The notes beneath the pieces were generated by a model. The model saw only the letters and a program-made list of their open reading frames with translations. It did no database searches and was not told where the DNA came from. The position numbers were made by a program, and so were the translations under genes. A stretch of DNA of 57,610 bases from Ignisphaera sp. (GTDB lineage Archaea > Thermoproteota > Thermoprotei_A > Sulfolobales > Ignisphaeraceae). The stretch spans positions 1 to 57,610 of the forward strand of contig JAVYNU010000011.1 of assembly GCA_038735125.1 (NCBI GenBank). The letters run 5' to 3'. Below, piece after piece: positions 1 through 57,610 of the stretch. Within the stretch, counting starts at the first letter, position 1. Every line of letters begins with the position of its first letter.

Positions 1-111
1 GTTAGAACAGCTGGCAAATACCTCATATACCCACCAAAAGAATACCAAGAAAAGCTATCAAAACTACACAGAAAGAAGGTCAAGGTGATAGTAATAGAAG
101 AAAGTAATTAG
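1..111 (+). CDS. C-terminal fragment of a small protein, cut by the window edge
   Basis: The first base is in frame with an open reading frame that runs 36 codons to a TAG at 109-111. The visible tail is basic and beta-like, with RTAGKYLIYPPKEYQEKL near its start and KVKVIVIEESN at its end. The pattern resembles the C-terminal part of small archaeal AbrB-like DNA-binding proteins, but too little is visible to assign a family. The true start lies upstream of the window. Confidence 0.5.
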   Translation, partial: VRTAGKYLIYPPKEYQEKLSKLHRKKVKVIVIEESN

Positions 112-450
112 AGGTAATTAAAATTCACGAGAAGTGATATAAAACTCCCAACGGCTTAATCAATATTTTTAGCGTGAGATGTGTTCGAGATGTTGAAGAT
201 AGTCGTTGTAATGATGATGTTGTTGATCATAGAGAGTGTTAGAGCAATTAGAACAACAAATTCTACTACCTTGGGGCCTACCAATATACAAACTACCTTA
301 TTCGAGAACACGCAAAAATCAAAATTTATATAGAGTTTGGGTGAGGTAGAGTCAAGAAATTGCCACAAATATTTTTCAGCTCGAGAAAAGCTCCAACGAA
401 ATCAGTGGCAAAGAGAAGTAGCTACATAACCACATAAAAAGGTAGCATCT
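112..450. other. Intergenic region without recognised gene
   Basis: AT-rich stretch between the truncated first gene and the C/D-box sRNA. Short open frames exist on the minus strand but lack codon bias, homology-like composition or a ribosome site. An A-rich stretch with ACATAAAAAGG at about 433-442 could be the promoter box for the sRNA that follows. Nothing else is supported. Confidence 0.5.
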
Positions 451-500
451 ATGATGAGGGGCCTAAGCACTGATACTATGATGATAATTGCACGTACTGA
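451..500 (+). ncRNA. C/D-box guide sRNA, canonical
   Basis: All four boxes of an archaeal 2'-O-methylation guide are present and perfect. They are C box ATGATGA (451-457), a 12-nt guide, D' box CTGA (470-473), spacer TACT, C' box ATGATGA (478-484), a second 12-nt guide, and D box CTGA (497-500). The D' guide would pair with 5'-TGCTTAGGCCCC-3' and the D guide with 5'-TACGTGCAATTA-3'. By the N+5 rule the modified base pairs with the fifth guide base upstream of each D or D' box. Box spacing and the 50-nt length match the L7Ae/Nop5/fibrillarin substrates of crenarchaea. The RNA ends 6 nt before the 3' end of the convergent transporter gene. The target RNAs are not identified. Confidence 0.88.
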
Positions 501-506
501 TCAAAG

Positions 507-1391
507 CTATTTCTTTTCCTTTATATTAGGCTCTACATGAACCGTTGCTTCCCAGCCAAGCCTTTCCCTAATCTTCTTTTCTATTTCTGACGCTATCTCA
601 TGAGCCTTGTCTAGGCTTGTATTTGGATCTAGCCTTATATGAAGAGTTACCTCAGTGTGCATGCCATATCTGTGTACATGTATATGATGCAAGTCCTTAA
701 CCATGGGGCTTACCTCACTAACTATTTTATCAAGCTCTTTAATTTCTTCATTTGTTGGAGCCTTCCCAAGCAATTCGCTAGCCGATTCGGTAACAAGTTT
801 CACTGCAACAACTATTATCATTATCGAGACAACAATTCCGAGAACACCATCAAGCCACCACAACATCTCGCCAAACAGTATTGCCACGGCTAGAAGTGCA
901 GATGCTATGGCATCGCTTCTGTGGTGCCAGGCATCAGCAATAATGGAAGATGCATTATATTTTTTACCTAGCCTTATAGCCCAAATCGCTAAAAGCTCTT
1001 TAGCTATAGCCGATGATGCTAGAACTATAACGAGTATCCAGCTAAAAATAAGGCCTTCTCTTGATAGAAGTTTGTTAAAGCTTCTTTGTATAAAGTCTAT
1101 GCCAACCATTATAAGCATAGATCCGATAACTGTTGATGCAACGAGTTCTGCTCTACCATGTCCAAATGGATGCTCTTTGTCAGCTGGTTTATACCCTATC
1201 CAAAATCCAAGTATAACAACAACTGATGTTAATGAGTCCGATAGTGTGTGGATAGAGTCTGCTATAACAGCTATTGAATTGAATAGAACACCGTAGTAAA
1301 ACTTTACTATGAAAAGTAGGGTGTTCACAATTATTGAGACTAGCCCCTCCAAATACCCTGCATACTTTCTCTCATCTTCTTTGCCATACAT
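507..1391 (-). CDS. Cation diffusion facilitator (CDF) metal exporter
   Basis: A 294-aa member of the CDF family, which exports divalent metals such as Zn(II), Mn(II), Co(II) or Fe(II) in exchange for protons across the cytoplasmic membrane. Several hydrophobic segments fill residues 15-200. Metal-site residues are visible in ADSIHTLSDS (D45, D52, about TM2) and DAWHHRSDA (D153, H157, about TM5), with the conserved HPFGHGR loop at 74-80. A cytosolic ferredoxin-like domain follows from about residue 205, rich in His (LHHIHVHRYGMH). Length is typical. It opens with ATG at 1391. The metal cannot be decided from sequence; the absence of the Zn-type HxxxD pair in TM2 leaves Mn or Fe open. It is a single gene, convergent with the sRNA at 451-500. 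Confidence 0.93.
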   Translation of the reverse strand: MYGKEDERKYAGYLEGLVSIIVNTLLFIVKFYYGVLFNSIAVIADSIHTLSDSLTSVVVILGFWIGYKPADKEHPFGHGRAELVASTVIGSMLIMVGIDFIQRSFNKLLSREGLIFSWILVIVLASSAIAKELLAIWAIRLGKKYNASSIIADAWHHRSDAIASALLAVAILFGEMLWWLDGVLGIVVSIMIIVVAVKLVTESASELLGKAPTNEEIKELDKIVSEVSPMVKDLHHIHVHRYGMHTEVTLHIRLDPNTSLDKAHEIASEIEKKIRERLGWEATVHVEPNIKEKK

Positions 1392-1548
1392 AGCTATTCA
1401 CCAACAGGTTAGCGACCCAATAGGTTTATAAATAATTACAGGATTAGACCAGTCAAAACTATTGAGCTGTCTTTGTAGAGAACACTGTTTTTAGATGTAA
1501 ACTTATATTTCTTTGGAGAAGAATATTCTGACGCTATGGTGTCTACTT

Positions 1549-2880
1549 ATGCTAAACGTTGATGAAATTAGAAAGGATTTCCCAATACTGAATAGATTGA
1601 TCCATGAAAGAAAGCTTGTCTACTTCGATAACGCAGCCTCTACATTAAAGCCTATCCAAGTTATAGACGCCATAGCGAATTTCTACAAGAATCACTATGC
1701 AAATGTTCACAGAGGCTTTCACACTCTCAGCCAAGAAGCTAGCCAAATGTATGAACAGGCACACGAAACGCTAGCCAAGTTTATAAACGCTTATTCATGG
1801 GATGAGATAATATTTGTAAACAACACTACAGAAGGTCTAAACCTAGTCGCATATTCATGGGGGCTTCACAACATCAATGAAGGAGACGAAATAGTTCTGA
1901 CAGTTATGGATCACCACAGCTCCATGCTACCATGGAGACACATAGCCAAGATGAGAAACGCCAAGGTAAAATACGTGAATGTTACACCTGATGGCTACCT
2001 AGACTACAACCACCTAGATGAGATAATCACTGAGAAGACAAAGGTTGTGGCATTTCCAATTGCAAGCAACGTTCTTGGGACGATAAACGATGTTAGCAGA
2101 ATAGTTAAGAGGGCTAAAGAAGTTGGGGCGCTCGTGGTTGCTGATGGCGCCCAAAGTGTGCCGCACATCCCAACAAATGTTAGAGAGCTTGGGGTAGACT
2201 TCCTGGCGTTTAGTGGTCATAAGATGCTTGGTCCCACGGGCAGCGGTGTTCTGTGGGGTAGGAGAGATTTGCTTCAAGAGCTAAAACCGTTCAAGGTTGG
2301 CGGAGACACCATAAGGGATGTAACACTAGATGATGTTGTGTGGCTCGACCCGCCATGGAGATTTGAAGCAGGTACACCAAATATAGAGGCGGCAATAGGG
2401 CTTGCAACAGCGGCCGAATATCTAATGAAAATTGGTATGGAGAATGTCAGAAGACATGAGATCGAATTGGTTGAACATACACTAAAGTTACTTGTAGAGA
2501 GTTTCGGAGATGAGATAAGGTATTATGGACCTAGAAACCCAGAACATAAAACAGGTGTGGTAGCATTCAATGTCAAGAATCTCCATTTCCACATAGTTGC
2601 ACAAGCACTAGACTACTTTGGCATTGCTGTTAGATCGGGTATGCACTGTGCCCACCCACTTCACTACGCTCTTAGAATAAGTTATGAGGATCCCCCACCA
2701 ACATCAATACCTAGCAATGTTGATGAAAGGCTCAAGAGATTTGGTAGTGTGAGGGCAAGTTTCTACATATACAACACTAAGGAGGAGGTAGGATACTTCG
2801 TAGGGACACTATCAATGATAATATCGTTGAGAGAGCAGCTGAAGACAAAGCCTGTAGAGGCTGTTTGTACAGGAACATAA
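1549..2880 (+). CDS. sufS: SufS-type cysteine desulfurase
   Basis: Fold-type I PLP enzyme that takes sulfur from L-cysteine as a persulfide for Fe-S cluster or thio-cofactor synthesis. Counting from the ATG at 1549, the PLP lysine is K225 in FSGHKMLGPTGSG, the ring-stacking His lies in MDHHSSMLPW (about 122), and the persulfide cysteine is C367 in VRSGMHCAHP, the class II (SufS/CsdA) pattern. About 443 aa, slightly longer than bacterial SufS because of the C-terminus, which ends in a second Cys (VCTGT). A TTG 36 nt upstream would add 12 residues; ATG 1549 is preferred because homology begins at once with DEIRKDFPIL. No SufBCD or SufU gene lies next to it in this window. Confidence 0.95.
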   Translation: MLNVDEIRKDFPILNRLIHERKLVYFDNAASTLKPIQVIDAIANFYKNHYANVHRGFHTLSQEASQMYEQAHETLAKFINAYSWDEIIFVNNTTEGLNLVAYSWGLHNINEGDEIVLTVMDHHSSMLPWRHIAKMRNAKVKYVNVTPDGYLDYNHLDEIITEKTKVVAFPIASNVLGTINDVSRIVKRAKEVGALVVADGAQSVPHIPTNVRELGVDFLAFSGHKMLGPTGSGVLWGRRDLLQELKPFKVGGDTIRDVTLDDVVWLDPPWRFEAGTPNIEAAIGLATAAEYLMKIGMENVRRHEIELVEHTLKLLVESFGDEIRYYGPRNPEHKTGVVAFNVKNLHFHIVAQALDYFGIAVRSGMHCAHPLHYALRISYEDPPPTSIPSNVDERLKRFGSVRASFYIYNTKEEVGYFVGTLSMIISLREQLKTKPVEAVCTGT

Positions 2881-2881
2881 G

Positions 2882-3592
2882 CTATACCTTGTTTTTCCTA
2901 AGGACCTCCACCCTATCGGGATATCCAACAATAACCTCGTCGGCCATATCCACAAATAGACCTGTTTCAACAACTCCTGGGATGCTCTTTAGGGTATATG
3001 CGAGCTCTCTAGCACTAAATTCTTGAGAAGGTCTAACATCGACTATAACACCCCTTGTATCTGAAACGACATAGCCGTACTTCCCACTTTTCACAAATCT
3101 TATCGTTGCTTCAAAACCCATCTCCCTAAGTCTCTTATATACAATGCTGAGGGCCTCAGGCAGAACCTCTACTGGTATTGCATGTTTTTCTCCAAGTCTA
3201 TTCACAAGCTTTGTATAATCAACCATATAGATTCTGTAGTTGGATGCATATGCAATTATCTTCTCTAGTGTTGACGCCCCTCCACCACCTTTAATCATAT
3301 TCAGTTCTCTGTCAACCTCATCAGCTCCATCAACATACACATCAACCTTATCAACAGTACTCAGCTGTAAAACAGTAAAGCCGTTTTCCACAAGCCTCTG
3401 CGCTGTATAGAGAGAGGCACACACAAACTTTGCATCCCCAAGTTCCCGTCTCTTCACCAAAAGATCTAGGAATATATCTACAGTAGATCCGGTCCCAACA
3501 CCCAGTATCCTAGGCCTCAAATTTAATATCCTCTTCAAGGCCTCTTCAGTCGCTCTATACTTGGCAACATCAATAGAGCTAGACATGGGCAT
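2882..3592 (-). CDS. rpiA: Ribose-5-phosphate isomerase A
   Basis: Interconverts ribose 5-phosphate and ribulose 5-phosphate, supplying ribose for PRPP, nucleotides and histidine. The 236-aa length is normal. Visible signatures are GVGTGSTVDIFLD (phosphate loop, about 36-48), VDVYVDGADEVD (catalytic Asp region) and MIKGGGGASTLEKI (catalytic Lys and Glu region). ATG at 3592 or the second ATG at 3586 can serve as start; both overlap the end of the upstream MobA-like gene (14 bp with the first), so the two are probably translated together. It is the last gene of a five-gene minus-strand run from the Nudix gene and ends 1 bp from the convergent sufS stop. Confidence 0.95.
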   Translation of the reverse strand: MPMSSSIDVAKYRATEEALKRILNLRPRILGVGTGSTVDIFLDLLVKRRELGDAKFVCASLYTAQRLVENGFTVLQLSTVDKVDVYVDGADEVDRELNMIKGGGGASTLEKIIAYASNYRIYMVDYTKLVNRLGEKHAIPVEVLPEALSIVYKRLREMGFEATIRFVKSGKYGYVVSDTRGVIVDVRPSQEFSARELAYTLKSIPGVVETGLFVDMADEVIVGYPDRVEVLRKNKV

Positions 3593-4196
3593 CGCCTAAC
3601 AGTATATAAAATTGTTTTAGATCTTTAGGGGTATTCAAATTGAATAGCTCTTTATAGGGATCCATAAAAATTTTGTTGACATCTAAATATAGGATGTTTG
3701 CCAATCGACCAGAATTATCTAAGCATTTGGTTATGCTCAGCTCCTCTCTATGGAAACACCGTTCCAATAGAGCCAAAAGGCTGTTTCTATAAATAGCGAA
3801 AAGAGGTTCTTTATATCCTGTTGACCCCCATTTTGGTATACACGCATCTGCATCATCTGGACACATAGAGACCATTCTTTCAATGCTACTCACATCAACC
3901 AAAGGCATGTCACATGCAACGATAAAGACATTGCTAAACATATTCAGAGCCTGGTACACAGCTGGTAGAGGCCCCACCAAATAATTGTCGATTATAACAT
4001 TCAATCCCAGGCTATAAACTTCTTCAGCATCATTCATTGAGACAATAGCATATACGTCCACAAAAAATCTTGTCTTCAAAATCTTGCTATATATGTAAAG
4101 GATCATGGGTCTGCCAAGAACCGGATAAAGACATTTATTAATACCAAACCCAAACCGCGATGATCTCCCACCCGCGAGGATTGCTGCAACCAGCAA
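3579..4196 (-). CDS. MobA-like NTP transferase
   Basis: A 205-aa Rossmann-type nucleotidyltransferase. It opens with VAAILAGGRSSRFGFGINK, the glycine-rich NTP loop with the catalytic Lys, and has VACDMPLVDVSS, the metal-binding Asp motif of the MobA/GlmU-like superfamily. In MobA, GMP is attached to molybdopterin to make the guanine dinucleotide cofactor used by many archaeal tungsto- and molybdoenzymes. MobA is the best guess because of the CDMPL signature and length, but CofC- or IspD-like roles cannot be excluded. It lies 5 bp after a DUF131 gene and overlaps rpiA by 14 bp. A MoaB-type gene sits elsewhere in the window, so a pterin cofactor pathway is present. Confidence 0.8.
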   Translation of the reverse strand: MLVAAILAGGRSSRFGFGINKCLYPVLGRPMILYIYSKILKTRFFVDVYAIVSMNDAEEVYSLGLNVIIDNYLVGPLPAVYQALNMFSNVFIVACDMPLVDVSSIERMVSMCPDDADACIPKWGSTGYKEPLFAIYRNSLLALLERCFHREELSITKCLDNSGRLANILYLDVNKIFMDPYKELFNLNTPKDLKQFYILLGDAHV

Positions 4197-4201
4197 TTTA
4201 T

Positions 4202-4507
4202 TTACACTACCTCATGTTTTTCAAAACTCCTTTGGAGGTTTCTAACATTTCTATATGTAATGTATCCAAAGATCATCAATATAAGTGCGATAATCAGCGC
4301 TACTATAATTAGCAGAATAGCCTGCGATCCTACACCAAAACATATTGGTATAAAAAATAGTAGAATGCAGCCACCTCCACTAACCTCGATACTGCCCATA
4401 CCTGTAGCGGGATTCAAAAGGTAGATGATTAATGGAAGGAGAGCTGCGATGAATAGTAAGATAAACCCTGCTACAATTAAGATTATTCCAGCTCTATACA
4501 AATCCAT
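4202..4507 (-). CDS. DUF131-like small membrane protein (paralog 1)
   Basis: A 101-aa protein with two strong hydrophobic helices (about 8-31 and 60-83) and a short basic, charged tail (NVRNLQRSFEKHEVV). Between them lies a Gly/Ser-rich stretch, SIEVSGGGCILLFFIPICFG. That stretch matches the layout of the archaeal DUF131/TIGR00304 family, where a GG..IGPIP..FG loop separates two transmembrane segments. No function is known for the family. It is the diverged copy of a tandem pair with the gene 14 bp upstream and lies 5 bp before the MobA-like gene, so co-transcription is likely. Confidence 0.7.
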   Translation of the reverse strand: MDLYRAGIILIVAGFILLFIAALLPLIIYLLNPATGMGSIEVSGGGCILLFFIPICFGVGSQAILLIIVALIIALILMIFGYITYRNVRNLQRSFEKHEVV

Positions 4508-4521
4508 GGCAGCCCACTTCG

Positions 4522-4803
4522 CTAGCTAGGTGCAAGAAGCTGGTTTAAGACTATAAAAGTAATGGCAACAACTATCGTTAGTACAATGGCTAATATCACA
4601 AGGATTTTAGAAACCTCTTTGTTTGTCCCAAAAACAAAGGGTATTGGCCCGATAATGACGACAGCCCCACCTTCAACCTTCTTTTCTTCTCCTCTATACC
4701 CCCTTAAAGATTCTATGAAAATGAGTAGAAAGCCTAGGAGAATTAGTGCAAATGCTGTAGCGAGCAACACCATGAATATTATGGGTATAATGCTCATATC
4801 CAA
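4522..4803 (-). CDS. DUF131 small membrane protein (paralog 2)
   Basis: A 93-aa two-helix membrane protein (helices about 6-28 and 66-88). The central loop EGGAVVIIGPIPFVFGTNKE is a good match to the archaeal DUF131 signature, with a charged segment (RGYRGEEKKVE) just before it. Function is unknown for the whole family, which is spread over archaea and usually occurs in tandem or as a singleton. It sits between the Nudix gene and its own paralog on the minus strand. The closeness of the pair suggests a local duplication followed by divergence of the downstream copy. Confidence 0.75.
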   Translation of the reverse strand: MDMSIIPIIFMVLLATAFALILLGFLLIFIESLRGYRGEEKKVEGGAVVIIGPIPFVFGTNKEVSKILVILAIVLTIVVAITFIVLNQLLAPS

Positions 4804-4854
4804 AGCCCGGCATCATAAGATACTGTTATTACACTTAAAACATTTTCTGTGTAT

Positions 4855-5400
4855 CTAGCATTTACCACTTTTAGAGCAGTTTAGGTATAGGAGGATTGCC
4901 GCTAGAGACTTCAAATCGGCTATGCTATTGTCATTCAAGCTATTCAAATATTCTTGGGGAGTCATATAAACAACATTTATTATCTCCCCAGCCTCTGGCT
5001 GAGCACCAACAAATCTAAGCTTCTTAGCAACGAAAATTGTTTGAACCTCGTCACTGTAGCCTGGAGATACAAAAGCTCTTGCAAGGGGTGTGAGCTCCTC
5101 GGCTACAAATCCTGTCTCTTCTCTGAGCTCCCTCAAAGCAGCATCTTTCAAATCTTCATTATTTTCAACCCTCCCAGCAGGAACCTCCAAAACCCAGGAG
5201 CTGACAGAGGCTCTCCACTGCTTGACGAAAACAATTCTACCATCATCAAGAACAGGCACTATGACTACGGCCTTGCCAAATTTCACAAGATCTTTCTCAA
5301 TAATGTTGTTCCTCCATCTAACAACTCTTCTATAGAGAGCCACCCTCCTACCTTTGCACACAAACTCGTCACGAAGTATCGTGGGCTCCTCGTCAAACAT
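4855..5400 (-). CDS. Nudix hydrolase, ADP-ribose pyrophosphatase-like
   Basis: Carries a complete Nudix box, GRVENNEDLKDAALREL followed by REETGF, which fits GX5EX7REUXEEXGU and binds the catalytic Mg(II). The layout VLEVPAG-R before the box and ARAFVSPGYSDE after it is typical of ADP-ribose pyrophosphatases that split ADP-ribose to AMP and ribose 5-phosphate. An rpiA gene downstream in the same run fits ribose-phosphate handling. The ATG at 5400 is chosen because AGGGGTTG lies just upstream on the coding strand; an earlier in-frame ATG at 5469 has no ribosome site and would add 23 residues. About 181 aa. First gene of the minus-strand run down to rpiA. Confidence 0.85.
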   Translation of the reverse strand: MFDEEPTILRDEFVCKGRRVALYRRVVRWRNNIIEKDLVKFGKAVVIVPVLDDGRIVFVKQWRASVSSWVLEVPAGRVENNEDLKDAALRELREETGFVAEELTPLARAFVSPGYSDEVQTIFVAKKLRFVGAQPEAGEIINVVYMTPQEYLNSLNDNSIADLKSLAAILLYLNCSKSGKC

Positions 5401-5479
5401 TTTTGCAACCCCTAACGAATTTTTATGTAATGAGGGCTTAATTAATGTATAAAAGGTGTTTTGATCCATAAAAATTTTG

Positions 5480-5529
5480 ATGATGAAAACCGGTTTCAGT
5501 TGATTGATGAGATGGAGTTACCCATCTGA
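5480..5529 (+). ncRNA. Possible C/D-box sRNA with weak internal boxes
   Basis: In the divergent spacer before the sugar isomerase gene there is a perfect C box ATGATGA (5480-5486) and a perfect D box CTGA (5526-5529) 50 nt apart. Between them lie a TTGA (5500-5503) and TTGATGA (5504-5510) that could be degenerate D' and C' boxes. The D'-C' spacer would be zero and the second guide 15 nt, so the internal pair is not ideal. The D guide ends GGAGTTACCCAT. Less certain than the other three candidates. Confidence 0.4.
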
Positions 5530-5632
5530 ATAAAGCGGCGAATTAATTTCTAAAGGGATTAAATGTAATAAGTGCTGTAATGTTGTATAAGTTTATAACT
5601 CTCCCACAACAATAGTTTTGGGTGTGGTAGAA

Positions 5633-6538
5633 ATGGCGAAAATCGTACTTGGCACAAATCTCAGCTGGGCTGTGAAAAGATGGCCAATGCCGGAGGATTG
5701 GAGCGAGATCGTGGCGAAGCTTGATATAAAGTATGTGCAGTTCTCATTCGACCTCCTAGACCCGCGCTCTACACAAGATGCAGTAGATCATATGGCGGGG
5801 CTCATACTAGATGCTGTCAAGAGGTATGGTATAGTTATACACTCAACGTTTACAGGGCTCGCAGCATACTCATTCAACCTTCTATCACATCCAGATCCTA
5901 TTATGAGAATGGATGCCCTCGACTGGTATATAAAGGCAGCCGACTTCACAGCAAAGTTAGGTGTAAAGGCTACAGGAGGACACATAGCAGCAAAAAGTGT
6001 TAAGGACTACAACGATCCGGGCAGAAGGGCATACATAGACTCAGTTCTATACGATGCTGTAAGGGTTCTGAGAAGATATGCGCAGGCAAAGGGTTTGGAA
6101 ATGATTCTCTGGGAGCCAATGCCAGTCCCAAGAGAGACTCCGTGGACAATGGCAGAAACAGAAGAGGTTTTGAGGAAGGCCAACGAGGGTTCGGGGGCGG
6201 CAGTTAAGCTCAATATTGATGTTGGCCACCAATGCACTTTGCAAGGTGCAGAGGCAAGCCCATATGAATGGCTAAAAAGATTTGCTCCGCAATCCCCAGG
6301 CATACACATACAGCAAACCGATGGAAAAGCTGATAGGCACTGGCCATTCACAGAAGAATATAACAAAATCGGTATTATAAAACCAGATAAAATAGTTGAA
6401 GCAATAGATCAATCAGGAGCTAAAGAAGTCTACCTCCTTCTGGAATATATACCACCATTCGAAGCACCAGACGATGAAGTTCTAAAGAACTTAGAGATCA
6501 CAATCAAATACCTAAAGCAGTTTATGCCAACAACATAA
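5633..6538 (+). CDS. Sugar phosphate isomerase/epimerase, xylose-isomerase-like TIM barrel
   Basis: About 301 aa, a single TIM barrel of the AP-endonuclease-2/xylose-isomerase-like superfamily, which uses a divalent metal to isomerise or epimerise sugars or sugar phosphates. Probable metal ligands are the Glu in ILWEPMPVPRE, Asp-His in NIDVGHQC, His in GIHIQQTDGKADRHWPF and Glu in LLEYIPPFEAP, one on each expected strand. The exact substrate cannot be read from sequence; D-tagatose/psicose- or erythrulose-type epimerase families share this pattern. The ATG at 5633 follows GGTGTGG by 5 nt and is preferred over an in-frame TTG 15 nt upstream. Monocistronic, divergent from the Nudix gene. Confidence 0.85.
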   Translation: MAKIVLGTNLSWAVKRWPMPEDWSEIVAKLDIKYVQFSFDLLDPRSTQDAVDHMAGLILDAVKRYGIVIHSTFTGLAAYSFNLLSHPDPIMRMDALDWYIKAADFTAKLGVKATGGHIAAKSVKDYNDPGRRAYIDSVLYDAVRVLRRYAQAKGLEMILWEPMPVPRETPWTMAETEEVLRKANEGSGAAVKLNIDVGHQCTLQGAEASPYEWLKRFAPQSPGIHIQQTDGKADRHWPFTEEYNKIGIIKPDKIVEAIDQSGAKEVYLLLEYIPPFEAPDDEVLKNLEITIKYLKQFMPTT

Positions 6539-6799
6539 ATCAACTCATTTTTATCCACATCTTTATTATAAATTAAATTTAGATACTATAAAATCATGAA
6601 AATGTAACTACTTATGCCCACATTTCAGCTCCTCTTAAATAGGTTTAGCCAGCAATCTGTTTTTCCTATAAGCCTTTGAATCGCAAATAATTAATTGTCA
6701 ATTGGGAATTGAAGAAAAGCTTTGGGTTATTATCACTATTCGCTTTAATAAGTTTTAGCTACTGTTAAAATTAAAATTGGGTATAGATATTTCACCTAT

Positions 6800-7240
6800 T
6801 GACCGGGGATATTACAGATATCACCAAGTTCAAGACCTGCCATAGTCACTTTTCATCTGTCTCCACATCTGTGAAGCATCATGAGGCAAAATATCATCAA
6901 TTTTTGCAAGTCCTAACTCATTTTTACTACATATCTTTACGAATTCTCATTTGTCATAGCCAGTTCCCAGCATTCTACAAGTTTGTGTATGTTTCTTGCC
7001 TAGGCCCCACAGACTTCTCAGTGAGTGCAAAGGTAAAAGGCAATATTCAGTTGATGCAGAGTTGTCTCTAGGGTAATTATCTTGCTATCGGTCTTGGCAC
7101 CAAATTTGTTTTTCTCATTGTCTTTAGTAAAATGTTTGTTGTGACCCCAGTTTTCTGGTGTTTATTGTAAATTGTAATAAGCTGTCATCGTGTTATTCCC
7201 AATTCTCTTCATCGTAGCGGGCAAGCTCCGAAATTTGTAA
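6800..7240 (-). pseudogene. Possible decayed coding sequence
   Basis: The 720-bp gap 6539-7260 holds no intact gene. Read on the minus strand it shows protein-like stretches in two or three frames broken by stops. One starts MKRIGNNTMTAYYN (about 7215) and later reads GAKTDSKIITLETTLHQLN. After a frame change comes FALTEKSVGPRQETYTNL, then stops. A run ELGLAKIDDILPHDASQ lies further on. This looks like a small gene, perhaps a transposase, inactivated by stops and frameshifts, but no family is recognised. The rest of the gap (6539-6800) is AT-rich with nothing seen. Confidence 0.25.
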
Positions 7241-7260
7241 GCTTAACATAAGAAAACTTA

Positions 7261-7752
7261 CTAATGTTGCTCAAGTTCAAGCGATTTCTTGTACTCTAAG
7301 CTGTGTTGCTTGAGCTCTTCTAAAATCTCTGGACTCCTTTTTAGGAGCTTATCTACTAAGTGAAGATATCTTGCAACCCTTACAGCATCTGGTGATATCT
7401 CAATTAGTTTCTCACCATTAACTACAACATAATGTTTTCTATAGATCTTCTCGCCAAGTATATACTCAGCCTCGTTAACAGCTGCGTGAAGCTGAAAGCA
7501 GTGGGGGCTTCCATCAACTGTTACAACGGTTATTGACTTCGGCTTAGACGATCTAACTATACTTGCTATCTTCCCATATAGTGCCGGGTGCTCCCTCTCG
7601 GGACATGCATACAGAACCGTCTTCCCCTTCGCCATTTCCTCTACAATACGGCTATTTATGTTTCTCAGGCATGCTGATACTATGAGGAGGTCTCCTCTTA
7701 GACAAGGTGTTTTAACCCATGTGCTCCAAAGCCAAGATTCACACAAACTCAT
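7261..7752 (-). CDS. Unknown protein, ThiC-linked, Cys-containing
   Basis: A 163-aa soluble protein with no recognised family. The N-terminal 50 residues contain Cys at MSLCESW, TPCLRGD, SACLRN and YACPEREHP, followed by a Rossmann-like run [26 protein letters not shown]. The mixture suggests a metal or Fe-S site plus an alpha/beta core, but this is inference. The C-terminus is helical and charged ([16 protein letters not shown]). The ATG at 7752 overlaps the last 14 bp of thiC, so the two genes are translationally coupled; an in-frame start at 7770 is also possible. The tight overlap with thiC suggests a job in pyrimidine-precursor synthesis or in supplying electrons or clusters to ThiC. Confidence 0.7.
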
Positions 7753-9094
7753 ATGCACCTCCCTTCTCAAGCCTCTTCAAAAGACTCTCTACAGTTACCC
7801 CACCCCTATTCTTAAGCCATTTGTCTAGAAGCAGAAAGACGCAGTACTGTCCACACATGGTACAGCTCTTCAAGTTCCCCTCAAACTGTGTTCTAATGGC
7901 GAGAGTCTTTTTCGGGTCTGGAGATAGCCTTATCTGCTTCTCCCAATCGAGTACAGCCCTGGCTATGCTAATCTCAGCATCTACCCTACCAGCTCTAGAA
8001 CCAAGCTTTACCAGATCCCCGGCATGGGCGGCTATCTTAGCCGCTATAAGCCCCTCCTTAACTTGCTCAGGATTTGGCAAACCCAGGTGCTCCGATGGTG
8101 TGAGATAGCATATGAGGTCTGCCCCAGCTGCAGAAGCTATTGCAGCACCTATAGCACTTGCTATATGGTCATAGCCAACAGCAGCATCTGTTACAAGTGG
8201 TCCTAGAACATAGTATGGGACACCCCCACTCAAGCTCTTCATAAGCTTGATATCCGCAACAACCTTGTCTAGCGTCATATGGCCGGGGCCCTCAATCATT
8301 ACTTGAACCCCCTTGCTTATAGCATCTCTGGCAAGCCTGGCATTGTTTACCAGCTCAGCTATCTGAAGCTCATCATGAGCATCGAATATTGTTCCAGGTC
8401 TAAGAGCATCTCCAAGGCTTATAACAGCGTTGTACTCTCTGAAAAGCTCTAGCAGATACTCCCAGTGCTTGATGTATGGATTCTCAGAATTGTTTTCAAG
8501 CATCCACACAGCCAGCATAGAACCACCTCTACTAACAATCGGCATAAGCCTATCACTCTTCAAAGCCTTTTCAGCAAGCTCTTTAGATATCCCAGCATGT
8601 ATAGTCATAAAGTCTACGCCATCCCTTAACTGCTTCTCAACAACAGAAATGAAGAAATCAGATGGTATAGACAGCCCATACCTAGCAACACCCTCAATCC
8701 AAGCCTGATAAGTAGGCACAGTCCCAAAGGGAAGAGGCCTAGAAGCATCAATAAGCCTCTTCCTAACCTCATCAAGATTACCACCAGTTGATAGATCCAT
8801 TATAGTATCAGAGCCATACTCAACAGCAACCCTAGCCTTCTCAACCTCCATATCAAGATTAACGACAGTCCCACTAGTACCGATATTCACATTAATCTTA
8901 GTCGAAAGCCCATCACCAATAGCAACAAGCTTCACATCCCCCCTTCTAACATTACCAAAAACAACAATCCTACCACTTTCAACACCCCTCCTAACAAAAT
9001 CTACATCAACACCTTCAATACTAGCAACACCCTTAACCACATTCTCATCAACCATCTTCCTAACCATTGCCAAACAACCAAAACAACATAGCAT
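7739..9094 (-). CDS. thiC: Phosphomethylpyrimidine synthase ThiC
   Basis: Radical SAM enzyme that rearranges 5-aminoimidazole ribotide to hydroxymethylpyrimidine phosphate for thiamine synthesis. 451 aa, the archaeal length without the bacterial N-terminal extension. Family blocks are clear: [74 protein letters not shown]. The C-terminal cluster motif reads CTMCGQYC, that is CX2CX3C, one residue shorter than the CX2CX4C motif of bacterial ThiC. A TATA-like GATTATATATC (reverse strand, about 9121-9131) lies about 26 nt before 9099, so the ATG at 9094 would be nearly leaderless; a later ATG at 9067 is an alternative. Its substrate is a purine intermediate; the PurE/PurK/PurP/PurB genes are elsewhere in the window. 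Confidence 0.96.
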
Positions 9095-9151
9095 TTATGA
9101 ATGTAAAACATGAAACACAGATATATAATCTTATCGCTATTCTACGTTAAA

Positions 9152-10438
9152 CTTTCTACTCCCTTATGGGAGTTTCGGCGAAGTCCTCTGGGCTTGGCAG
9201 AGACAGATCGTAGCATCTTTCTACTCCCTTATGGGAGTTTCGTTGTTATTCTAATAATATGACCGCCCATATCAACTGTTTCAACAACCTTTCTACTCCC
9301 TTATGGGAGTTTCAAAGGGTATTGATTTGGGTAAGCTTAATGTTGATATGTGTAAAGCTTTCTACTCCCTTATGGGAGTTTCGCTTGGCATCATAAAGCT
9401 GGTTCTAGCGGGCTTTCTAATATCGATAGTCTTTCTACTCCCTTATGGGAGTTTCACTGGTATCTCGCTATCAGTATGCATACTTTCCAGTCGCTGAAGT
9501 TCGCTTTCTACTCCCTTATGGGAGTTTCCCATGAACACACCATATAGAGCCGCGAAAAATGAATAGATCTTTCTACTCCCTTATGGGAGTTTCCGGCTTA
9601 AGATATTCTCACGGTCTCACAATAGAGTGTAGAGCCTCACAGTCTCCTTTCTACTCCCTTATGGGAGTTTCGGGGGAGAACGCTGTAGAGAAAGCCCTCT
9701 GGCAGCTCTATTCTTTCTACTCCCTTATGGGAGTTTCCTGAGTTGCATCCTCAACAAAGCGTTGGCACCCATCCCAACCCAGCTTTCTACTCCCTTATGG
9801 GAGTTTCATGATTCAATTCTTTATATATAAAAACTATATAGCGGTCACTTAGACTTTCTACTCCCTTATGGGAGTTTCAGATGTAGCAGTGAGGCTCTGT
9901 GCGAAATGCTCAAACAAGAATCTTTCTACTCCCTTATGGGAGTTTCCACCTTTTTCTTCAGCTCCTCAACCTCTTTTTTGCTTTGCTGAGCTCTTTCTAC
10001 TCCCTTATGGGAGTTTCTGCAGTCTTTAACAAGGCAATCACTATACACGGCTTCACAAGTTGCCTTTCTACTCCCTTATGGGAGTTTCTGGACGAATTCA
10101 CATTGATAATACCCAGCGAACTAGCGAAGATAATGACTTTCTACTCCCTTATGGGAGTTTCAGGTTGCGGAGTTCGGCAAGACTGTGCAGGTATGGGGAT
10201 CAGCTGTAATCTTTCTACTCCCTTATGGGAGTTTCCTGAGTTCTGTTTATATAATGTGTGCAGAGGGGTATATACTTTCTACTCCCTTATGGGAGTTTCA
10301 GGGAGAAGATAGTTAGGATGATGGCTGACGGCACATACAGGACTTTCTACTCCCTTATGGGAGTTTCACGTCTACAGACAGCTAGCGTTGCTGGTGAGAA
10401 GAGTTGAGCATAACTTTCTACTCCCTTATGGGAGTTTC
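9152..10438 (-). CRISPR. CRISPR array, 19 repeats and 18 spacers, 25-bp repeat
   Basis: Nineteen identical 25-bp repeats begin at 9152, 9217, 9289, 9358, 9431, 9504, 9569, 9647, 9713, 9783, 9854, 9922, 9993, 10064, 10137, 10211, 10275, 10343 and 10414. Spacers are 39-53 bp and all different. On the plus strand the repeat is CTTTCT, then the palindromic core ACTCCCTTATGGGAGT (6-bp stem, TTAT loop), then TTC. Read on the minus strand it ends in GTAGAAAG, which resembles the eight-base AUUGAAAG-type crRNA handle of crenarchaeal type I-A/III systems. Transcription is therefore probably leftward with the leader on the right. Neither terminal repeat is degenerate. No cas gene occurs anywhere in the window, so processing and interference must come from elsewhere. 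Confidence 0.99.
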
Positions 10439-10640
10439 TTGCATTCACACTTATATCTTTTCTATAAAAGCCTTTTCCTGTTTCTGCTTAAAAAGCTTTT
10501 TGACTCTAATCAGAAAGTCCATAGACTCATCGATGGCCTATGCCATGTGTGTTCCGATGGGAAGGAGTTGACTTTATGTAGGTGTTCCGATGATGCGATG
10601 AAAAGAATTGAATGTGTTTGTTCCGACGACCAAGAATAGA
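10439..10640 (-). promoter_or_regulatory. Putative CRISPR leader and promoter
   Basis: The AT-rich DNA right of the last repeat is the expected leader side if the array is read on the minus strand. The reverse strand has a TATA-like CTTTTATAG at about 10461-10469, about 25 bp before the first repeat, so transcription would start at the array edge. The leader also contains homopurine/pyrimidine runs and three GTTCCGAY motifs. Leader assignment rests on the crRNA handle orientation and base composition only. Confidence 0.5.
10551..10630 (+). repeat. Three GTTCCGAY motifs spaced 33 and 36 bp
   Basis: GTTCCGAT occurs at 10551 and 10584 and GTTCCGAC at 10620. The spacing is a multiple of three, and in one plus-strand frame each copy reads Cys-Ser-Asp (LCHVCSDG, LCRCSDD, ECVCSDD) before a TAG at 10637. 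The stretch may be the end of a small Cys-rich coding sequence or a set of protein-binding sites in the CRISPR leader. No convincing start codon or ribosome site precedes it, so no CDS is called. Confidence 0.5.
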
Positions 10641-10896
10641 CTGCAATACCGAGAAAGAGTTGATTGGTTGTTCATGGGTGTGGTGAAATTGGTTTTGAAT
10701 TTGCAGAGGTTTAATGGTGATGACCCTATTAAAAAATATGTTTTCTAGATTACAATGGGGCTTGTATGGTATATGGAGATCTGCGGCTATTCAAGATAAC
10801 TATTGTTTGATTGTATATTCGATATTTTTCAGTAGCTTCTGTGTTCTTTTTATGTATTAGGGTTTTCTGGGTGCTCTCAATGGGGTTTTAATGTGC
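10641..10896. other. Intergenic region, no gene supported
   Basis: AT-rich DNA between the CRISPR leader and the minus-strand sRNA. It contains one 24-codon plus-strand frame (MGVVKLVLNLQRFNGDD at 10676 onward) without ribosome site or recognised homology, too short to call. A GTGATGA at about 10717 resembles a C box but has no matching D box downstream. Confidence 0.4.
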
Positions 10897-10955
10897 TCAG
10901 TTGGGTGTGTAGTCATCATCTTCAGTTATTTATCAGATACTGGCGGTTTCATCAG
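10897..10955 (-). ncRNA. C/D-box guide sRNA on the minus strand
   Basis: Read on the minus strand: C box CTGATGA (10955-10949, first base off consensus), 12-nt guide AACCGCCAGTAT, D' box CTGA (10936-10933), 13-nt spacer, C' box ATGATGA (10919-10913), 12-nt guide CTACACACCCAA, D box CTGA (10900-10897). Both guides are exactly 12 nt and three of four boxes are perfect. Predicted pairing partners are 5'-ATACTGGCGGTT-3' and 5'-TTGGGTGTGTAG-3'. The long D'-C' spacer is the only atypical point. It lies outside the proposed CRISPR leader. Confidence 0.72.
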
Positions 10956-11077
10956 CTAATGTATTTTTAATTGTTGTAGTGAATTAGTTGTTTCACTATG
11001 TTTTTAGATATTCTTTTTTGAGAAAAATAAATGGTTTGGTCTTCGGATCATCACGAATTGGAATCATTAATGTTGGG

Positions 11078-11257
11078 TTAGTCGTAGATTATTGCTTCTT
11101 TAAGGGTTGGTTCATGTGATAGTGGTGTTAATATGGGGATTGGGCTACTTGGGGCATATCTGTTACATTTATGTGGTTTGATCTCTCCGAAGATGCTACA
11201 TATGATGGTGTTGCCGCGGATTATGGCGTGTTTGCAAGAGGAGCATCTAAGACTCAT
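11078..11257 (-). CDS. Small four-cysteine protein, probable zinc-binding
   Basis: A 59-aa protein beginning MSLRCSSCKHAIIRGN, with Cys in the pattern CX2C-X11-C-X10-C (ending HKCNRYAP), as in a small zinc ribbon or zinc knuckle, then a Pro-rich tail. No family name is recognised. The reverse strand carries an A/T box AAATATATAA at about 11293-11302, suitably placed for a short-leader transcript starting near the ATG at 11257. A TTG 12 nt upstream is an alternative start. It stands alone beside the CRISPR leader side; a link to CRISPR is not supported by anything in the sequence. Confidence 0.55.
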   Translation of the reverse strand: MSLRCSSCKHAIIRGNTIICSIFGEIKPHKCNRYAPSSPIPILTPLSHEPTLKEAIIYD

Positions 11258-11467
11258 GCTCTCAACCAATTTATATCTAGGCTAATCTGATTTATATATT
11301 TTTAAGCTTGATGTGGTTCTGATTAAAACCTGTATAATATTTGCTTTCATTGTAATATAAACTAGTTTAACTAAAATGTGTGTCAATGGCTAACGAATTA
11401 ACAGATTGTTGGCAGGTCACAGTCTGGGAGGCAAAGCTAAAATAGCTGTAGTGTATAATACAGTAGT

Positions 11468-12631
11468 GTGGTGGTAGTTTTGCCTACTGTACGTGAATTG
11501 TTGACTGAGCCTCCGATTATATTGAAACCTACTATGAGGATAGGTGAAGTATTGCCCAAGATGAAGGAGCATAGAATTGTTGCAGCTCCTGTTGTAAATG
11601 ATGACAATGTGTTAATTGGTGTTTTGAGCTATAGGAGCATTCTTATGAAGGGTGTTGGCAGGGACACTAAGGTTCAAACTGTTATGGAGCCGCCATACTC
11701 ACTCGACGAGAACCTAGACTTTGACAGAGCTATTATGGCGTTTGTCAATTGGAGGGCTAGGGAAATACCTGTGATAAATGCTAATGAGGTTGTGGTAGGG
11801 ATTGTCTCTAGAAACATTGTATTAGATTATATGCTTAGAAATGGGCTGGTGCCATCTGCAACAGTAGACTCTGCAATGAGCAAACCAGCTATAACAATTG
11901 AGGAGGGCGAGAGTATAGCTAGGGCAAGGTGGCTTATGCTGAAAAGCGGTATCTCAAGGCTTGTTGTAGTCGATAAGACTGGGAGGGTGGCAGGGGTGAT
12001 AACATTGAGCGATATAGTTGAGAGGCTCTACACTATTAGACTGAGTAGAAGAAAAGGCTATGAGTGGATACAGAGCGAGGAATCGTTTTTAGCAGCTCCA
12101 GTAGCAGACTATATGACCAGCCCCCCAATCACAATTCCATCGGGATCCAGCCTAGCTAAAGCGATAAGCATTCTACTAGAGAATAGAATATCCGGAGCCC
12201 CTATAGTCTCAGCCGACGACAAGCCACTGGGGGTTTTCAGCGGGTTGGATGCGCTGAAGCTTTACCTAGACCAGCTAAAGATTTCCATGCCTATAGAGGC
12301 TAAGCTATCCCAGGTTGTGAAAGAGGATCTTACTAAGCTTCAGATAGAGAAGCTTGTCAACAGCTACCTATCAAAATTCTCAAGATATGTAAATGTGATA
12401 GACTTTAAACTAGCTGTGAAAGAAGAGACGAAGACTGATAAAGAGGGCAGAAGAAGATACAATGTTAGGGTAAGGGTAGTTACAGATTCTGGTGCAGTAA
12501 CATCACAATCCATATGCTGGGATCTGCCAACATGTGTTAGGGAAGCACTTGAAATCATTGAAAAGAGATTAAGAAAACAGGTTGAGAAAATAGTTACAGC
12601 GAAAAGAAAGAAGAAGAGAGAAGGTGACTAG
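11468..12631 (+). CDS. Four-CBS protein with HPF-like C-terminal domain
   Basis: A 387-aa protein with four CBS domains in two Bateman pairs (about 5-65, 68-128, 132-192, 208-268), modules that bind AMP, ATP or SAM. The last about 100 residues differ. They contain FSRYVNVIDFKLAVKEE, a basic strand region (RRRYNVRVRVVTD) and then DLPTCVREALEIIEKRLRKQ. This order of strands followed by a D-(hydrophobic)-AIxxxxxxLxxQL helix resembles the ribosome hibernation-promoting factor (HPF/YfiA) fold. The basic tail (TAKRKKKREGD) would suit RNA binding. A nucleotide-sensing, ribosome-binding factor is therefore the best inference. The start is GTG at 11468. Its 3' end overlaps the convergent mscS-like gene by 4 bp. 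Confidence 0.85.
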   Translation: MVVVLPTVRELLTEPPIILKPTMRIGEVLPKMKEHRIVAAPVVNDDNVLIGVLSYRSILMKGVGRDTKVQTVMEPPYSLDENLDFDRAIMAFVNWRAREIPVINANEVVVGIVSRNIVLDYMLRNGLVPSATVDSAMSKPAITIEEGESIARARWLMLKSGISRLVVVDKTGRVAGVITLSDIVERLYTIRLSRRKGYEWIQSEESFLAAPVADYMTSPPITIPSGSSLAKAISILLENRISGAPIVSADDKPLGVFSGLDALKLYLDQLKISMPIEAKLSQVVKEDLTKLQIEKLVNSYLSKFSRYVNVIDFKLAVKEETKTDKEGRRRYNVRVRVVTDSGAVTSQSICWDLPTCVREALEIIEKRLRKQVEKIVTAKRKKKREGD

Positions 12632-13419
12632 AGAATTTCAACTCTAAACCGATTGGCAATACTTTTTGAAAGAGCTTTGTAGACATCGGATACACACAAT
12701 GTTGTGGCTCCAGGGGTTCGCAAACCGACTTCTACTAGAAATGATGCTTCCCCCTCTTTCACCTCCAGCAGCCTAATATCGTTAATGCTTGCCACAAACC
12801 TTGATCTCGATAGTATTTCCCTAACGGTATTGACAATTCTGTCTATATCCAGCCCATGTCCATATACATCCAATCTGAATTTCAGTATCTGGAGGGACTG
12901 TTTAACAATAACAGAGTTTAAAACCTGTCTATACGGTATAAAGACTATTCTATTGTCTGGAGTGAGTATCTCCATAAAGTTTCCCTCTAGCAAAACAACC
13001 TTGCCTTCATATGCACCATCATCTACATTGACTTGGATGTACTCGCCATCTCTTAGAAGCCCAGAGGACACAAGTATCAAATAGCTGAAGGTGTTTTCTA
13101 TGAGCGACCTCAAAGAGATTATCACAACAATGATTATGATGATTGCTATGGAGATAGAGAACCAGAGTGTATACTGAATGAAGCTGGATATGGCTATTGG
13201 TATCACAATTAGTGCAGATAGCACTAAAACTATGATTTTTATCAACTCCTCTGCTCTTCTAGATATCACACCCTTTATTCTAAGCCCTCTAAGAATCCTT
13301 CCAATGGTAACATATATGGCTATTACTATGGCGATTGCAACAACTATGTAGAGAACCATATATAGAATGCTTAACTCAATTGTTATAGGCCCTAAAGAAA
13401 TGTTGCTGGCATTACCCAC
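12628..13419 (-). CDS. MscS-family small-conductance mechanosensitive channel
   Basis: A 263-aa membrane protein with three hydrophobic helices (about 14-40, 60-85, 88-118) that relieves turgor by opening on membrane stretch. The pore-lining third helix runs into SLRSLIENTFSYLILV. The beta domain signature follows: GLLRDGEYIQVN, GKVVLLEGNFMEILTPDN, FIPYRQVLNSVIV. The C-terminal alpha/beta domain ends VGLRTPGATT...FRVEIL. Short compared with E. coli MscS (286 aa) but complete in its core. It starts 3 bp after the trkA-like stop, so the two form an operon coupling potassium uptake and osmotic release. Confidence 0.88.
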   Translation of the reverse strand: MGNASNISLGPITIELSILYMVLYIVVAIAIVIAIYVTIGRILRGLRIKGVISRRAEELIKIIVLVLSALIVIPIAISSFIQYTLWFSISIAIIIIIVVIISLRSLIENTFSYLILVSSGLLRDGEYIQVNVDDGAYEGKVVLLEGNFMEILTPDNRIVFIPYRQVLNSVIVKQSLQILKFRLDVYGHGLDIDRIVNTVREILSRSRFVASINDIRLLEVKEGEASFLVEVGLRTPGATTLCVSDVYKALSKSIANRFRVEIL

Positions 13420-13422
13420 TCG

Positions 13423-14064
13423 CTACTCACCGAAGAGCTTGCTTATCAACTGCTTTTCACCAAAGATAGCAACTATGTCGCCAGGCTCGATAGTGATGTT
13501 ATTTTCTAACGATATTGGAGACCCGTTTCTAATTATAGCAATGACTTTTATCCCCTCCTCCTCCAGATCCTTAACAGTTCTCGAAACTATTCGCGAAGCA
13601 GTGGAAACAGTGTGGATTATAATGCTTTTATCGCCAAAATCAATAAAATAGGTATCGAAAATCCTTGCTAGAATATCGTTGCTCAGCTCCTTTGACTTCA
13701 CTATAACCTCGCTTACAATACCATATGTCTTCAGAAACCTCCCAACAATGTTATTGTTGACAACAACTATTATCTTCGGTATTTTCATTTCTTTTGCAAG
13801 CATAGAGACAAAAACATTTACCATGTCATTGTCATGGGTGGCCACGACAGCATCTGCCTTGTCAAGCCCCACCTCAAGATAGAGCTTCTCATCAAATAGA
13901 TCTCCTGTGAATACAGGTATGTCAAATTCTCTAGAAAGCATCTCAGCATCTTTCTGGCTATCTGTAACCACAACAAAATCTCCTTTCTCGTAGTCAAGCT
14001 CCCTCCTTATAGATTTAATAAGTTCTACAACCTCTTTTGAACCTCCAACAATGAAAATCTTCAT
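13423..14064 (-). CDS. TrkA-type potassium channel regulatory protein (RCK)
   Basis: A 213-aa cytosolic protein made of an RCK-N Rossmann domain (1-130) and an RCK-C domain (about 140-213). These bind NAD(H) or adenine nucleotides and gate TrkH-type potassium transporters. The N-terminal loop reads IFIVGGSKEVVELI, so the usual GXGXXG is reduced to GGSKEV. The Asp ending strand 2 (VVVTDSQ) and the GDLFDEKLYLEVGLDKADAVVATHDND block are typical. The C-terminal half has NNITIEPGDIVAIFG. A partner TrkH gene lies upstream on the same strand, about 300 bp away. The intervening DNA has a 9-bp inverted repeat TTTTCCACA / TGTGGAAAA but no gene. Confidence 0.9.
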   Translation of the reverse strand: MKIFIVGGSKEVVELIKSIRRELDYEKGDFVVVTDSQKDAEMLSREFDIPVFTGDLFDEKLYLEVGLDKADAVVATHDNDMVNVFVSMLAKEMKIPKIIVVVNNNIVGRFLKTYGIVSEVIVKSKELSNDILARIFDTYFIDFGDKSIIIHTVSTASRIVSRTVKDLEEEGIKVIAIIRNGSPISLENNITIEPGDIVAIFGEKQLISKLFGE

Positions 14065-14363
14065 GTTGCTGTCATCTCATCAAATATTTGGTATATGCTA
14101 CAATAGCATCTAGATATTGAGAATTTGTAACCTCTTTTAAAACTTTTTTGAATCTTTATAGCCTCGCATACCTGCTCCAACGAAACTTACTAAATATATC
14201 CCCTAATGCCTCATAACACCCTGGGAATGTTTTTCCACATTAAAAAGCCTGGCAACTGCCTATCAATAAGGTTTGTAGTCAGCCCTACGGGATTGGGGTT
14301 TGAGTTTTGTGGAAAATGTTATGTGTAAGTTGCACCAAACATTTCTTTGGCTTGCCCAGAGCT

Positions 14364-15836
14364 TTACAATAATGCTTTCCTTCTATAGTAATAGCCTATC
14401 AACAGGTAGAGGGGTAGGAACTCCAGTCTGCCGAAGTACATTGCCATGATCAGAATTACCTTTGATGCTATAGGTATTGTCGGGGTTGTTATCCCTACGG
14501 AGAGCCCTACGCAGGAGAGTGCTGAGGTTACTTCAAACATGCTGTCTACAAAATCGTAATTCGTTATATTGGCTGTTACTAGGCTTAGGTATAATGATAA
14601 AGACAAGATGATTTGCATTAAAGCGTATATGATTATATATGTTATTGCCGAGGTTATCTCCTCATCGTCTAGCACCTCCTCTCCTAGCTTTTTAGTGATT
14701 CTAAAGCCTTTTGGCAGAACAGATCTCTCTACATCCCACAGAATACTCTTCAACGCTATCAAAACCCTCTTAGTCTTTATCCCACCGGCAGTCGAAAACG
14801 TTGCTCCGCCAATGGCCATAGAGATTATTAGTATAATTTTAAATATTGTTGGATATTGTTGTATATCTCCTGCCTGAAAACCCGTTGTTGTGTAACCTGA
14901 TACCACATGGTATACTAGTGGCACTATGAGACTACCCATATTCAGTGAGATGGACGCCAACATTGTTACTAGAATCAATGCTGAGAGTATTGCGAAGAAG
15001 CCTTTTGTTTCAGGGGATTTGGCAAACGCTTTGAAATCTCCTGTCGACAGCTTGTATAGGTCCCTGAAGTTGAGTGCTCCTATAACCATTATTATAGATG
15101 TTGTTACCAAGACCATCGAATTTCCTCTAGAGAACCAGTAGCCAATGTTCTGGTCCTTTGTTGACATGCCACCTGTTGCCATAGCTGTCATGGAGTGTGT
15201 TAATGAGTCTAGGAAGCCCATGCCACTTGCTATAAGCAGTATAGTGCCGAAAATGGTGTAGGCAGAGTACATCAGAAACAGGTCTATTATAGACCTCCTA
15301 ATTGTTGCAACTAGTTTAGCTCCTCTCTCAACAGGATATATCCTGATAAGCGATGCATGGAGAAATGGGAGTATTGTACCAGCCACAACAACTGTGCCTA
15401 ACTCTCCAAGCCACTGAGTCATAGCCCTCCACACAAGAACTACATAGGGTATGGACTCCAAGTTCTCAAGTATCGTTAGCCCCGTTCCACTGAACCCGCT
15501 GATAGACTCGAAGAAGGCGTCTAGCGGGTCTATGCCTGGTGTGGAGATGTAGATTATTGATGTTGTTATTGGTACAGTGATCCAAACAAGGGCAACAGAG
15601 ATCATAGCATCCAATGGATTATCTATTAAATACCTCCTCAGCAAATATGTGATAGAGCCCCAAAAAGCAAGTAGAATGGTGCAAGCCTCTAGATACTCTA
15701 TCGACACCCCATACCCGTTGAAATTCCCTGTGTACAAGTAGTATAGAAGAAATGAAATGCCATTGACCGTGGCTATGACGACTAGAGCCAGGTTTATTTG
15801 GGAAACAGCCGAGGCTATTGCAAAAAATCTTCTCAG
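14364..15836 (-). CDS. trkH: TrkH/KtrB-type potassium transporter
   Basis: Membrane subunit that moves K+ (with Na+ or H+) in partnership with TrkA. Four pore loops are visible: SISGFSGTGLTI, SMTAMATGGMSTKD, VVSGYTTTGFQAGD and VTSALSCVGLSVGI, each with the selectivity glycine, between paired helices. The conventional start would be TTG at 15737 (457 aa), but the same frame stays open upstream for 33 more codons to a TGA. It encodes a hydrophobic helix (FFAIASAVSQINLALVV...), as expected for TrkH helix 1. No ATG, GTG or TTG occurs there. A CTG at 15836 follows GGTGA by 6 nt and is proposed as start, giving 490 aa. The TTG start would lose the first helix. Confidence 0.9.
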   Translation of the reverse strand: MRRFFAIASAVSQINLALVVIATVNGISFLLYYLYTGNFNGYGVSIEYLEACTILLAFWGSITYLLRRYLIDNPLDAMISVALVWITVPITTSIIYISTPGIDPLDAFFESISGFSGTGLTILENLESIPYVVLVWRAMTQWLGELGTVVVAGTILPFLHASLIRIYPVERGAKLVATIRRSIIDLFLMYSAYTIFGTILLIASGMGFLDSLTHSMTAMATGGMSTKDQNIGYWFSRGNSMVLVTTSIIMVIGALNFRDLYKLSTGDFKAFAKSPETKGFFAILSALILVTMLASISLNMGSLIVPLVYHVVSGYTTTGFQAGDIQQYPTIFKIILIISMAIGGATFSTAGGIKTKRVLIALKSILWDVERSVLPKGFRITKKLGEEVLDDEEITSAITYIIIYALMQIILSLSLYLSLVTANITNYDFVDSMFEVTSALSCVGLSVGITTPTIPIASKVILIMAMYFGRLEFLPLYLLIGYYYRRKALL

Positions 15837-15886
15837 CTTTTGTCACCACGGCGATTACTGTCAAAAAATACTGGTTTTGTAGGTGG

Positions 15887-16288
15887 TTAAGGTATTGCAG
15901 GTGTGAATTTGATTCCGTATACTATCAATCCCTCGTCTGACTCTTCCCAAATCCTTCTCAAAGTCGCTTCAACAGGCATGCCTATATATACCTCATCTGG
16001 CTTCACATCTGTTAGTGGCGCCAAAACCTTTACACCGTTTTCAAGCTCTATCAACGCTATTATGAGTGGTGCTAGATGTCTATACCCCTCTGGAACTGTA
16101 TACTCTATTGTATAGCTTATCACCTTTCCCCTCTTCGGCAACTCAACCTTTTCCACCTCAAGAGATCCGCAATATGGGCATGCAGGCTTTGGCGGGTAGA
16201 ACACCCTACCACATTTTCTGCATTTAGAGCCCTCTAATCTGTATCTAGCCCCCCTTTCTCTCCAAATCCTCGCAGGAGACATCCTCAT
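15887..16288 (-). CDS. DUF35 Zn-ribbon/OB-fold acyl-CoA-associated protein
   Basis: A 133-aa protein with an N-terminal rubredoxin-like zinc ribbon (SKCRKCGRVFYPPKPACPYCG, two CX2C pairs) followed by an OB fold. DUF35 proteins bind thiolases or HMG-CoA synthase and channel acyl-CoA intermediates in archaeal mevalonate or lipid metabolism. The ATG at 16288 is preceded by GAGGTGAT at good spacing and lies 5 bp after the thiolase stop; an in-frame GTG 9 nt upstream is less likely. The tight linkage with the thiolase gene upstream supports a complex of the two proteins. No HMG-CoA synthase gene is next to them here. Confidence 0.9.
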   Translation of the reverse strand: MRMSPARIWRERGARYRLEGSKCRKCGRVFYPPKPACPYCGSLEVEKVELPKRGKVISYTIEYTVPEGYRHLAPLIIALIELENGVKVLAPLTDVKPDEVYIGMPVEATLRRIWEESDEGLIVYGIKFTPAIP

Positions 16289-16293
16289 GTAGA

Positions 16294-17445
16294 TCACCTC
16301 TTCAAAATAGTTACAGTTGTTAGTGTTGCAACACCCCCAGTATTCATGGCAAGTCCATAATCAGCTTTGCCCACTTTAACACCCGGGAAATCTCCTCTAA
16401 GCTGCATAGCTATCTCAGCCACTTGATAAACCCCTGTAGCGCCAACTGGGTGGCCCCTCGCCTTCAGCCCTCCACTCAAATTGATAGATGGTTTGTCTCC
16501 CGCTGCAAATCTACCGTCTTTTATAAGCTTCCACGACTCTCCCAACTCAGCAAAGCCGAGCCCCTCAATCGATAGAAGAGCTGTTATTGTAAATGCATCA
16601 TGTATCTCTGCAACATCTATATCCCTTGGTCCAACACCAGCCATCTTATACGCTTTTTCAGCTGCTATCCTAACGCTCATTGGGTTGAGCAGATCCTCCC
16701 TAGATGCTAGGTCAAGGCCGTCGCTTCCCATGCCAACTCCAACTATCTGGATAGGGGTATCACTAATTTTTCCAGCAACATCCTCTGAAGCTAGTAATAC
16801 AGCAGCTGCTCCATCGCCTATAGGTGAAGAGTCCATCAATCTTATTGGATCTGCTATAACAGCCGATTTCAAGACATCCTCTACTGTTATTTTATTTCTT
16901 AGCTGTGCATAGGGGTTTTGAGAGCCGTGTTCATGCATTCTAACAGGCCATATTGCAAGATCCTCTCTCTTCGCTTCGTATCTATGCATATAGAGCCTCA
17001 TTACAAGGGCGTTGAGCGCTACAAAACTCGTTCCATATATTGCCTCGTGCTCGAAATCAGCTGCTTGTGCTAGTGCGGCTGTTGTTGTTGTTGTTGGGTA
17101 GTCAGACATCTTCTCAACCCCAATAACAAGCACCTGGTTGTATAGCCCTGAGGCAACAAGTGCATAGCCAGCCGCTATAGCATGTCCCCCACTTCCACAT
17201 GCAGCCTCTACCTTGAATCCCCCTCTACCTCTGAGACCAATTGCATCTGCAACCAATGCAGCTAAAGAGTCTTGCTGGAAAAGCGAGCTGCTCATCATAT
17301 TACCAACAACTATGGCCTCCGGAGAAAACAGTTTAACGTCGTTAACAAGGTTTTTCACAGCCATGTGAACAAGCTCTTGGAATCCCTTGTCATAGTGCCT
17401 ATCAATCTTCGCCATGCCAACTCCTGTCACGAACACCCTTCTCAA
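16294..17445 (-). CDS. Thiolase (acetyl-CoA C-acyltransferase), archaeal type
   Basis: A 383-aa thiolase-fold protein. Catalytic features are the nucleophilic Cys in VEAACGSGGHAIAAGY, His in DVAEIHDAFT, and the GHPVGATG block near the C-terminus; the final Cys of bacterial thiolases is replaced in AMNTGGVATL. Archaeal enzymes of this group condense two acetyl-CoA to acetoacetyl-CoA for the mevalonate pathway and form a complex with DUF35 and HMG-CoA synthase. SCP-x-like thiolases of unknown substrate share these features. The start is TTG at 17445, with GTGATG a few bases upstream. It heads a leftward run with the DUF35 gene. Confidence 0.92.
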   Translation of the reverse strand: MRRVFVTGVGMAKIDRHYDKGFQELVHMAVKNLVNDVKLFSPEAIVVGNMMSSSLFQQDSLAALVADAIGLRGRGGFKVEAACGSGGHAIAAGYALVASGLYNQVLVIGVEKMSDYPTTTTTAALAQAADFEHEAIYGTSFVALNALVMRLYMHRYEAKREDLAIWPVRMHEHGSQNPYAQLRNKITVEDVLKSAVIADPIRLMDSSPIGDGAAAVLLASEDVAGKISDTPIQIVGVGMGSDGLDLASREDLLNPMSVRIAAEKAYKMAGVGPRDIDVAEIHDAFTITALLSIEGLGFAELGESWKLIKDGRFAAGDKPSINLSGGLKARGHPVGATGVYQVAEIAMQLRGDFPGVKVGKADYGLAMNTGGVATLTTVTILKR

Positions 17446-17595
17446 ACTGCATCACATTGCAAATGTTTTTGTACAAGGGTTATATAAAGCATATTTTTCC
17501 GTAAGGCCAACCATATACTAGATGTCTTGAGTCATGCCCACTGAACTGTGATGAGTATCGGGGTATAGGAAGAAAAGTTGATGGGTGATGCCACT

Positions 17596-18738
17596 ATGGA
17601 GTTTAGGACTCATTATTGGAGTATGCTAAGACCCGATGCCGTGGAGGCGCTACATAACGAGGTGTTTAGAAAGGTTCTAAGCTGGTACTACTCAGTGTTG
17701 GTAGAGGACTACCCAGCTAAATTCCACATTGTAAAGGTCGTTCCAATACCAAGTGACATCAATATAAACTCTTGTGATGAGGAATGCTTGTGGGGTGTTC
17801 ACCGAGAACTTGAGAAGAACTTCCTATCGCTATGGAGAGAGGTTAGGAAAGAGGGCATAAAATTCAGAGAGTTTAAGAAGAGGTATGGAGAAGTGCCTAG
17901 AAGCTTCCTCGACTTGAAAATAGCCATAGCTAAGAGCATCCTGAGAAACTGCAGGTTTTGTGAATGGAGATGTGGAGTCGATAGATATGCTGGAAATAGG
18001 GGGGTTTGCAGGCTGGATTCGAGGACCTATGTACACAGCTGGTTTCTGCACATAGGTGAGGAAGCGCCTCTAGTGCCCAGTGGAACGATATTCTATGGGA
18101 GCTGCAACTTCAGGTGTGTATACTGTCAAAACTGGGATATATCACAGGAAAACCCGTTTAGCGGGGTTGTTGTTGAACCACGGCAGCTAGCATTAATGCA
18201 AAAAGAGCTTAGAGATAGTGGTGCGAGGAACATCAACCATGTTGGTGGTGAGCCAACACCGAATCTACACATAATTTTGGAGAGTCTAAGGTATCTAGAT
18301 GTGAATGTTATACAGTTGTGGAACAGTAATTTCTATATGAGTCTAGAGTCGATGGATCTGCTAAAGCATGTGATTGACATATGGCTTCCAGACTTCAAAT
18401 ATGGTAACAACGAATGTGCCTTGAGGTTATCAAAAGTCCCTAGATACGTCGATGTTGTTGGCAGAAACCATAAGATTGCAGTTGAATGGGGGGACATGAT
18501 AATAAGGCATCTGGTTCTGCCAAACCACATAGAGTGTTGCTCGAAAAAAGTTTTGAAGTGGATTGCAGACAACCTGCCGCTGGACAGAGTGTTGGTGAAC
18601 ATAATGGATCAGTATAGGCCAGAGTACAAAGCATTTGAATACAAAGACATTTCGAGAAGGCCCTCAGCAAAGGAGTTGGAGGAGGTTTTCGACTATGCAG
18701 ATAAGCTAGGAATTCTCTGGAGAGATATATCGAGATAG
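17596..18738 (+). CDS. Radical SAM protein of the PflX type
   Basis: About 380 aa. The radical SAM motif is in YGSCNFRCVYCQNWDIS (CX3CX2C), and it sits inside the block typical of the PflX/COG1313 family: SWFLHIGEEAPLVPSGTIF before and GARNINHVGGEPTP after. An N-terminal Cys cluster (NCRFCEWRCG...GVC) may bind a second Fe-S cluster. The family is related to pyruvate formate-lyase activating enzymes, but the target of archaeal members is unknown. Two in-frame ATGs are possible. The one at 17596 is preferred because GGTGAT lies 6 nt upstream; the other at 17581 would add five residues. The next gene starts about 100 bp downstream. Confidence 0.9.
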   Translation: MEFRTHYWSMLRPDAVEALHNEVFRKVLSWYYSVLVEDYPAKFHIVKVVPIPSDININSCDEECLWGVHRELEKNFLSLWREVRKEGIKFREFKKRYGEVPRSFLDLKIAIAKSILRNCRFCEWRCGVDRYAGNRGVCRLDSRTYVHSWFLHIGEEAPLVPSGTIFYGSCNFRCVYCQNWDISQENPFSGVVVEPRQLALMQKELRDSGARNINHVGGEPTPNLHIILESLRYLDVNVIQLWNSNFYMSLESMDLLKHVIDIWLPDFKYGNNECALRLSKVPRYVDVVGRNHKIAVEWGDMIIRHLVLPNHIECCSKKVLKWIADNLPLDRVLVNIMDQYRPEYKAFEYKDISRRPSAKELEEVFDYADKLGILWRDISR

Positions 18739-18841
18739 ACAAAGCCAAGTTGAGAAGGATTCATCGAAGTGGCAAACAATTTGTGCTCCTGCTTAAAACT
18801 CTGTTTTAGAAGATATTGTGTAGTAGCTGAGGATTCTGACT

Positions 18842-20350
18842 ATGGAGTTGAGAGACATATTGAAACACTATTCTAACCCCATAGTGAAAGAGACTATATT
18901 TGATTACTGCAAAGACAGGTGGGTTGCGGTAGAGGGAGCAGTCGAGAATAGCAGAATATTCGTTAGATATTTCGGTAAAAAACCTCTGAAGCTCGACAAC
19001 ATGAATACTCTCCTCGATATTCTGACAAAATATAGGCACTTGAATCCTAGAACAGTCTACGCCTCTCTCAACATTTACGGCAAGTTAGGTGCGATAGAAG
19101 ACATTGAAAACCCCCTCAACATTGCTGCTACAACACCTTTTTGGGATATAGATGTTGAGGGTTTGGAGAACTGGAGACTAGCCATAGATGCTGCAAAAAT
19201 CATAGTCGACTTTATAACGAGTAGATATGGCCAGCTGAAATCTTTGTACATTGTCTGGAGTGGTGAGGGTGCTCATGTGAGATTGCATGAGAGGGCAATA
19301 CCCCCAGAGATCTTTGATACCTATAGCCCAGTTGATGTTGCCTATGCCATTGTTGAGTATGTGCTTGAGAATGTGAAGGATAAAATATCTGAGTTGGCTC
19401 AGAGGTCTGGGGGCAAGGTCAAGGTGGAGAATCTTGTAGACCCCAAAAGAGTTTTCACAGCCCCGCTATCTATCCACAGAAAGCATGATCTAGTCGCTGT
19501 TGTCATAGATGCTAAAAACATGGATTCATTTGATATAAGCTGGGCTAGCATCAGAAACTTCAAAACAGATGACTCATGGAAATATTTTAGCCCTGGAGAG
19601 GCCGAAGCTCTTGTTAGAGATGCTATAAAGATTCTCTCAGAGAAGAGACATAGATATAGAATAGCTATAGGATCTGGCAAGAGAGTTTTAGCTGAAGGGG
19701 ATATAGATAGGTTCAATGTTATGGCAGTTCTCCAGGCTGCCAGATACTACCTCCTGACGGGAGATCTTGAAAAGGCTAAGAGCTTTGGATTGAACAGAGC
19801 TATCTTCTATGCATATCTCAAATATTATGGCAGATTCAAAGCCCATAGCAAGAGAAGAGAGGGGCTAAAGGAAATCGAGCCGACAACCCTGGGCCCCGAG
19901 GATCTTGCAACCAAAGGGTCTCCCAAATCTCTGCCCATCGAAGATGGCGTTGAAACATCTAGTGATGGCTTTTTCATGATTGGTGGTAGGGTTCAAACAC
20001 CAGATGAATTCGATAGAAATGTTGTTAGAAAAATAGAGGCAATAGCACCTTTCGACATTGTTTGGGAGGCTACACTAAAATACATCTCAAGGTTTCCTAA
20101 ACACATTCTAGTCGATCCACAAAAGTTTTACAAACATGTCTATGAGCCTGTAAGAGACGGTTTTACGAAGAAAGTTGTTGAGGAGATTATAGAGCCTCCA
20201 CCGCAACAACTATACGTTAAAAAGGATGAGAGGAAACCAGTCGATGTTGAGCCTATAATAAAACATGCTTCCCTAATGAAGTGGGCTAAGAAACCCTCGT
20301 CTCCAACCTCTCAACAGATGCAGAGTAGGGATGAAGAGAGTCAGCAATGA
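18842..20350 (+). CDS. Archaeo-eukaryotic primase-superfamily protein, extended
   Basis: A 502-aa protein whose N-terminal 270 residues carry the primase (AEP) signature. Motif I is PFWDIDVE (D102, D104), motif II is VWSGEGAHVRLHE (S140, H145) and a later block DPKRVFTAPLSIHRKHDLVAVVID matches the nucleotide-binding SLH region and third acidic motif. A polar C-terminal part of about 200 residues has no recognised family and ends in a Gln/Ser-rich tail. Canonical crenarchaeal PriS is about 330 aa and has a zinc knuckle, which is not seen here. It is therefore either a diverged primase small subunit or a paralogue acting in repair or priming. The ATG at 18842 begins MELRDILKHY. The 3' end overlaps the convergent cinA-like gene by 65 bp. 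Confidence 0.75.
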   Translation: MELRDILKHYSNPIVKETIFDYCKDRWVAVEGAVENSRIFVRYFGKKPLKLDNMNTLLDILTKYRHLNPRTVYASLNIYGKLGAIEDIENPLNIAATTPFWDIDVEGLENWRLAIDAAKIIVDFITSRYGQLKSLYIVWSGEGAHVRLHERAIPPEIFDTYSPVDVAYAIVEYVLENVKDKISELAQRSGGKVKVENLVDPKRVFTAPLSIHRKHDLVAVVIDAKNMDSFDISWASIRNFKTDDSWKYFSPGEAEALVRDAIKILSEKRHRYRIAIGSGKRVLAEGDIDRFNVMAVLQAARYYLLTGDLEKAKSFGLNRAIFYAYLKYYGRFKAHSKRREGLKEIEPTTLGPEDLATKGSPKSLPIEDGVETSSDGFFMIGGRVQTPDEFDRNVVRKIEAIAPFDIVWEATLKYISRFPKHILVDPQKFYKHVYEPVRDGFTKKVVEEIIEPPPQQLYVKKDERKPVDVEPIIKHASLMKWAKKPSSPTSQQMQSRDEESQQ

Positions 20351-21098
20351 ATTTTGCAACATCTTCAGCTATTTTAATAGCTTTTTCACTGCTCTCATCT
20401 GAGGCCATTATATATAGCTCTATAACTGGCTTGCCAAGTTCTTCTCCTCTTGGATGCGACTTGACATATATCCTAGCGAATTTCTTAACGGCTTTCTCGA
20501 TGAATGGAGCTAAGGAGGCCTCTGGAACACCCACCAACCTAATAGTTATCTCTGCTATGTGAATACTTGGACCAATGCTTTTTAGCCTTGGCTCAACCCA
20601 GCCCTCCCACATACTCATCATCTCATTTGGGACGCCAGGCAGGGAAACAATGATGGTGTTTTCATGTTCTATCCAGCTGCCAGGGGCTGTTCCAATAGGG
20701 TTTGGAATTGGCTTTGCACCCTCTGGTAGATAGGCCATTTTAATCCTCTCTGGCGTTAGTGGCAAGCCCCTCTTATCGTACTTCTCCTTAACAGCTTTGA
20801 AGGCCTCTTCATTTAGAATAAGTCTTCTATTCAAAGCTTTTGCAACGGCTTCCAAAGTTCTATCATCGTATGTTGGTCCAAGACCCCCTGTTGTTACTAT
20901 GACTCTGGGACTATCATGCAATAACACACTACTTAAATATTTCGAGACAATCTCAACATCATCAACAAGGGTTATTACACCTATGACGTTGAAGCCAAGT
21001 AAAGTAAGTCTTCTGCCAATGTAAGCAGCGTTTGTGTTTACAACTCTTCCCTGAACAAGCTCTGTACCGATTGTAAATATCCATGCAGTGTAGCTCAT
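20286..21098 (-). CDS. CinA N-terminal (molybdopterin-binding) family protein
   Basis: A 270-aa COG1058 protein: IFTIGTELVQGRVVNTNAAYIGRRL at the start, then VIVTTGGLGPTYDDRTLEAVAKAL and LPGVPNEMMSMWE, the MoCF-like fold shared with MoaB and MogA. In bacteria this domain of CinA hydrolyses ADP-ribose or works in pyridine-nucleotide recycling with a C-terminal deamidase, which is absent here. Archaeal stand-alone versions are common and their substrate is unsettled. ATG at 21098. The stop lies 65 bp inside the convergent primase-like gene, so the ends of the two messages are complementary. Confidence 0.87.
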   Translation of the reverse strand: MSYTAWIFTIGTELVQGRVVNTNAAYIGRRLTLLGFNVIGVITLVDDVEIVSKYLSSVLLHDSPRVIVTTGGLGPTYDDRTLEAVAKALNRRLILNEEAFKAVKEKYDKRGLPLTPERIKMAYLPEGAKPIPNPIGTAPGSWIEHENTIIVSLPGVPNEMMSMWEGWVEPRLKSIGPSIHIAEITIRLVGVPEASLAPFIEKAVKKFARIYVKSHPRGEELGKPVIELYIMASDESSEKAIKIAEDVAKFIADSLHPYSASVERLETRVS

Positions 21099-21265
21099 GG
21101 ATAATTCGCCACGGTGTGCTATCTGATTAAGTTTTAGATTTTGGCTTAATAAATATGTTTAGCAATTTCGTGAAGCTTTTTATAAAAATTCTTTAATCTG
21201 GCTATCCTTCTCACTAGGCTACGCATCCAGGTTTGGCCAAGGCCCTGCACAAAAGGTGCCTTGAG

Positions 21266-22192
21266 TTGAAGATGTATCCACAGTGTGTGGTATGTCAAAT
21301 TAATGTTCGTTATAGGGATTTGGAGAAAGCGAGGAACATGAACAATAACGAGAAGATAGCTGTGATGAGCAATGTTATTGGCATTGTAAAAGATTTTATC
21401 GATGAATGTTCAAAAGAGACAGCATACCCTTGTGTACCAACTATTCTTGCAACAAAGCTATTCAGATTTATGAAAAAGGTTTTAGGCAGCGATGATCCTT
21501 ATCTAGATGAGAAAATAGCTTCTCATAAAGAGGCTTTAAAGCTTTACGATAGTGTTAAGAAGATTGTTTTTAGCGAAGCTGATGTTGGCAAGCAGTTAGA
21601 GAGAGCCATAAGATTTTCTATACTTGGCAATCTCCTCGACATTGGTGTGCTCAATTACACCCCTCCAAAGGTTGAAGAGATTATTGAAAAGGCTTTGAAG
21701 ATGGATATCTATGGGGATCTCATCAAAGCTATAGACATTTTGCTAAACTCGAAAAATGTTGTTGTGATACTTGATAACGCTGGCGAGGCTGTTTTTGATA
21801 AACTGTTAGCGGATGTTCTAAGAGAGAATGGCGCAAAGGTTTACGCCATTGTTAAGGGCAGGTCCTTCCAAAACGATGTAACGATAAAAGATGCTTTTGT
21901 AGCTGAACTCGATAAAAGTTTTGATGTTGTGCTCGATACTGGGACTGACGCCTCTAGTATTTTCTTAGATGAGTTGAGGGAGGAGGCAAGAAAAGCTATA
22001 GAGGAGGCTAATGTGATAGTTGCGAAGGGTATGGCTAACTACGAGTATATCACAGAGGTTGAGAGGGTCCTCGGCAAAACGGTTATATACCTTCTAGTAG
22101 CAAAGTGTATGCCAATATCTATCGACACAGGAATACCGTTGGGCAAAGCAGGTGTTTTAGTCCACAGAGCTAGACGAGTAGATTCTATGTGA
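21266..22192 (+). CDS. DUF89 metal-dependent phosphatase (damage-control type)
   Basis: About 308 aa of the DUF89/ARMT1 family, metal-dependent phosphatases thought to hydrolyse damaged or surplus phosphometabolites such as sugar phosphates. Diagnostic motifs are the N-terminal PQCVVCQ, the central VVVILDNAGEAVFDKLLADVL (Asp and Asn of the metal site), VVLDTGTDASS and IVAKGMANYEYI near the C-terminus. The annotated-looking start at 21233 (TTG) adds residues outside the family. A TTG at 21266 follows AAGGTG by 7 nt and immediately precedes KMYPQCVVC, so it is preferred; ATG 21272 is possible. No operon partner overlaps it. Confidence 0.88.
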   Translation: MKMYPQCVVCQINVRYRDLEKARNMNNNEKIAVMSNVIGIVKDFIDECSKETAYPCVPTILATKLFRFMKKVLGSDDPYLDEKIASHKEALKLYDSVKKIVFSEADVGKQLERAIRFSILGNLLDIGVLNYTPPKVEEIIEKALKMDIYGDLIKAIDILLNSKNVVVILDNAGEAVFDKLLADVLRENGAKVYAIVKGRSFQNDVTIKDAFVAELDKSFDVVLDTGTDASSIFLDELREEARKAIEEANVIVAKGMANYEYITEVERVLGKTVIYLLVAKCMPISIDTGIPLGKAGVLVHRARRVDSM

Positions 22193-22266
22193 ATACCAAA
22201 GCTTTATAAAACCTGGATAACACTGTGCTTAGACACTTGGAGACTTTGTAGTGGTGCATCAAAATA

Positions 22267-23616
22267 ATGTCATATGAGTACATGTGGATGGGAGAACAAA
22301 GAAAAAGGCCTGTAGCTACAATAGCCATTGTAGCCATAAACGTTGCTGTATACCTATACACGTCTTACCAAAACTTCTTCGCTCAGACAACAGATGAATG
22401 GGTCAACACCCTCTCATACATACCAGTTCTCCTCCAAACACCGTCTCAATGGTATAGAATTATAACAAGCATGTTTACACATGCAGACATATTCCACATA
22501 TTCTTCAACATGTGGTTTCTATACTTCTTCGGCTCCGAAGTCGAGAAGAGGTTGGGCAGCCTAAAGTACCTAATACTCTATTTCGCCTCTGGTCTCCTAG
22601 CAATAGTTTTCCACACAGCCTTCATACCGATAGGAGGTGGCATAAACCTTGTTATCCCAGCTCTCGGAGCCTCTGGAGCCATAAGCGGTGTGCTTGGAGC
22701 ATACCTAATGCTTTATCCAAGAAGAAAGCTGTCAGGCTGTTATCTAATACTGATAATACCTCTGTGCTTCACAATGACAGCATCGTGGTTTCTTTTGCTG
22801 TGGTTCGCCACACAGGTTATCTACGGCTATCTCAAGTTCGGTGGCGTAGCATTTTTTGCTCATGTCGGCGGGTTTGTGAGTGGAATTGCACTTGTATACC
22901 CCTTTGCCAGAAGGAGGGAAGCTACGGTAGAGCCGCTATACCAGCCATTCTTCATGGAGTGGAGGCATAGACCCGGTCTCGGAAGAACACTCAAAGCAGT
23001 TCTTGCAATACTTCTACTAGCCGTTATTGGCGGAGCAGCATACGCAACATTGATAGCCCCATCGATGAGCGGAGTCTACATGTACACAATAAGGGTTGTT
23101 GAAAATGGTGGGATCATGTCAGAGGACCAGGCATTCTTCTCGCCACCAAGCGACTCTGTGCCTCCATCTACTGACAACCCGAGGATCGTCTTTAACAGGC
23201 TTCTATGGTCTGGAATGCTTGTAAATCCTAGCTATCCAAGCAATGAGGTTGTTAGGTTGCAGTTTTCAGGTAGAATTAGAGATCCCAACTATGGTCTGAA
23301 CATAAGGCTTTCAGTTGATGGTTCAGCCATGTATGACTCGAATCACATTCTAAAAAGCTTCAACGGATCTATAAAAACCGATGTTATTAACGTTGGATAC
23401 TATTGGCTGTGGCCTGTAGCAAGCATAGGCGAGTACAAAACATTTTCTGTCAGCATCGATGGAGAGGATGTTGCAGGCAATGTCGGCCCCACAATAGTCT
23501 TTCCATTTGCAGGGATCTCGACACTTATGTCAATTCTAGCGCTATACATATCCATATACAAGGATCGTGAAATAGCCGAAGAGGAGCTGTGGTTTGTAAC
23601 ACCGTTTCAGATATAG
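22267..23616 (+). CDS. Rhomboid intramembrane serine protease with extra C-terminal domain
   Basis: A 449-aa polytopic membrane protein. The rhomboid core (about 15-215) has the oxyanion residues H77 and N81 in FHIFFNMW, nucleophile S136 in ALGASGAISG, and the catalytic His199 in FFAHVGGFVSG. After a seventh hydrophobic helix (about 240-262) comes a domain of about 160 residues that is Ser/Asp/Pro-rich and beta-like. A final helix (about 415-435) and short tail close the protein, so this domain probably faces outside. Rhomboids cleave membrane-spanning substrates. Its 3' end is 1 bp from the MoaB start, suggesting a shared message. Confidence 0.9.
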   Translation: MSYEYMWMGEQRKRPVATIAIVAINVAVYLYTSYQNFFAQTTDEWVNTLSYIPVLLQTPSQWYRIITSMFTHADIFHIFFNMWFLYFFGSEVEKRLGSLKYLILYFASGLLAIVFHTAFIPIGGGINLVIPALGASGAISGVLGAYLMLYPRRKLSGCYLILIIPLCFTMTASWFLLLWFATQVIYGYLKFGGVAFFAHVGGFVSGIALVYPFARRREATVEPLYQPFFMEWRHRPGLGRTLKAVLAILLLAVIGGAAYATLIAPSMSGVYMYTIRVVENGGIMSEDQAFFSPPSDSVPPSTDNPRIVFNRLLWSGMLVNPSYPSNEVVRLQFSGRIRDPNYGLNIRLSVDGSAMYDSNHILKSFNGSIKTDVINVGYYWLWPVASIGEYKTFSVSIDGEDVAGNVGPTIVFPFAGISTLMSILALYISIYKDREIAEEELWFVTPFQI

Positions 23617-23617
23617 G

Positions 23618-24130
23618 ATGATCGAATTGAGTGCGCATGGACATGAACACCTTTTTGTTGATAGATTCTCTATATGCTTCATAGTCACAAGCGATAGTGT
23701 TTTAAGAGGCTTGAAAACCGATGAGATAAGGCCTATAGCAGAGAATCTTGGTAGCCTATGCCCAAAGGCTCTTTTAAATGGCTATGTGGTTATAGGCAAT
23801 AGTATTGGGGATATAAGGAAGGTTGTTCTAGACAATGCAAATAGATGCGATGTGATTGTCGTGTCTGGGGGGACTGGCATAAGCAGGAAAGATGTTAGTG
23901 TAGAAGCTGTCGAGCCTGTTGCAGACAAGGCTCTGCCGGGTTTTGGAGAGCTCTTTAGAGCTATGAGCTATAGAGATGTTGGTGCTAGAGCATATCTATC
24001 GAGAGCCTCTGCCTATGTTGTAAACAGCTCCTTGGTCTTCATTGTGCCGGGTAATCCAAGCGCTGTCAAACTGGCGCTGGAGATAATATGTGAAATGGCT
24101 CTGCATGCGTTGTACGAGGTAAGGAGATGA
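23618..24130 (+). CDS. moaB: MoaB/MogA-family molybdopterin protein
   Basis: A 170-aa protein with the MoaB signature VSGGTGISRKDVSVEAVEPV, then FGELFRAMSYRDVGARAYLSRA and VFIVPGNPSAVKLALEI. In archaea MoaB adenylylates molybdopterin before insertion of tungsten or molybdenum. N-terminal strands (FSICFIVTSDSV) show the expected fold. It starts with ATG one base after the rhomboid stop (TAGG-ATG), so the two are translated from one message. A MobA-like gene near 4 kb would act later in the same pathway. Length is normal. Confidence 0.92.
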   Translation: MIELSAHGHEHLFVDRFSICFIVTSDSVLRGLKTDEIRPIAENLGSLCPKALLNGYVVIGNSIGDIRKVVLDNANRCDVIVVSGGTGISRKDVSVEAVEPVADKALPGFGELFRAMSYRDVGARAYLSRASAYVVNSSLVFIVPGNPSAVKLALEIICEMALHALYEVRR

Positions 24131-24145
24131 ATAACTGCTGAGGGT

Positions 24146-25783
24146 ATGCACATATTGACAGACGATGGAAATAGCGGTGAATATTTAATAGAGTCTCTAA
24201 GGCTTGCCGCGGGAAACACATTTATTCTATTTCTTGGCGAGTTTCTATACAATTTGATACTAGCAATAGGTTCTTTCTTCATTGCTAGGATTCTTGGTAG
24301 CGAGGGATATGGTGCATTTTCTCTAGCTTTGGTGCCCCCGCTCTCACTTGTTTCGCTAATGTCTCTAGGGATAGACACGGCCGCAACTAGGTACATACAA
24401 AAATTTCTTGCTGAGAAGAGAAGAGGGTATGCAGTAAGGGTTATTAAAGCATCGCTTCTTCTTAGACTTAGCATAAACCTAGTTGGATTTGCGCTATGCT
24501 TTTTGCTTTCAACACAGATGGCACAGATGTTTACTAATAGAGCTGAGCTTGGGCCATATGTTAAGGTAACATCCATTGTAGCTCTTTTCCAAGGTCTCTA
24601 CAGCTTGTTTTTAGCAATTTTCATTGGTATGAACATGGCTGTGGGCGCATCTATAACAAAAGTTGTTTACAGCATTTCGAAGATCGTCATATCGATTTCT
24701 CTTCTAGCAATATTTGGCATGGGTGTTATGGGGGCTTTGCTAGGGAATATTGCTGGATATGCAATCTCGCTGGTTGCTGCTACAGCCTTTCTAGTAATAT
24801 TGTTGCGCAGGTCTGGCAATGATGAAGCTGGGGATGTGAGGGGTATTACTGTAGAGCTTCTACGCTATGGCATACCACTATACATTTCGTCGACAGTCTC
24901 TATAGCAGTTTCTATATATCAGAACCTTTTATTGGCATATACACTACCACTTACTGACATAGGGGGTTATAGAGCTATATCCAATTTTAGTGTGCTCATA
25001 TCAGTTGTATCCGCACCTATCTCTGCATCGCTCTTACCCCTCTTCACACAGTTCTATGCAAGGTCTCAGAAGCTTGATGAGCTACTCGATCTATTGAATA
25101 GGTACACAGCCTTTGTTTTAGTGCCTGTTACTATGGCTGCAATGATATTTTCTAGAGAGCTCATATACCTTTTCTACGGCTCTCAATATCTATTTGCCTA
25201 TCGATATCTCCCCCTACTGCTTGCGCCAAACCTGTTATCAGGCCTTGGAGGAGTTACCGTGCCAGCCTTGCTGAATGCTGTTGGAGATACCAAGGCAAAT
25301 ATGAAGGCATCTATAATATCTTCAATAGTTCTTGTAGCAACATCTTATATACTAACCATTGTTCTTGACCTTGGTCTGTGGGGATATCTAACATCTCTTC
25401 TAATATCATCGATTGTAGGTACCATAGCAGCTATACAGTATGCTAAGCGATACGTGATGAGGGTTGTTAATGTTAGGGAAAGCATAGGAATATACGCTGC
25501 ATCGGCTGTAGCGCTAGTTGCTGTTGTCCCAATATTCTATATTCCTATTCCAAGGCTTGTAAGCTTGTTTAGACTTGCTGTTGGATTCACACTATTTGTC
25601 TTGGTTTACATAGCTTTATCGATTTATGCTCGAATAATTGGCGAAGCCGATATAAAATTCTTTGTAAATGCATTTAGCAAATTCCCGCTGGTAAATGTGG
25701 TGATGGATATTTTGGCGAGATATGCCATTGCCTTGACCAAACTTGTGAACAGCTCTAGGAGGGGGCGCAAGAACCTTCAATAG
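24146..25783 (+). CDS. Polysaccharide flippase, Wzx/MATE superfamily
   Basis: A 545-aa protein with about fourteen hydrophobic helices spread along its length, as in the Wzx/oligosaccharide-flippase branch of the MOP superfamily. The N-terminus (LGEFLYNLILAIGSFFIARILGSEGYG) is typical, including the RxxGxxxYG turn. Such proteins move lipid-linked sugars across the membrane for N-glycosylation or surface polymers; archaeal S-layer glycosylation is the likely context. ATG at 24146 follows a GAGGGT. It begins 15 bp after moaB but no functional link is evident. No glycosyltransferase lies nearby. Confidence 0.85.
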   Translation: MHILTDDGNSGEYLIESLRLAAGNTFILFLGEFLYNLILAIGSFFIARILGSEGYGAFSLALVPPLSLVSLMSLGIDTAATRYIQKFLAEKRRGYAVRVIKASLLLRLSINLVGFALCFLLSTQMAQMFTNRAELGPYVKVTSIVALFQGLYSLFLAIFIGMNMAVGASITKVVYSISKIVISISLLAIFGMGVMGALLGNIAGYAISLVAATAFLVILLRRSGNDEAGDVRGITVELLRYGIPLYISSTVSIAVSIYQNLLLAYTLPLTDIGGYRAISNFSVLISVVSAPISASLLPLFTQFYARSQKLDELLDLLNRYTAFVLVPVTMAAMIFSRELIYLFYGSQYLFAYRYLPLLLAPNLLSGLGGVTVPALLNAVGDTKANMKASIISSIVLVATSYILTIVLDLGLWGYLTSLLISSIVGTIAAIQYAKRYVMRVVNVRESIGIYAASAVALVAVVPIFYIPIPRLVSLFRLAVGFTLFVLVYIALSIYARIIGEADIKFFVNAFSKFPLVNVVMDILARYAIALTKLVNSSRRGRKNLQ

Positions 25784-25850
25784 CTTTTTTGCATTCCCTT
25801 GCAAGCTTTTAAATTAAGAACACATACTGTATACATTGCTGGGTGTGAAC

Positions 25851-26954
25851 ATGAGAGATATCGAGAAATATGCGCGTCTAATTGTAGACTATTGTGTGTC
25901 TGTAAAGAAATTCGATGAGGTCGCTATATATGGTTCTGTAGAGGCGATGCCTCTTATCAGAGAGATTTGGAGAGAGGCTGTTGTTAGAGGTGCTTATCCG
26001 AGGCTTATAATAAACGACGATTATCTATCAGAAGTGTTTTACAGATATGCCCCCAAGGAGCTCCTCGAATATGTTTCGCCTATAGACAAGTTTATTGCTG
26101 AGAAAATTGCTGTGAGAATCTCAATTCTATCACCACAACACTCAAAACCGTTGGTAAACGTCGACCCAGACAAGATTAGACAGAGATACAAAGCAATTAG
26201 AGAGATTAGAGATATTTTCACCAAGAGGGATGCTGCTGGGGATCTGAGATGGGTTGTAGCACCCTATCCAACCTATGCCATGGCACAAGAGGCAGGGATG
26301 TCGCCCATAGAATTCGAAGAGTTTGTATATAGAGCTGTAAAGCTATATGAGAGCGATCCTGTCAGGGCCTGGATTGAGCAGGGCAAATGGCAAGAGAAGA
26401 TAGCTAATATGTTGTCTAAGGTTGACGAACTTAGGATAGTGTCAGAGAACACAGATCTTCTCGCTAAGGTTGGTGGGAGAACGTGGATAAACGATGATGG
26501 GAGAAACAACATGCCTGGTGGAGAAGTTTTCTCGGCTCCACACGAAGACGGTGTCGAGGGGTTCATAGAGTTCGAGTTCCCAGCAGTGTATAGTGGTGTT
26601 GAGGTTGAGAGAGTGAGGCTCGTATTTAGGAGGGGAGAGGTTGTTGAGGCAAATGCTCTAAAAGGTGCAGAATTTCTTAGGAAAATGCTTGAAGTTGATG
26701 AAGGGGCTAGAAGAGTGGGCGAAATAGCATTTGGGCTAAACTATGACATCAATAGATTCACGAAAGAGATACTATTCGATGAGAAGATTGGTGGCACAAT
26801 GCACATGGCTCTAGGCTCAGCATATCTAAGAACTGGTGGAAGGAATATGTCCTCGATCCACTGGGACATGGTAAAGGATATGAGGAGAGGAAGGGTATAC
26901 GTAGACAAGGATTTGATATATGAGAATGGCAAGTTCATAAAAGATGTTGTGTAG
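25851..26954 (+). CDS. M29 family metallo-aminopeptidase
   Basis: About 367 aa of the thermophilic aminopeptidase family M29 (aminopeptidase T type), which releases N-terminal residues using two Co or Zn ions. Family landmarks are RTWINDDGRNNMPGGEVFSAP, EGFIEFEFPAVYSG, GEIAFGLNYDINRF, EKIGGTMHMALGSAY and SSIHWDMVKDMR, which between them hold the two Glu, Tyr, two His and Asp metal ligands. The ATG at 25851 follows GGGTG; an in-frame TTG 15 nt upstream is less likely. A TTTTAAAT-type box sits near 25807-25815. It ends 6 bp before the methyltransferase gene. Confidence 0.95.
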   Translation: MRDIEKYARLIVDYCVSVKKFDEVAIYGSVEAMPLIREIWREAVVRGAYPRLIINDDYLSEVFYRYAPKELLEYVSPIDKFIAEKIAVRISILSPQHSKPLVNVDPDKIRQRYKAIREIRDIFTKRDAAGDLRWVVAPYPTYAMAQEAGMSPIEFEEFVYRAVKLYESDPVRAWIEQGKWQEKIANMLSKVDELRIVSENTDLLAKVGGRTWINDDGRNNMPGGEVFSAPHEDGVEGFIEFEFPAVYSGVEVERVRLVFRRGEVVEANALKGAEFLRKMLEVDEGARRVGEIAFGLNYDINRFTKEILFDEKIGGTMHMALGSAYLRTGGRNMSSIHWDMVKDMRRGRVYVDKDLIYENGKFIKDVV

Positions 26955-26960
26955 ATAGAA

Positions 26961-27314
26961 TTGATTGTTATAGAGATAAATAAGGGTAGGGTAATTGTTA
27001 GAAAATGGAATATGAAAGACATTGAAGAAGCTGTTTATGTACTTGTTCAGCTGATTCCAATAGGATGTGTAACAACGTATAAAGATATTGCAAATGTATT
27101 AAAATTAAGCCCTAGGCTCGTTGCGAAGATACTAAGTAGAAACAGAAACCCCATAGCAATACCCTGCCACAGAGTCATAAAATCTGATGGGAAATTGGGA
27201 GGATATACACTCAATGGAAGAAAAGCTCCAAAGCTCAAAGAACTTCTTTTAAGATTCGAGGGATTTAACAGCTGCATATACAGCTTAGCTAAATTGCTTG
27301 AAGCAAATGACTAA
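26961..27314 (+). CDS. ogt: O6-alkylguanine-DNA alkyltransferase, short form
   Basis: A 117-aa suicide repair protein that moves alkyl groups from O6-guanine to its own cysteine. The active site AIPCHRVIKSDGKLGGY holds the Cys and the PCHRV signature, and the helix-turn-helix region IPIGCVTTYKDIANVL precedes it. It lacks most of the N-terminal domain of the usual 150-175-aa enzymes, so it is nearly only the DNA-binding domain. Because the site has Cys and not Trp, it is not an alkyltransferase-like (ATL) protein. The TTG at 26961 is the first start in frame; an ATG at 27012 would cut the protein further. Six bp behind the M29 gene. Confidence 0.85.
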   Translation: MIVIEINKGRVIVRKWNMKDIEEAVYVLVQLIPIGCVTTYKDIANVLKLSPRLVAKILSRNRNPIAIPCHRVIKSDGKLGGYTLNGRKAPKLKELLLRFEGFNSCIYSLAKLLEAND

Positions 27315-27378
27315 TTCATCAACTCTTAACCACTGACCTTATTTACCAGCTAGCAAATAAGTAACTATGTGGAGCTAA

Positions 27379-28143
27379 GTGTCTGGATCTATGAAGAAGA
27401 TAAAGATTCCAGAAGAGTATAGCCTGACATCGGTAGACGACGTTCTTAGGTTATTCTCTCTACAACAGATTCCTATAGATAATGTAGATGGATCTATAAT
27501 TCTATCAGTGAAAGAGGGTTTGCTGAAAAAGGTTGCGAATATATATAGGGTATATGTTTGGATAGCTGGAAAAAGTCTTTTCTTTGGGTTATATAGCGAA
27601 AGTGGTTTAACAGCTTTTGCTAGAATGGATAGAGAAAAAGACACAGCTTTGCTCAGTTGCATCGATAAGAAATACCAAAGGCTCTGTGATGAGGTATTTA
27701 AGTTGTTGAGCAAAGGTATAGAACATGCAACAGAAAAAGGCTTAAGAACAGTAGAGATGGAAAGTGTTAACAGATTCAGGCTTACTGATACATATGAGAA
27801 GTTACTTGATGGATTTGCAGAAATAACTGTAGCTTCTGCGGCAATCAAATACCCGGCTGTTGAGCGAAGGGTTCTAGAATCAATTGCTACGGAGTTTAGC
27901 TCTGTTCAAGATATTATAGACTATATTTGCCGGAGATACAGCTCAGGAACCTACATAGCAGTTGTGCTGGCACAAGAGTGGATGTTCGCACTGGCAATAA
28001 ACATTGATATGAAGGAGTATACACCATCTTATATAAATTGGGCAACAAACATACGAGTTGTTGGGTATGAAGCCATCAAAAAATTAGAGCAGCATCTATA
28101 TGAAGCAAACGTGAAGTTCCACATATATAGAATGACCCAGTAA
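27379..28143 (+). CDS. Hypothetical protein, 254 aa
   Basis: Family not recognised. The protein is soluble, lacks signal peptide and transmembrane helix, and mixes helices with strands. Segments such as YRVYVWIAGKSLFFGLYSESGL and TYIAVVLAQEWMFALAINID look like two edge-strand beta hairpins flanked by helices. Only three Cys occur and no metal or nucleotide motif is obvious. A GTG at 27379 or ATG at 27391 could start it; the latter gives MKKIKIPEEY. It stands alone between the methyltransferase and the secreted protein. Codon use looks like that of its neighbours, which argues for a real gene. Confidence 0.7.
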   Translation: MSGSMKKIKIPEEYSLTSVDDVLRLFSLQQIPIDNVDGSIILSVKEGLLKKVANIYRVYVWIAGKSLFFGLYSESGLTAFARMDREKDTALLSCIDKKYQRLCDEVFKLLSKGIEHATEKGLRTVEMESVNRFRLTDTYEKLLDGFAEITVASAAIKYPAVERRVLESIATEFSSVQDIIDYICRRYSSGTYIAVVLAQEWMFALAINIDMKEYTPSYINWATNIRVVGYEAIKKLEQHLYEANVKFHIYRMTQ

Positions 28144-28261
28144 GTTTCTCTTCTATCAATTCAAATCCTATGAAAATTGTATTTCATGAACTTTCCATAG
28201 GATACCTTTTATAGTCGCTAAACAACATAGGTAAATAGACCCGCGAATAAAGGTGAAAGTC

Positions 28262-28840
28262 GTGGACGCAAAGAGATTCATACTAATAGCTATAGCGGCA
28301 GTAGCTATAGCATCGATAGTGGGAATAGCAACACTAAGCTATGTCGAGGCACAGACAAGTAATAATAACAATGGGAATAAATGTATATGTCAATGTGGCA
28401 ACAAGACGATAACTATCAATGTTCCATTGTACAAAACATTCAAATGGCAGATACAAATAAAATGGCAGAATCCATTTGGCTTTAGAGTAAGAAAGGGTGC
28501 TGTTCAGCAAAACATTGTTGTTAGCGATGAATACAAGCAGAAGGTATTAAACATAATTCAATCTGATGCCAATGTAAGTAGGCTGCTTGCAGAAGGATAC
28601 AATGTAACAATGATTAGACCAGTGTTCCAAGCATATGTCCAAGGCGATGGAACCGTAACACTGAGGGCTAGCCAAGCTGTGGCTGTACTGAGTATAAAAA
28701 CAAGTAATAAAGTTGGCATAGCCTATGTATTTGTAAATGTCGATCAGGGGAAGGTCGAAAAGATAGTCACATTTGAGAGGACAATAACAATGGCAAGCAA
28801 CGTACCAACAACTACCACAACCCCTAGTACAAGCTTGTAA
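28262..28840 (+). CDS. Secreted or membrane-anchored protein with signal peptide
   Basis: About 192 aa. A strong N-terminal hydrophobic segment (RFILIAIAAVAIASIVGIA) with a possible cut near YVEAQ is followed by an Asn-rich linker and a CICQCGN motif. A beta-rich body (TFKWQIQIKWQNPFGFRVRK) and several NxT/NxS sites follow, and the tail is Thr/Pro-rich (PTTTTTPSTSL), as in glycosylated archaeal surface proteins. Function unknown. The start is placed at GTG 28262, 5 nt after AGGTGA; an earlier GTG at 28253 has poor spacing. It has its own promoter region with CTTTTATAG near 28206-28214. Confidence 0.75.
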   Translation: MDAKRFILIAIAAVAIASIVGIATLSYVEAQTSNNNNGNKCICQCGNKTITINVPLYKTFKWQIQIKWQNPFGFRVRKGAVQQNIVVSDEYKQKVLNIIQSDANVSRLLAEGYNVTMIRPVFQAYVQGDGTVTLRASQAVAVLSIKTSNKVGIAYVFVNVDQGKVEKIVTFERTITMASNVPTTTTTPSTSL

Positions 28841-28957
28841 GCCTGCAACATGTTGAATACATGAACCAATTCAAAAATAATATATTTTTTTATTATCCAC
28901 ATTTAATAGGATCTTAAATTCTATACTACATAGACCACATAGATTAGGTGCCACATT

Positions 28958-30343
28958 TTGCACCTAGTCTGCCCTGTATGTGGATCTGCCTATGAATTCG
29001 ATATATACTCTAAGCTATGTCCAAAGTGCGGCTCACCACTATTTGTAATGCATAATGTTTCACAAGACACATTCAAAAGAGTTTTGCAAGAAGCTAAGCA
29101 CAGGTGGAGCTTTGGTGTCTGGGGTTTTCATGAAGTTCTACCAACAAATTCTATTGGGAAAACCATTGGAGAGGCGTGGACACCAATTATCAGAGTTGAC
29201 AACTTCAGTAGAACTACTGGTGTTGAGACGCTAGTGAAGAACGAGTCAAGAAACCCGAGTGGGACGTTCATTGATAGGGGAACGGCTGTCGATTCATATG
29301 TGGCTCATGTTAATGGCTTTAAAGATGTTGTTTCTGCTTCAACAGGTGACTACGCTATATCTTTGTCAATGTATTCTAAACTCTACGGCCTTAATACAAC
29401 ACATTATGTCCCTGCTTTCATTGAGCAGTGGAAGAGATATGTGCTAATGATATTGGGTGGCAAAGTTGTTGAGGTTGAGGACTATTCAAATGCTGTTAGG
29501 AAAGCTATGAGGGTCTCGAACAAAAATAATAGTTTCTTATCACTACCTCTATCTCCTACAGTCATAGATGGCTACAGGACAATTGTGTTTGAGGTTGTCA
29601 ATATTTTAAACGAAATCGATTGGATTGCCACACCTGTGGGCGATGGTGTACTAGCCACATCCATTCTAAAGGGCTTAAGAGAAATAGAGATCTATTTAGA
29701 AACTGAAACACCTAATATATTGGCTGTGAAACTTGGAGAAGAGGGGGATAAAATCAAAGACTTTTCAAAATCATTCTTAACAGAGTTGGGCGGCGGCATA
29801 CTCAGAGACACGTTAGATAAGATACTAAGTGAAAAAGGAGTTTTTGTAACAGTCGATAAAGAAGCAGTATATTCAGCAACAAACGAAATTGCCTATTATG
29901 ATGGTCTCTTAGTAGATCCTGTTGGCGCAACAAGTTTGGCAGGGGTTAAAAGAGCTGTGGAGCTAGGAGTTATTGATAGAGGAGATAAGGTACTAGCTAT
30001 AGTTAGCGGTAGCCCATCAAAAGACACATACATTCTCTTCAAGGTTCTGGAGTATGGTGGAAGAGGAGTAGAAAAATTTCTTAACTTTAAAGAGGGCTAC
30101 ATAAGTGAGGTGCAAATAGACATTCTGAAGATACTCTATGAATATCGACAAATTCATTTATATGAAATATGGAAAAAGCTTCGAGCCATGGGACATAAAA
30201 TATCTCTTCAAACTGTATATAGCCATATAAAGAAACTATTGGATAAAGGGTATGTGAAGGCTCTTGGTGTTGATGGAAGGAGGAAGATATATTCGATATC
30301 AGAGCTTGGAGAAGAATATCTAGAGAGTATATATAGTAGATAG
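28958..30343 (+). CDS. Threonine-synthase-like protein lacking PLP lysine, fused to winged helix
   Basis: A 461-aa fusion. Residues 1-30 form a zinc ribbon (C5, C8, C21, C24) and 60-370 a fold-type II PLP domain like threonine synthase. In the family the PLP lysine lies in NPTGSFKDR; here it reads NPSGTFIDRG with Ile105, and the codon is ATT. The phosphate and cofactor loops are altered too: STGDY for SxGNT (128-132) and PVGDG for PVGNG (226-230). Residues 381-461 are a winged helix-turn-helix of PadR type (ISEVQIDILKILYEY, then SLQTVYSHIKKLLDKGYV). Schiff-base catalysis is therefore not expected; a ligand-sensing transcription regulator is inferred. TTG at 28958 follows GGTG by 7 nt. Confidence 0.85.
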   Translation: MHLVCPVCGSAYEFDIYSKLCPKCGSPLFVMHNVSQDTFKRVLQEAKHRWSFGVWGFHEVLPTNSIGKTIGEAWTPIIRVDNFSRTTGVETLVKNESRNPSGTFIDRGTAVDSYVAHVNGFKDVVSASTGDYAISLSMYSKLYGLNTTHYVPAFIEQWKRYVLMILGGKVVEVEDYSNAVRKAMRVSNKNNSFLSLPLSPTVIDGYRTIVFEVVNILNEIDWIATPVGDGVLATSILKGLREIEIYLETETPNILAVKLGEEGDKIKDFSKSFLTELGGGILRDTLDKILSEKGVFVTVDKEAVYSATNEIAYYDGLLVDPVGATSLAGVKRAVELGVIDRGDKVLAIVSGSPSKDTYILFKVLEYGGRGVEKFLNFKEGYISEVQIDILKILYEYRQIHLYEIWKKLRAMGHKISLQTVYSHIKKLLDKGYVKALGVDGRRKIYSISELGEEYLESIYSR

Positions 30344-30497
30344 TGGAAAAGATATATGGTTATGGTATGGCTTATTTTTGCAGAGGAGGCTAAGTCGATT
30401 AGGATACAGCACAATTCTTCACAATAATTACTTGTGACATGTTAGCAAGCCTTATAATACCCTTGTACAGCTAAGAAAAGAAAAGTGTGTTATTCTA

Positions 30498-31889
30498 ATG
30501 GTTGACAGAATAAACAGGTTATTGATAGCTAACCGCGGAGAGATAGTGATAAGGATAATCAAAACTTGCAGAAAATTGGGCATAAAGACAATAGCTGTTT
30601 ATACTAGCGTTGATAGTGATGCTATGCATGTTAAGCTTGCTGATGAAGCCTATTCACTGGGTTCCGATCCCTATGGCTATCTAGATATAGATAAAATCGT
30701 TTCGGTTATTAAGAAGGCTGGTGCTGATGCTGTTCACCCTGGTTATGGCTTCTTATCTGAAAACGCCAATTTTGCTAAGGCTGTTGAGGATTCTGGGGCG
30801 ATTTGGGTTGGCCCAAAATGGAATGTGATAGAACTCTTAGAGTCAAAGTCCATGGTAAGATCAATTGCTCACAGCATTGGAGTTCCGATAGTGCCAGGCT
30901 CTATAGCTCCTGTCACGCTTGAGGAGGCTAAGAAGATTTCTGAGGAGGTTGGCTTTCCTGTTTTGATTAAAGCTGATAGGGGTGGTGGTGGTAGGGGTAT
31001 TAGAATTGCCAATAATTTAGATGAACTTGAAAGGCTTTTTCTGATTGCATCAAAAGAGGTTGAAACATCATTTAAAGGTTCAAAGCTCTACATAGAGAAG
31101 TTTCTTCCAAAGGTAAGACACATAGAGATTCAAATACTTGCAGATACCCATGGAAATGTTGTTGCTCTTGGTGAAAGAGAGTGTAGCATCCAAAGAAGAT
31201 ATCAGAAAGTTATCGAGGAAGCACCATCGCCCATTATAACAGATGATCATAGGAAGAAGTTATATGAATATGCAATAAAATTTATGAAACATGTCAAATA
31301 CGTCAATGCAGGCACCATAGAATTTATCAGAGATGAGAAAGGAAACTTCTATCTAATTGAGGTTAATAAAAGGATACAAGTTGAACACCCAGTTACAGAA
31401 GCTGTAACAGGGATTGATATTGTTGAGCAACAAATAAAGATAGCTGAGGGAAGGGAGCTAGAAATAAGAGATAATATATACAAATTTAATGGCCATGCAA
31501 TAGAGGCTAGGGTTTATGCCGAAGACCCAGACAAGATGCTTCCATCACCTGGGAAGATATCATGGGTAAGGTTTCCAGATACCAAGAATGTTAGAATAGA
31601 CCATGCTATTGCGCCAGGGGTGGAGATACCACCTTTTTATGATCCGATGATAGCAAAGGTCATTGCTTGGGGAAGCACAAGGGAAGAGGCCAGGAAAAAC
31701 CTAGTTAACGCACTATCAAACTTTGAGATTAGTGGTATTAAAACATCGATACCACTACTTATAGAGATTCTGAACACCAAAGAGTTTATCAGTGGAGATT
31801 ACAACACATTATTCTTGGGATATTACCTAGAGCAGAGAAAAATATCCAAAAATGCATTGGTTAGTGGAAACAGAGAAAAAGTTTATTAA
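30498..31889 (+). CDS. accC: Biotin carboxylase (ATP-grasp)
   Basis: A 463-aa biotin carboxylase subunit, which uses ATP and bicarbonate to carboxylate biotin on a carrier protein; archaeal versions serve acetyl/propionyl-CoA carboxylase of the CO2-fixing cycles or fatty acid metabolism. Signatures are LLIANRGEIVIRII, VHPGYGFLSENANFA, IKADRGGGGRGIRIA (ATP loop), ERECSIQRRYQKVIEEAPSP and IEVNKRIQVEHPVTE. The N-K-R in the last motif replaces the common N-P/T-R. Neither biotin carrier, carboxyltransferase nor biotin ligase is found nearby. ATG at 30498. It is followed after 39 bp by a small membrane protein. Confidence 0.93.
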   Translation: MVDRINRLLIANRGEIVIRIIKTCRKLGIKTIAVYTSVDSDAMHVKLADEAYSLGSDPYGYLDIDKIVSVIKKAGADAVHPGYGFLSENANFAKAVEDSGAIWVGPKWNVIELLESKSMVRSIAHSIGVPIVPGSIAPVTLEEAKKISEEVGFPVLIKADRGGGGRGIRIANNLDELERLFLIASKEVETSFKGSKLYIEKFLPKVRHIEIQILADTHGNVVALGERECSIQRRYQKVIEEAPSPIITDDHRKKLYEYAIKFMKHVKYVNAGTIEFIRDEKGNFYLIEVNKRIQVEHPVTEAVTGIDIVEQQIKIAEGRELEIRDNIYKFNGHAIEARVYAEDPDKMLPSPGKISWVRFPDTKNVRIDHAIAPGVEIPPFYDPMIAKVIAWGSTREEARKNLVNALSNFEISGIKTSIPLLIEILNTKEFISGDYNTLFLGYYLEQRKISKNALVSGNREKVY

Positions 31890-31928
31890 TGTTGCCATAG
31901 CAAAGTCTATTCAGTTGGTGTGCCTAAG

Positions 31929-32210
31929 ATGAACAAAGACAAGATGGTTGGAATAGCATTAGTTGGAGGAGCTGCAATACTTGCAGTCCTAATAATCTAC
32001 TTGCTGTTTTTAACGCCGTTCGACATACTCACAATGAAGATAATAATTACACTTGCAGTTGTTTTGCTAGCAGCTGTCGTTGGCTGGATAGGCTACACAC
32101 TTGCCACAACGCCACCTCCAAAGCCTATTGAGGAGATAGAGAAGGAGATTGAGGAAGAGCTTAAGAAGCTTGAGCAAGAGCAGAAGCAACAGGAACAAAA
32201 GAAGGCATAG
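31929..32210 (+). CDS. Small two-helix membrane protein with charged coiled-coil tail
   Basis: A 93-aa protein: a short basic start (MNKDKM), two hydrophobic helices (about 5-28 and 36-58), a Pro hinge (TTPPPKP), and a highly charged Glu/Lys/Gln helix (EEIEKEIEEELKKLEQEQ) that should form a coiled coil. No family name is known to me. The ATG at 31929 has GGTG 8 nt upstream; a GTG at 31920 is also possible. It follows accC closely and precedes the DNA polymerase gene by 50 bp. Membrane anchor of a soluble complex is a reasonable guess only. Confidence 0.75.
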   Translation: MNKDKMVGIALVGGAAILAVLIIYLLFLTPFDILTMKIIITLAVVLLAAVVGWIGYTLATTPPPKPIEEIEKEIEEELKKLEQEQKQQEQKKA

Positions 32211-32262
32211 CTACTTTAATAGTGTACTAAACTTATAATCTTTTTAATCTAGCTATTATAGA

Positions 32263-34674
32263 ATGGGCTTTCTAATGAGTGAAAAGATTATCAGTGTATA
32301 TGTTCTTGATGCAAGTTATGAGGTTGTTGGATCAGAGCCCCACATAGTGATATGGGGGATTGATGATGACGGCAACAGGGTTCTGTTGAGGGATAGGAGA
32401 TTTAGGCCTTATTTCTATGCGATAATAGATGACTCATATCTAGATAAACTCGATATAATAAAATCTTCTGTGAAGAGACTTAGCAAACCAAAATCACCTG
32501 TAACATCTATTGATGTTGTTGAGAAAAGGTTTATGGGGAGACCTGTTAAGGCTCTTAGAATAGAGACTACTATACCAGAGTTTGTAAGGGATTATAGAAG
32601 CGAAGTTGCTAGGATACTAGGGGTTAGAATGGTTGTTGAGGCTGACATAAGATTCTCGCTCAGATATCTTATAGACAACGATATATATCCATGTACATGG
32701 CACAGGTTTAGAGTTGTTGAAAAGACCAGGTCGCAGGAGTATAGAGTTGACAAAGAGTATGAAGTTTTAGAGGTTTTGGAGAGAGATGAAAGTAGATTGA
32801 TGCCACCGAAACTCAAGGTCTTGGCTCTAGACATCGAGGTTTATAATCCTCGTGGTGCTCCCAAGCCCGATAGAGACCCTGTTATAATAATATCTCTTAT
32901 GAATTCAGATAACGAGGTTCTTCTTCTCCAGGCCCAGGGAAGGGATGACAGGCGTTTAATCCAAGAATTCATAGAGTATGTGAATAGGTATGATCCTGAC
33001 ATAGTTGTGGGGTATAATTCAAGCAACTTTGATCTCCCGTATCTTGTTGAGAGAGCTAGGAAGCTTGGTATGAGACTGGATATTTCTAGGAGAAGGGGTG
33101 TAGAGCCATCTAAGAGTGTCTACGGCCATGTATCCATTCCTGGGAGGCTACATGTAGATCTTTATGACTATGCTGAGGAGATAGCTGAAATAAAGGTTAA
33201 GTCTCTTGACGAGGTTGCAGAATACTTTGGCGTTATGAAGAAGAGTGAAAGAAGGAATGTACCCTGGTATGAGATCTACAAGTATTGGGATGATGAGAAT
33301 CTCAGGTCTGTTTTGCTAGAATATGCTAGAGATGATGTTGTTTCGACCTATGGCATAGCTGAGAAGATACTGCCGTTTGCTATGCAACTCTCAAGCATAA
33401 CAGGTCTTCCACTGGATCAGGTTGGCTCTGCTAGTGTTGGGTTTAGACTTGAATGGTTTTTGCTTAGAATTGCTAGAATAAGGGGAGAGCTGGCACCTAA
33501 TAGAGTTGAAAAAGAATATGAACCATACAGAGGAGCAATAGTCTTAGAGCCTAAGAAGGGTGTTCATGAAAATATTTGTGTATTAGACTTCTCAGCCATG
33601 TACCCAAGCATAATGATGAAGTATAATATTGGGCCTGACACGCTTGTTCTAGGCGAGGAATGCAACAACTGTTTCGAAGCCCCTGAAACAGGCTATAAAT
33701 TCTCTAAACAGAGCGAGGCTTTCTTCAAAACAGCTCTAAACATTCTAGTGAATGCCAGAAAGAGTGTGAGAGAACTCATGAAGAAGCTACCAGTAGAATC
33801 TCCAGAGTATAGAATACTTGATGCAAGGCAAAGAGCCTTGAAGGTTCTTGCAAATGCTTGCTATGGCTACATGGCTTGGACAGGGGCTAGGTGGTATTGT
33901 AAAGAATGTGCAGAAGCTGTAGCAGACTTCGGTAGGGAGACTATTAAAAAGGCCATAGCCTTTGCGAAGGAGCTTGGACTAGAGGTGATATACGGAGATA
34001 CAGACTCCCTATTTGTGAAATATAATAAAGACTTTGTAGAGAAATTCATAGAGGTTGTCGAGAAAGAGCTTGGACTAGAGATAAAGATTGATAAAATCTA
34101 TCAGAGGGTGTTCTTCACAGAAGCTAAAAAGAGGTATATAGGTTTAACAGAGGATGGTAGGATAGATGTTGTTGGTTTTGAGGCTGTTCGTGGGGACTGG
34201 GCTGAGATAGCCAAGGAGATGCAGGAGAGGGTTGCAGAGATAATTCTCAAGACCATGGACCACAGAAAGGCTATAGAGTTTGTAAAAGATGAGATTGAGA
34301 AGATTAGAAAACTAGCATCTCAAAATGCGATAGATATTCAAAAGTTTGTTATATGGAAGACTATCACAAAGCCTATTAACGAGTACGAGGTTGAAGCACC
34401 GCATGTGACAGCAGCTAAGCATCTTATTAAGAGTGGGTATAGTGTTGAGGTTGGGGATAAGATAGGATATGTGATTGTGAAGGGAACTGGGAAAATATCT
34501 GATAGAGCAAAACCATATATGATTGTTGATGCCAGGGATCTAGACATAGATTATTATATTGAGCACCAAATAATTCCAGCTGTGCTAAGAATTCTAGAGT
34601 ATTTTGGTGTCAGTGAGAAGCATTTGAAAAGTATTGGAAGAGCTGGCAAGTCTTTGTTTGACTACAAAAAGTAG
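32263..34674 (+). CDS. Family B DNA polymerase
   Basis: An 803-aa replicative-type polymerase with proofreading. Exonuclease motif I is LALDIEVY (D190, E192), exo II is VVGYNSSNFDLPYL, exo III is EYARDDVVSTYG. Polymerase motif A is LDFSAMYPSIM (D442), motif B KVLANACYGYMAW, and motif C YGDTDSLFV (D579, D581). The N-terminal domain has the archaeal uracil-pocket type of fold. A C-terminal thumb region ends with a basic, PIP-box-like tail (GRAGKSLFDYKK). Two Cys pairs lie at EECNNCFEA and WYCKECAEA. ATG at 32263 or 32275 could start it. It is convergent with dnaG, with a 5-bp gap. Confidence 0.97.
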   Translation: MGFLMSEKIISVYVLDASYEVVGSEPHIVIWGIDDDGNRVLLRDRRFRPYFYAIIDDSYLDKLDIIKSSVKRLSKPKSPVTSIDVVEKRFMGRPVKALRIETTIPEFVRDYRSEVARILGVRMVVEADIRFSLRYLIDNDIYPCTWHRFRVVEKTRSQEYRVDKEYEVLEVLERDESRLMPPKLKVLALDIEVYNPRGAPKPDRDPVIIISLMNSDNEVLLLQAQGRDDRRLIQEFIEYVNRYDPDIVVGYNSSNFDLPYLVERARKLGMRLDISRRRGVEPSKSVYGHVSIPGRLHVDLYDYAEEIAEIKVKSLDEVAEYFGVMKKSERRNVPWYEIYKYWDDENLRSVLLEYARDDVVSTYGIAEKILPFAMQLSSITGLPLDQVGSASVGFRLEWFLLRIARIRGELAPNRVEKEYEPYRGAIVLEPKKGVHENICVLDFSAMYPSIMMKYNIGPDTLVLGEECNNCFEAPETGYKFSKQSEAFFKTALNILVNARKSVRELMKKLPVESPEYRILDARQRALKVLANACYGYMAWTGARWYCKECAEAVADFGRETIKKAIAFAKELGLEVIYGDTDSLFVKYNKDFVEKFIEVVEKELGLEIKIDKIYQRVFFTEAKKRYIGLTEDGRIDVVGFEAVRGDWAEIAKEMQERVAEIILKTMDHRKAIEFVKDEIEKIRKLASQNAIDIQKFVIWKTITKPINEYEVEAPHVTAAKHLIKSGYSVEVGDKIGYVIVKGTGKISDRAKPYMIVDARDLDIDYYIEHQIIPAVLRILEYFGVSEKHLKSIGRAGKSLFDYKK

Positions 34675-34679
34675 TTGGT

Positions 34680-35954
34680 TTATGATGCTAAGCTAAAGAT
34701 GTCTTGGAATGTAACAACAAATACATTATCAGGCTTTTTACTGACATTACCTATTCTAACACCGAGAACAAGTTTAACACCTTTCTCAGAAGCTGTATCC
34801 AATAGCCTTTGCGTTATCACACCATCAAATACAATTGCCTGTACCTTGCCATAGTCCATTTGCTGAAGCCTCTCAACGAGATCCCTTACATGAATTCTTT
34901 CAATCACGTTCCAATTGCTGTCAAAGAGTAATGCCTCTAAAGTACCAATCAGTTTCTTACCTTCTTCAACAATTTTTATAGGCACCTCAAAGCCTGCAAC
35001 AGGTTTGGCCTCTGCTACCACAGTCGGCGTCAAGGTCTTGATCTCTGCTTCTGGTGTTGGAGCAACAACTTGTGGTGGTGGGGTTACAACTTCGGTTACC
35101 TGTGACACAGGTTTAGCTTCTGCCTCGGTCTTCTTCTCTATGCTTTCGAGAAACTGCTTAGCTGGAACAAGGTTCTTCAATGCCTTGGCTATCTCTTTAC
35201 CTGTTAGTTCCTCGACTTCTTTGCCTTGTGGTGCTCTTGTCACATAGTCTATGTCGGCTATCTTAATGACCTCCCTAGCTATTAGCTCCCCAGCTCTATC
35301 GCCATCAACAAAAAGTATAGCTGTTTTCCTAGCTGCTAGCTTAACTATGCTTTCTGGTACCTTAGAGCCGTGTGCACCCTCTAATGCAATCACATTTCTA
35401 TAGCCATATCTCAACATATTTAATACATCAGCTCTTCCTTCAACGATTATGATTGTGTCAGCAGATTCTATGTCTGGTCCTGCAGGAAGTTTCTCAGGCC
35501 CATAGTAGATGAGCTCTGCTATTCTAACGCCCTCGCTTATCTTATTTAGAATCTCTTTTATGTCAGGGGCTTTCTCGACAAAGTATTTTCTTGCTATCTC
35601 ACTTGCTCTTTCCATGATCTTCTTAAGCTTTTCTGCACGAACATCAACAATATCTATGATTTGTATCCTTGCTTGGTATGGCCCAACCTTCTCAACATTC
35701 TCTATTAGTGCTGCCAGAAGCGCTGTCTCTATTCTGTCTAGGTTTGATGGTATCAGTATCTCTCCAACTGTTTTGCCTTTTTCAGTCTTTATCTCAACAC
35801 TGATTCTACCTATTCTCCCCTTGTCCTGCAGATCTCTGAGATCGAACTCCTCTCCAAATATTCCCTCTGTAAATCCGAAGATAGCGCCAATTATATCTGA
35901 TTTCTCTACCTCCCCATCAACTTCTATCCTAGCTCTAATAACATATTTTGCCAT
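34680..35954 (-). CDS. dnaG: Archaeal DnaG primase-like protein
   Basis: A 424-aa protein with a central TOPRIM domain (about 166-280): TIIIVEGRADVLNMLRYG with the catalytic Glu, ALEGAHGSKVPESIV and AILFVDGDRAGELI with the acidic metal pair. Archaeal DnaG shows primase activity but is also an exosome component bound to Csl4. The N-terminal part (SDIIGAIFGFTEGIFGEEFDLRDLQ) is archaeal specific. A flexible Pro/Val-rich linker (about 289-320) leads to a C-terminal domain. ATG at 35954. It is the last gene of the leftward PheS-PheT-TyrS-DnaG cluster, 26 bp after tyrS. Confidence 0.95.
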   Translation of the reverse strand: MAKYVIRARIEVDGEVEKSDIIGAIFGFTEGIFGEEFDLRDLQDKGRIGRISVEIKTEKGKTVGEILIPSNLDRIETALLAALIENVEKVGPYQARIQIIDIVDVRAEKLKKIMERASEIARKYFVEKAPDIKEILNKISEGVRIAELIYYGPEKLPAGPDIESADTIIIVEGRADVLNMLRYGYRNVIALEGAHGSKVPESIVKLAARKTAILFVDGDRAGELIAREVIKIADIDYVTRAPQGKEVEELTGKEIAKALKNLVPAKQFLESIEKKTEAEAKPVSQVTEVVTPPPQVVAPTPEAEIKTLTPTVVAEAKPVAGFEVPIKIVEEGKKLIGTLEALLFDSNWNVIERIHVRDLVERLQQMDYGKVQAIVFDGVITQRLLDTASEKGVKLVLGVRIGNVSKKPDNVFVVTFQDIFSLAS

Positions 35955-35980
35955 TGTGCTTCACCAAATCATCTCACTGC

Positions 35981-37063
35981 CTATCTTGTAATACTTTGAC
36001 TTATTTTTTCGAGATCTAGCCAAAGCTCTTTCTCACTTTGTAACACAGATCTAATTGGGCTCACAATCTTTATAAGTTCATTTGCTACAGCGTTTTTCAG
36101 ATCCAGGGGATGCAGAACACCTTCTCTATACAGCTTTTCAAGCTCTTCATAGCTGTAGATCTCTATTGTTCCTCCATACTCAGGTTTTCTCTCTATAACA
36201 AACCTCCTGCTCCCCTGAGCAAATATTATATATCTTGCTATCGCTATTACAGGATTTGCCTCAACCTCTCTAGGGGGGCAATAAGCTCCTCTAATCTTTT
36301 TAGCTATTATATTGTCATCGTCTGTTAGAAATATTGCTTCTTCAGGTTTAGATTTGCTCATTTTAATTTCTGAGAGAGCATCATCAATCTCCATGGAGGT
36401 GACCATTTTTGTAGAGCCTTTTAAGGAGGGTAGAAGTGGTGTGTGTATTGCTATAGGCTTTTTATAGCCAAGCTTCTCAGCAACATCTCTTGCGAGCATG
36501 TGGGCCTTTCTCTGATCCATACCGCCTAAGGCAATGTCCAAATCCATTTGGAATATGTCGGCAACTTGCATGAGTGGGTAGATGAGTTTCGAGAAGTCTA
36601 GCTCCCCCTCGCTAGCCTTTCTCCCCATTATTGTCAACGCTCTTTTTACTCTACTCAAACTGGTTTGCTTAGCTATCCTAATTATCTTCTCCCAGTATTC
36701 AACCCTTTCAACAAGCTCCTCAGCATAAACCACCTTCACCCTTGACATGTTAACGCCTATAGCCTCTAAAACCCTTGCAACATGCTTTGCAGCAGCTCTT
36801 ATAAGCTCCATATTCCCCCCAAGCTTATCATTTATCCACGCATGCCATGTAGCGGCAAACAGAATCATTTCAACACCTGCATCAACAAGATCCTTAAATT
36901 TGAACATCCATATAAGCCAGCCAATATGGCTAATGCCACTTGGCTCAAAACCTATGTATCCTCTAAGTCTTTTACCCTCTTCAAATGTTTCTCTAAGCTC
37001 CTCCTCGGTCACAATCTCCATGGTGTTTCTTTTGATGAGCGCAAGTCTTGTGTCTACATCCAT
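35981..37063 (-). CDS. tyrS: Tyrosyl-tRNA synthetase
   Basis: A 360-aa class I synthetase that loads Tyr on tRNA-Tyr. The HIGH signature appears as PSGISHIGWLIW and the KMSKS loop as EIKMSKSKPEEAIFLTDDD. The Tyr-binding region and dimer interface (QVADIFQMDLDIALGGMDQRK) match archaeal/eukaryotic TyrRS, which lacks the bacterial C-terminal S4 domain. Length is typical for archaea. It follows pheT after 16 bp and precedes dnaG, so the four genes probably share a message. Confidence 0.97.
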   Translation of the reverse strand: MDVDTRLALIKRNTMEIVTEEELRETFEEGKRLRGYIGFEPSGISHIGWLIWMFKFKDLVDAGVEMILFAATWHAWINDKLGGNMELIRAAAKHVARVLEAIGVNMSRVKVVYAEELVERVEYWEKIIRIAKQTSLSRVKRALTIMGRKASEGELDFSKLIYPLMQVADIFQMDLDIALGGMDQRKAHMLARDVAEKLGYKKPIAIHTPLLPSLKGSTKMVTSMEIDDALSEIKMSKSKPEEAIFLTDDDNIIAKKIRGAYCPPREVEANPVIAIARYIIFAQGSRRFVIERKPEYGGTIEIYSYEELEKLYREGVLHPLDLKNAVANELIKIVSPIRSVLQSEKELWLDLEKISQSITR

Positions 37064-37079
37064 ATTGAAAAACCTTCTG

Positions 37080-38741
37080 CTATTTACCTACTAATAATGT
37101 GTATAATATGTTTATAGATACCTCGGCTAATGTAATTGGATAGAGTATCTCGAGTTTCTCAAGCTTCTCTGGATCTACCTCCCCCAAAAAACCAACTAGC
37201 TTGTTTCCCACATATACATCAGCACACCTACCCCTCATAAACATATTGCTACTGCATGGTTTTAGAACAAGCATTTTATCCAATTCAAGCTCTCTAGCAA
37301 TAGCATATAGCGTTGCATGCATCTCCTCAAATCTTGTCTCACTATCCATTATAGCCCAGCAAGCCCTCAAATCGTTTTTCCATCTATTGTAGCATTCACT
37401 ACATTCTGTAACAACTTCTCCAATTTCAAAGACCTTAACAGGCTGTGGAACATACTGTGAATTTTTCAAAATGTTTATTATTGACTCTGCCAAGGTTGTT
37501 CTCAAAGCGTTTATTTCATTCGATGGTGCATTAACAACTATTGGTGTATTCTTTAGTTCTAGGATCTCTGCAATGTATTGAGGTATTAGAGTCAATGTGT
37601 TTAGCTCTATGAATCCAAGTCCAATCAAAACATCTCTTATAATATTTGCAACATCTCTTTGGTCAACACCTCTTCTAACAATAGGCCTTGGTTCAACCTC
37701 TACAAATCCAAGCTCCTCATAGCCTATGCCTATCACTATATCCTCTACGACATCAACTGGGTGTAGAACGTCTATTCTATAGTATGGAATTGTTATAGTC
37801 ATTCTATTGCTACCTACACTATCTACATTGTAGCCCATTCTCTCTAAGGCTCTTTTCACCACCTCCACATCTTTGCTAGCATCAATACCTAGCCACGTAG
37901 ATATAAACCCTAGATTCAATTCCATTGTTCTTGGACTAATATTTGGTGTTACAATCTCTTTATCAGGATACCTAATTATTGCGCCTAGAACTTCTCCGCC
38001 ATAGAATGTTAGGGAATGTACTATTGTGTTTAGTACGTTATTGACAGAGTCGAGGTCTGTTCCAGTAACATCTATTAAGATATTCTTGCTATTCTCTGTT
38101 AACCTTGTAATATCACTATTTATTACAGGTGGTAAGGAGATGACCTTTTCGTTTGATAATATGGCTGGATGTAGTGAGCCATTTAAAGAGATAGAGCCAT
38201 AGAGCTTTCCTTGATCAGTTTGTGAAAGAACATCTCTTATCCTAAACTCTCTATAGTCATGCAGAGGTATCATGGTAGTCTTATCTATGTCAACATCTTT
38301 GTACACAAGTATTGTTGATGGCAATTTGTCTAGGTCATGAAGACCTATGGCAACTTTTTTCCGTCCCCTACCAAATGTTGTGTGTAGCCTCTCTTGGAAT
38401 TCTATTAATAGCTTTAGTCTCTCTTCATTGAGTTTAACATTTGTTACAGCAGCAACAGCTATATAGGGTCTTTTTGCAGGTGGCTCAACAAATACTCTGA
38501 ATGGGAAGTTCCTTAGAGAAGGTTCAGAATATCTATCCAATCCCATATACATTCTAACGGCCTTTGCTATCCCCTCCACAGAAAACATATCTATTCGATC
38601 GCTCTGAACCTCTACAGCTATATCTCTATCCTCAACCTCTGTTTCGCATTTCAATCTAAACAGAATATCCCTCAGTTTATCAACGTCCGATATCTCAGTC
38701 ATCTCCATTAGAAGACCTATTCTAGCTCTGACAACAGGCAT
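37080..38741 (-). CDS. pheT: Phenylalanyl-tRNA synthetase, beta subunit
   Basis: A 553-aa beta subunit of the archaeal alpha2beta2 enzyme. Recognisable parts are the editing B3/B4 region (GRGRKKVAIGLHDLDKL, YREFRIRDVL), the duplicated B5 domain (GYNVDSVGSNRMTITIPYYR, DVVEDIVIGIGYEELG), and the catalytic-like core at the C-terminus (LRTTLAESIINILKNS, VFEIGEVV, GFLGEVDPE). The bacterial N-terminal tRNA-binding EMAP domain is absent, as in other archaea. ATG at 38741, 6 bp after pheS. Confidence 0.96.
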   Translation of the reverse strand: MPVVRARIGLLMEMTEISDVDKLRDILFRLKCETEVEDRDIAVEVQSDRIDMFSVEGIAKAVRMYMGLDRYSEPSLRNFPFRVFVEPPAKRPYIAVAAVTNVKLNEERLKLLIEFQERLHTTFGRGRKKVAIGLHDLDKLPSTILVYKDVDIDKTTMIPLHDYREFRIRDVLSQTDQGKLYGSISLNGSLHPAILSNEKVISLPPVINSDITRLTENSKNILIDVTGTDLDSVNNVLNTIVHSLTFYGGEVLGAIIRYPDKEIVTPNISPRTMELNLGFISTWLGIDASKDVEVVKRALERMGYNVDSVGSNRMTITIPYYRIDVLHPVDVVEDIVIGIGYEELGFVEVEPRPIVRRGVDQRDVANIIRDVLIGLGFIELNTLTLIPQYIAEILELKNTPIVVNAPSNEINALRTTLAESIINILKNSQYVPQPVKVFEIGEVVTECSECYNRWKNDLRACWAIMDSETRFEEMHATLYAIARELELDKMLVLKPCSSNMFMRGRCADVYVGNKLVGFLGEVDPEKLEKLEILYPITLAEVSINILYTLLVGK

Positions 38742-38747
38742 TTCGCA

Positions 38748-40226
38748 CTACCTCATATACAACCTTTTAACATATGGGAACGTTCTTGTGAATTCAATGT
38801 CTTTAGAGAATAGAAGCCTTATATCATCGATTCCATATACAACCATAGCCAGTCTCTCTACACCCATTCCCCACGCCCCAACAGGCGTATCAACACCTAG
38901 GATCTCCAGAACCTCCGGTCTGAACATTCCAGCCCCAAAAACCTCTATCCAGCCATATCCAGGGACATACCCATAGCCTTCAACACTAGGCTCTGTAAAT
39001 GGGAAATAAGCTGGCTTGAATCTAAACTTCTCTATCCCTATAGCCCTCAGGATCTGGGCTAGCAAGCCCAGAAGCTTCCTAAAGTTGAATCCGCGCTCCA
39101 TTATAACCCCGTCAAAGTTTGTGAACTCTGGCGAGTGCCTAGGATCTGGGTTGTCTCTTCGGAAAACCCTCGAGATTGTATATAGTCTTGCTGGAGGCTT
39201 TCTATTGATTAGATGCCTTGCTGTCACAGCTGTTGTATGTGATCTCAGTATAAGCTTAGATGCTTTCTCGTAAGACCATTTATATCTCCATCCAATGCTT
39301 CCACAGCTTCCACCAGTCTCATGAACACCTCTAGTCCTATCAACAACATCTCTAAACATGGATAGATCTGCATAACCCTCGACAACAAGTATGTCGTGAA
39401 TGTCTCTTGAGGGGTGATCCTGGGCCTGGAATAGTATGTCGAAATTCCATAGCTCAGGTATTATATAGTCATCGTTTATCTCCTCGAATCCTAGATCCTC
39501 CATAACATCTTTTATCATATTAACAAACTCTTTAAAGAAATGTTTCTTACCCGGATAGATTGTTGGGGGCAAGGCGTCTAAATTATAGGCTTTGAGTATG
39601 AAGTTTCTCCAGCTACCAGTTGCAAGCATATCGTGCGTTAACTTTGAAACAGCTGGTTTTTTGTTTACAAGCTTTGCAGCATCTTCATACGGTACAGCAA
39701 GTCTAACAATTCTTCTCTTAGATAGTGAAATACTTATGAGTCTCCTCTTAACAAGTTCTTGAAACACGGCATCATTTTTAATGTTCTCATCGATTTCTCT
39801 TGCATTTGAAAACTGTGTAAGTATCTCTTTATGTCTTTTAAGGGGTGTGAAGTTCTGCAGACTTGCAACGCCTCTTTCTATCCTTATCCAACCCCTTCTA
39901 ACAGCCCAGTTAATACCTATAGACGCTATTGGCTCTCTCAGCACATTTCTAATATCATCGATAGTTGCCGAGCCTCCACGACTCTTCACATATTCAGCAA
40001 CCTTTTCCTCTGGTAGGGCTTCTATGTATGAAAGCCCCTCCTCGGTTGTTTTGCCTATGTAGATGCTTTGCTCGTCTACTTTAACGATGCCCTTTGATTT
40101 GAGGAGCTCTACTATCGAGTTCAAGCTCTCTAGGTTAAGCTCTGTCTCTTTTGCTAGTTCACTAAGTTCTATAGGCTTGTTAAGTTCAACAAGTTTTTTA
40201 AGCACATCGAATTCGCTTTTAGACAA
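38748..40226 (-). CDS. pheS: Phenylalanyl-tRNA synthetase, alpha subunit
   Basis: Catalytic subunit, class II aminoacyl-tRNA synthetase. The C-terminal half has motif 2 (TISRVFRRDNPDPRHSPEF) and motif 3 (GMGVERLAMVVYGIDDIR), and the Phe-binding HDILVVEGYADL region. The N-terminal 190 residues are winged-helix DNA/tRNA-binding repeats typical of archaeal and eukaryal PheS. The first in-frame ATG (40292) would add 22 residues (MHRCIQPNRFCSGASII) unlike the family. A TTG at 40226 with GAGGTTCAA in front is preferred, giving 492 aa that start SKSEFDVLKKL. First gene of the leftward cluster, divergent from the PurM-like gene. Confidence 0.95.
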   Translation of the reverse strand: MSKSEFDVLKKLVELNKPIELSELAKETELNLESLNSIVELLKSKGIVKVDEQSIYIGKTTEEGLSYIEALPEEKVAEYVKSRGGSATIDDIRNVLREPIASIGINWAVRRGWIRIERGVASLQNFTPLKRHKEILTQFSNAREIDENIKNDAVFQELVKRRLISISLSKRRIVRLAVPYEDAAKLVNKKPAVSKLTHDMLATGSWRNFILKAYNLDALPPTIYPGKKHFFKEFVNMIKDVMEDLGFEEINDDYIIPELWNFDILFQAQDHPSRDIHDILVVEGYADLSMFRDVVDRTRGVHETGGSCGSIGWRYKWSYEKASKLILRSHTTAVTARHLINRKPPARLYTISRVFRRDNPDPRHSPEFTNFDGVIMERGFNFRKLLGLLAQILRAIGIEKFRFKPAYFPFTEPSVEGYGYVPGYGWIEVFGAGMFRPEVLEILGVDTPVGAWGMGVERLAMVVYGIDDIRLLFSKDIEFTRTFPYVKRLYMR

Positions 40227-40409
40227 TTGAACCTCTAAAACAATTATAGATGCACCACTGCAAAATCTATTTGGCTGTATACATCTATGCACAGGAATGG
40301 CTTTTTATTTTTTATTGCTAAAAGCATCTGGGCTAGAATTAAATGTGTTAAGCATTGCCAAAGATTTAAATTGTTTAAAACAGTTATTCTAAGCTTATGG
40401 GTTTAAAAC

Positions 40410-41432
40410 ATGTCTGCCAAGCTACCGCCAGATATGTTGCTTAGGTATATCTTTAGCAGGATAGGCTCTAGAGATCCTTCGGTTATTGTAGGCCCCTCGA
40501 TAGGTGAGGACGCAGCTATAATCGATATTGGCGAAGACAAGGTGCTTGTTGTCCATGCAGATCCTATAACAGGTGCTGTAGAGCATATTGGCTGGTTGTC
40601 CGTGCACATAGCCTGCAACGATATCGCTGTTAGAGGTGCTAGGCCTAGGTGGCTCGTGCCTGTAGTGCTCTTGCCACAGTCGGCTGATGATAGGCTTGCA
40701 GACGAGATTTTTAGACAAATGGATGAGGCGGCTAAAGAAGTTGGCGCAATGATTGTCGGTGGCCACACAGAGTTTACTTTGGGTCTTTCAAGACCCATAA
40801 TATCTATGACAGCTATGGGTATTGCAGATAAGAGGCGATTTGTTGTAACAAGCGGTGCTAGAGTTGGAGATGCTGTTATAATGACCAAGACCGTTGGTGT
40901 TGAGGGAACAGCTATACTGTCAACAGATTTCAGAGATGCTCTACGCAACCTAGGCATCTCTGAGGATGTTCTGAACAGAGGAAGAGAGTTCATTAGAAAG
41001 GTAAGCATTGTTAGAGAGGCACTTGCGCTTGCTGAAGCAGGGTTAGCGACATCTATGCATGATCCGACAGAAGGTGGCTTGATAGGAGGCTTAGCGGAAG
41101 TGGCATATGCATCTAGGAAAACTATTGAGATATGGGAAGATAGAATATCTGTAGCCATGGAGACTAGGATAATAGCTGATGCACTTAAAATAGATCCGCT
41201 GAGGCTCATAGGTTCTGGGTCGCTAGTGGCAACTGTGCCAGAGGACAAGATATCTAAGGCTATAGAGATTCTTAGAGTCCTAGGAGTTGAAGCAGCTGTT
41301 ATAGGAAGAGTTTTGGATGTCAGCGATGCCTATGTCGTTATACATAAGAGGGGTGGAAGTGTAGAGAAAGTGACAGACATATACATTAGAGACGAGATAT
41401 ACAGTGTTTGGGAACGTTTACAAGGTAGGTGA
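40410..41432 (+). CDS. PurM/HypE-superfamily ATPase (AIR synthase-related)
   Basis: A 340-aa member of the PurM-like ATP-binding superfamily, with GPSIGEDAAIIDIG and VVHADPITGAVEHIG (N-terminal AIRS domain), IACNDIAVRGARPRW, VGGHTEFTLGLSRP and, in the C-terminal domain, SMHDPTEGGLIGGLAEVA. The layout fits archaeal AIR synthase-related proteins closest to HypE. HypE needs a C-terminal Cys to dehydrate thiocarboxamide, but the tail here (EIYSVWERLQGR) has none, so nickel-hydrogenase maturation is unlikely in the standard form. Placement beside purE suggests but does not prove a purine role; it is not the normal PurM. ATG at 40410. Confidence 0.85.
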   Translation: MSAKLPPDMLLRYIFSRIGSRDPSVIVGPSIGEDAAIIDIGEDKVLVVHADPITGAVEHIGWLSVHIACNDIAVRGARPRWLVPVVLLPQSADDRLADEIFRQMDEAAKEVGAMIVGGHTEFTLGLSRPIISMTAMGIADKRRFVVTSGARVGDAVIMTKTVGVEGTAILSTDFRDALRNLGISEDVLNRGREFIRKVSIVREALALAEAGLATSMHDPTEGGLIGGLAEVAYASRKTIEIWEDRISVAMETRIIADALKIDPLRLIGSGSLVATVPEDKISKAIEILRVLGVEAAVIGRVLDVSDAYVVIHKRGGSVEKVTDIYIRDEIYSVWERLQGR

Positions 41433-41631
41433 GTTAGAGAAGATAGAAAAATTTGTGTTGGTGGCTCCAACAATTGTTATGAGCATTTGTAGATCTCGTA
41501 TTCTCTATTCTAGGTAATGTTTTGCTATAATTGTTTTATAAATGTTAAAATATACATTGTCTGTGTAAATAACTCGTTTTTAAGTCTTGCATCTGTTTAA
41601 TATATACTCAAGTATATTTGTGGTGATGTCT

Positions 41632-42111
41632 ATGCCTAAGGTTGCTGTTATAATGGGTAGTAAGAATGATTGGGAGTATATGAAAGATGCCGTCGAGGTT
41701 CTTAGACAGTTTGGTGTTGCGGTAGAGGCAAGGGTTGTTTCTGCACATAGAACACCAGAATTCATGTTCGAGTTCGCTAAAACAGCTGCTGAGAAGGGCT
41801 TCGAGGTTATAATCGCTGGTGCGGGTGGTGCAGCACATCTCCCTGGGATGGTTGCATCGCTAACCCATCTGCCTGTGATCGGGGTTCCCATACCATCTAA
41901 GTATTTGAATGGTCTGGACTCTCTCTTATCAATTGTTCAGATGCCCTATGGAACTCCTGTTGCAACTGTTGCCATAGGCGGTGCTCGAAATGCTGCTCTA
42001 CTTGCTTTGAGGATTCTGGGTATAAAGTATCCTGAGATTGCTGAAAAGCTGAAGAGGTTTGCGGAGGAGATGAAGAATGAGGTTCTCTCTACAAGACTTG
42101 AGCAGGGTTAG
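41632..42111 (+). CDS. purE: N5-carboxyaminoimidazole ribonucleotide mutase
   Basis: A 159-aa class I PurE that moves the carboxyl group of N5-CAIR to C4, giving CAIR for purine synthesis. Motifs are [12 protein letters not shown] (phosphate loop), [14 protein letters not shown] with the catalytic His, and [14 protein letters not shown]. The C-terminus has [23 protein letters not shown]. The ATG at 41632 follows GGTGAT by 4 nt and is preferred over upstream in-frame codons. It overlaps purK by 35 bp, the usual PurE-PurK pairing that distinguishes class I from the AIR carboxylase type. Confidence 0.97.
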
Positions 42112-43198
42112 AGTTGGTATTCTTGGTGGTGGCCAGCTAGGGTGGATGATGGTTCTAGAGGGTAGGAAATACCCACTAAAATTCTTTGTCATGGACTCTC
42201 CAGAAGCGCCAGCCTGTAGAGTTGCTGACAAGTGTTTCAAGCCAGATGAGTATAGGGAGATGATAGACTCTGTAGATGTTGTAACCTTCGAGTTTGAGCA
42301 TGTATACGAAGAAGCCCTTAGATATGCACATGAAAAAGACAAGCTTTTGCCAAGTATCGAAAGTGTTGAGCTTAAGAGACAGCGGTGGAAGGAGAGGGTA
42401 TTCTACAAAGAACACGGCATACCAACGCCGAGATTCTTCATAGCGTATGATGCGGAGGAGGTGTATAGAATAGCTAAAAACGAGTTCAACTACAAATGCG
42501 TTATCAAGCAGTCGACAGGAGGCTACGACGGAAAGGGACAATATCTCATAAAATCCAAAAACGACTTAGATAGCAACATAGATTCTATTAAAAAGATTCC
42601 AGACGTTTTTGTAGTTGAAGAGTTTGTGGAATTCGATTACGAGGCATCTATAATAGCTGTTAGAACCTTTGATGGAATGTTCAAAACATATCCACCCACA
42701 TACAATCACAATGAGAAAGGAATTCTAGTGTACAACTACGGTCCAATAAGCAATGGGTATATATCGATGAAGATGACAGAAATAGCCAAGAAATTAGCAG
42801 ACTCTCTAAACTATGTTGGTGTAATGGGGATAGAATTCTTTGTTAGAGAAGATGAGATACTAGTAAACGAGTTTGCGCCAAGAGTGCACAACACAGGGCA
42901 CTACACACTAGACGCTGCATTCACATCCCAATTCGAAAACCATGTAAGAGCGTTGCTAGGGCTAGAAATAGGCGAAACAAAGCTTCTGTCTTGCGGTGGA
43001 ATGGTAAATATTTTGGGTCTGAACAACCCACCTCTAGAGGTACTAAAATACGGAAAACTCTATTGGTATGGAAAAAACGAGGCTAGAAAAAGAAGGAAGA
43101 TGGGGCATGTAAACATAGTTGGAGAAACATTAGAGGAGGTAAGAAATAAGATTGGTAAGGTGATGGAATTACTGTATCCAAATGGATTAGATCTATAG
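42077..43198 (+). CDS. purK: N5-carboxyaminoimidazole ribonucleotide synthetase
   Basis: A 373-aa ATP-grasp enzyme that makes N5-CAIR from AIR, ATP and bicarbonate, the substrate of PurE. The start has [17 protein letters not shown] (pre-ATP-grasp fold), then [30 protein letters not shown] (ATP loop), [17 protein letters not shown] and [18 protein letters not shown]. Length and motif order are normal. ATG at 42077 lies inside purE, so translation is coupled. The TnpB right-end relic begins 15 bp after its stop and may have affected the original terminator. Confidence 0.97.
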
Positions 43199-43213
43199 AA
43201 GTATTTATGACAA

Positions 43214-43400
43214 GTCTAGAGGTCTGACTTTTATGTGGGTCTTCATCCCTCACGGTTTCCTCTACCCCCACCTGTGGGAGCCTAGCTTCATCGCCTTAGC
43301 CTCCTGCATCGCTCTGCTAAACTCCCTTGAGCGAGGGTAGAGGGGTTTGGGGGCTTCATCCTTATCTCGCAACTGCCCACAGCTCGTCAGCTTCCCCACA
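43214..43400 (-). mobile_element. TnpB (IS605-type) right-end relic, copy 1
   Basis: On the minus strand, codons at about 43399-43303 read GSCEIRMKPPNPSTLAQG then SLAERCRRLRR and stop, which looks like the C-terminal tail of a TnpB/OrfB protein of IS200/IS605-family elements. After it comes a structured region with hairpin AGGCTCCCACAGGTGGGGG, then GAGGGATGAAGACCCACAT and AGACCTCTAGAC at 43225-43214, taken as the element's right end. The body of the gene and any left end are missing. A near copy lies at 57495-57610. The right end of such elements also encodes the 3' half of the TnpB guide (omega/re) RNA, so an RNA remnant may persist. Confidence 0.6.
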
Positions 43401-43623
43401 TCTCATATACTAATTGGTACTAATAGGTTTATAAGTGATGAAGAAACATGATAGCATATAGAGGGTTGAAGAAACTCGGATACACACAATGAGCCTACTA
43501 ACATAAAATCTCAACACTTTCACGAAGTTGCAGTGTTTCTAGAACTGAAAAACATTTATCAAATCAACGTTTAAATTAAACATATAAGCACAAAAATTTC
43601 CACAGAAAACTAAAGCATTAAAC
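43401..43623. other. Intergenic, no gene seen
   Basis: AT-rich spacer between the TnpB relic and the C/D-box sRNA. A GTGATGA at about 43433 resembles a C box but has no D box at the right distance. No coding frame with a ribosome site is present, and no remaining part of the TnpB gene is evident. Confidence 0.4.
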
Positions 43624-43672
43624 ATGATGAAACGGCTGTAAGCAGAGATGTGAAGAACCGTGTTTAAGCTGA
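43624..43672 (+). ncRNA. C/D-box guide sRNA
   Basis: C box ATGATGA (43624-43630), 12-nt guide AACGGCTGTAAG, D' box CAGA (43643-43646, one change from CTGA), spacer GAT, C' box GTGAAGA (43650-43656, one change), 12-nt guide ACCGTGTTTAAG, D box CTGA (43669-43672). Both guides are exactly 12 nt and the D'-C' spacer is 3 nt, the archaeal norm. Terminal boxes are perfect and internal boxes each differ by one base, as often seen. Predicted partners are 5'-CTTACAGCCGTT-3' and 5'-CTTAAACACGGT-3'. Confidence 0.75.
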
Positions 43673-44141
43673 TTATGCTTACCAAGTATTGTCAATAATA
43701 TAATCTATGTTAATTCGTAAGGGAATTTCTACATAATACTACTTCTTCATCTTTTAATAAGTTGCTAATATATTAATAATCCATCATCTGACGAGGCTAA
43801 TGATTATGCAGATAGGGTTCCGCTACTTAATAAATAGAAAAGATATCATTTGGCAATTCACTAAGCAGTATCCCATATAAATATTCAGAGTTAAGATGGA
43901 GGTAGCAAGCATCTGTAAATAATTCATTCATAATGGAAACAAGATTGTGTCTTCATTAGTAGTGGGTACGTATTTACGGAATTGGTTAAATTCATAGATA
44001 TTGCAATAAAGGGTTTCTAACATAGTTTTGCAGAACAGGTCTAGTTATGCATTGTTATTTACATGTCTTTCCTCGTTCCATTTAAAAAGATGTGTTATAC
44101 ATGGTTATTTAAACATAAAGCATATATTTGATTAAAATCAT
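43673..44141. other. Intergenic, AT-rich
   Basis: About 470 bp between the sRNA and purP, strongly AT-rich, with no ORF having a start and ribosome site. The last 40 bp (CATATATTTGATT region) probably contain the purP promoter. Nothing else is seen. Confidence 0.4.
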
Positions 44142-45269
44142 ATGTTTTTGGATCAGATTATGAGTGGGAAATCAAACATTAGAGAGATTTTAAATGGTTA
44201 CAAACTAAGCGAATTGAGCATTGCAACAATAGCCAGTCATTCTGCTCTTGATGTATTTGATGGTGCTAAGGATGAGGGTTTCAAGACTATAGCTGTGTGT
44301 CAAGGAGGTAGGGAGAAGCCATATTTAAGATTCAAGAGAGTTGTTGATATTCCAATGATTCTTGATAAGTTTTCCGATGTTGTTAAACAAGAGAACGTGG
44401 AGTTTCTAAGAATGCACAGCACAATATTTGTTCCCAATAGGAGTTTCTCTGTCTATGTAGGCTATGATAATATAGAGAAAAACTTTGCTGTACCTATATT
44501 TGGCAATAGGTATCTTCTAAGGTATGAGGAGAGGGTTGGGGAAAAGACATACTATAGAATTTTGGATGATGCTGGTATTAGAAGACCAAAGACTTTTTCA
44601 AATCCAGATGAAATTGATAGACCTGTCATGGTTAAGATGCCCCACGCTAGAAAGAGGGTTGAGAGAGGTTTTTTCGTTGCTATCGACAGGGACGATTTTT
44701 GGAAAAAGTTTAGAAAGCTTGTTTCAGATGGTGTCGTAAGAGAAGATGATTTGCCTAAGGCATCTATAGAAGAGCTTGTTATCGGAGCACACTTCAATGT
44801 AAACTACTTTGTTAGCGTGGCTAGAAAGGATGTTGAGATAATATCTATTGATAGAAGAATTCAAACAAATCTAGATGGGTTTCTAAGACTTCCTGCAAAT
44901 ATTCAAACAGAGCTAAGTGAATACATAGACATTGAAATGATTGAGATAGGCCATGAAATGGCCACCATAAGAGAAAGCATGCTTGAAAAACTCTTTGATA
45001 TAGGCGATAGATTTGTCGAGGCATGCAAGAAAGCTGAACCACCAGGTGTAATTGGACCCTTCACACTTCAGCTCTTTGTCACATCCGATATGGATGTAGT
45101 TGTATTTGATGTTGCTTTTAGAATTGGTGGTGGAACCAACGTTCACATGGGTATAGGTGGACAATATAGCAAGCTCTACTTTGGTAAACCAGTGAGTATG
45201 GGGAGGAGAATCGCTATGGAGATTAGAGAATGCATTGAAAACAAGTGCCTAGAAGATGTCGTGACATAG
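44142..45269 (+). CDS. purP: Formate-dependent AICAR formyltransferase (PurP)
   Basis: A 375-aa archaeal ATP-grasp enzyme that makes FAICAR from AICAR, formate and ATP, replacing the folate-dependent PurH step. Typical blocks are ELSIATIASHSALDVFDGAK, IAVCQGGREKPYL, RMHSTIFVPNRSF, VKMPHARKRVERGFF (ATP loop), IEELVIGAHFNVNYF and DVAFRIGGGTNVHMGIG. Length is normal. ATG at 44142 lacks a clear ribosome site and the transcript may be nearly leaderless. It precedes purB by 10 bp, so the two form an operon with successive purine steps. Confidence 0.95.
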   Translation: MFLDQIMSGKSNIREILNGYKLSELSIATIASHSALDVFDGAKDEGFKTIAVCQGGREKPYLRFKRVVDIPMILDKFSDVVKQENVEFLRMHSTIFVPNRSFSVYVGYDNIEKNFAVPIFGNRYLLRYEERVGEKTYYRILDDAGIRRPKTFSNPDEIDRPVMVKMPHARKRVERGFFVAIDRDDFWKKFRKLVSDGVVREDDLPKASIEELVIGAHFNVNYFVSVARKDVEIISIDRRIQTNLDGFLRLPANIQTELSEYIDIEMIEIGHEMATIRESMLEKLFDIGDRFVEACKKAEPPGVIGPFTLQLFVTSDMDVVVFDVAFRIGGGTNVHMGIGGQYSKLYFGKPVSMGRRIAMEIRECIENKCLEDVVT

Positions 45270-45279
45270 GGTCTCTGAA

Positions 45280-46623
45280 ATGGATAGTGTATGTGTTTTT
45301 GATTGGAGGTATGGATCGGCTGAGATGAAGAATATCTTTAGGCAGAACTCTATTGTTAGAAGATATATAGATGTTGAGCTAGCCATTATGAGGGGTTTGG
45401 AAGAGGCTGGGCTAGCGCCAAGAGGTTGCGCAGACAGCATTAAGATTTGTGCACAGAGCTTGAAGCCAGAGGAGATATATGAGAGAGAGACTGTGCTGGG
45501 CCATGACATAGCTGCGCTAGCATATATTCTTGGTGAGAGGTGTGGAGGGTGTGGAAAGTATGTTCATCTAGGTGCAACAAGCTACGATGTTGTTGACACA
45601 GCGTGGGCGCTAATCATAAGGGATGCTCTTAGAGTCATTAAGAACAGGCTTGAAAAGATTATTGATAGACTTTCAGAGTTGAGTAAGAGGTATATAGACA
45701 CTATAATGGCTGGTAGAACACATGGGCAACACGCTATACCGATTACACTTGGATTCAAATTCGCTAACTATGTATATGAGTTTTCCAGGGGGTTGGAGAG
45801 GCTATGCGAAGCGGAGAAGAGGGTTGTTAGAAGCAAGATCTCTGGCGCTGTTGGAACCATGGCGGCGTGGAGAGGGAGGGGATTGATAGTAGAATCGGTG
45901 GCATCTAAAGAGCTTGGGCTAGAGCCGCATGCCATATCAACTCAGGTTGCACCAAGAGATGGCTTTGCAGAGCTTGTTTTAAGCCTAGCCATACTTGCTA
46001 GCCAGCTTGACAGATTTGCTCTAGAGGTTAGAGAGCTCTCTAGAACAGAGATAGGGGAGGTCTACGAGGCTGTTAAAAGAGTTGGTAGCAGCACAATGCC
46101 TCAGAAGAGAAACCCTGTTACAGCAGAGAGGATATCCGGTTTAGCAAAAATTGCAAGAACACTTGCACTAGCAGCTCTAGAGAACATTCCGCTTATGCAT
46201 GAAAGAGATTTGACAAATAGTAGCAGTGAGAGAATTCTAATACCACATATCTTTCTAGTGGTAGACCAGATGCTCGTAGACATGGACAAACTGCTAAGCG
46301 TTATACACATAGATGAGGAGGCTATGAAGAGAAACATTGAGCTTACCAAGGGGGCCATAATGGCGGAGGCTGTCATGGTTAAGCTCGTTGAGAAGGGTAT
46401 GCCGAGACATGAAGCACATAAGCTGTTGTCCGAGCTTGCATCTAGAATTGGATCGGAGGATTTCTATACAGTCTTGCTAAAAGATGAGAGAATTGCAAAG
46501 TATCTATCAAAGGAGGAGATCAGAGAAGCATTGAATTATAGAACCTATTTAGGCAACTACAAAGAATTGATAGAAAGATCTCTAGACTATGCACAGAAGA
46601 TAAGGCAAAAATGCCAGATATGA
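45280..46623 (+). CDS. purB: Adenylosuccinate lyase
   Basis: A 447-aa lyase of the fumarase/aspartase superfamily that splits fumarate from SAICAR and from adenylosuccinate. The start VCVFDWRYGSAEMKNIF, the His region AGRTHGQHAIPITLGFK, and the mobile signature loop GSSTMPQKRNPVTAERISG with the catalytic Ser are all clear. Length fits archaeal PurB. ATG at 45280, 10 bp after purP. Together with PurE, PurK and PurP it gives four purine enzymes within about 5 kb. Confidence 0.97.
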   Translation: MDSVCVFDWRYGSAEMKNIFRQNSIVRRYIDVELAIMRGLEEAGLAPRGCADSIKICAQSLKPEEIYERETVLGHDIAALAYILGERCGGCGKYVHLGATSYDVVDTAWALIIRDALRVIKNRLEKIIDRLSELSKRYIDTIMAGRTHGQHAIPITLGFKFANYVYEFSRGLERLCEAEKRVVRSKISGAVGTMAAWRGRGLIVESVASKELGLEPHAISTQVAPRDGFAELVLSLAILASQLDRFALEVRELSRTEIGEVYEAVKRVGSSTMPQKRNPVTAERISGLAKIARTLALAALENIPLMHERDLTNSSSERILIPHIFLVVDQMLVDMDKLLSVIHIDEEAMKRNIELTKGAIMAEAVMVKLVEKGMPRHEAHKLLSELASRIGSEDFYTVLLKDERIAKYLSKEEIREALNYRTYLGNYKELIERSLDYAQKIRQKCQI

Positions 46624-46680
46624 TGTGACTCTAGGCGCCAACCAGAAACATGCTATGATTTATCATGGTTTGTTCGATCA

Positions 46681-47448
46681 TCAGACATGATAATCGCATA
46701 CATGTATGTGGTTAGCGAATTCCACTATCGATTCTCCATAGAATTCTCTAAGAACGTTGCCTACTAGAACATTTTCTGGCTTGTCTGCAACGTATTTCCC
46801 CTTTCCAATAAGCAGTACAAGGTCTGTGTACCTCAGAAGCATCTCAGGATCATGGCATGTTGCAATAACTATTTTTGATTTGCTTAGAGACCCGATGAGA
46901 TTTGCTATCTCGGCTTTTCCCTCAGGATCAATTGATGAGAGGGGCTCATCTAGTAAGATAATAGGTGTGTTACAAGCAATGGCTCTAGCTATGAAAATCC
47001 TCTGTCTCTGTCCTCCAGACAACCTCCATATACTCCTCCCCCAAAGCTCCTGTCCAATACCAACAGACTGTAGAGCATCTCTAACAACTTTTCTTAACTC
47101 CATTTTGCTTATGCCCACTCCTCTCTTTCTATAGCACAAATCAGCACCAAATTCAACAAATTCCCACACACTAATTGGAAATGCCTCGCCTTGTTTTGTT
47201 GTAACTATCTGAGGAGAGAATGATATGAACCTGCCGGCCTTCTCGCTACTTCCAGTCACGTCAACGTCATCGATATAAATCCTTCCATTCAATGGCTTTA
47301 TCAAGCCTGCTAAGGTTTTTAGAAAAGTTGTTTTGCCGGCACCATTAGGCCCCATCACCTGTACTAGAGAGGGCTTCTCGATATAGATGTTAATATTTCT
47401 AACTAGTGGCTTGTCAAAACCAATGTCTAGGTTTACTGTCTTTAGCAT
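46681..47448 (-). CDS. Metal ABC transporter ATPase (ZnuC/MntB-like)
   Basis: About 255 aa, the nucleotide-binding subunit that powers uptake of Zn(II), Mn(II) or Fe(II). Walker A is MGPNGAGKTTFLKTL, the signature is WRLSGGQRQRIFIARAI, Walker B is PIILLDEPLSSID and the switch His lies in VIATCHDPEM. It is transcribed away from the other subunits, divergent across a 63-bp promoter. A GTG at 47457 is an alternative start; ATG 47448 is chosen. The TATA-like CTATATAAG on this strand lies about 38 bp upstream, so the leader is short. GTGCAC palindromes in the promoter suggest shared metal control with the divergent operon. Confidence 0.92.
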   Translation of the reverse strand: MLKTVNLDIGFDKPLVRNINIYIEKPSLVQVMGPNGAGKTTFLKTLAGLIKPLNGRIYIDDVDVTGSSEKAGRFISFSPQIVTTKQGEAFPISVWEFVEFGADLCYRKRGVGISKMELRKVVRDALQSVGIGQELWGRSIWRLSGGQRQRIFIARAIACNTPIILLDEPLSSIDPEGKAEIANLIGSLSKSKIVIATCHDPEMLLRYTDLVLLIGKGKYVADKPENVLVGNVLREFYGESIVEFANHIHVCDYHV

Positions 47449-47457
47449 ATGCAACAC

Positions 47458-47505
47458 TGTTGTGCACAGAATCTAGAAAAGCTTATATAGTTTTGTGCAC
47501 AACAA
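47458..47505. promoter_or_regulatory. Bidirectional promoter with paired GTGCAC palindromes
   Basis: Two near-identical sites, TGTTGTGCACAGA (core 47462-47467) and TTTTGTGCACAACA (core 47495-47500), lie 33 bp apart centre to centre, about three helical turns, and flank one symmetric TATA element (GCTTATATAG, 47481-47490). Arranged like this, a bound repressor would block both divergent metal-transport transcripts. The downstream NikR-like gene is the obvious candidate to bind them. The site sequence is seen directly; the regulator pairing is inference. Confidence 0.7.
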
Positions 47506-47520
47506 ACATTGGTGAGGGCT

Positions 47521-48510
47521 ATGGAAGTGCTGAAACAAGTTGCCATAATCATACTACTGTTGTCTATGCTTATAGCGCCCTATACAACAGCTAGTAACGG
47601 AAATGGACTTGTAGTTGTTGTTACCTTTCCATTTCTATACAACGATGTTAAAAAGCTTGTTTGCCAAGGAGACTCTGTTCTACTTCTTGTGAAGCCGGGT
47701 ATAGATCCGCATGAATATCAGCTTACACCATCTGATATAGACACACTTAAGGTGGCAAGTCTAGTAATATCAACAGCTCATGCACCATTTGAATTGCAGA
47801 TAGAGAAACTTGTTGCTAGTGGTGAACTCAATGCAGCGCTTGTTGAGATAACTAAAATACCTGGTATAATCTTCTTGAAGCATCCTCAAACTGGTCAGAT
47901 AAACTACCATGCCGTGATATTCTATCCTAAGAACTATGAAGTTTTTATAAGATATGTTGAAAATGTTTTAGAGACTTTAAGACCGGAATGTTCAAATGTT
48001 TATAGAGAGAATGCAAAGACGCTATTAGCAGAATTAACACAGTTGACCAACAATACAAGAAGGTTACCAGGCTATATAGCAGTCATAGACACACCACCTA
48101 TTCAATACGTTGCTGCATGGCTTGATCTGAATATCTCATACATTTTGCTAAGAGATGAGGAGACTCCTGTGACGCCCCAAGATTATCAAAATGTTGAGAA
48201 CATTATTAAGACAAGCAAAAATGTTGTTGTACTTGTAACACAAGGATCTACAGCTTCTAGCAAACTAGAGGAGATGGCTAGAACATATGGAAAACCCTTT
48301 GTAGAGCTCCCAAATCCTCTGGTATACAATGGAACCCTAGATTATCTGGAGAAGGTTTCGCAAATCATAAACAACGCTAATCTAATTACAAATACAAAAA
48401 CATCTGTTGCCGAAGCTCATACAAATTTGTATACAATAACCACTATTATTGCAATCTCTATCCTCGTCATAGCACTAGTTGTTTTCGCTGTTAAGAAGAG
48501 GGTGGTGTGA
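47521..48510 (+). CDS. Metal-binding ABC transporter lipoprotein-like substrate receptor (ZnuA-like)
   Basis: About 329 aa of the cluster A-I metal receptor family. A signal-like hydrophobic start (VAIIILLLSMLIAPYTTA) is followed by VVVVTFPFLYNDVKKLVCQ, PGIDPHEYQLTPSDI with a metal His, and STAHAPFELQIEK. HAVIFYPKNYEVF and IAVIDTPPIQYVAAWL lie later. A C-terminal helix (IITIIAISILVIALVVFAV-like, about 300-322) would anchor it in the membrane instead of a lipid. ATG at 47521 is preceded by GGTGAGG. Ends 4 bp before the permease gene. Confidence 0.88.
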   Translation: MEVLKQVAIIILLLSMLIAPYTTASNGNGLVVVVTFPFLYNDVKKLVCQGDSVLLLVKPGIDPHEYQLTPSDIDTLKVASLVISTAHAPFELQIEKLVASGELNAALVEITKIPGIIFLKHPQTGQINYHAVIFYPKNYEVFIRYVENVLETLRPECSNVYRENAKTLLAELTQLTNNTRRLPGYIAVIDTPPIQYVAAWLDLNISYILLRDEETPVTPQDYQNVENIIKTSKNVVVLVTQGSTASSKLEEMARTYGKPFVELPNPLVYNGTLDYLEKVSQIINNANLITNTKTSVAEAHTNLYTITTIIAISILVIALVVFAVKKRVV

Positions 48511-48514
48511 TGCC

Positions 48515-49384
48515 ATGAAAGCCTTTGCTATAATTCTCACTATTCTAGCGCTTGGAGCTGCAATCTACACAGCTATCTACATGCCGCTGACATGGTTTAT
48601 GGTATTTGCTTTTTCATCTCTTCTCTACGGTTTTATAAGCCCTGTTATAGCTGCCAGAAGACTATTTTTTCTAGCGACGGAGGCTCCTCACATGGCTCTA
48701 TTTTCTGTTGTCCTAGGCATAGTGGTATACAAAACAACTAACCTCTTGAACGAGTTTCTATGGGCTTTAATAATATCGATTATTCTAATAAATGTTGTGG
48801 GCCATCTTATTAGAGCTGGTGTAGACCCAGATGTTGCAACATCGGTTATGGTTTCTCTAACTGCTTCTGGAAGTGTTGTGGCAACATACTATGTTTTAAC
48901 ATTCTATAGTGTTCAATACAATCTATGGGCATTTATTCTTGGGGATCCCCTGCTTGTAACATCCCAAGAAGCCCTCCAGCTAACTATAATAGCTGTGGCA
49001 TCTGCTCTAGCCACAGTATACCTGTATATGTTTGGCGTTTATATGGGTGTGGATCTAGACCATACAAAGCTCTCTGCCAGGAATATCTGGCTATACGACA
49101 CAGCGATATACACACTATTGGGGATCTCATCAGTTGCCCTCCTAAAGATTGTTGGTTTCGTACTAGAGCATGTTCTTCTAACACTACCAGCAATAATAGC
49201 ATCAACAGTCTCTTCAAGTTCCAGAGAAGCCCTCCACACAAGTGTAGTATCGGCAGTTGCATCATCGTTTCTTGGGCTACTGCTATCAACAAAACTCAAC
49301 ATTGCGCCAGCGGGTGGCATAGGATTTATAACTCTTTCTATATATCTAATAGCAAGGGTTCTCTCGGCGAAAAAACATGCCTAA
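48515..49384 (+). CDS. Metal ABC transporter permease (ZnuB-like)
   Basis: A 289-aa integral membrane protein with eight to nine hydrophobic helices, of the ABC-3 family that forms the channel for Zn/Mn/Fe uptake with the ATPase and receptor subunits. Landmarks are FISPVIAARRLFFLATEAPHMALFS early and GFVLEHVLLTLPAIIAST later. The ATG at 48515 lies 4 bp after the receptor stop with GGTGTGATG in front. Its last 8 bp overlap the repressor gene, giving a three-gene operon of receptor, permease and regulator. Confidence 0.9.
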   Translation: MKAFAIILTILALGAAIYTAIYMPLTWFMVFAFSSLLYGFISPVIAARRLFFLATEAPHMALFSVVLGIVVYKTTNLLNEFLWALIISIILINVVGHLIRAGVDPDVATSVMVSLTASGSVVATYYVLTFYSVQYNLWAFILGDPLLVTSQEALQLTIIAVASALATVYLYMFGVYMGVDLDHTKLSARNIWLYDTAIYTLLGISSVALLKIVGFVLEHVLLTLPAIIASTVSSSSREALHTSVVSAVASSFLGLLLSTKLNIAPAGGIGFITLSIYLIARVLSAKKHA

Positions 49385-49754
49385 GAAAAGGTTTGGGGTA
49401 TCTATAGAGGCAACGCTATACTCAAAAATAGACGAGATAGCGAAGAGTCTCAACATCAACAGGTCCGACTTTGTTGAAGAGGCTTTGAAAAACTATGTGA
49501 GAGATCTCAACCACTTTGTAGTAAATCACAACTGTTGTGGGCTCATAGTAGTTGAAGAGCCCGAGAACATAGAAATTGAGAGGATATTATCATTAAATAA
49601 AGAGGTAGTTGTAAATTATAGTCATTACCACATAAATAATAGATGCATATACACGATAATTGTTCAAGGAAACTCAGCAGATCTGGCAAAATTCTATAGT
49701 AGTATCTCCAAGGTTAAGAGTGTTAATAGGAGGTACATCCCATTACATGCATAA
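49377..49754 (+). CDS. NikR-like ribbon-helix-helix metal regulator
   Basis: A 125-aa repressor: ribbon-helix-helix DNA-binding domain (MPKKRFGVSIEATLYSKID, then NINRSDFVEEALKNYV) followed by an ACT-like domain as in NikR. The metal site reads SHYHINNRCIYTIIVQG, that is His-X-His-X4-Cys, one residue shorter than the His-X-His-X5-Cys of known NikR, and the fourth ligand His about 11 residues upstream is not found. It may therefore sense a metal other than nickel, such as zinc or manganese. ATG at 49377 overlaps the permease. Its place in the transporter operon and the GTGCAC operators support autoregulation. Confidence 0.88.
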   Translation: MPKKRFGVSIEATLYSKIDEIAKSLNINRSDFVEEALKNYVRDLNHFVVNHNCCGLIVVEEPENIEIERILSLNKEVVVNYSHYHINNRCIYTIIVQGNSADLAKFYSSISKVKSVNRRYIPLHA

Positions 49755-50195
49755 TGATACAAGACATCCTATGCTCATTTCATCTTTTACATCAACAACT
49801 ATTCTATAAAGGATATTGATGTATTTTAGAGGCAAACCCTACATGCATATCTCTTATACATATCCCTTCTTTTCACTGTTAGAACCCAAAGCTCCTCAAC
49901 ATAACCCTTTACACTACTTATAACAAAAGTCGTTACGTAGACATTTGGTTTTTGGATTGCGAATTTCTCTATGCTTTATTCATATACTAATAAGGAGAAG
50001 CAAAAACGTACAAGCTTTTGGTTGTATAGGAAATTAATGAATTTGAGAGCTTTAGAGATTTTCGAGCCCAGAGGTTGGATATTTCAATTTATGTAATATC
50101 AATAAAATCGTTATAGCAATGTATAAAATCTTTATAAAAACCTTTTATATGTCTTCTATTTATTATATTATGGAGTCTTTTGGAAAGGTGATGAC
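49755..50195. other. Intergenic region with a possible coding remnant
   Basis: A 440-bp gap. On the minus strand, 49975-49826 is an open frame of 49 codons ending in TAA that reads like protein (FAIQKPNVYVTTFVISSVKG, then YVEELWVLTVKRRD) but has no start codon and no ribosome site, so it may be a decayed gene tail. The right part contains AT-rich promoter DNA for the corrinoid gene, with CTTTTATATG near 50141-50150 and AAAGGTGATG just before the start. Nothing else is recognised. Confidence 0.35.
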
Positions 50196-50855
50196 ATGAG
50201 TCAGGAAATCTTAGATAAAATTAAAGAGTCTCTAGGTAATCTAGATATGGATTCAACTCTAAATTATGTTAAAATAGCTTTGGAGAAGGGTATTGATGTT
50301 AAAAATATTATTAATGCTCTTGCAGATGGTATGAAAATTGTTGGAGAAAGGTATGAGAAGGGAGAGTATTTTGTAGCTGACTTAATTGTATCTGCAGAGA
50401 TATTTAATGAGGTTATGAACATATTGAAGCCAAAGATAATAGAGATGAGGAGAGAGGTCAAACCTATCGGAAGGGTTGTTATTGGCACTGTCTATGGAGA
50501 TATACATGACATTGGGAAAAACCTTGTGAAAACATTTCTAGAGGCAAACGGTTTTGAAGTTATTGACATTGGTATTGATGCTCCGCCAGAGAAATTTGTT
50601 GAAGCTGTGAAGCAGTATAACCCAGATATAGTCGGTATGAGTGCTCTGTTAACATCAACAATGACCCATATGAAAGATGTTATAGATGCATTAAAGAAAG
50701 AAGGTTTAAGAGATAAGGTTAAGATTATTGTTGGTGGCGCGCCAATAACCGAAAAATTTGCAAAAGAGATCGGAGCCGATGCCTATGGAGAAAATGCATT
50801 TATAGCAGTAGAAATATGCAAAAAACTAGTAGAAGAGCTAAGAAAAGGAAGATAG
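50196..50855 (+). CDS. Corrinoid protein (MtbC/MtmC-like)
   Basis: A 219-aa cobalamin-binding methyl carrier. Residues 1-90 form the helical cap domain of methyltransferase corrinoid proteins (KIALEKGIDVKNIINALADGM, GEYFVADLIVSAEIF). The B12 domain has the DXHXXG motif in GDIHDIGKN with the lower-ligand His, and SALLTSTMTHM and IIVGGAPITEKFA downstream. Such proteins receive a methyl group from a substrate-specific methyltransferase. No partner methyltransferase or activase gene is in the window, so it is an orphan here. ATG at 50196 is preceded by AAAGGTGATG. Confidence 0.93.
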   Translation: MSQEILDKIKESLGNLDMDSTLNYVKIALEKGIDVKNIINALADGMKIVGERYEKGEYFVADLIVSAEIFNEVMNILKPKIIEMRREVKPIGRVVIGTVYGDIHDIGKNLVKTFLEANGFEVIDIGIDAPPEKFVEAVKQYNPDIVGMSALLTSTMTHMKDVIDALKKEGLRDKVKIIVGGAPITEKFAKEIGADAYGENAFIAVEICKKLVEELRKGR

Positions 50856-51002
50856 TTTTTGTGAATAAGTCAAATTAGTGATATTTTGGCTTACAAATTA
50901 GTATCACTATAGACAAAATGTACAACGCTGTTAAGATGTTGAACAGAAGTCTGTGGATTCCATTGTATTCTTTTGTATCTTAAAGTAAGATGCATAGGGA
51001 AA

Positions 51003-51048
51003 TTCAATCATCGTTATTTTCCTTATCGTGAAAATAACGATGATTGAA
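51003..51048. repeat. Perfect 19-bp inverted repeat, hairpin
   Basis: TTCAATCATCGTTATTTTC (51003-51021) and its exact reverse complement (51030-51048) are separated by eight bases CTTATCGT. A transcript from either side would fold into a 19-bp perfect stem. It lies 17 bp past the stop of the GH35 gene (minus strand) and 147 bp past the corrinoid gene stop, between convergent genes. A termination or 3'-end stabilising role is plausible. Such long perfect stems are uncommon in crenarchaeal intergenic DNA. Confidence 0.85.
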
Positions 51049-51065
51049 ACTTTGGAAGATGATAC

Positions 51066-54000
51066 TCACATTAATGTTAGTTCTGCTTTTAGATGCATAT
51101 AATATGGCTTCAAGTCAATAATGTTTATAGATGCTTCGTTGCTTATAATGTGAAGCATTATCGCTATCATATTTTTACCTTTTCGCACAATGGTCTCTGG
51201 GATATAGAATTCGGTTTGCGGTCCCTCATCTACATATCTGCCTAGGAATTGATCATTGAAGTATATTAAAGCCCTTATTCCACTTCCTTTTAGCACTAGT
51301 TTTAGTGGCGGTATATTATCTTTGTACTCTATAAATAACTTGCCTCTAATCCATACTATATTGCCTTCTCTGTTCCTGATTATTATAGGCAATTTTGTTT
51401 TTTCCCAGCTAGAATCATTATAGTTTTCAGTAAACCATTTCTCATCTAATCCTTTTGTTCCATATTTAACTTTCCAAACTCCTTCAACAAGCTTTTGATA
51501 AACTTTGATTACCGGATATAGTGTTGTTGATATCCCTTCAACTGCTATCGCAATTTCGTTTTCTCCATCAATTAAGTGATCCGTTATATCTGTAGGACCT
51601 GTGTATATGGTGATAAACTTTTTGTTTATGAACAGAAGCGTTCTTGGATAATAATTGTCAGTAGCTCTTCCCAGGTCTAGTATATATCTCCCAATTTTTT
51701 TATTGATAACGATTTTCTTTACATATAATCCCCTACCACTTGATATGTTTTCAACTTCGATAGTTTTTACAGCCCCCTTGCTATAATCATGCAATATTTT
51801 CTCAATATCAATTGGATTATGCAGGAACATGGGTTTGCTAAAGTCTTTTCCATACGGGAATCTATATTCGATGTAAAGCCATTTATCTAAAGATATTTCA
51901 TCTACCTTACCTAGATATATCCCTCCAACGACACCATTAGGAATATATATAAGGCCATCATTTGTATGTCCAGTAGACTCTAAAACTATATGTAACCTGT
52001 TAAGGCCTTCTCTCAAAGCTTTTGATGCGTCAGCCTCTATGCTATGATAACCTGATGAGAGGGGAACACCATTTAATATTGCAGTAGCATAGTCGTTGAA
52101 GTAGCTCATGTAAATCATCTTATTCCTTAAATTATCCATATCCTCTTTACTTAAATTGAATTCTATGCTGTAAGTAACATATCCATTGAAAAGCATACCT
52201 AAACTCTCTAAAGGTTTTCTAGGCTCTATAGTCATAAAACCTTTTTGTTCCCCCTCCTCTGCAATCCTCAACTCCTCTCCAATATTCAAGACAATTTTTT
52301 CTTGTTCTTTACACAAATCTATTTTAGATATGTATAGAATTCCATAGAGATTTTCAACGCCAACTTCTCTCCCTCCAAGCAGAATCTTTGTTATGGGTTT
52401 TGGAGACAGTATTGTTATAGGTCCACAGCTATAATCATCGAGTTCAAGCTCTATTGAAACCCTATCTCCATCTCTCTTTGCAATACCAACAAAGTAGATA
52501 TTTGAGACTATGGTTATAGGAGGTTTGAAGTCGTCTATATACCACGTCCTATCAGCTCTGCTCCTAGAGACAGCCAGTATGTATAACTCATATTCACCAG
52601 ATCTTAAAACAGCTATTTTATCGCTTTCTCCATGTACATAACTAATAATAGTTCTGCTACCTTGCTGAGATACATACACATCTCTTGTAAATACAATGTC
52701 CATTTGCTGATTGGACTCAATATCAATTTCTCCACGCTCTAAAGGATCTCCATAAACAATCAAAACAGTTTTCTTATCAAAAGCATCTATGAGTAGGGGC
52801 TCGGAGGATGTGAAGAGTAGTTTAAATGGAGTTCCAGGAATACGATAATTAGCTAAAACAATCTTTGCATTTCTTTCAGGAACTCTTACAAGACCTTGCA
52901 GCGGATATGTTGAATCCCTGAAAACTATTTTTGTTTGCTGAGGAGATGACCCAAGATTTCTCAAAACAATTAATGCCGAGTTATCACCTCCAATTCTTGT
53001 GAATACATCTAGCCCTGTCACAGTTGTTTTGACGCCGTCTTCAACAGGTTTCGTCTCTGCTATGAAATCATTAAAGGTTTTTGTAAATAAAGCAACTCTT
53101 TTAATTGTGTAGTATCTCTTCGAAAGCTCTCCCCATTCCCTGATCGCAGCCTCATAATCATATGTAGTTGTTATATACTTTCCTGCGTAGTACCCTGGAT
53201 TTGTCCCTCCATGGAACATATATATGCTTATACCATTTATCCCCATACCAATAGCAGTTTTCATTAATACCTCGGTCCATTCGGCTGGAAAACTCCCTCT
53301 ATTAGTTGGTAGAGATGCACCAAAAGTTGAAAACCAACCTCCCTCTAGCTCCATGAACATCTTTGGCATACCCAGCTGGGTCTTCACATAACCTCTAACC
53401 TTATCGTCAAAGCCTTTTACATCCCATGGGGATGGATAACTATCGATTGTATTTATTATTGGGGTTCCCTCAACATGCCAATCTTCGTTAGTTATTATCG
53501 GAATGTCATTGACATATTTTCTAGCAATTTCATAGAGCTTCATAAGATACTTTACATCCCCCCAGAAATACTCATTTTCAATTTGTAAAACAGCTACAGG
53601 ACCATTATTTGAAACAGTATATTTTGCTATAATAGGCAATATAGTTGAATACCACTTTTCAGAATATTTAATGTAGTTCTCATCCAGAGACCTTAGAACA
53701 GCTACTTTGTTATAGAGCCAGTTTGGATGTCCCCCACTATCCCATTCAGAGCATATGTACGGGCCCGGTCTAGCTATGAAATAGAGCCCAAGATCCTTAA
53801 CGATTTTCATATAGCTCTCCAAATCTCTGCTAAAGGCTTTTGACTCGTATGGAGATGGTGGGATAGAGTCGCCAAATATAGCAAGATTTTCTACGGGTTC
53901 ATGCCAATTCCAGGCAATGTAACTTGCAACGCAGTTGAGCCCAGCTCTCTTAGCCTTTAAAATTCTATCAAACCACATACTCTTTGGAATTCTAAAATAG

Positions 54001-54074
54001 TGCATTTCACCGCAAAATAGAAACATCTTTTTATCATTTATAGTGAAAAATTCATCTCTATAACCAACACCCAT
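51066..54074 (-). CDS. Beta-galactosidase, glycoside hydrolase family 35
   Basis: A 1002-aa GH35 enzyme that removes terminal beta-galactosyl residues. The N-terminal TIM barrel has FCGEMHYFRIPKSMWFDRIL, ASYIAWNWHEP, ARPGPYICSEWDSGGHPNWL, the acid/base Glu in VAVLQIENEYFWGD (E168) and the nucleophile Glu in KMFMELEGGWFSTFG (E242). Long beta-rich domains follow, ending in jelly-roll-like carbohydrate-binding regions (GRYVDEGPQTEFYIPETI). No signal peptide is seen, so a cytosolic enzyme acting on imported oligosaccharides is expected. ATG at 54074. It lies about 180 bp downstream of the GH36 gene on the same strand, with its own AT-rich promoter region. Confidence 0.94.
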   Translation of the reverse strand: MGVGYRDEFFTINDKKMFLFCGEMHYFRIPKSMWFDRILKAKRAGLNCVASYIAWNWHEPVENLAIFGDSIPPSPYESKAFSRDLESYMKIVKDLGLYFIARPGPYICSEWDSGGHPNWLYNKVAVLRSLDENYIKYSEKWYSTILPIIAKYTVSNNGPVAVLQIENEYFWGDVKYLMKLYEIARKYVNDIPIITNEDWHVEGTPIINTIDSYPSPWDVKGFDDKVRGYVKTQLGMPKMFMELEGGWFSTFGASLPTNRGSFPAEWTEVLMKTAIGMGINGISIYMFHGGTNPGYYAGKYITTTYDYEAAIREWGELSKRYYTIKRVALFTKTFNDFIAETKPVEDGVKTTVTGLDVFTRIGGDNSALIVLRNLGSSPQQTKIVFRDSTYPLQGLVRVPERNAKIVLANYRIPGTPFKLLFTSSEPLLIDAFDKKTVLIVYGDPLERGEIDIESNQQMDIVFTRDVYVSQQGSRTIISYVHGESDKIAVLRSGEYELYILAVSRSRADRTWYIDDFKPPITIVSNIYFVGIAKRDGDRVSIELELDDYSCGPITILSPKPITKILLGGREVGVENLYGILYISKIDLCKEQEKIVLNIGEELRIAEEGEQKGFMTIEPRKPLESLGMLFNGYVTYSIEFNLSKEDMDNLRNKMIYMSYFNDYATAILNGVPLSSGYHSIEADASKALREGLNRLHIVLESTGHTNDGLIYIPNGVVGGIYLGKVDEISLDKWLYIEYRFPYGKDFSKPMFLHNPIDIEKILHDYSKGAVKTIEVENISSGRGLYVKKIVINKKIGRYILDLGRATDNYYPRTLLFINKKFITIYTGPTDITDHLIDGENEIAIAVEGISTTLYPVIKVYQKLVEGVWKVKYGTKGLDEKWFTENYNDSSWEKTKLPIIIRNREGNIVWIRGKLFIEYKDNIPPLKLVLKGSGIRALIYFNDQFLGRYVDEGPQTEFYIPETIVRKGKNMIAIMLHIISNEASINIIDLKPYYMHLKAELTLM

Positions 54075-54252
54075 AAACCTTACCTCTAGAACTCTATAAT
54101 AACATATAATTTATGGGCTGAAAATAAAAAGTTTGTAGAGGTCATCATTGCTATTAAAAATGCAATCGATAATCCTAGCTATACTCATCAAACAAAAATA
54201 TTATATGAATTACTGTGAAGTTTGCTGATGTAAATCTATTGTATTAATATGA

Positions 54253-56346
54253 TTACACCTCTACGGTATGTCCTTCTCCAATAATTACCTCTTTAAATAC
54301 GCCATTTGTATAGTATACAAGGGTTCCAGAAGCCTTGGTCGTAACAAATACTTTATTGCCTAGCCTATATACTGTTATTGGGTATGGTGGCAACACATAT
54401 TCTTTTAGTCCTATAACAGCTTTTTCATTTTCTATAGGTGTAAATATTATTACTTCAGCTTCAAGTTCTTTTAGTTTTATATCAACCCTTTCATTTTTAT
54501 CTATGACACCCTTTTTACCACTAAACACCATATAGTATGCATACCTCTCATCTGCTATGCTATATGGCAAAACATCGAGGTTCACCCTCTCCTCGATCTC
54601 AACCCCATCTCTATTCACATTCATTACCGCTAATGCGTACGAGTCTCTAATTCTTGAAGCGATCTTTAGCAATACATTTTCATTGTATGGATCTCTAAAC
54701 AAGATGTCTTTTGTTGGTAGACCAGGTTCGTCAACCTTGACTGTTTCCCCACTTGGTAGCACAATTTTCTTCAGCAAATCAATGTTTGTTTTCTCTGGAT
54801 GTCTATCAGTTATATATATGGGGCCACCACTAAATACCCTTGAAACTGCATGTATAGTTGCATAAGGGTCATAGCTTATCCACATATCGTAGTCTGGATA
54901 TGCTATGTGGCTAAACAGCAATGAGTTGTAGACACTAAACATTGTATGTAGCTTTGCATCTGCTTTCCAAAACGGTATATAGTCTATTGAAACCCTCATA
55001 GCATTGCTCAGGAAGTAGTTGCTATAGTCTTCAGGTGCCATAGACATGCAATTCAATATGTCTAGTCCATTGATTTTAGCTGCAACCTGTAGAGCTATCT
55101 GAATATTTTTAGCTGATTCGCCAACAGTTTCCTCACCCCAGTAAAGTGCATGTATAGACCACTGGTTGTCTACCTTAACAAAGTCAAAGCCATTTCCCTT
55201 AACCCACTTGAGGAACTCTATATAGAGCTTCAAAGCCTTTTCTATTTGTGGTGAAGGGACAAAGCTATCTGTAATGGGAAGCTTGAATCCTTCAGCTCCA
55301 ATCTTCTCAGAAACCTGTTTCTCAAACCCACCCCAGTGAATGTTTATAGTATGCCAAAGACCAGTATATTCAATGCCCAGTCTCTTCAATTCATCGACAA
55401 CAGCTTTCAATCCTTTTGGAAACCTCTCATTCGCATTCAAATCAGCTAAAACCCTCATAAACCACTCCCTACCCTTTCTAACCTCTTTTTGCCAGCCATC
55501 ATCTATGATGGCCCACTTGACCGGGACACCCCTATCAATCAATCCCCTAATAATTTTAATGACATTGTCGTGGGATAGATCATCTGTTAAAAGGGCATTC
55601 CACGAACACCATCCAAGCTTATCTATAAATAATGGTTTCCTCTTCATTTCTCTAATTTTTAGAACTGCTTTCCTAGATGCATGCTCAACACTTTTTCTAA
55701 TGGTTTCATAGGGATTGCTCGAAATACCTATCGACATAATCCAGGATTTCCTAACATAGAATCTTTCTTTTCCTAGGAATAGAGAGATCTTTAAGCCCCT
55801 CCCCATATAGGCTGTCACATCACCATTGCTAAGAAGTAAAACCGCTACAAAATCTCTTCCTATGCTCCCCAAAGCAAAGACTGTATAACTGGGTATACTA
55901 TTTGCATCAACTATCACGGGGTATGTCCAACACGGGAATCTCTTAGCAAAGTCTATATGCGTTACATCGCTGAATTCTGGGGGATACTGAGGTGCTTCAC
56001 TGGGCCTTGAAGCAGTAGGGTTTTTGTCAACAGCTAGCAGATTGTAATAAGCAAAGGCTTGCGGGTATATCGAAGTAGCATCTGGGTGAAGGGTTAGAGC
56101 CAAAACCCTGTCGCAAAATCTAATCTCCAAATCAATTTCTGCAAATATAAAGCTATTCAAAGGCTTTGACGATTCGACTTCAACACCAACCAAACCATCC
56201 TCAAAAACTATTTCTGTGGCAGCGCTTTCGCATCTAAACAACTCTCTACCAGCATTAGATTCAACTAGAGAGCACCTCTCTCTAGAACCATCAGCATAGA
56301 TTATACTGAAATTCGAGATTTTCAAAGGAAAGCTCATTTGCTTCAC
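54253..56346 (-). CDS. Alpha-galactosidase/raffinose-synthase-type GH36 enzyme
   Basis: A 697-aa GH36 family enzyme of the archaeal (GalS-like) and raffinose-synthase type, hydrolysing alpha-galactosides such as raffinose or melibiose. The TIM barrel has DKLGWCSWNALL, WAIIDDGWQKEV, GLWHTINIHWGGF, the nucleophile Asp in FDFVKVDNQWSIHALY (D393) and the acid/base Asp in RVSIDYIPFWKA (D455). An N-terminal beta domain (1-230) and C-terminal beta domain complete it. No signal peptide, so cytosolic. ATG at 56346, with a second ATG 9 nt later. A perfect 8-bp inverted repeat lies just upstream. Confidence 0.92.
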   Translation of the reverse strand: MKQMSFPLKISNFSIIYADGSRERCSLVESNAGRELFRCESAATEIVFEDGLVGVEVESSKPLNSFIFAEIDLEIRFCDRVLALTLHPDATSIYPQAFAYYNLLAVDKNPTASRPSEAPQYPPEFSDVTHIDFAKRFPCWTYPVIVDANSIPSYTVFALGSIGRDFVAVLLLSNGDVTAYMGRGLKISLFLGKERFYVRKSWIMSIGISSNPYETIRKSVEHASRKAVLKIREMKRKPLFIDKLGWCSWNALLTDDLSHDNVIKIIRGLIDRGVPVKWAIIDDGWQKEVRKGREWFMRVLADLNANERFPKGLKAVVDELKRLGIEYTGLWHTINIHWGGFEKQVSEKIGAEGFKLPITDSFVPSPQIEKALKLYIEFLKWVKGNGFDFVKVDNQWSIHALYWGEETVGESAKNIQIALQVAAKINGLDILNCMSMAPEDYSNYFLSNAMRVSIDYIPFWKADAKLHTMFSVYNSLLFSHIAYPDYDMWISYDPYATIHAVSRVFSGGPIYITDRHPEKTNIDLLKKIVLPSGETVKVDEPGLPTKDILFRDPYNENVLLKIASRIRDSYALAVMNVNRDGVEIEERVNLDVLPYSIADERYAYYMVFSGKKGVIDKNERVDIKLKELEAEVIIFTPIENEKAVIGLKEYVLPPYPITVYRLGNKVFVTTKASGTLVYYTNGVFKEVIIGEGHTVEV

Positions 56347-56380
56347 AGAAATTTGAAGAAAGGAAAAGTTAAAAAAGCTT

Positions 56381-56398
56381 TATGTAAAAGTTTACATA
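56381..56398. promoter_or_regulatory. Inverted repeat upstream of the GH36 gene
   Basis: TATGTAAA-AG-TTTACATA is an 8-bp perfect inverted repeat with a 2-bp spacer, 35 bp upstream of the alpha-galactosidase ATG. The T-rich GCTTTTTTAAC just downstream (56366-56380, minus strand) could be the TATA element, placing the palindrome where a regulator could act. No matching site is seen before the GH35 gene. The role as operator is inference. Confidence 0.55.
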
Positions 56399-56821
56399 AG
56401 AAACTCTATAATGTAGGTTCAAGCCTTTCTCAATTTAGGATCGAACATGCCATATGAAGCAATTCCTATACAAACAAGAGAAGATGTCACGACAAATTAA
56501 GCCACGAACTGCAAATCATCACCACACGATTGGAGTATTAGACCAGCTGTTAAACCACTTGAAAACCTGCATCTATTATCAATAAATTATATTCTCCAAG
56601 TATACCATAGTTTAGATATAGAGCAAAACAAATGCTATAAAGGCATAAGATGCTACATATAGTAGCAGGATCCACTAAAGCTATTTTGCTAATGTAACTG
56701 GCACCAATTTAATTTACTCTAAGTGGGAAAAATATGATTCAAATATAAAAATACATCTACGTACTATAATTTGCAAATCCCGCAAATCTAATAAGAGTTT
56801 TAACCACAAAGCAAACACAAA
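56399..56821. other. Intergenic, no gene seen
   Basis: AT-rich spacer between the GH36 promoter and the tRNA gene. No open frame with a ribosome site and no C/D-box pattern was found. AGTTTTAACC near 56793-56802 is a likely promoter box for the tRNA gene, about 25 bp upstream of it. Confidence 0.4.
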
Positions 56822-56900
56822 GGGCCCGTAGCTCAGCCAGGAATAGAGCGCCGGCCTTCGGAGCCGGTGGTCGGGGGTTCGAATCCCCCCGGGCCCGCCA
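56822..56900 (+). tRNA. tRNA-Arg (anticodon TCG)
   Basis: The full cloverleaf can be drawn. Acceptor stem GGGCCCG / CGGGCCC, D arm GCTC-loop-GAGC, anticodon arm CCGGC-CTTCGGA-GCCGG, T arm GGGGG-TTCGAAT-CCCCC, discriminator G and encoded CCA (56898-56900). The seven-base anticodon loop CTTCGGA gives anticodon TCG, which reads the Arg codon CGA. No intron interrupts it. The GC-rich stems are typical of a hyperthermophile. Confidence 0.97.
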
Positions 56901-57494
56901 TATTATGATCTCGCTGTATTGTGTAGTTTAAGTATTAAGTATAATGCTAATGACGGCACCACAGTATTTTTAGTCATATTTTTGTATACACTTCGATAAT
57001 ACCCTTTCAAACCACGTCAAAGTGCTATAAAGATACCATAGTTTATGTTATTAGAAACCATGGTTCAATTTGTGGGAATTCTATGAAATCGGACAGGAAA
57101 ATTGCAAACCCGTGGATCATGATAGAGAGCCATACAGTGTATTCTTAATAGAACACTTATCGAGACCATCACGAAAACCTCATAGTGTAGCTGTTATTAC
57201 ATGGTATGGGGGTAGTAAAGTAAACTATGTTGAAGAAGCGGCAGAGCCAAATAATATTGAAGAAATTACGGCTGGATCTCGTGTCCCAAAAATATGAAGA
57301 CTAAGCCTCTAAAGACCGATTCTTCTACAAAGCCTACCCCGAATATATAGTTAGCTAAGATTAAGGACTTTCTAACACCTAATGTTGCTAGCAAAATTAT
57401 CGATATAAGCAAAGCTGTGCCCATCCGCCCTTAAACCGTACGTATGTAGGTAGAAGCCAATACTTCTAGACCTCTAGCAAATATAGTATCGGGT
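56901..57494. other. Poorly coding DNA between tRNA-Arg and the window end
   Basis: About 590 bp with no convincing gene. A plus-strand frame of 75 codons (57070-57297, TTG start) has no ribosome site, no recognisable family and odd composition, so it is not called. The right part has an inverted repeat AGACCTCTAG (57468-57477) and CTAGAGGTCT (57497-57506), whose second arm is the start of the TnpB right-end relic. tRNA 3' ends are common integration sites in archaea, but no duplicated tRNA end is visible here. Confidence 0.4.
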
Positions 57495-57610
57495 GTCTAG
57501 AGGTCTGACCTTTATGTGGGTCTTCATCCCTCATGTGTCTCTCTGCCCCCCGCCTGCAGGAGCCTGGCTTCATCAGTCAGCCTCCCCCATCCCTCTACCA
57601 GACTCCCATT
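57495..57610 (-). mobile_element. TnpB (IS605-type) right-end relic, copy 2, cut by window end
   Basis: From 57495 the plus strand repeats the sequence at 43214 with one mismatch over about 38 bases (GTCTAGAGGTCTGAC, then TTTATGTGGGTCTTCATC). Similarity continues through the CCCCGCCTGCAGGAGCCTGGC hairpin region. On the minus strand the window edge reads GSLVEGWGRLTDEA, matching the GSLAERCRRLRR tail of copy 1. The copies differ by several substitutions and one indel, so both are old. The TnpB body may continue beyond the window. Confidence 0.6.

Follow-up and report, generated by a model that had tools for sequence, protein, structure and literature searches.

A lysine-less relative of threonine synthase with a C-terminal winged helix, probably a vitamin B6-responsive regulator in Thermoproteota

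The window analysed here is a stretch of 57,610 nucleotides from contig JAVYNU010000011.1 of Ignisphaera sp. (assembly GCA_038735125.1; genome G000), and one of its genes encodes a protein that appears to descend from threonine synthase while failing the features that define that enzyme, from which we infer a lack of catalysis. It is probably a one-component, B6-responsive regulator, of a family predicted to control B6 supply across the Thermoproteota. Because relatives across the phylum adjoin genes of B6 uptake and synthesis, we read it as a probable B6 switch that had so far gone unrecognised. The architecture of the protein, the loss of its Schiff-base lysine, the conservation of both across the family, the gene neighbourhoods, the shared promoter elements and the phyletic pattern are observed; it is inferred that the protein binds DNA, which effector it senses, that it forms dimers and whether it represses or activates. 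We also lean, with reservation, towards the wider reading that B6-responsive factors arose phylum-wide in these archaea from threonine synthase, by loss of the lysine and gain of a C-terminal winged helix, independently of MocR/PdxR and in two branches controlling B6 uptake and PLP synthesis.

The protein is encoded by a single open frame that joins a zinc ribbon, a fold-type II PLP-enzyme core (PALP) and a PadR-like winged helix (Table 1), as a preliminary description made from the letters alone had recognised; the Pfam models PALP, FUR and PadR are all matched above their cut-offs. The cysteine quartet of the ribbon is retained by nearly all family members in the alignment, and the PALP core finds threonine synthases in the PDB (2d1f and others). 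The winged helix has weak PDB matches to Fur and PadR proteins, and its subtype is uncertain because FUR (PF01475, residues 388-449, 29.6 bits, cut-off 23.1) slightly outscores PadR (PF03551, residues 389-456, 27.8 bits, cut-off 27). With a pLDDT of 38, the structure model made from the window protein and its orthologue L008 was left out of fold searches, so comparison at the level of the fold rests on sequence.

Table 1. Features of the regulator gene and its start region (positions in the window)
Feature	Position	Strand	Remark
Lysine-less threonine-synthase-like ORF with C-terminal winged helix	28958..30343	+	461 aa, TTG start; dN/dS calculated against L008
Zinc ribbon, N-terminal (Cys 5, 8, 21, 24)	28970..29029	+	four Cys invariant in alignment A1
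PALP core (fold-type II PLP-enzyme), residues 71-351	29168..30010	+	Pfam PF00291, E 7e-47
NPSGTFIDR motif	29252..29278	+	Ile105 (ATT, 29270-29272) in place of Schiff-base Lys
STGD for SxGN (Asn to Asp), residues 128-131	29339..29350	+	sequence, alignment
PVGD for PVGN (phosphate-loop Asn to Asp), residues 226-229	29633..29644	+	sequence, alignment
Winged helix-turn-helix, C-terminal, PadR/Fur-like, about residues 382-457	30101..30328	+	Pfam above cut-offs
Perfect inverted repeat TAGGTGC-N8-GCACCTA over start codon	28945..28966	.	genome's only exact copy

The isoleucine that had been read at the position of the family lysine stands at residue 105, where lysine is found in 20 of the 20 canonical threonine synthases without a winged helix that were aligned. 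It is kept by L008, which is 82% identical to the window protein, and by the other relatives within the genus, and a dN/dS of 0.095/0.784 = 0.12 between the window gene and L008 indicates purifying selection; the isoleucine is thus neither an error of sequencing nor a sign of gene decay. The same genome encodes a separate canonical, lysine-bearing threonine synthase (C3:31410-32552), and genomes with the regulator in general retain such an enzyme.

Full-length matches covering both core and winged helix are present across the Thermoproteota. Among 101 members, chosen solely because the match reached into the winged helix (L008 and L117 are two records of one gene), 99 have no lysine at the Schiff-base position; the residues found there are Arg (49), Ile (18), Leu (16), Met (6), Thr (5), Val (2), Phe (1), Tyr (1), Ala (1) and Lys (2). 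The alignment that the preliminary description had proposed as its check thus finds the change of lysine and the winged-helix tail together throughout the family. Two findings had been named in advance that would refute the proposal. One was the existence of orthologues with the lysine but no tail, and a search for these gave none; the two lysine-bearing members (L174 6610-8019 and L193 4662-6071, with NPTNSFKDR) both nest in the Arg clade and keep the tail. The other, a second lysine placed to form the Schiff base together with demonstrated enzyme activity, has no support in the family alignment, in which no core column gained a conserved lysine and Lys94 is equally conserved in the enzymes.

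A FastTree phylogeny of the PALP core places the canonical enzymes in one clade (support 1.0) and the winged-helix proteins in another (0.968); two lysine-bearing paralogues without a winged helix fall inside the latter with weak support (0.247). The winged-helix clade has two halves, an Arg clade and one with mostly hydrophobic residues at the lysine position, to which the window protein belongs. A second, shorter lysine-less subfamily of about 375 aa, found from pdxST loci, has the motif NPTGSYADR and retains the winged helix. The NCBIfam model NF004170 (PRK05638), named “threonine synthase”, spans the full length of these proteins including the C-terminal domain and models the Arg clade. 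The window protein stays below the cut-offs of both this model (172.6 bits, cut-off 421) and TIGR00260 (62.8 bits, cut-off 167.1). Arg-clade relatives exceed the NF004170 cut-off and have arginine at the catalytic position, so the “equivalog” name of the model looks wrong, and databases are probably labelling a likely B6-responsive gene switch as an enzyme. The label, the retained fold and the two members with lysine could be cited in favour of an enzyme, either a threonine synthase or some other lyase, that works without the Schiff-base lysine under control of its winged helix. Given the diversity of residues that have replaced the lysine, the absence of a new conserved one in the core, the canonical enzyme in the same genome and the low NF004170 score, we consider catalysis by the window protein extremely improbable.

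Erosion of the active site goes beyond the lysine. The aspartates reported in the SxGN and PVGN loops are present, and the comparison refines the claim by making them a trait mainly of the window's family: the change in SxGN is found in 8 of 9 of its members, plus its near clade, and the asparagine is retained in 64 of 65 members from other classes, though nearly all of these lack the lysine. Since the SxGN asparagine and the Gly-rich loop are mostly kept in the other classes, PLP could still sit there non-covalently. Residues of the PLP site have eroded further in the window's family (Asn to Asp; the loop reads GDGV, with PVGDGVL in the window protein as against PVGNAGN in ThrC), and PLP may perhaps not be bound at all. 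Outside this family, 21 of 116 columns that are invariant in canonical enzymes are lost in more than 80% of members. Losses lie around the substrate-phosphate site and comprise N-S...R, the Thr after STGN and the loop Asn, which we take to be the residues that hold the substrate phosphate in threonine synthase. Together with the lack of a new lysine, these losses argue against catalysis and against a sensor of phosphohomoserine. Three ligands had been proposed, an amino acid, PLP or phosphohomoserine; the last is disfavoured because threonine-synthase-invariant columns near the substrate phosphate are gone, and B6 or PLP is favoured, with ligand binding unproven.

The case for B6 comes from the neighbours of the relatives. 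The commonest neighbour cluster encodes an ECF S-component-like membrane protein, which was found at 55 of 100 loci, in 40 genera and 21 families; its gene usually follows the regulator directly in the same orientation, or else is divergent, and the ECF ATPase and T component are also present in about 20 loci. Three representative linked S components match PF07155, the family of PdxU and PdxU2/HmpT (PMC9997740), and the sole PDB match of the one that was compared is chain S of 4HZU, that is HmpT/PdxU2, a protein that holds pyridoxamine (PMC4860826). The linked S components differ from HmpT/PdxU2 in being archaeal, about 250 aa long and, in many loci, beside their own ATPase and T component. 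Genes for PLP synthesis are also neighbours: the regulator is divergent from pdxS-pdxT in L107, where the pair was identified by curated models, and in L182; in G043 a long-form regulator lies immediately upstream of pdxS; and the second subfamily occurs in or beside the pdxST operons of families f1, f8 and f9, as well as alone in several genomes without pdxS.

Among the observations that run counter to a B6 role are two on gene order. The window gene has no B6 gene beside it at its own locus, and in family f23 the regulator is divergent from thrC, an arrangement that suits a threonine-related role. One could accordingly imagine a pseudo-threonine-synthase regulator with threonine or phosphohomoserine as its effector and with thrC and amino-acid genes as its targets; its core is derived from threonine synthase, and at seven f23 loci a canonical thrC lies nearby on the opposite strand, followed in two of them by a putative homoserine dehydrogenase gene (identified by reading only). 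This linkage was seen in f23 only, against B6-transporter linkage in 21 families, and such a sensor would also have to be reconciled with the lost phosphate-site columns and with the canonical threonine synthase kept by regulator-bearing genomes. We therefore regard it as unlikely, without dismissing it.

A B6-responsive regulator is also suggested by a phyletic comparison of 80 genomes, in which related genomes were treated as independent, so that none of the p values is corrected for kinship. The ECF-S gene is present in 49 of 50 genomes with the regulator, as against 11 of 30 without it, and the sole exception is G043, the genome with the regulator upstream of pdxS. Genomes in which regulator and ECF genes are linked rarely have pdxS (4 of 34, as against 29 of 46 of the others; p 3e-6). 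The same comparison with thiC as a control gave p 0.07, and the pdxS association persists within thiC-bearing genomes (p 1e-4). These figures bear on the possibility that the family regulates the supply of thiamine or its hydroxymethylpyrimidine (HMP) precursor. HmpT, a member of PF07155, was originally believed to carry hydroxymethylpyrimidine, and the regulator is often followed by an AIRS/ThiL-like kinase gene (AIRS in 18 loci, below the HypE and ThiL cut-offs). Such a role is nevertheless very unlikely in view of the linkage to pdxST, the promoter element common to ecfS and pdxS described below, the anticorrelation of the linked system with pdxS and not clearly with thiC, and the demonstration that HmpT holds pyridoxamine (PMC4860826).

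Within the genus of the window the question is whether the B6 role of other lineages extends to this gene. It is followed by a biotin carboxylase gene (30498-31889), with possible co-transcription. In six genomes of the genus such a gene comes first or second downstream of the regulator, and in five of the six it has the same orientation. An unrelated role here, for example in biotin or carboxylation metabolism, with the B6 role left to other lineages, would fit this arrangement and the PLP-site residues of the window gene, which are the most eroded. We give this little credence, since the ECF-S gene is retained in all six regulator-bearing genomes of the genus and their ecfS promoters carry CGATTA repeats with a period of 13 beside a TATA-like CTTAT (degenerate in G003 and G009), an element that is absent from the ecfS promoter of G007, which has no such regulator. 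The same or a degenerate element is found in the pdxS promoters of G003, G004 and G009, where no second regulator was found, and is missing from those of G000, G005 and G006, where a second regulator is present. The exact pattern occurs only four times in 13 genomes, at ecfS of G000, G005 and G006 and at pdxS of G003, and matches with two mismatches are at chance level except at ecfS and pdxS of G004. Within this genus no copy of the element was seen in the promoter of the regulator gene itself, and no experiment ties it to proteins of the window type, so that its being their target is unproven. A search of five other genomes of the genus showed no conservation of the inverted repeat over the start codon of the window gene; it is a possible operator, likewise unproven.

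In other lineages a different element was found. Promoters between the regulator and divergent genes yielded the palindrome ATATAAG-N6-CYTATAT, with an information content of 18.2 as against 11.5-12.3 in shuffles. An exact search of 20 genomes with ATATAAG-N6-CYTAYAT returned eight sites, all eight just upstream of a regulator gene and four of them outside the training set (G318, G216, G201 and G361); the reversed-pattern control gave five matches. The palindrome also occurs between the regulator and pdxS in L182, and its position upstream of relatives' regulator genes gives indirect support to DNA binding. Divergent TATA boxes as its sole cause were considered and rejected: the palindrome is present in L190 and L114 without a close divergent gene, and there is no high score in the Arg clade. 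A Gibbs search for palindromes in that clade (f9; f14/f23) found nothing clearly above shuffles.

Taken as a B6-responsive regulator, the protein would most likely work as follows. The zinc-ribbon/PALP core, probably a dimer as in the related enzymes, would have become an effector-sensing domain on losing the Schiff-base lysine; the effector, held non-covalently, would most likely be PLP, a different B6 vitamer or an adduct of PLP with an amino acid. Through its C-terminal winged helix the protein would recognise the palindrome or repeats that lie at core promoters of B6 genes, the predicted targets being an HmpT/PdxU2-type ECF transporter and, in some lineages, PLP synthase (pdxST). It could act as repressor or activator, and wherever palindrome and core promoter overlap, repression is the likelier mode. 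The window gene would most likely control the unlinked ECF operon on contig C10 of its genome, and control of pdxST would be likely in sister genomes without a second regulator.

The preliminary description had seen in the protein a fold-type II counterpart of MocR/PdxR that regulates and is not an enzyme, and this receives support from the joint occurrence of lysine loss and winged helix across the phylum, the lack of a replacement lysine, the separate canonical ThrC, the linkage of relatives to B6 genes and the promoter elements common to both. Like MocR/PdxR, the family fuses a PLP-enzyme-derived domain to a winged helix, is linked (in its relatives, not at the window locus) to pdxST and a B6-type transporter, and has PLP or its adduct as predicted effector, with PLP binding by the archaeal family itself an inference. 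MocR regulators have been reported absent from Archaea, and the known PLP-fold one-component regulators, MocR/PdxR/GabR, use fold type I (PMC5320631). MocR/PdxR are bacterial, with a fold-type I aminotransferase domain and an N-terminal GntR-type winged helix, whereas the archaeal family has a fold-type II PALP core, a C-terminal PadR/Fur-type winged helix and no catalytic lysine. Judged by its domains, the window protein would thus work like MocR/PdxR without belonging to them, having another fold and another winged helix at the other end. ThrC (NF004170/PRK05638, TIGR00260) shares the zinc ribbon and PALP core, and the window family differs in the lost lysine, several lost active-site columns and the gained winged helix. 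Relatives of fold-type II PLP enzymes also serve in signalling in CymR-CysK of Bacillus and CYSL-1/EGL-9 of C. elegans, where the PLP-fold protein works through a separate partner; the archaeal family instead has its DNA-binding domain fused. For CymR, CysK figures in PMC6522883 as a controller of its activity.

Our literature searches found no description of this protein family and, within the library searched, no archaeal B6 regulator. If the reading is right, the family supplies one and shows that regulators built on a PLP-enzyme fold have also evolved from another such fold. The widely used label “threonine synthase” (NF004170) would then need correction, and the family would offer a way to approach B6 auxotrophy, B6 transporters and perhaps the missing B6 kinase of the Thermoproteota. 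An AIRS-family (HypE/ThiL/SelD-like) gene lies near the regulator in 18 loci (e.g. L102 5321-6334, L188 5502-6512, L248 4155-5174); where it accompanies regulator and B6-type ECF gene it falls below the cut-offs of the curated HypE and ThiL models, and it may encode a B6 kinase that has not yet been identified in archaea.

Several loci carry broken copies of these genes. On contig C8 of the window genome (L196 5001-7000), pdxT and the second regulator are split over several frames beside pdxS (59196-59819), whereas in G005 pdxT is intact and the second regulator has a long frame; decay and assembly errors cannot be distinguished in G000. Contig C49 of G001 (L246 4522-6467) carries relics of pdxT and of the regulator linked to pdxST; this genome has no pdxS and has apparently lost the whole B6 synthesis operon. 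In G085, a genome with pdxS, a fragment of 85 aa matching the N-terminus of the regulator lies just upstream of ECF S-A-T genes (L253 4503-4757) and looks like a decayed regulator.

What the first reader, a model, noticed from the sequence alone, without database searches (positions are those of the whole stretch)
43214..43400. Solitary TnpB right end next to purK
A tail of about 30 codons of a TnpB-like protein plus the conserved right end remains, with no body and no left end. Such right ends hold the scaffold and guide part of the TnpB guide RNA, so it could still yield a guide RNA targeting with a TnpB in trans, or be plain debris.
Basis: partly seen in the sequence, partly recalled or inferred. 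Interest (0 to 1): 0.5.

Follow-up and report, generated by a model that had tools for sequence, protein, structure and literature searches.

The report
Miniature mobile element carrying guide-like RNA
Beside purK sits a short, gutted mobile element that has kept both its ends and an apparently intact gene for a structured RNA, whose full-size relatives pair that RNA with a small Cas12-like nuclease, so this genome seems to carry stand-alone guide-RNA genes that one nuclease could share.

Summary
The right end is real, but its reading changes. It is a 329-bp element (43215-43543) with BOTH ends, TTCTAGA left and CTCTAGA right. There is no TnpB protein tail at 43262-43399: frames are not conserved between copies. 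The conserved part is a ~190-nt structured RNA (43215-43404, minus strand) behind its own TATA box; 19 of 49 pairs show two-sided changes over 9 sequences (0 of 500 shuffles). The genome holds 6 copies. In two larger copies (one with a broken gene) the RNA stands divergently upstream of a TnpB/Cas12f-like nuclease (RuvC D/E/D kept, no zinc ribbon), not at the gene's 3' end as in canonical TnpB. An RNA match in that position was found at 39 of 58 archaeal nuclease loci. The window copy keeps only 10-14 nuclease codons, at its other end. In Zestosphaera, 14 of 22 RNA matches were newly fetched; none has the gene nearby. Part of the RNA in one relative is Rfam's Sulfolobus sRNA Sso133. Best explanation: a non-autonomous element with a self-promoted omega-like guide RNA whose guide would be the right flank, usable in trans. 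Cleavage is inferred, not shown.

The parts
43215..43543 (-). non-autonomous element (329 bp with both terminal hexamers); internal-deletion relative of the larger copies on C1 and C2
43215..43220 (-). right terminal hexamer TCTAGA (within CCTCTAGA)
43538..43544 (-). left terminal TTCTAGA (hexamer TCTAGA 43538-43543)
   Evidence: TTCTRGA at the left of 12 of 12 inspected copies, in 8 of which the end was placed by homology or an empty site and in 4 by the motif itself
43215..43404 (-). structured RNA, omega-RNA-like scaffold: P1, long P2 hairpin, 3' stem P3
   Evidence: CM R1 210.6 bits, E 1.6e-56 (the window row is one of the 9 sequences the model was built from); RNAfold z -3.4 for 43214-43410; covariation 19 pairs, 0/500 shuffles; 47 of 49 pairs kept
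43428..43435 (-). TATA box CTTATAAA of the RNA's own promoter (by sequence)
   Evidence: a loose TATA pattern is met in the corresponding 210-nt stretch of 45 of 58 relatives, without a chance control
43195..43214 (-). candidate guide: first 20 nt of flanking DNA after the RNA scaffold (inferred)
   Evidence: position only; no trans target found
43448..43492 (+). remnant of the TnpB-like gene C-terminus, MIAYRGLKKLGYTQ*
43262..43399 (-).
57500..57609 (-). second copy of the same RNA, cut by the contig end
   Evidence: 62.5 bits, model 63-188; 100% identical over 115 bp to the C12 copy

Best explanation
The locus is a miniature, non-autonomous derivative of a family of archaeal mobile elements whose full-size members read: left end - nuclease gene (TnpB/Cas12f-like, RuvC-active-looking, no zinc ribbon) - small ORF, weakly AbrB/MazE-like - divergent promoter - ~190-nt structured RNA - right end. 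The window copy lost the nuclease and small ORF by internal deletion but kept both ends, the TATA box and an intact RNA (shown by sequence and covariation). Inferred mechanism: the RNA is transcribed from its own promoter through the right boundary into the flank, so the 3' flank becomes the guide; a family nuclease made in trans by the C2 copy binds the scaffold and cuts DNA in which the flank lies joined to TTCTRGA, that is the empty donor site, favouring retention or recopying of the element. Shown: anatomy, RNA fold, boundaries, multi-copy spread, one exact empty site (of the C2 copy), predicted nuclease fold and conserved triad. Inferred: expression here, RNP assembly, guide length, cleavage, retention.
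For: Six copies in the genome, one partial; both ends shared with larger copies; the larger copies encode a TnpB-related protein (P0001: TIGR01765 2.1e-6, TIGR01766 2.8e-6, both below their curated cut-offs; over 15 family proteins TIGR01765 in 14, TIGR01766 in 13, Cas12f2 in 10, guided_TnpB in 9 at E<=0.01). RuvC residues D208, E272, D339 invariant in 15 of 15. AlphaFold pLDDT 82.5 matches a Cas12f1 over 294 residues at Z 20.9 and ISDra2 TnpB over 276 at Z 15.3 (best Foldseek E 4e-9). RNA covariation. RNA model hits in 39 of 58 loci at E<=0.01, 39 of 39 of them divergent and upstream of the gene; a 40th hit is a partial antisense one over the same RNA in L008. Empty site: the C2 element interrupts a gene that is uninterrupted in two same-genus genomes. 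Solo copies in another genus: 14 of 22 Zestosphaera matches fetched as new loci, none with the gene within ~1.5 kb, three sharing the same ~315-bp unit with different flanks. Independent sRNA overlap: RF02814 Sso133 inside the RNA of L032 (87 bits).
Against: No RNA reads or biochemistry. The candidate guide of the window copy has no second target. No match to the Y1 transposase family (PF01797) in this genome, so what moves the element is unknown and the copies could be immobile now. 19 of 58 loci gave no R1 match at E<=0.01. Sso133 does not match the window copy at Rfam's threshold. The direct TCTRGA repeats at both ends are as compatible with a target duplication as with IS605-type ends. The C1 copy has a broken gene, and the C2 gene runs on at its 3' end into the interrupted host gene (its residues 376-423 match a same-genus gene at 73%), so activity of the only candidate nuclease is unproven.
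Confidence: 0.7

Rival explanations
1. Plain debris: a MITE-like deletion derivative whose RNA part is kept only because it forms the right end; no guide RNA is made or used.
For: Nuclease body absent; three of the six own-genome copies (window, C12, C1b) have no family gene match beside them; no trans target for the window guide; no Y1 transposase match in the genome.
Against: TATA box and 47 of 49 pairs intact in the window copy at 91% identity to the C2 copy; solo copies in Zestosphaera diverge in sequence (R1 29 to 195 bits among the 14 fetched, two or so partial) yet most still score well with TATA-like boxes. Recent spread alone could also keep copies intact.
Confidence: 0.25
2. The RNA belongs to the nuclease element but is not a DNA guide: it could regulate the nuclease operon from the shared divergent promoter region, or serve in transposition as bridge RNAs do for IS110.
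For: The RNA is divergent and shares its intergenic region with a small ORF that is weakly AbrB/MazE-like (E 0.035-0.038 in 2 of 5, below cut-off); no cleavage data.
Against: It does not overlap the gene, so it is no antisense; the predicted protein fold is Cas12f/TnpB over 294 residues; the RNA ends at the element boundary, as omega RNAs do; solo RNAs persist away from any such operon.
Confidence: 0.2
3. One reading: a canonical IS200/IS605 TnpB right end with a 30-codon tail of the TnpB ORF.
For: An open stretch exists at 43262-43399; canonical TnpBs occur in the genome; one canonical TnpB remnant has a weak RNA-model match just past its end (L192, 27 bits).
Against: Frame not conserved in copies; the gene lies on the other side in the opposite direction; no BLAST match between this right end and the loci of the PF07282 TnpBs.
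Confidence: 0.03

Closest known systems
IS200/IS605 and IS607 TnpB with omega RNA / reRNA (ISDra2, SisTnpB7)
   Same: RuvC nuclease with TnpB/Cas12f fold (predicted); structured RNA ending at the element's right end, followed by variable flank; a motif at the left end
   Different: RNA is a separate gene with its own TATA box, upstream of and divergent from the nuclease gene (39 of 39 loci with a model hit) instead of sense-overlapping the tnpB 3' end as described for S. islandicus (PMC11043419, passages read); no zinc ribbon; a small ORF lies between; no TnpA in the element
NCBIfam TIGR01765/TIGR01766 'TnpB-related protein'
   Same: most family members match these models at E<=0.01 (14 and 13 of 15)
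   Different: models name the protein only; P0001 itself is below both curated cut-offs
Cas12f (CRISPR type V-F)
   Same: closest solved fold, Z 20.9 to a Cas12f1
   Different: carried by a short mobile element with its own RNA; CRISPR arrays were not searched for
Rfam RF02814 Sso133 (Sulfolobus sRNA133)
   Same: lies inside the homologous RNA of L032, end of P1 plus P2
   Different: 73-position model; the record as shown by the tool names no nuclease, guide or element; window copy not matched at threshold
PATEs / MITEs of IS605-type elements (recalled, not tested by a call)
   Same: both ends kept, coding part deleted, multi-copy
   Different: these carry an RNA gene with its own TATA box, so the RNA could be made without the tnpB mRNA

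Membership tests
Canonical TnpB-omegaRNA (IS200/IS605, IS607) | RuvC D-E-D triad in a TnpB/Cas12f fold | tested here: met
   D208/E272/D339 invariant in 15 of 15; predicted fold
Canonical TnpB-omegaRNA (IS200/IS605, IS607) | C-terminal zinc ribbon (PF07282) | tested here: not met
   no Pfam family at E<=1 for P0001; no CxxC in the A1 alignment between the GT[ST] and third RuvC motifs (read by eye)
Canonical TnpB-omegaRNA (IS200/IS605, IS607) | guide RNA sense-overlapping the 3' end of tnpB | tested here: not met
   RNA divergent and upstream at 39 of 39 loci with an R1 hit
Canonical TnpB-omegaRNA (IS200/IS605, IS607) | RNA scaffold ends at the element right end so that the flank is the guide | tested here: met
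   scaffold ends at the boundary hexamer, flanks differ between copies; empty site. Transcript end not seen
Canonical TnpB-omegaRNA (IS200/IS605, IS607) | RNA-guided DNA cleavage with a TAM | not testable with these tools
   TTCTRGA is only a candidate TAM
Canonical TnpB-omegaRNA (IS200/IS605, IS607) | Y1 transposase available | tested here: not met
   PF01797: no match in G000; matches in 4 of 9 genomes tested
Non-autonomous (MITE-like) derivative of the family | both ends shared with a larger copy, coding body deleted, different flanks | tested here: met
Rfam RF02814 Sso133 | match at the family's gathering score | tested here: inconclusive
   met by L032 (87 bits vs 44), 1 of 14 loci scanned; not by the window, whose only match is a tRNA
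IS110 bridge-RNA system | DEDD RuvC-like plus Tnp domain recombinase and bispecific bridge RNA | not tested
   no search aimed at it; the best folds are Cas12f/TnpB
Cas12f CRISPR | CRISPR array next to the effector | not tested
   arrays not searched

The most novel reading that the evidence does not exclude
A clade of archaeal, zinc-ribbon-less TnpB/Cas12f-like nucleases has moved its guide RNA out of the tnpB message into a separate divergent gene with its own promoter. The guide RNA then spreads on its own as miniature elements, so one nuclease can be programmed by a genome-wide set of dispersed solo guides (three here besides the larger copies, about a dozen in Zestosphaera), a CRISPR-like many-guides-one-effector arrangement without an array.
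Probability: 0.5. Interest if true: 0.85.

Novelty: new variant of a known kind. Interest (0 to 1): 0.7.

Why it matters
TnpB guide RNAs are, in the described systems, cut from transcripts that overlap the nuclease gene, which ties guide supply to that gene. A family in which the RNA is an independent, promoter-driven gene that also exists without the nuclease would show how guide and effector became separable, a step that CRISPR-Cas12 also had to take. It would give compact (~350-420 aa) nucleases from hot-spring archaea with a natural two-gene format, and it offers a testable explanation for one Sulfolobus sRNA family (Sso133).

Tried and rejected
Rejected: protein tail at 43262-43399 (frames). 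Rejected: sequence relation of the right end to the genome's PF07282 TnpBs (no BLAST match at E 1e-3), with the L192 reservation told above. Rejected: a trans target for the window guide (over 11 genomes 63 matches at up to 3 mismatches against 83 for the reversed pattern, in G000 9 against 6; the only one at 1 mismatch or fewer is its own junction; four have 2 mismatches). An RNAfold pairing of ATGTGGG with the 3' CCCACAT was given up for the covarying P1/P3 structure. Empty site for the window copy: G009 lacks the element between conserved flanks, but its spacer is some 50 bp shorter and poorly alignable, so the site is not base-exact; the C2 copy gave the exact one. A rigid sequence motif for the RNA was found in the divergent upstream strand of 35 of 58 loci, several of them off position; controls were 0 of 58 on the other strand of the same stretch and 11 of 58 on either strand of 300 nt on the 3' side; it was replaced by the covariance model. 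The fold z-scores use plain shuffles and are not used. The 19 loci that R1 missed include some that look alike by eye (for example L029, L078) and several distant ones in which I see nothing clear. Left ends of L162/L196, L182, L183 and L189 were not determined and are left out of the 12-copy motif count. Of 22 R1 matches in G092 I fetched 14 as new loci and held one with its gene (L026); seven weak ones were not looked at; of the 14, L198 is a partial match (model 63-147) and L189 lacks a clear P1. Alignments of two further RNA subgroups (A3, A4) were made but their pairs not counted. Plasmid collection: no relative of the L032 protein at E 1e-5. Literature: ten searches, judged from titles and abstract openings, listed no paper on a divergent or upstream guide RNA for a TnpB family; two combinations gave 0 papers. 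That covers only the held open-licence library; one paper asked for by id was not held. Papers opened: PMC12558985 (abstract, section 3.5, passages), PMC11043419, PMC12817955, PMC3432209 and PMC11061315 (passages). Attribution of Sso133 to a particular study would be recall and is not claimed; PMC3432209 reports S. solfataricus sRNAs found by RNomics and by L7Ae co-precipitation.

Full report
What is there. Read on the minus strand, the window holds TTCTAGA (43544-43538), a left end, a TATA box CTTATAAA (43435-43428), a ~190-nt RNA (43404-43215) and the right-end hexamer TCTAGA (43220-43215). The unit recurs: the own genome (1.81 Mb, 12 contigs) has six places, the window included, with 81-100% identity, one of them cut by the contig end at 57610 and 100% identical over 115 bp to the C12 copy. 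The window copy's left part (43447-43544) matches the far end of the larger C1 copy (75% over 105 bp), so it has both ends and an internal deletion.

It is not a protein tail. The ORF 43262-43399 is not conserved: in nine copies the longest open frame changes frame and indels of 1-2 nt occur inside it. Instead the stretch folds: z -3.4 against shuffles for the single sequence, and on nine sequences from five genomes (five own-genome copies; G014; Zestosphaera; two further Desulfurococcales records) 95.0% of cells pair, 19 of 49 pairs have two-sided changes (shuffled mean 8.1) and none of 500 shuffles reaches any of the five measures; sliding the partners by one column drops pairing to 52-56%. 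The window copy keeps 47 of 49 pairs. The structure has a 5' stem P1 around a conserved GA-rich core, a long hairpin P2 and a 3' stem P3 that closes at the element's right boundary. P3 is mostly invariant in this set (one of its nine pairs has a two-sided change), so its support is mainly by conservation, not covariation.

The larger relatives. Copies on C2 and C1 carry, on the other side of the RNA's promoter and in the opposite direction, a TnpB-like gene: an open frame of 423 aa on C2, broken pieces in two frames on C1. The last ~48 residues of the C2 frame match a host gene into which the element is inserted: two same-genus genomes have that gene uninterrupted, and the two flanks join there with a 2-bp overlap, TCTGGA standing on both sides of the insert. 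The protein has no Pfam match at E<=1, weak matches to TnpB-related NCBIfam models, invariant D208, E272, D339 in 15 of 15 relatives and no CxxC zinc ribbon. Its predicted structure (pLDDT 82.5) aligns over 294 residues with a Cas12f1 (Z 20.9) and over 276 with ISDra2 TnpB (Z 15.3). No Y1 transposase (PF01797) match was found in the genome.

Breadth. The protein matches 55 of 197 genomes of the order at E<=1e-8; three of these (G003, G007, G009) match only through the host-gene tail of P0001, and many others at 30-38% identity over the RuvC half only, so 55 overstates the close family. Named records with relatives include Desulfurococcales, Zestosphaera, Acidilobaceae, Vulcanisaeta, Caldivirga, Metallosphaera yellowstonensis, Thermococcus and Bathyarchaeota (75 loci, close and distant). 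Of 58 distinct genes with an aligned N-terminus and at least 380 nt upstream, 39 have a match to the RNA model at E<=0.01. All 39 lie upstream on the divergent strand, 37 of them 143-328 nt from the estimated gene start; a 40th match is a partial antisense one over the L008 RNA. Five of the 39 loci (L008, L018, L026, L027, L054) gave sequences to the model and a sixth (L162) is another copy of the same subgroup. In the other 19 the model finds nothing at that level. A small ORF (50-54 aa) between gene and RNA was read in 8 of 16 loci by a simple rule; two of five tested resemble MazE/AbrB weakly (E 0.035, 0.038; below cut-off); the C2 copy's own 61-aa frame there has no family match.

Solo RNAs. 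Besides the window, the copies on C12 and C1b have no nuclease. So RNA-only elements have moved. With stricter filters, 16 of 197 genomes of the order match at E<=1e-6.

Ends. In 12 copies of this RNA subgroup the left end reads TTCTRGA: L007, L008, L009, L010, L011, L179, L180, L181, where it was placed by homology between copies or by the empty site, and L025, L026, L027, L054, where the motif itself placed it. The right-end hexamer equals the left one in 11 of 12 (exception L054). This fits a target duplication, or IS605-type ends in which left and right cleavage sites resemble each other; I cannot decide. In another subgroup the left flank is less constrained (a T before GCC in 9 of 10 copies).

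Is it transcribed? Not shown here. In L032, 74 nt of the homologous RNA are Rfam RF02814, Sulfolobus sRNA133, 87 bits (the only one of 14 loci scanned with such a match), which suggests that the family's RNA has been seen as an sRNA in Sulfolobus. A circRNA survey reports for S. solfataricus circular RNAs at the 5' end of IS200/IS605 transposases and in three unclassified IS (PMC12558985, abstract and section 3.5 read), which would fit but is not tied to this family. For S. islandicus, most IS605-group tnpB genes but not the IS1341 type were found with a 3' sense-overlapping transcript (PMC11043419, passages read); whether any IS1341-type member is of this family is unknown.

Mechanism. By anatomy the RNA works like an omega RNA: its scaffold ends at the element's right boundary and a run-through transcript would carry the flank as guide. 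A target in trans was not found for the window copy, so the expected target is the empty donor site. The layout differs from known TnpB systems in that the guide RNA is a separate, divergent gene with its own TATA box, which also explains how it can exist without the nuclease. The claim that it guides cleavage is inference from fold, layout and homology.

Verdict. The window feature is a non-autonomous member of what looks like an undescribed variant (as far as ten literature searches of one open-licence library go) of the TnpB/omega-RNA kind.

Noticed in passing
57500-57609 (minus): A second copy of the RNA runs off the contig end and is identical over 115 bp to the copy on contig C12: the contig break is probably repeat-induced.
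   Followed up: partly
L192 (G000:C8:94494-94673, minus): A weak RNA-model match (27 bits) with its own TATA-like box lies on the same strand just downstream of a canonical PF07282 TnpB remnant: a solo RNA of another subgroup, or possibly that TnpB's own RNA.
   Followed up: partly
L193 (G009:C4:82004-82183): A same-genus genome has an AbrB-like ORF plus the divergent RNA but no family nuclease within the 3.2 kb fetched.
   Followed up: partly
L032:1173-1246 (minus): Rfam Sso133, a Sulfolobus sRNA, is a fragment (end of P1 plus P2) of this nuclease-associated RNA.
   Followed up: yes
L011 (G000:C1:123634-123823): A solo copy sits at the 3' end of a RIO-kinase-like gene (name by eye, not tested), with a canonical TnpB tail remnant on its other side; the element end appears to supply the stop codon.
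   Followed up: partly
L001, L002 (G000:C2:63880, C8:41188): Two canonical TnpBs of this genome are followed in frame, right after the stop, by the same codons RGEP and then by pieces of different genes, so their right end seems to reach just past the gene and they seem inserted in other genes (by eye).
   Followed up: no
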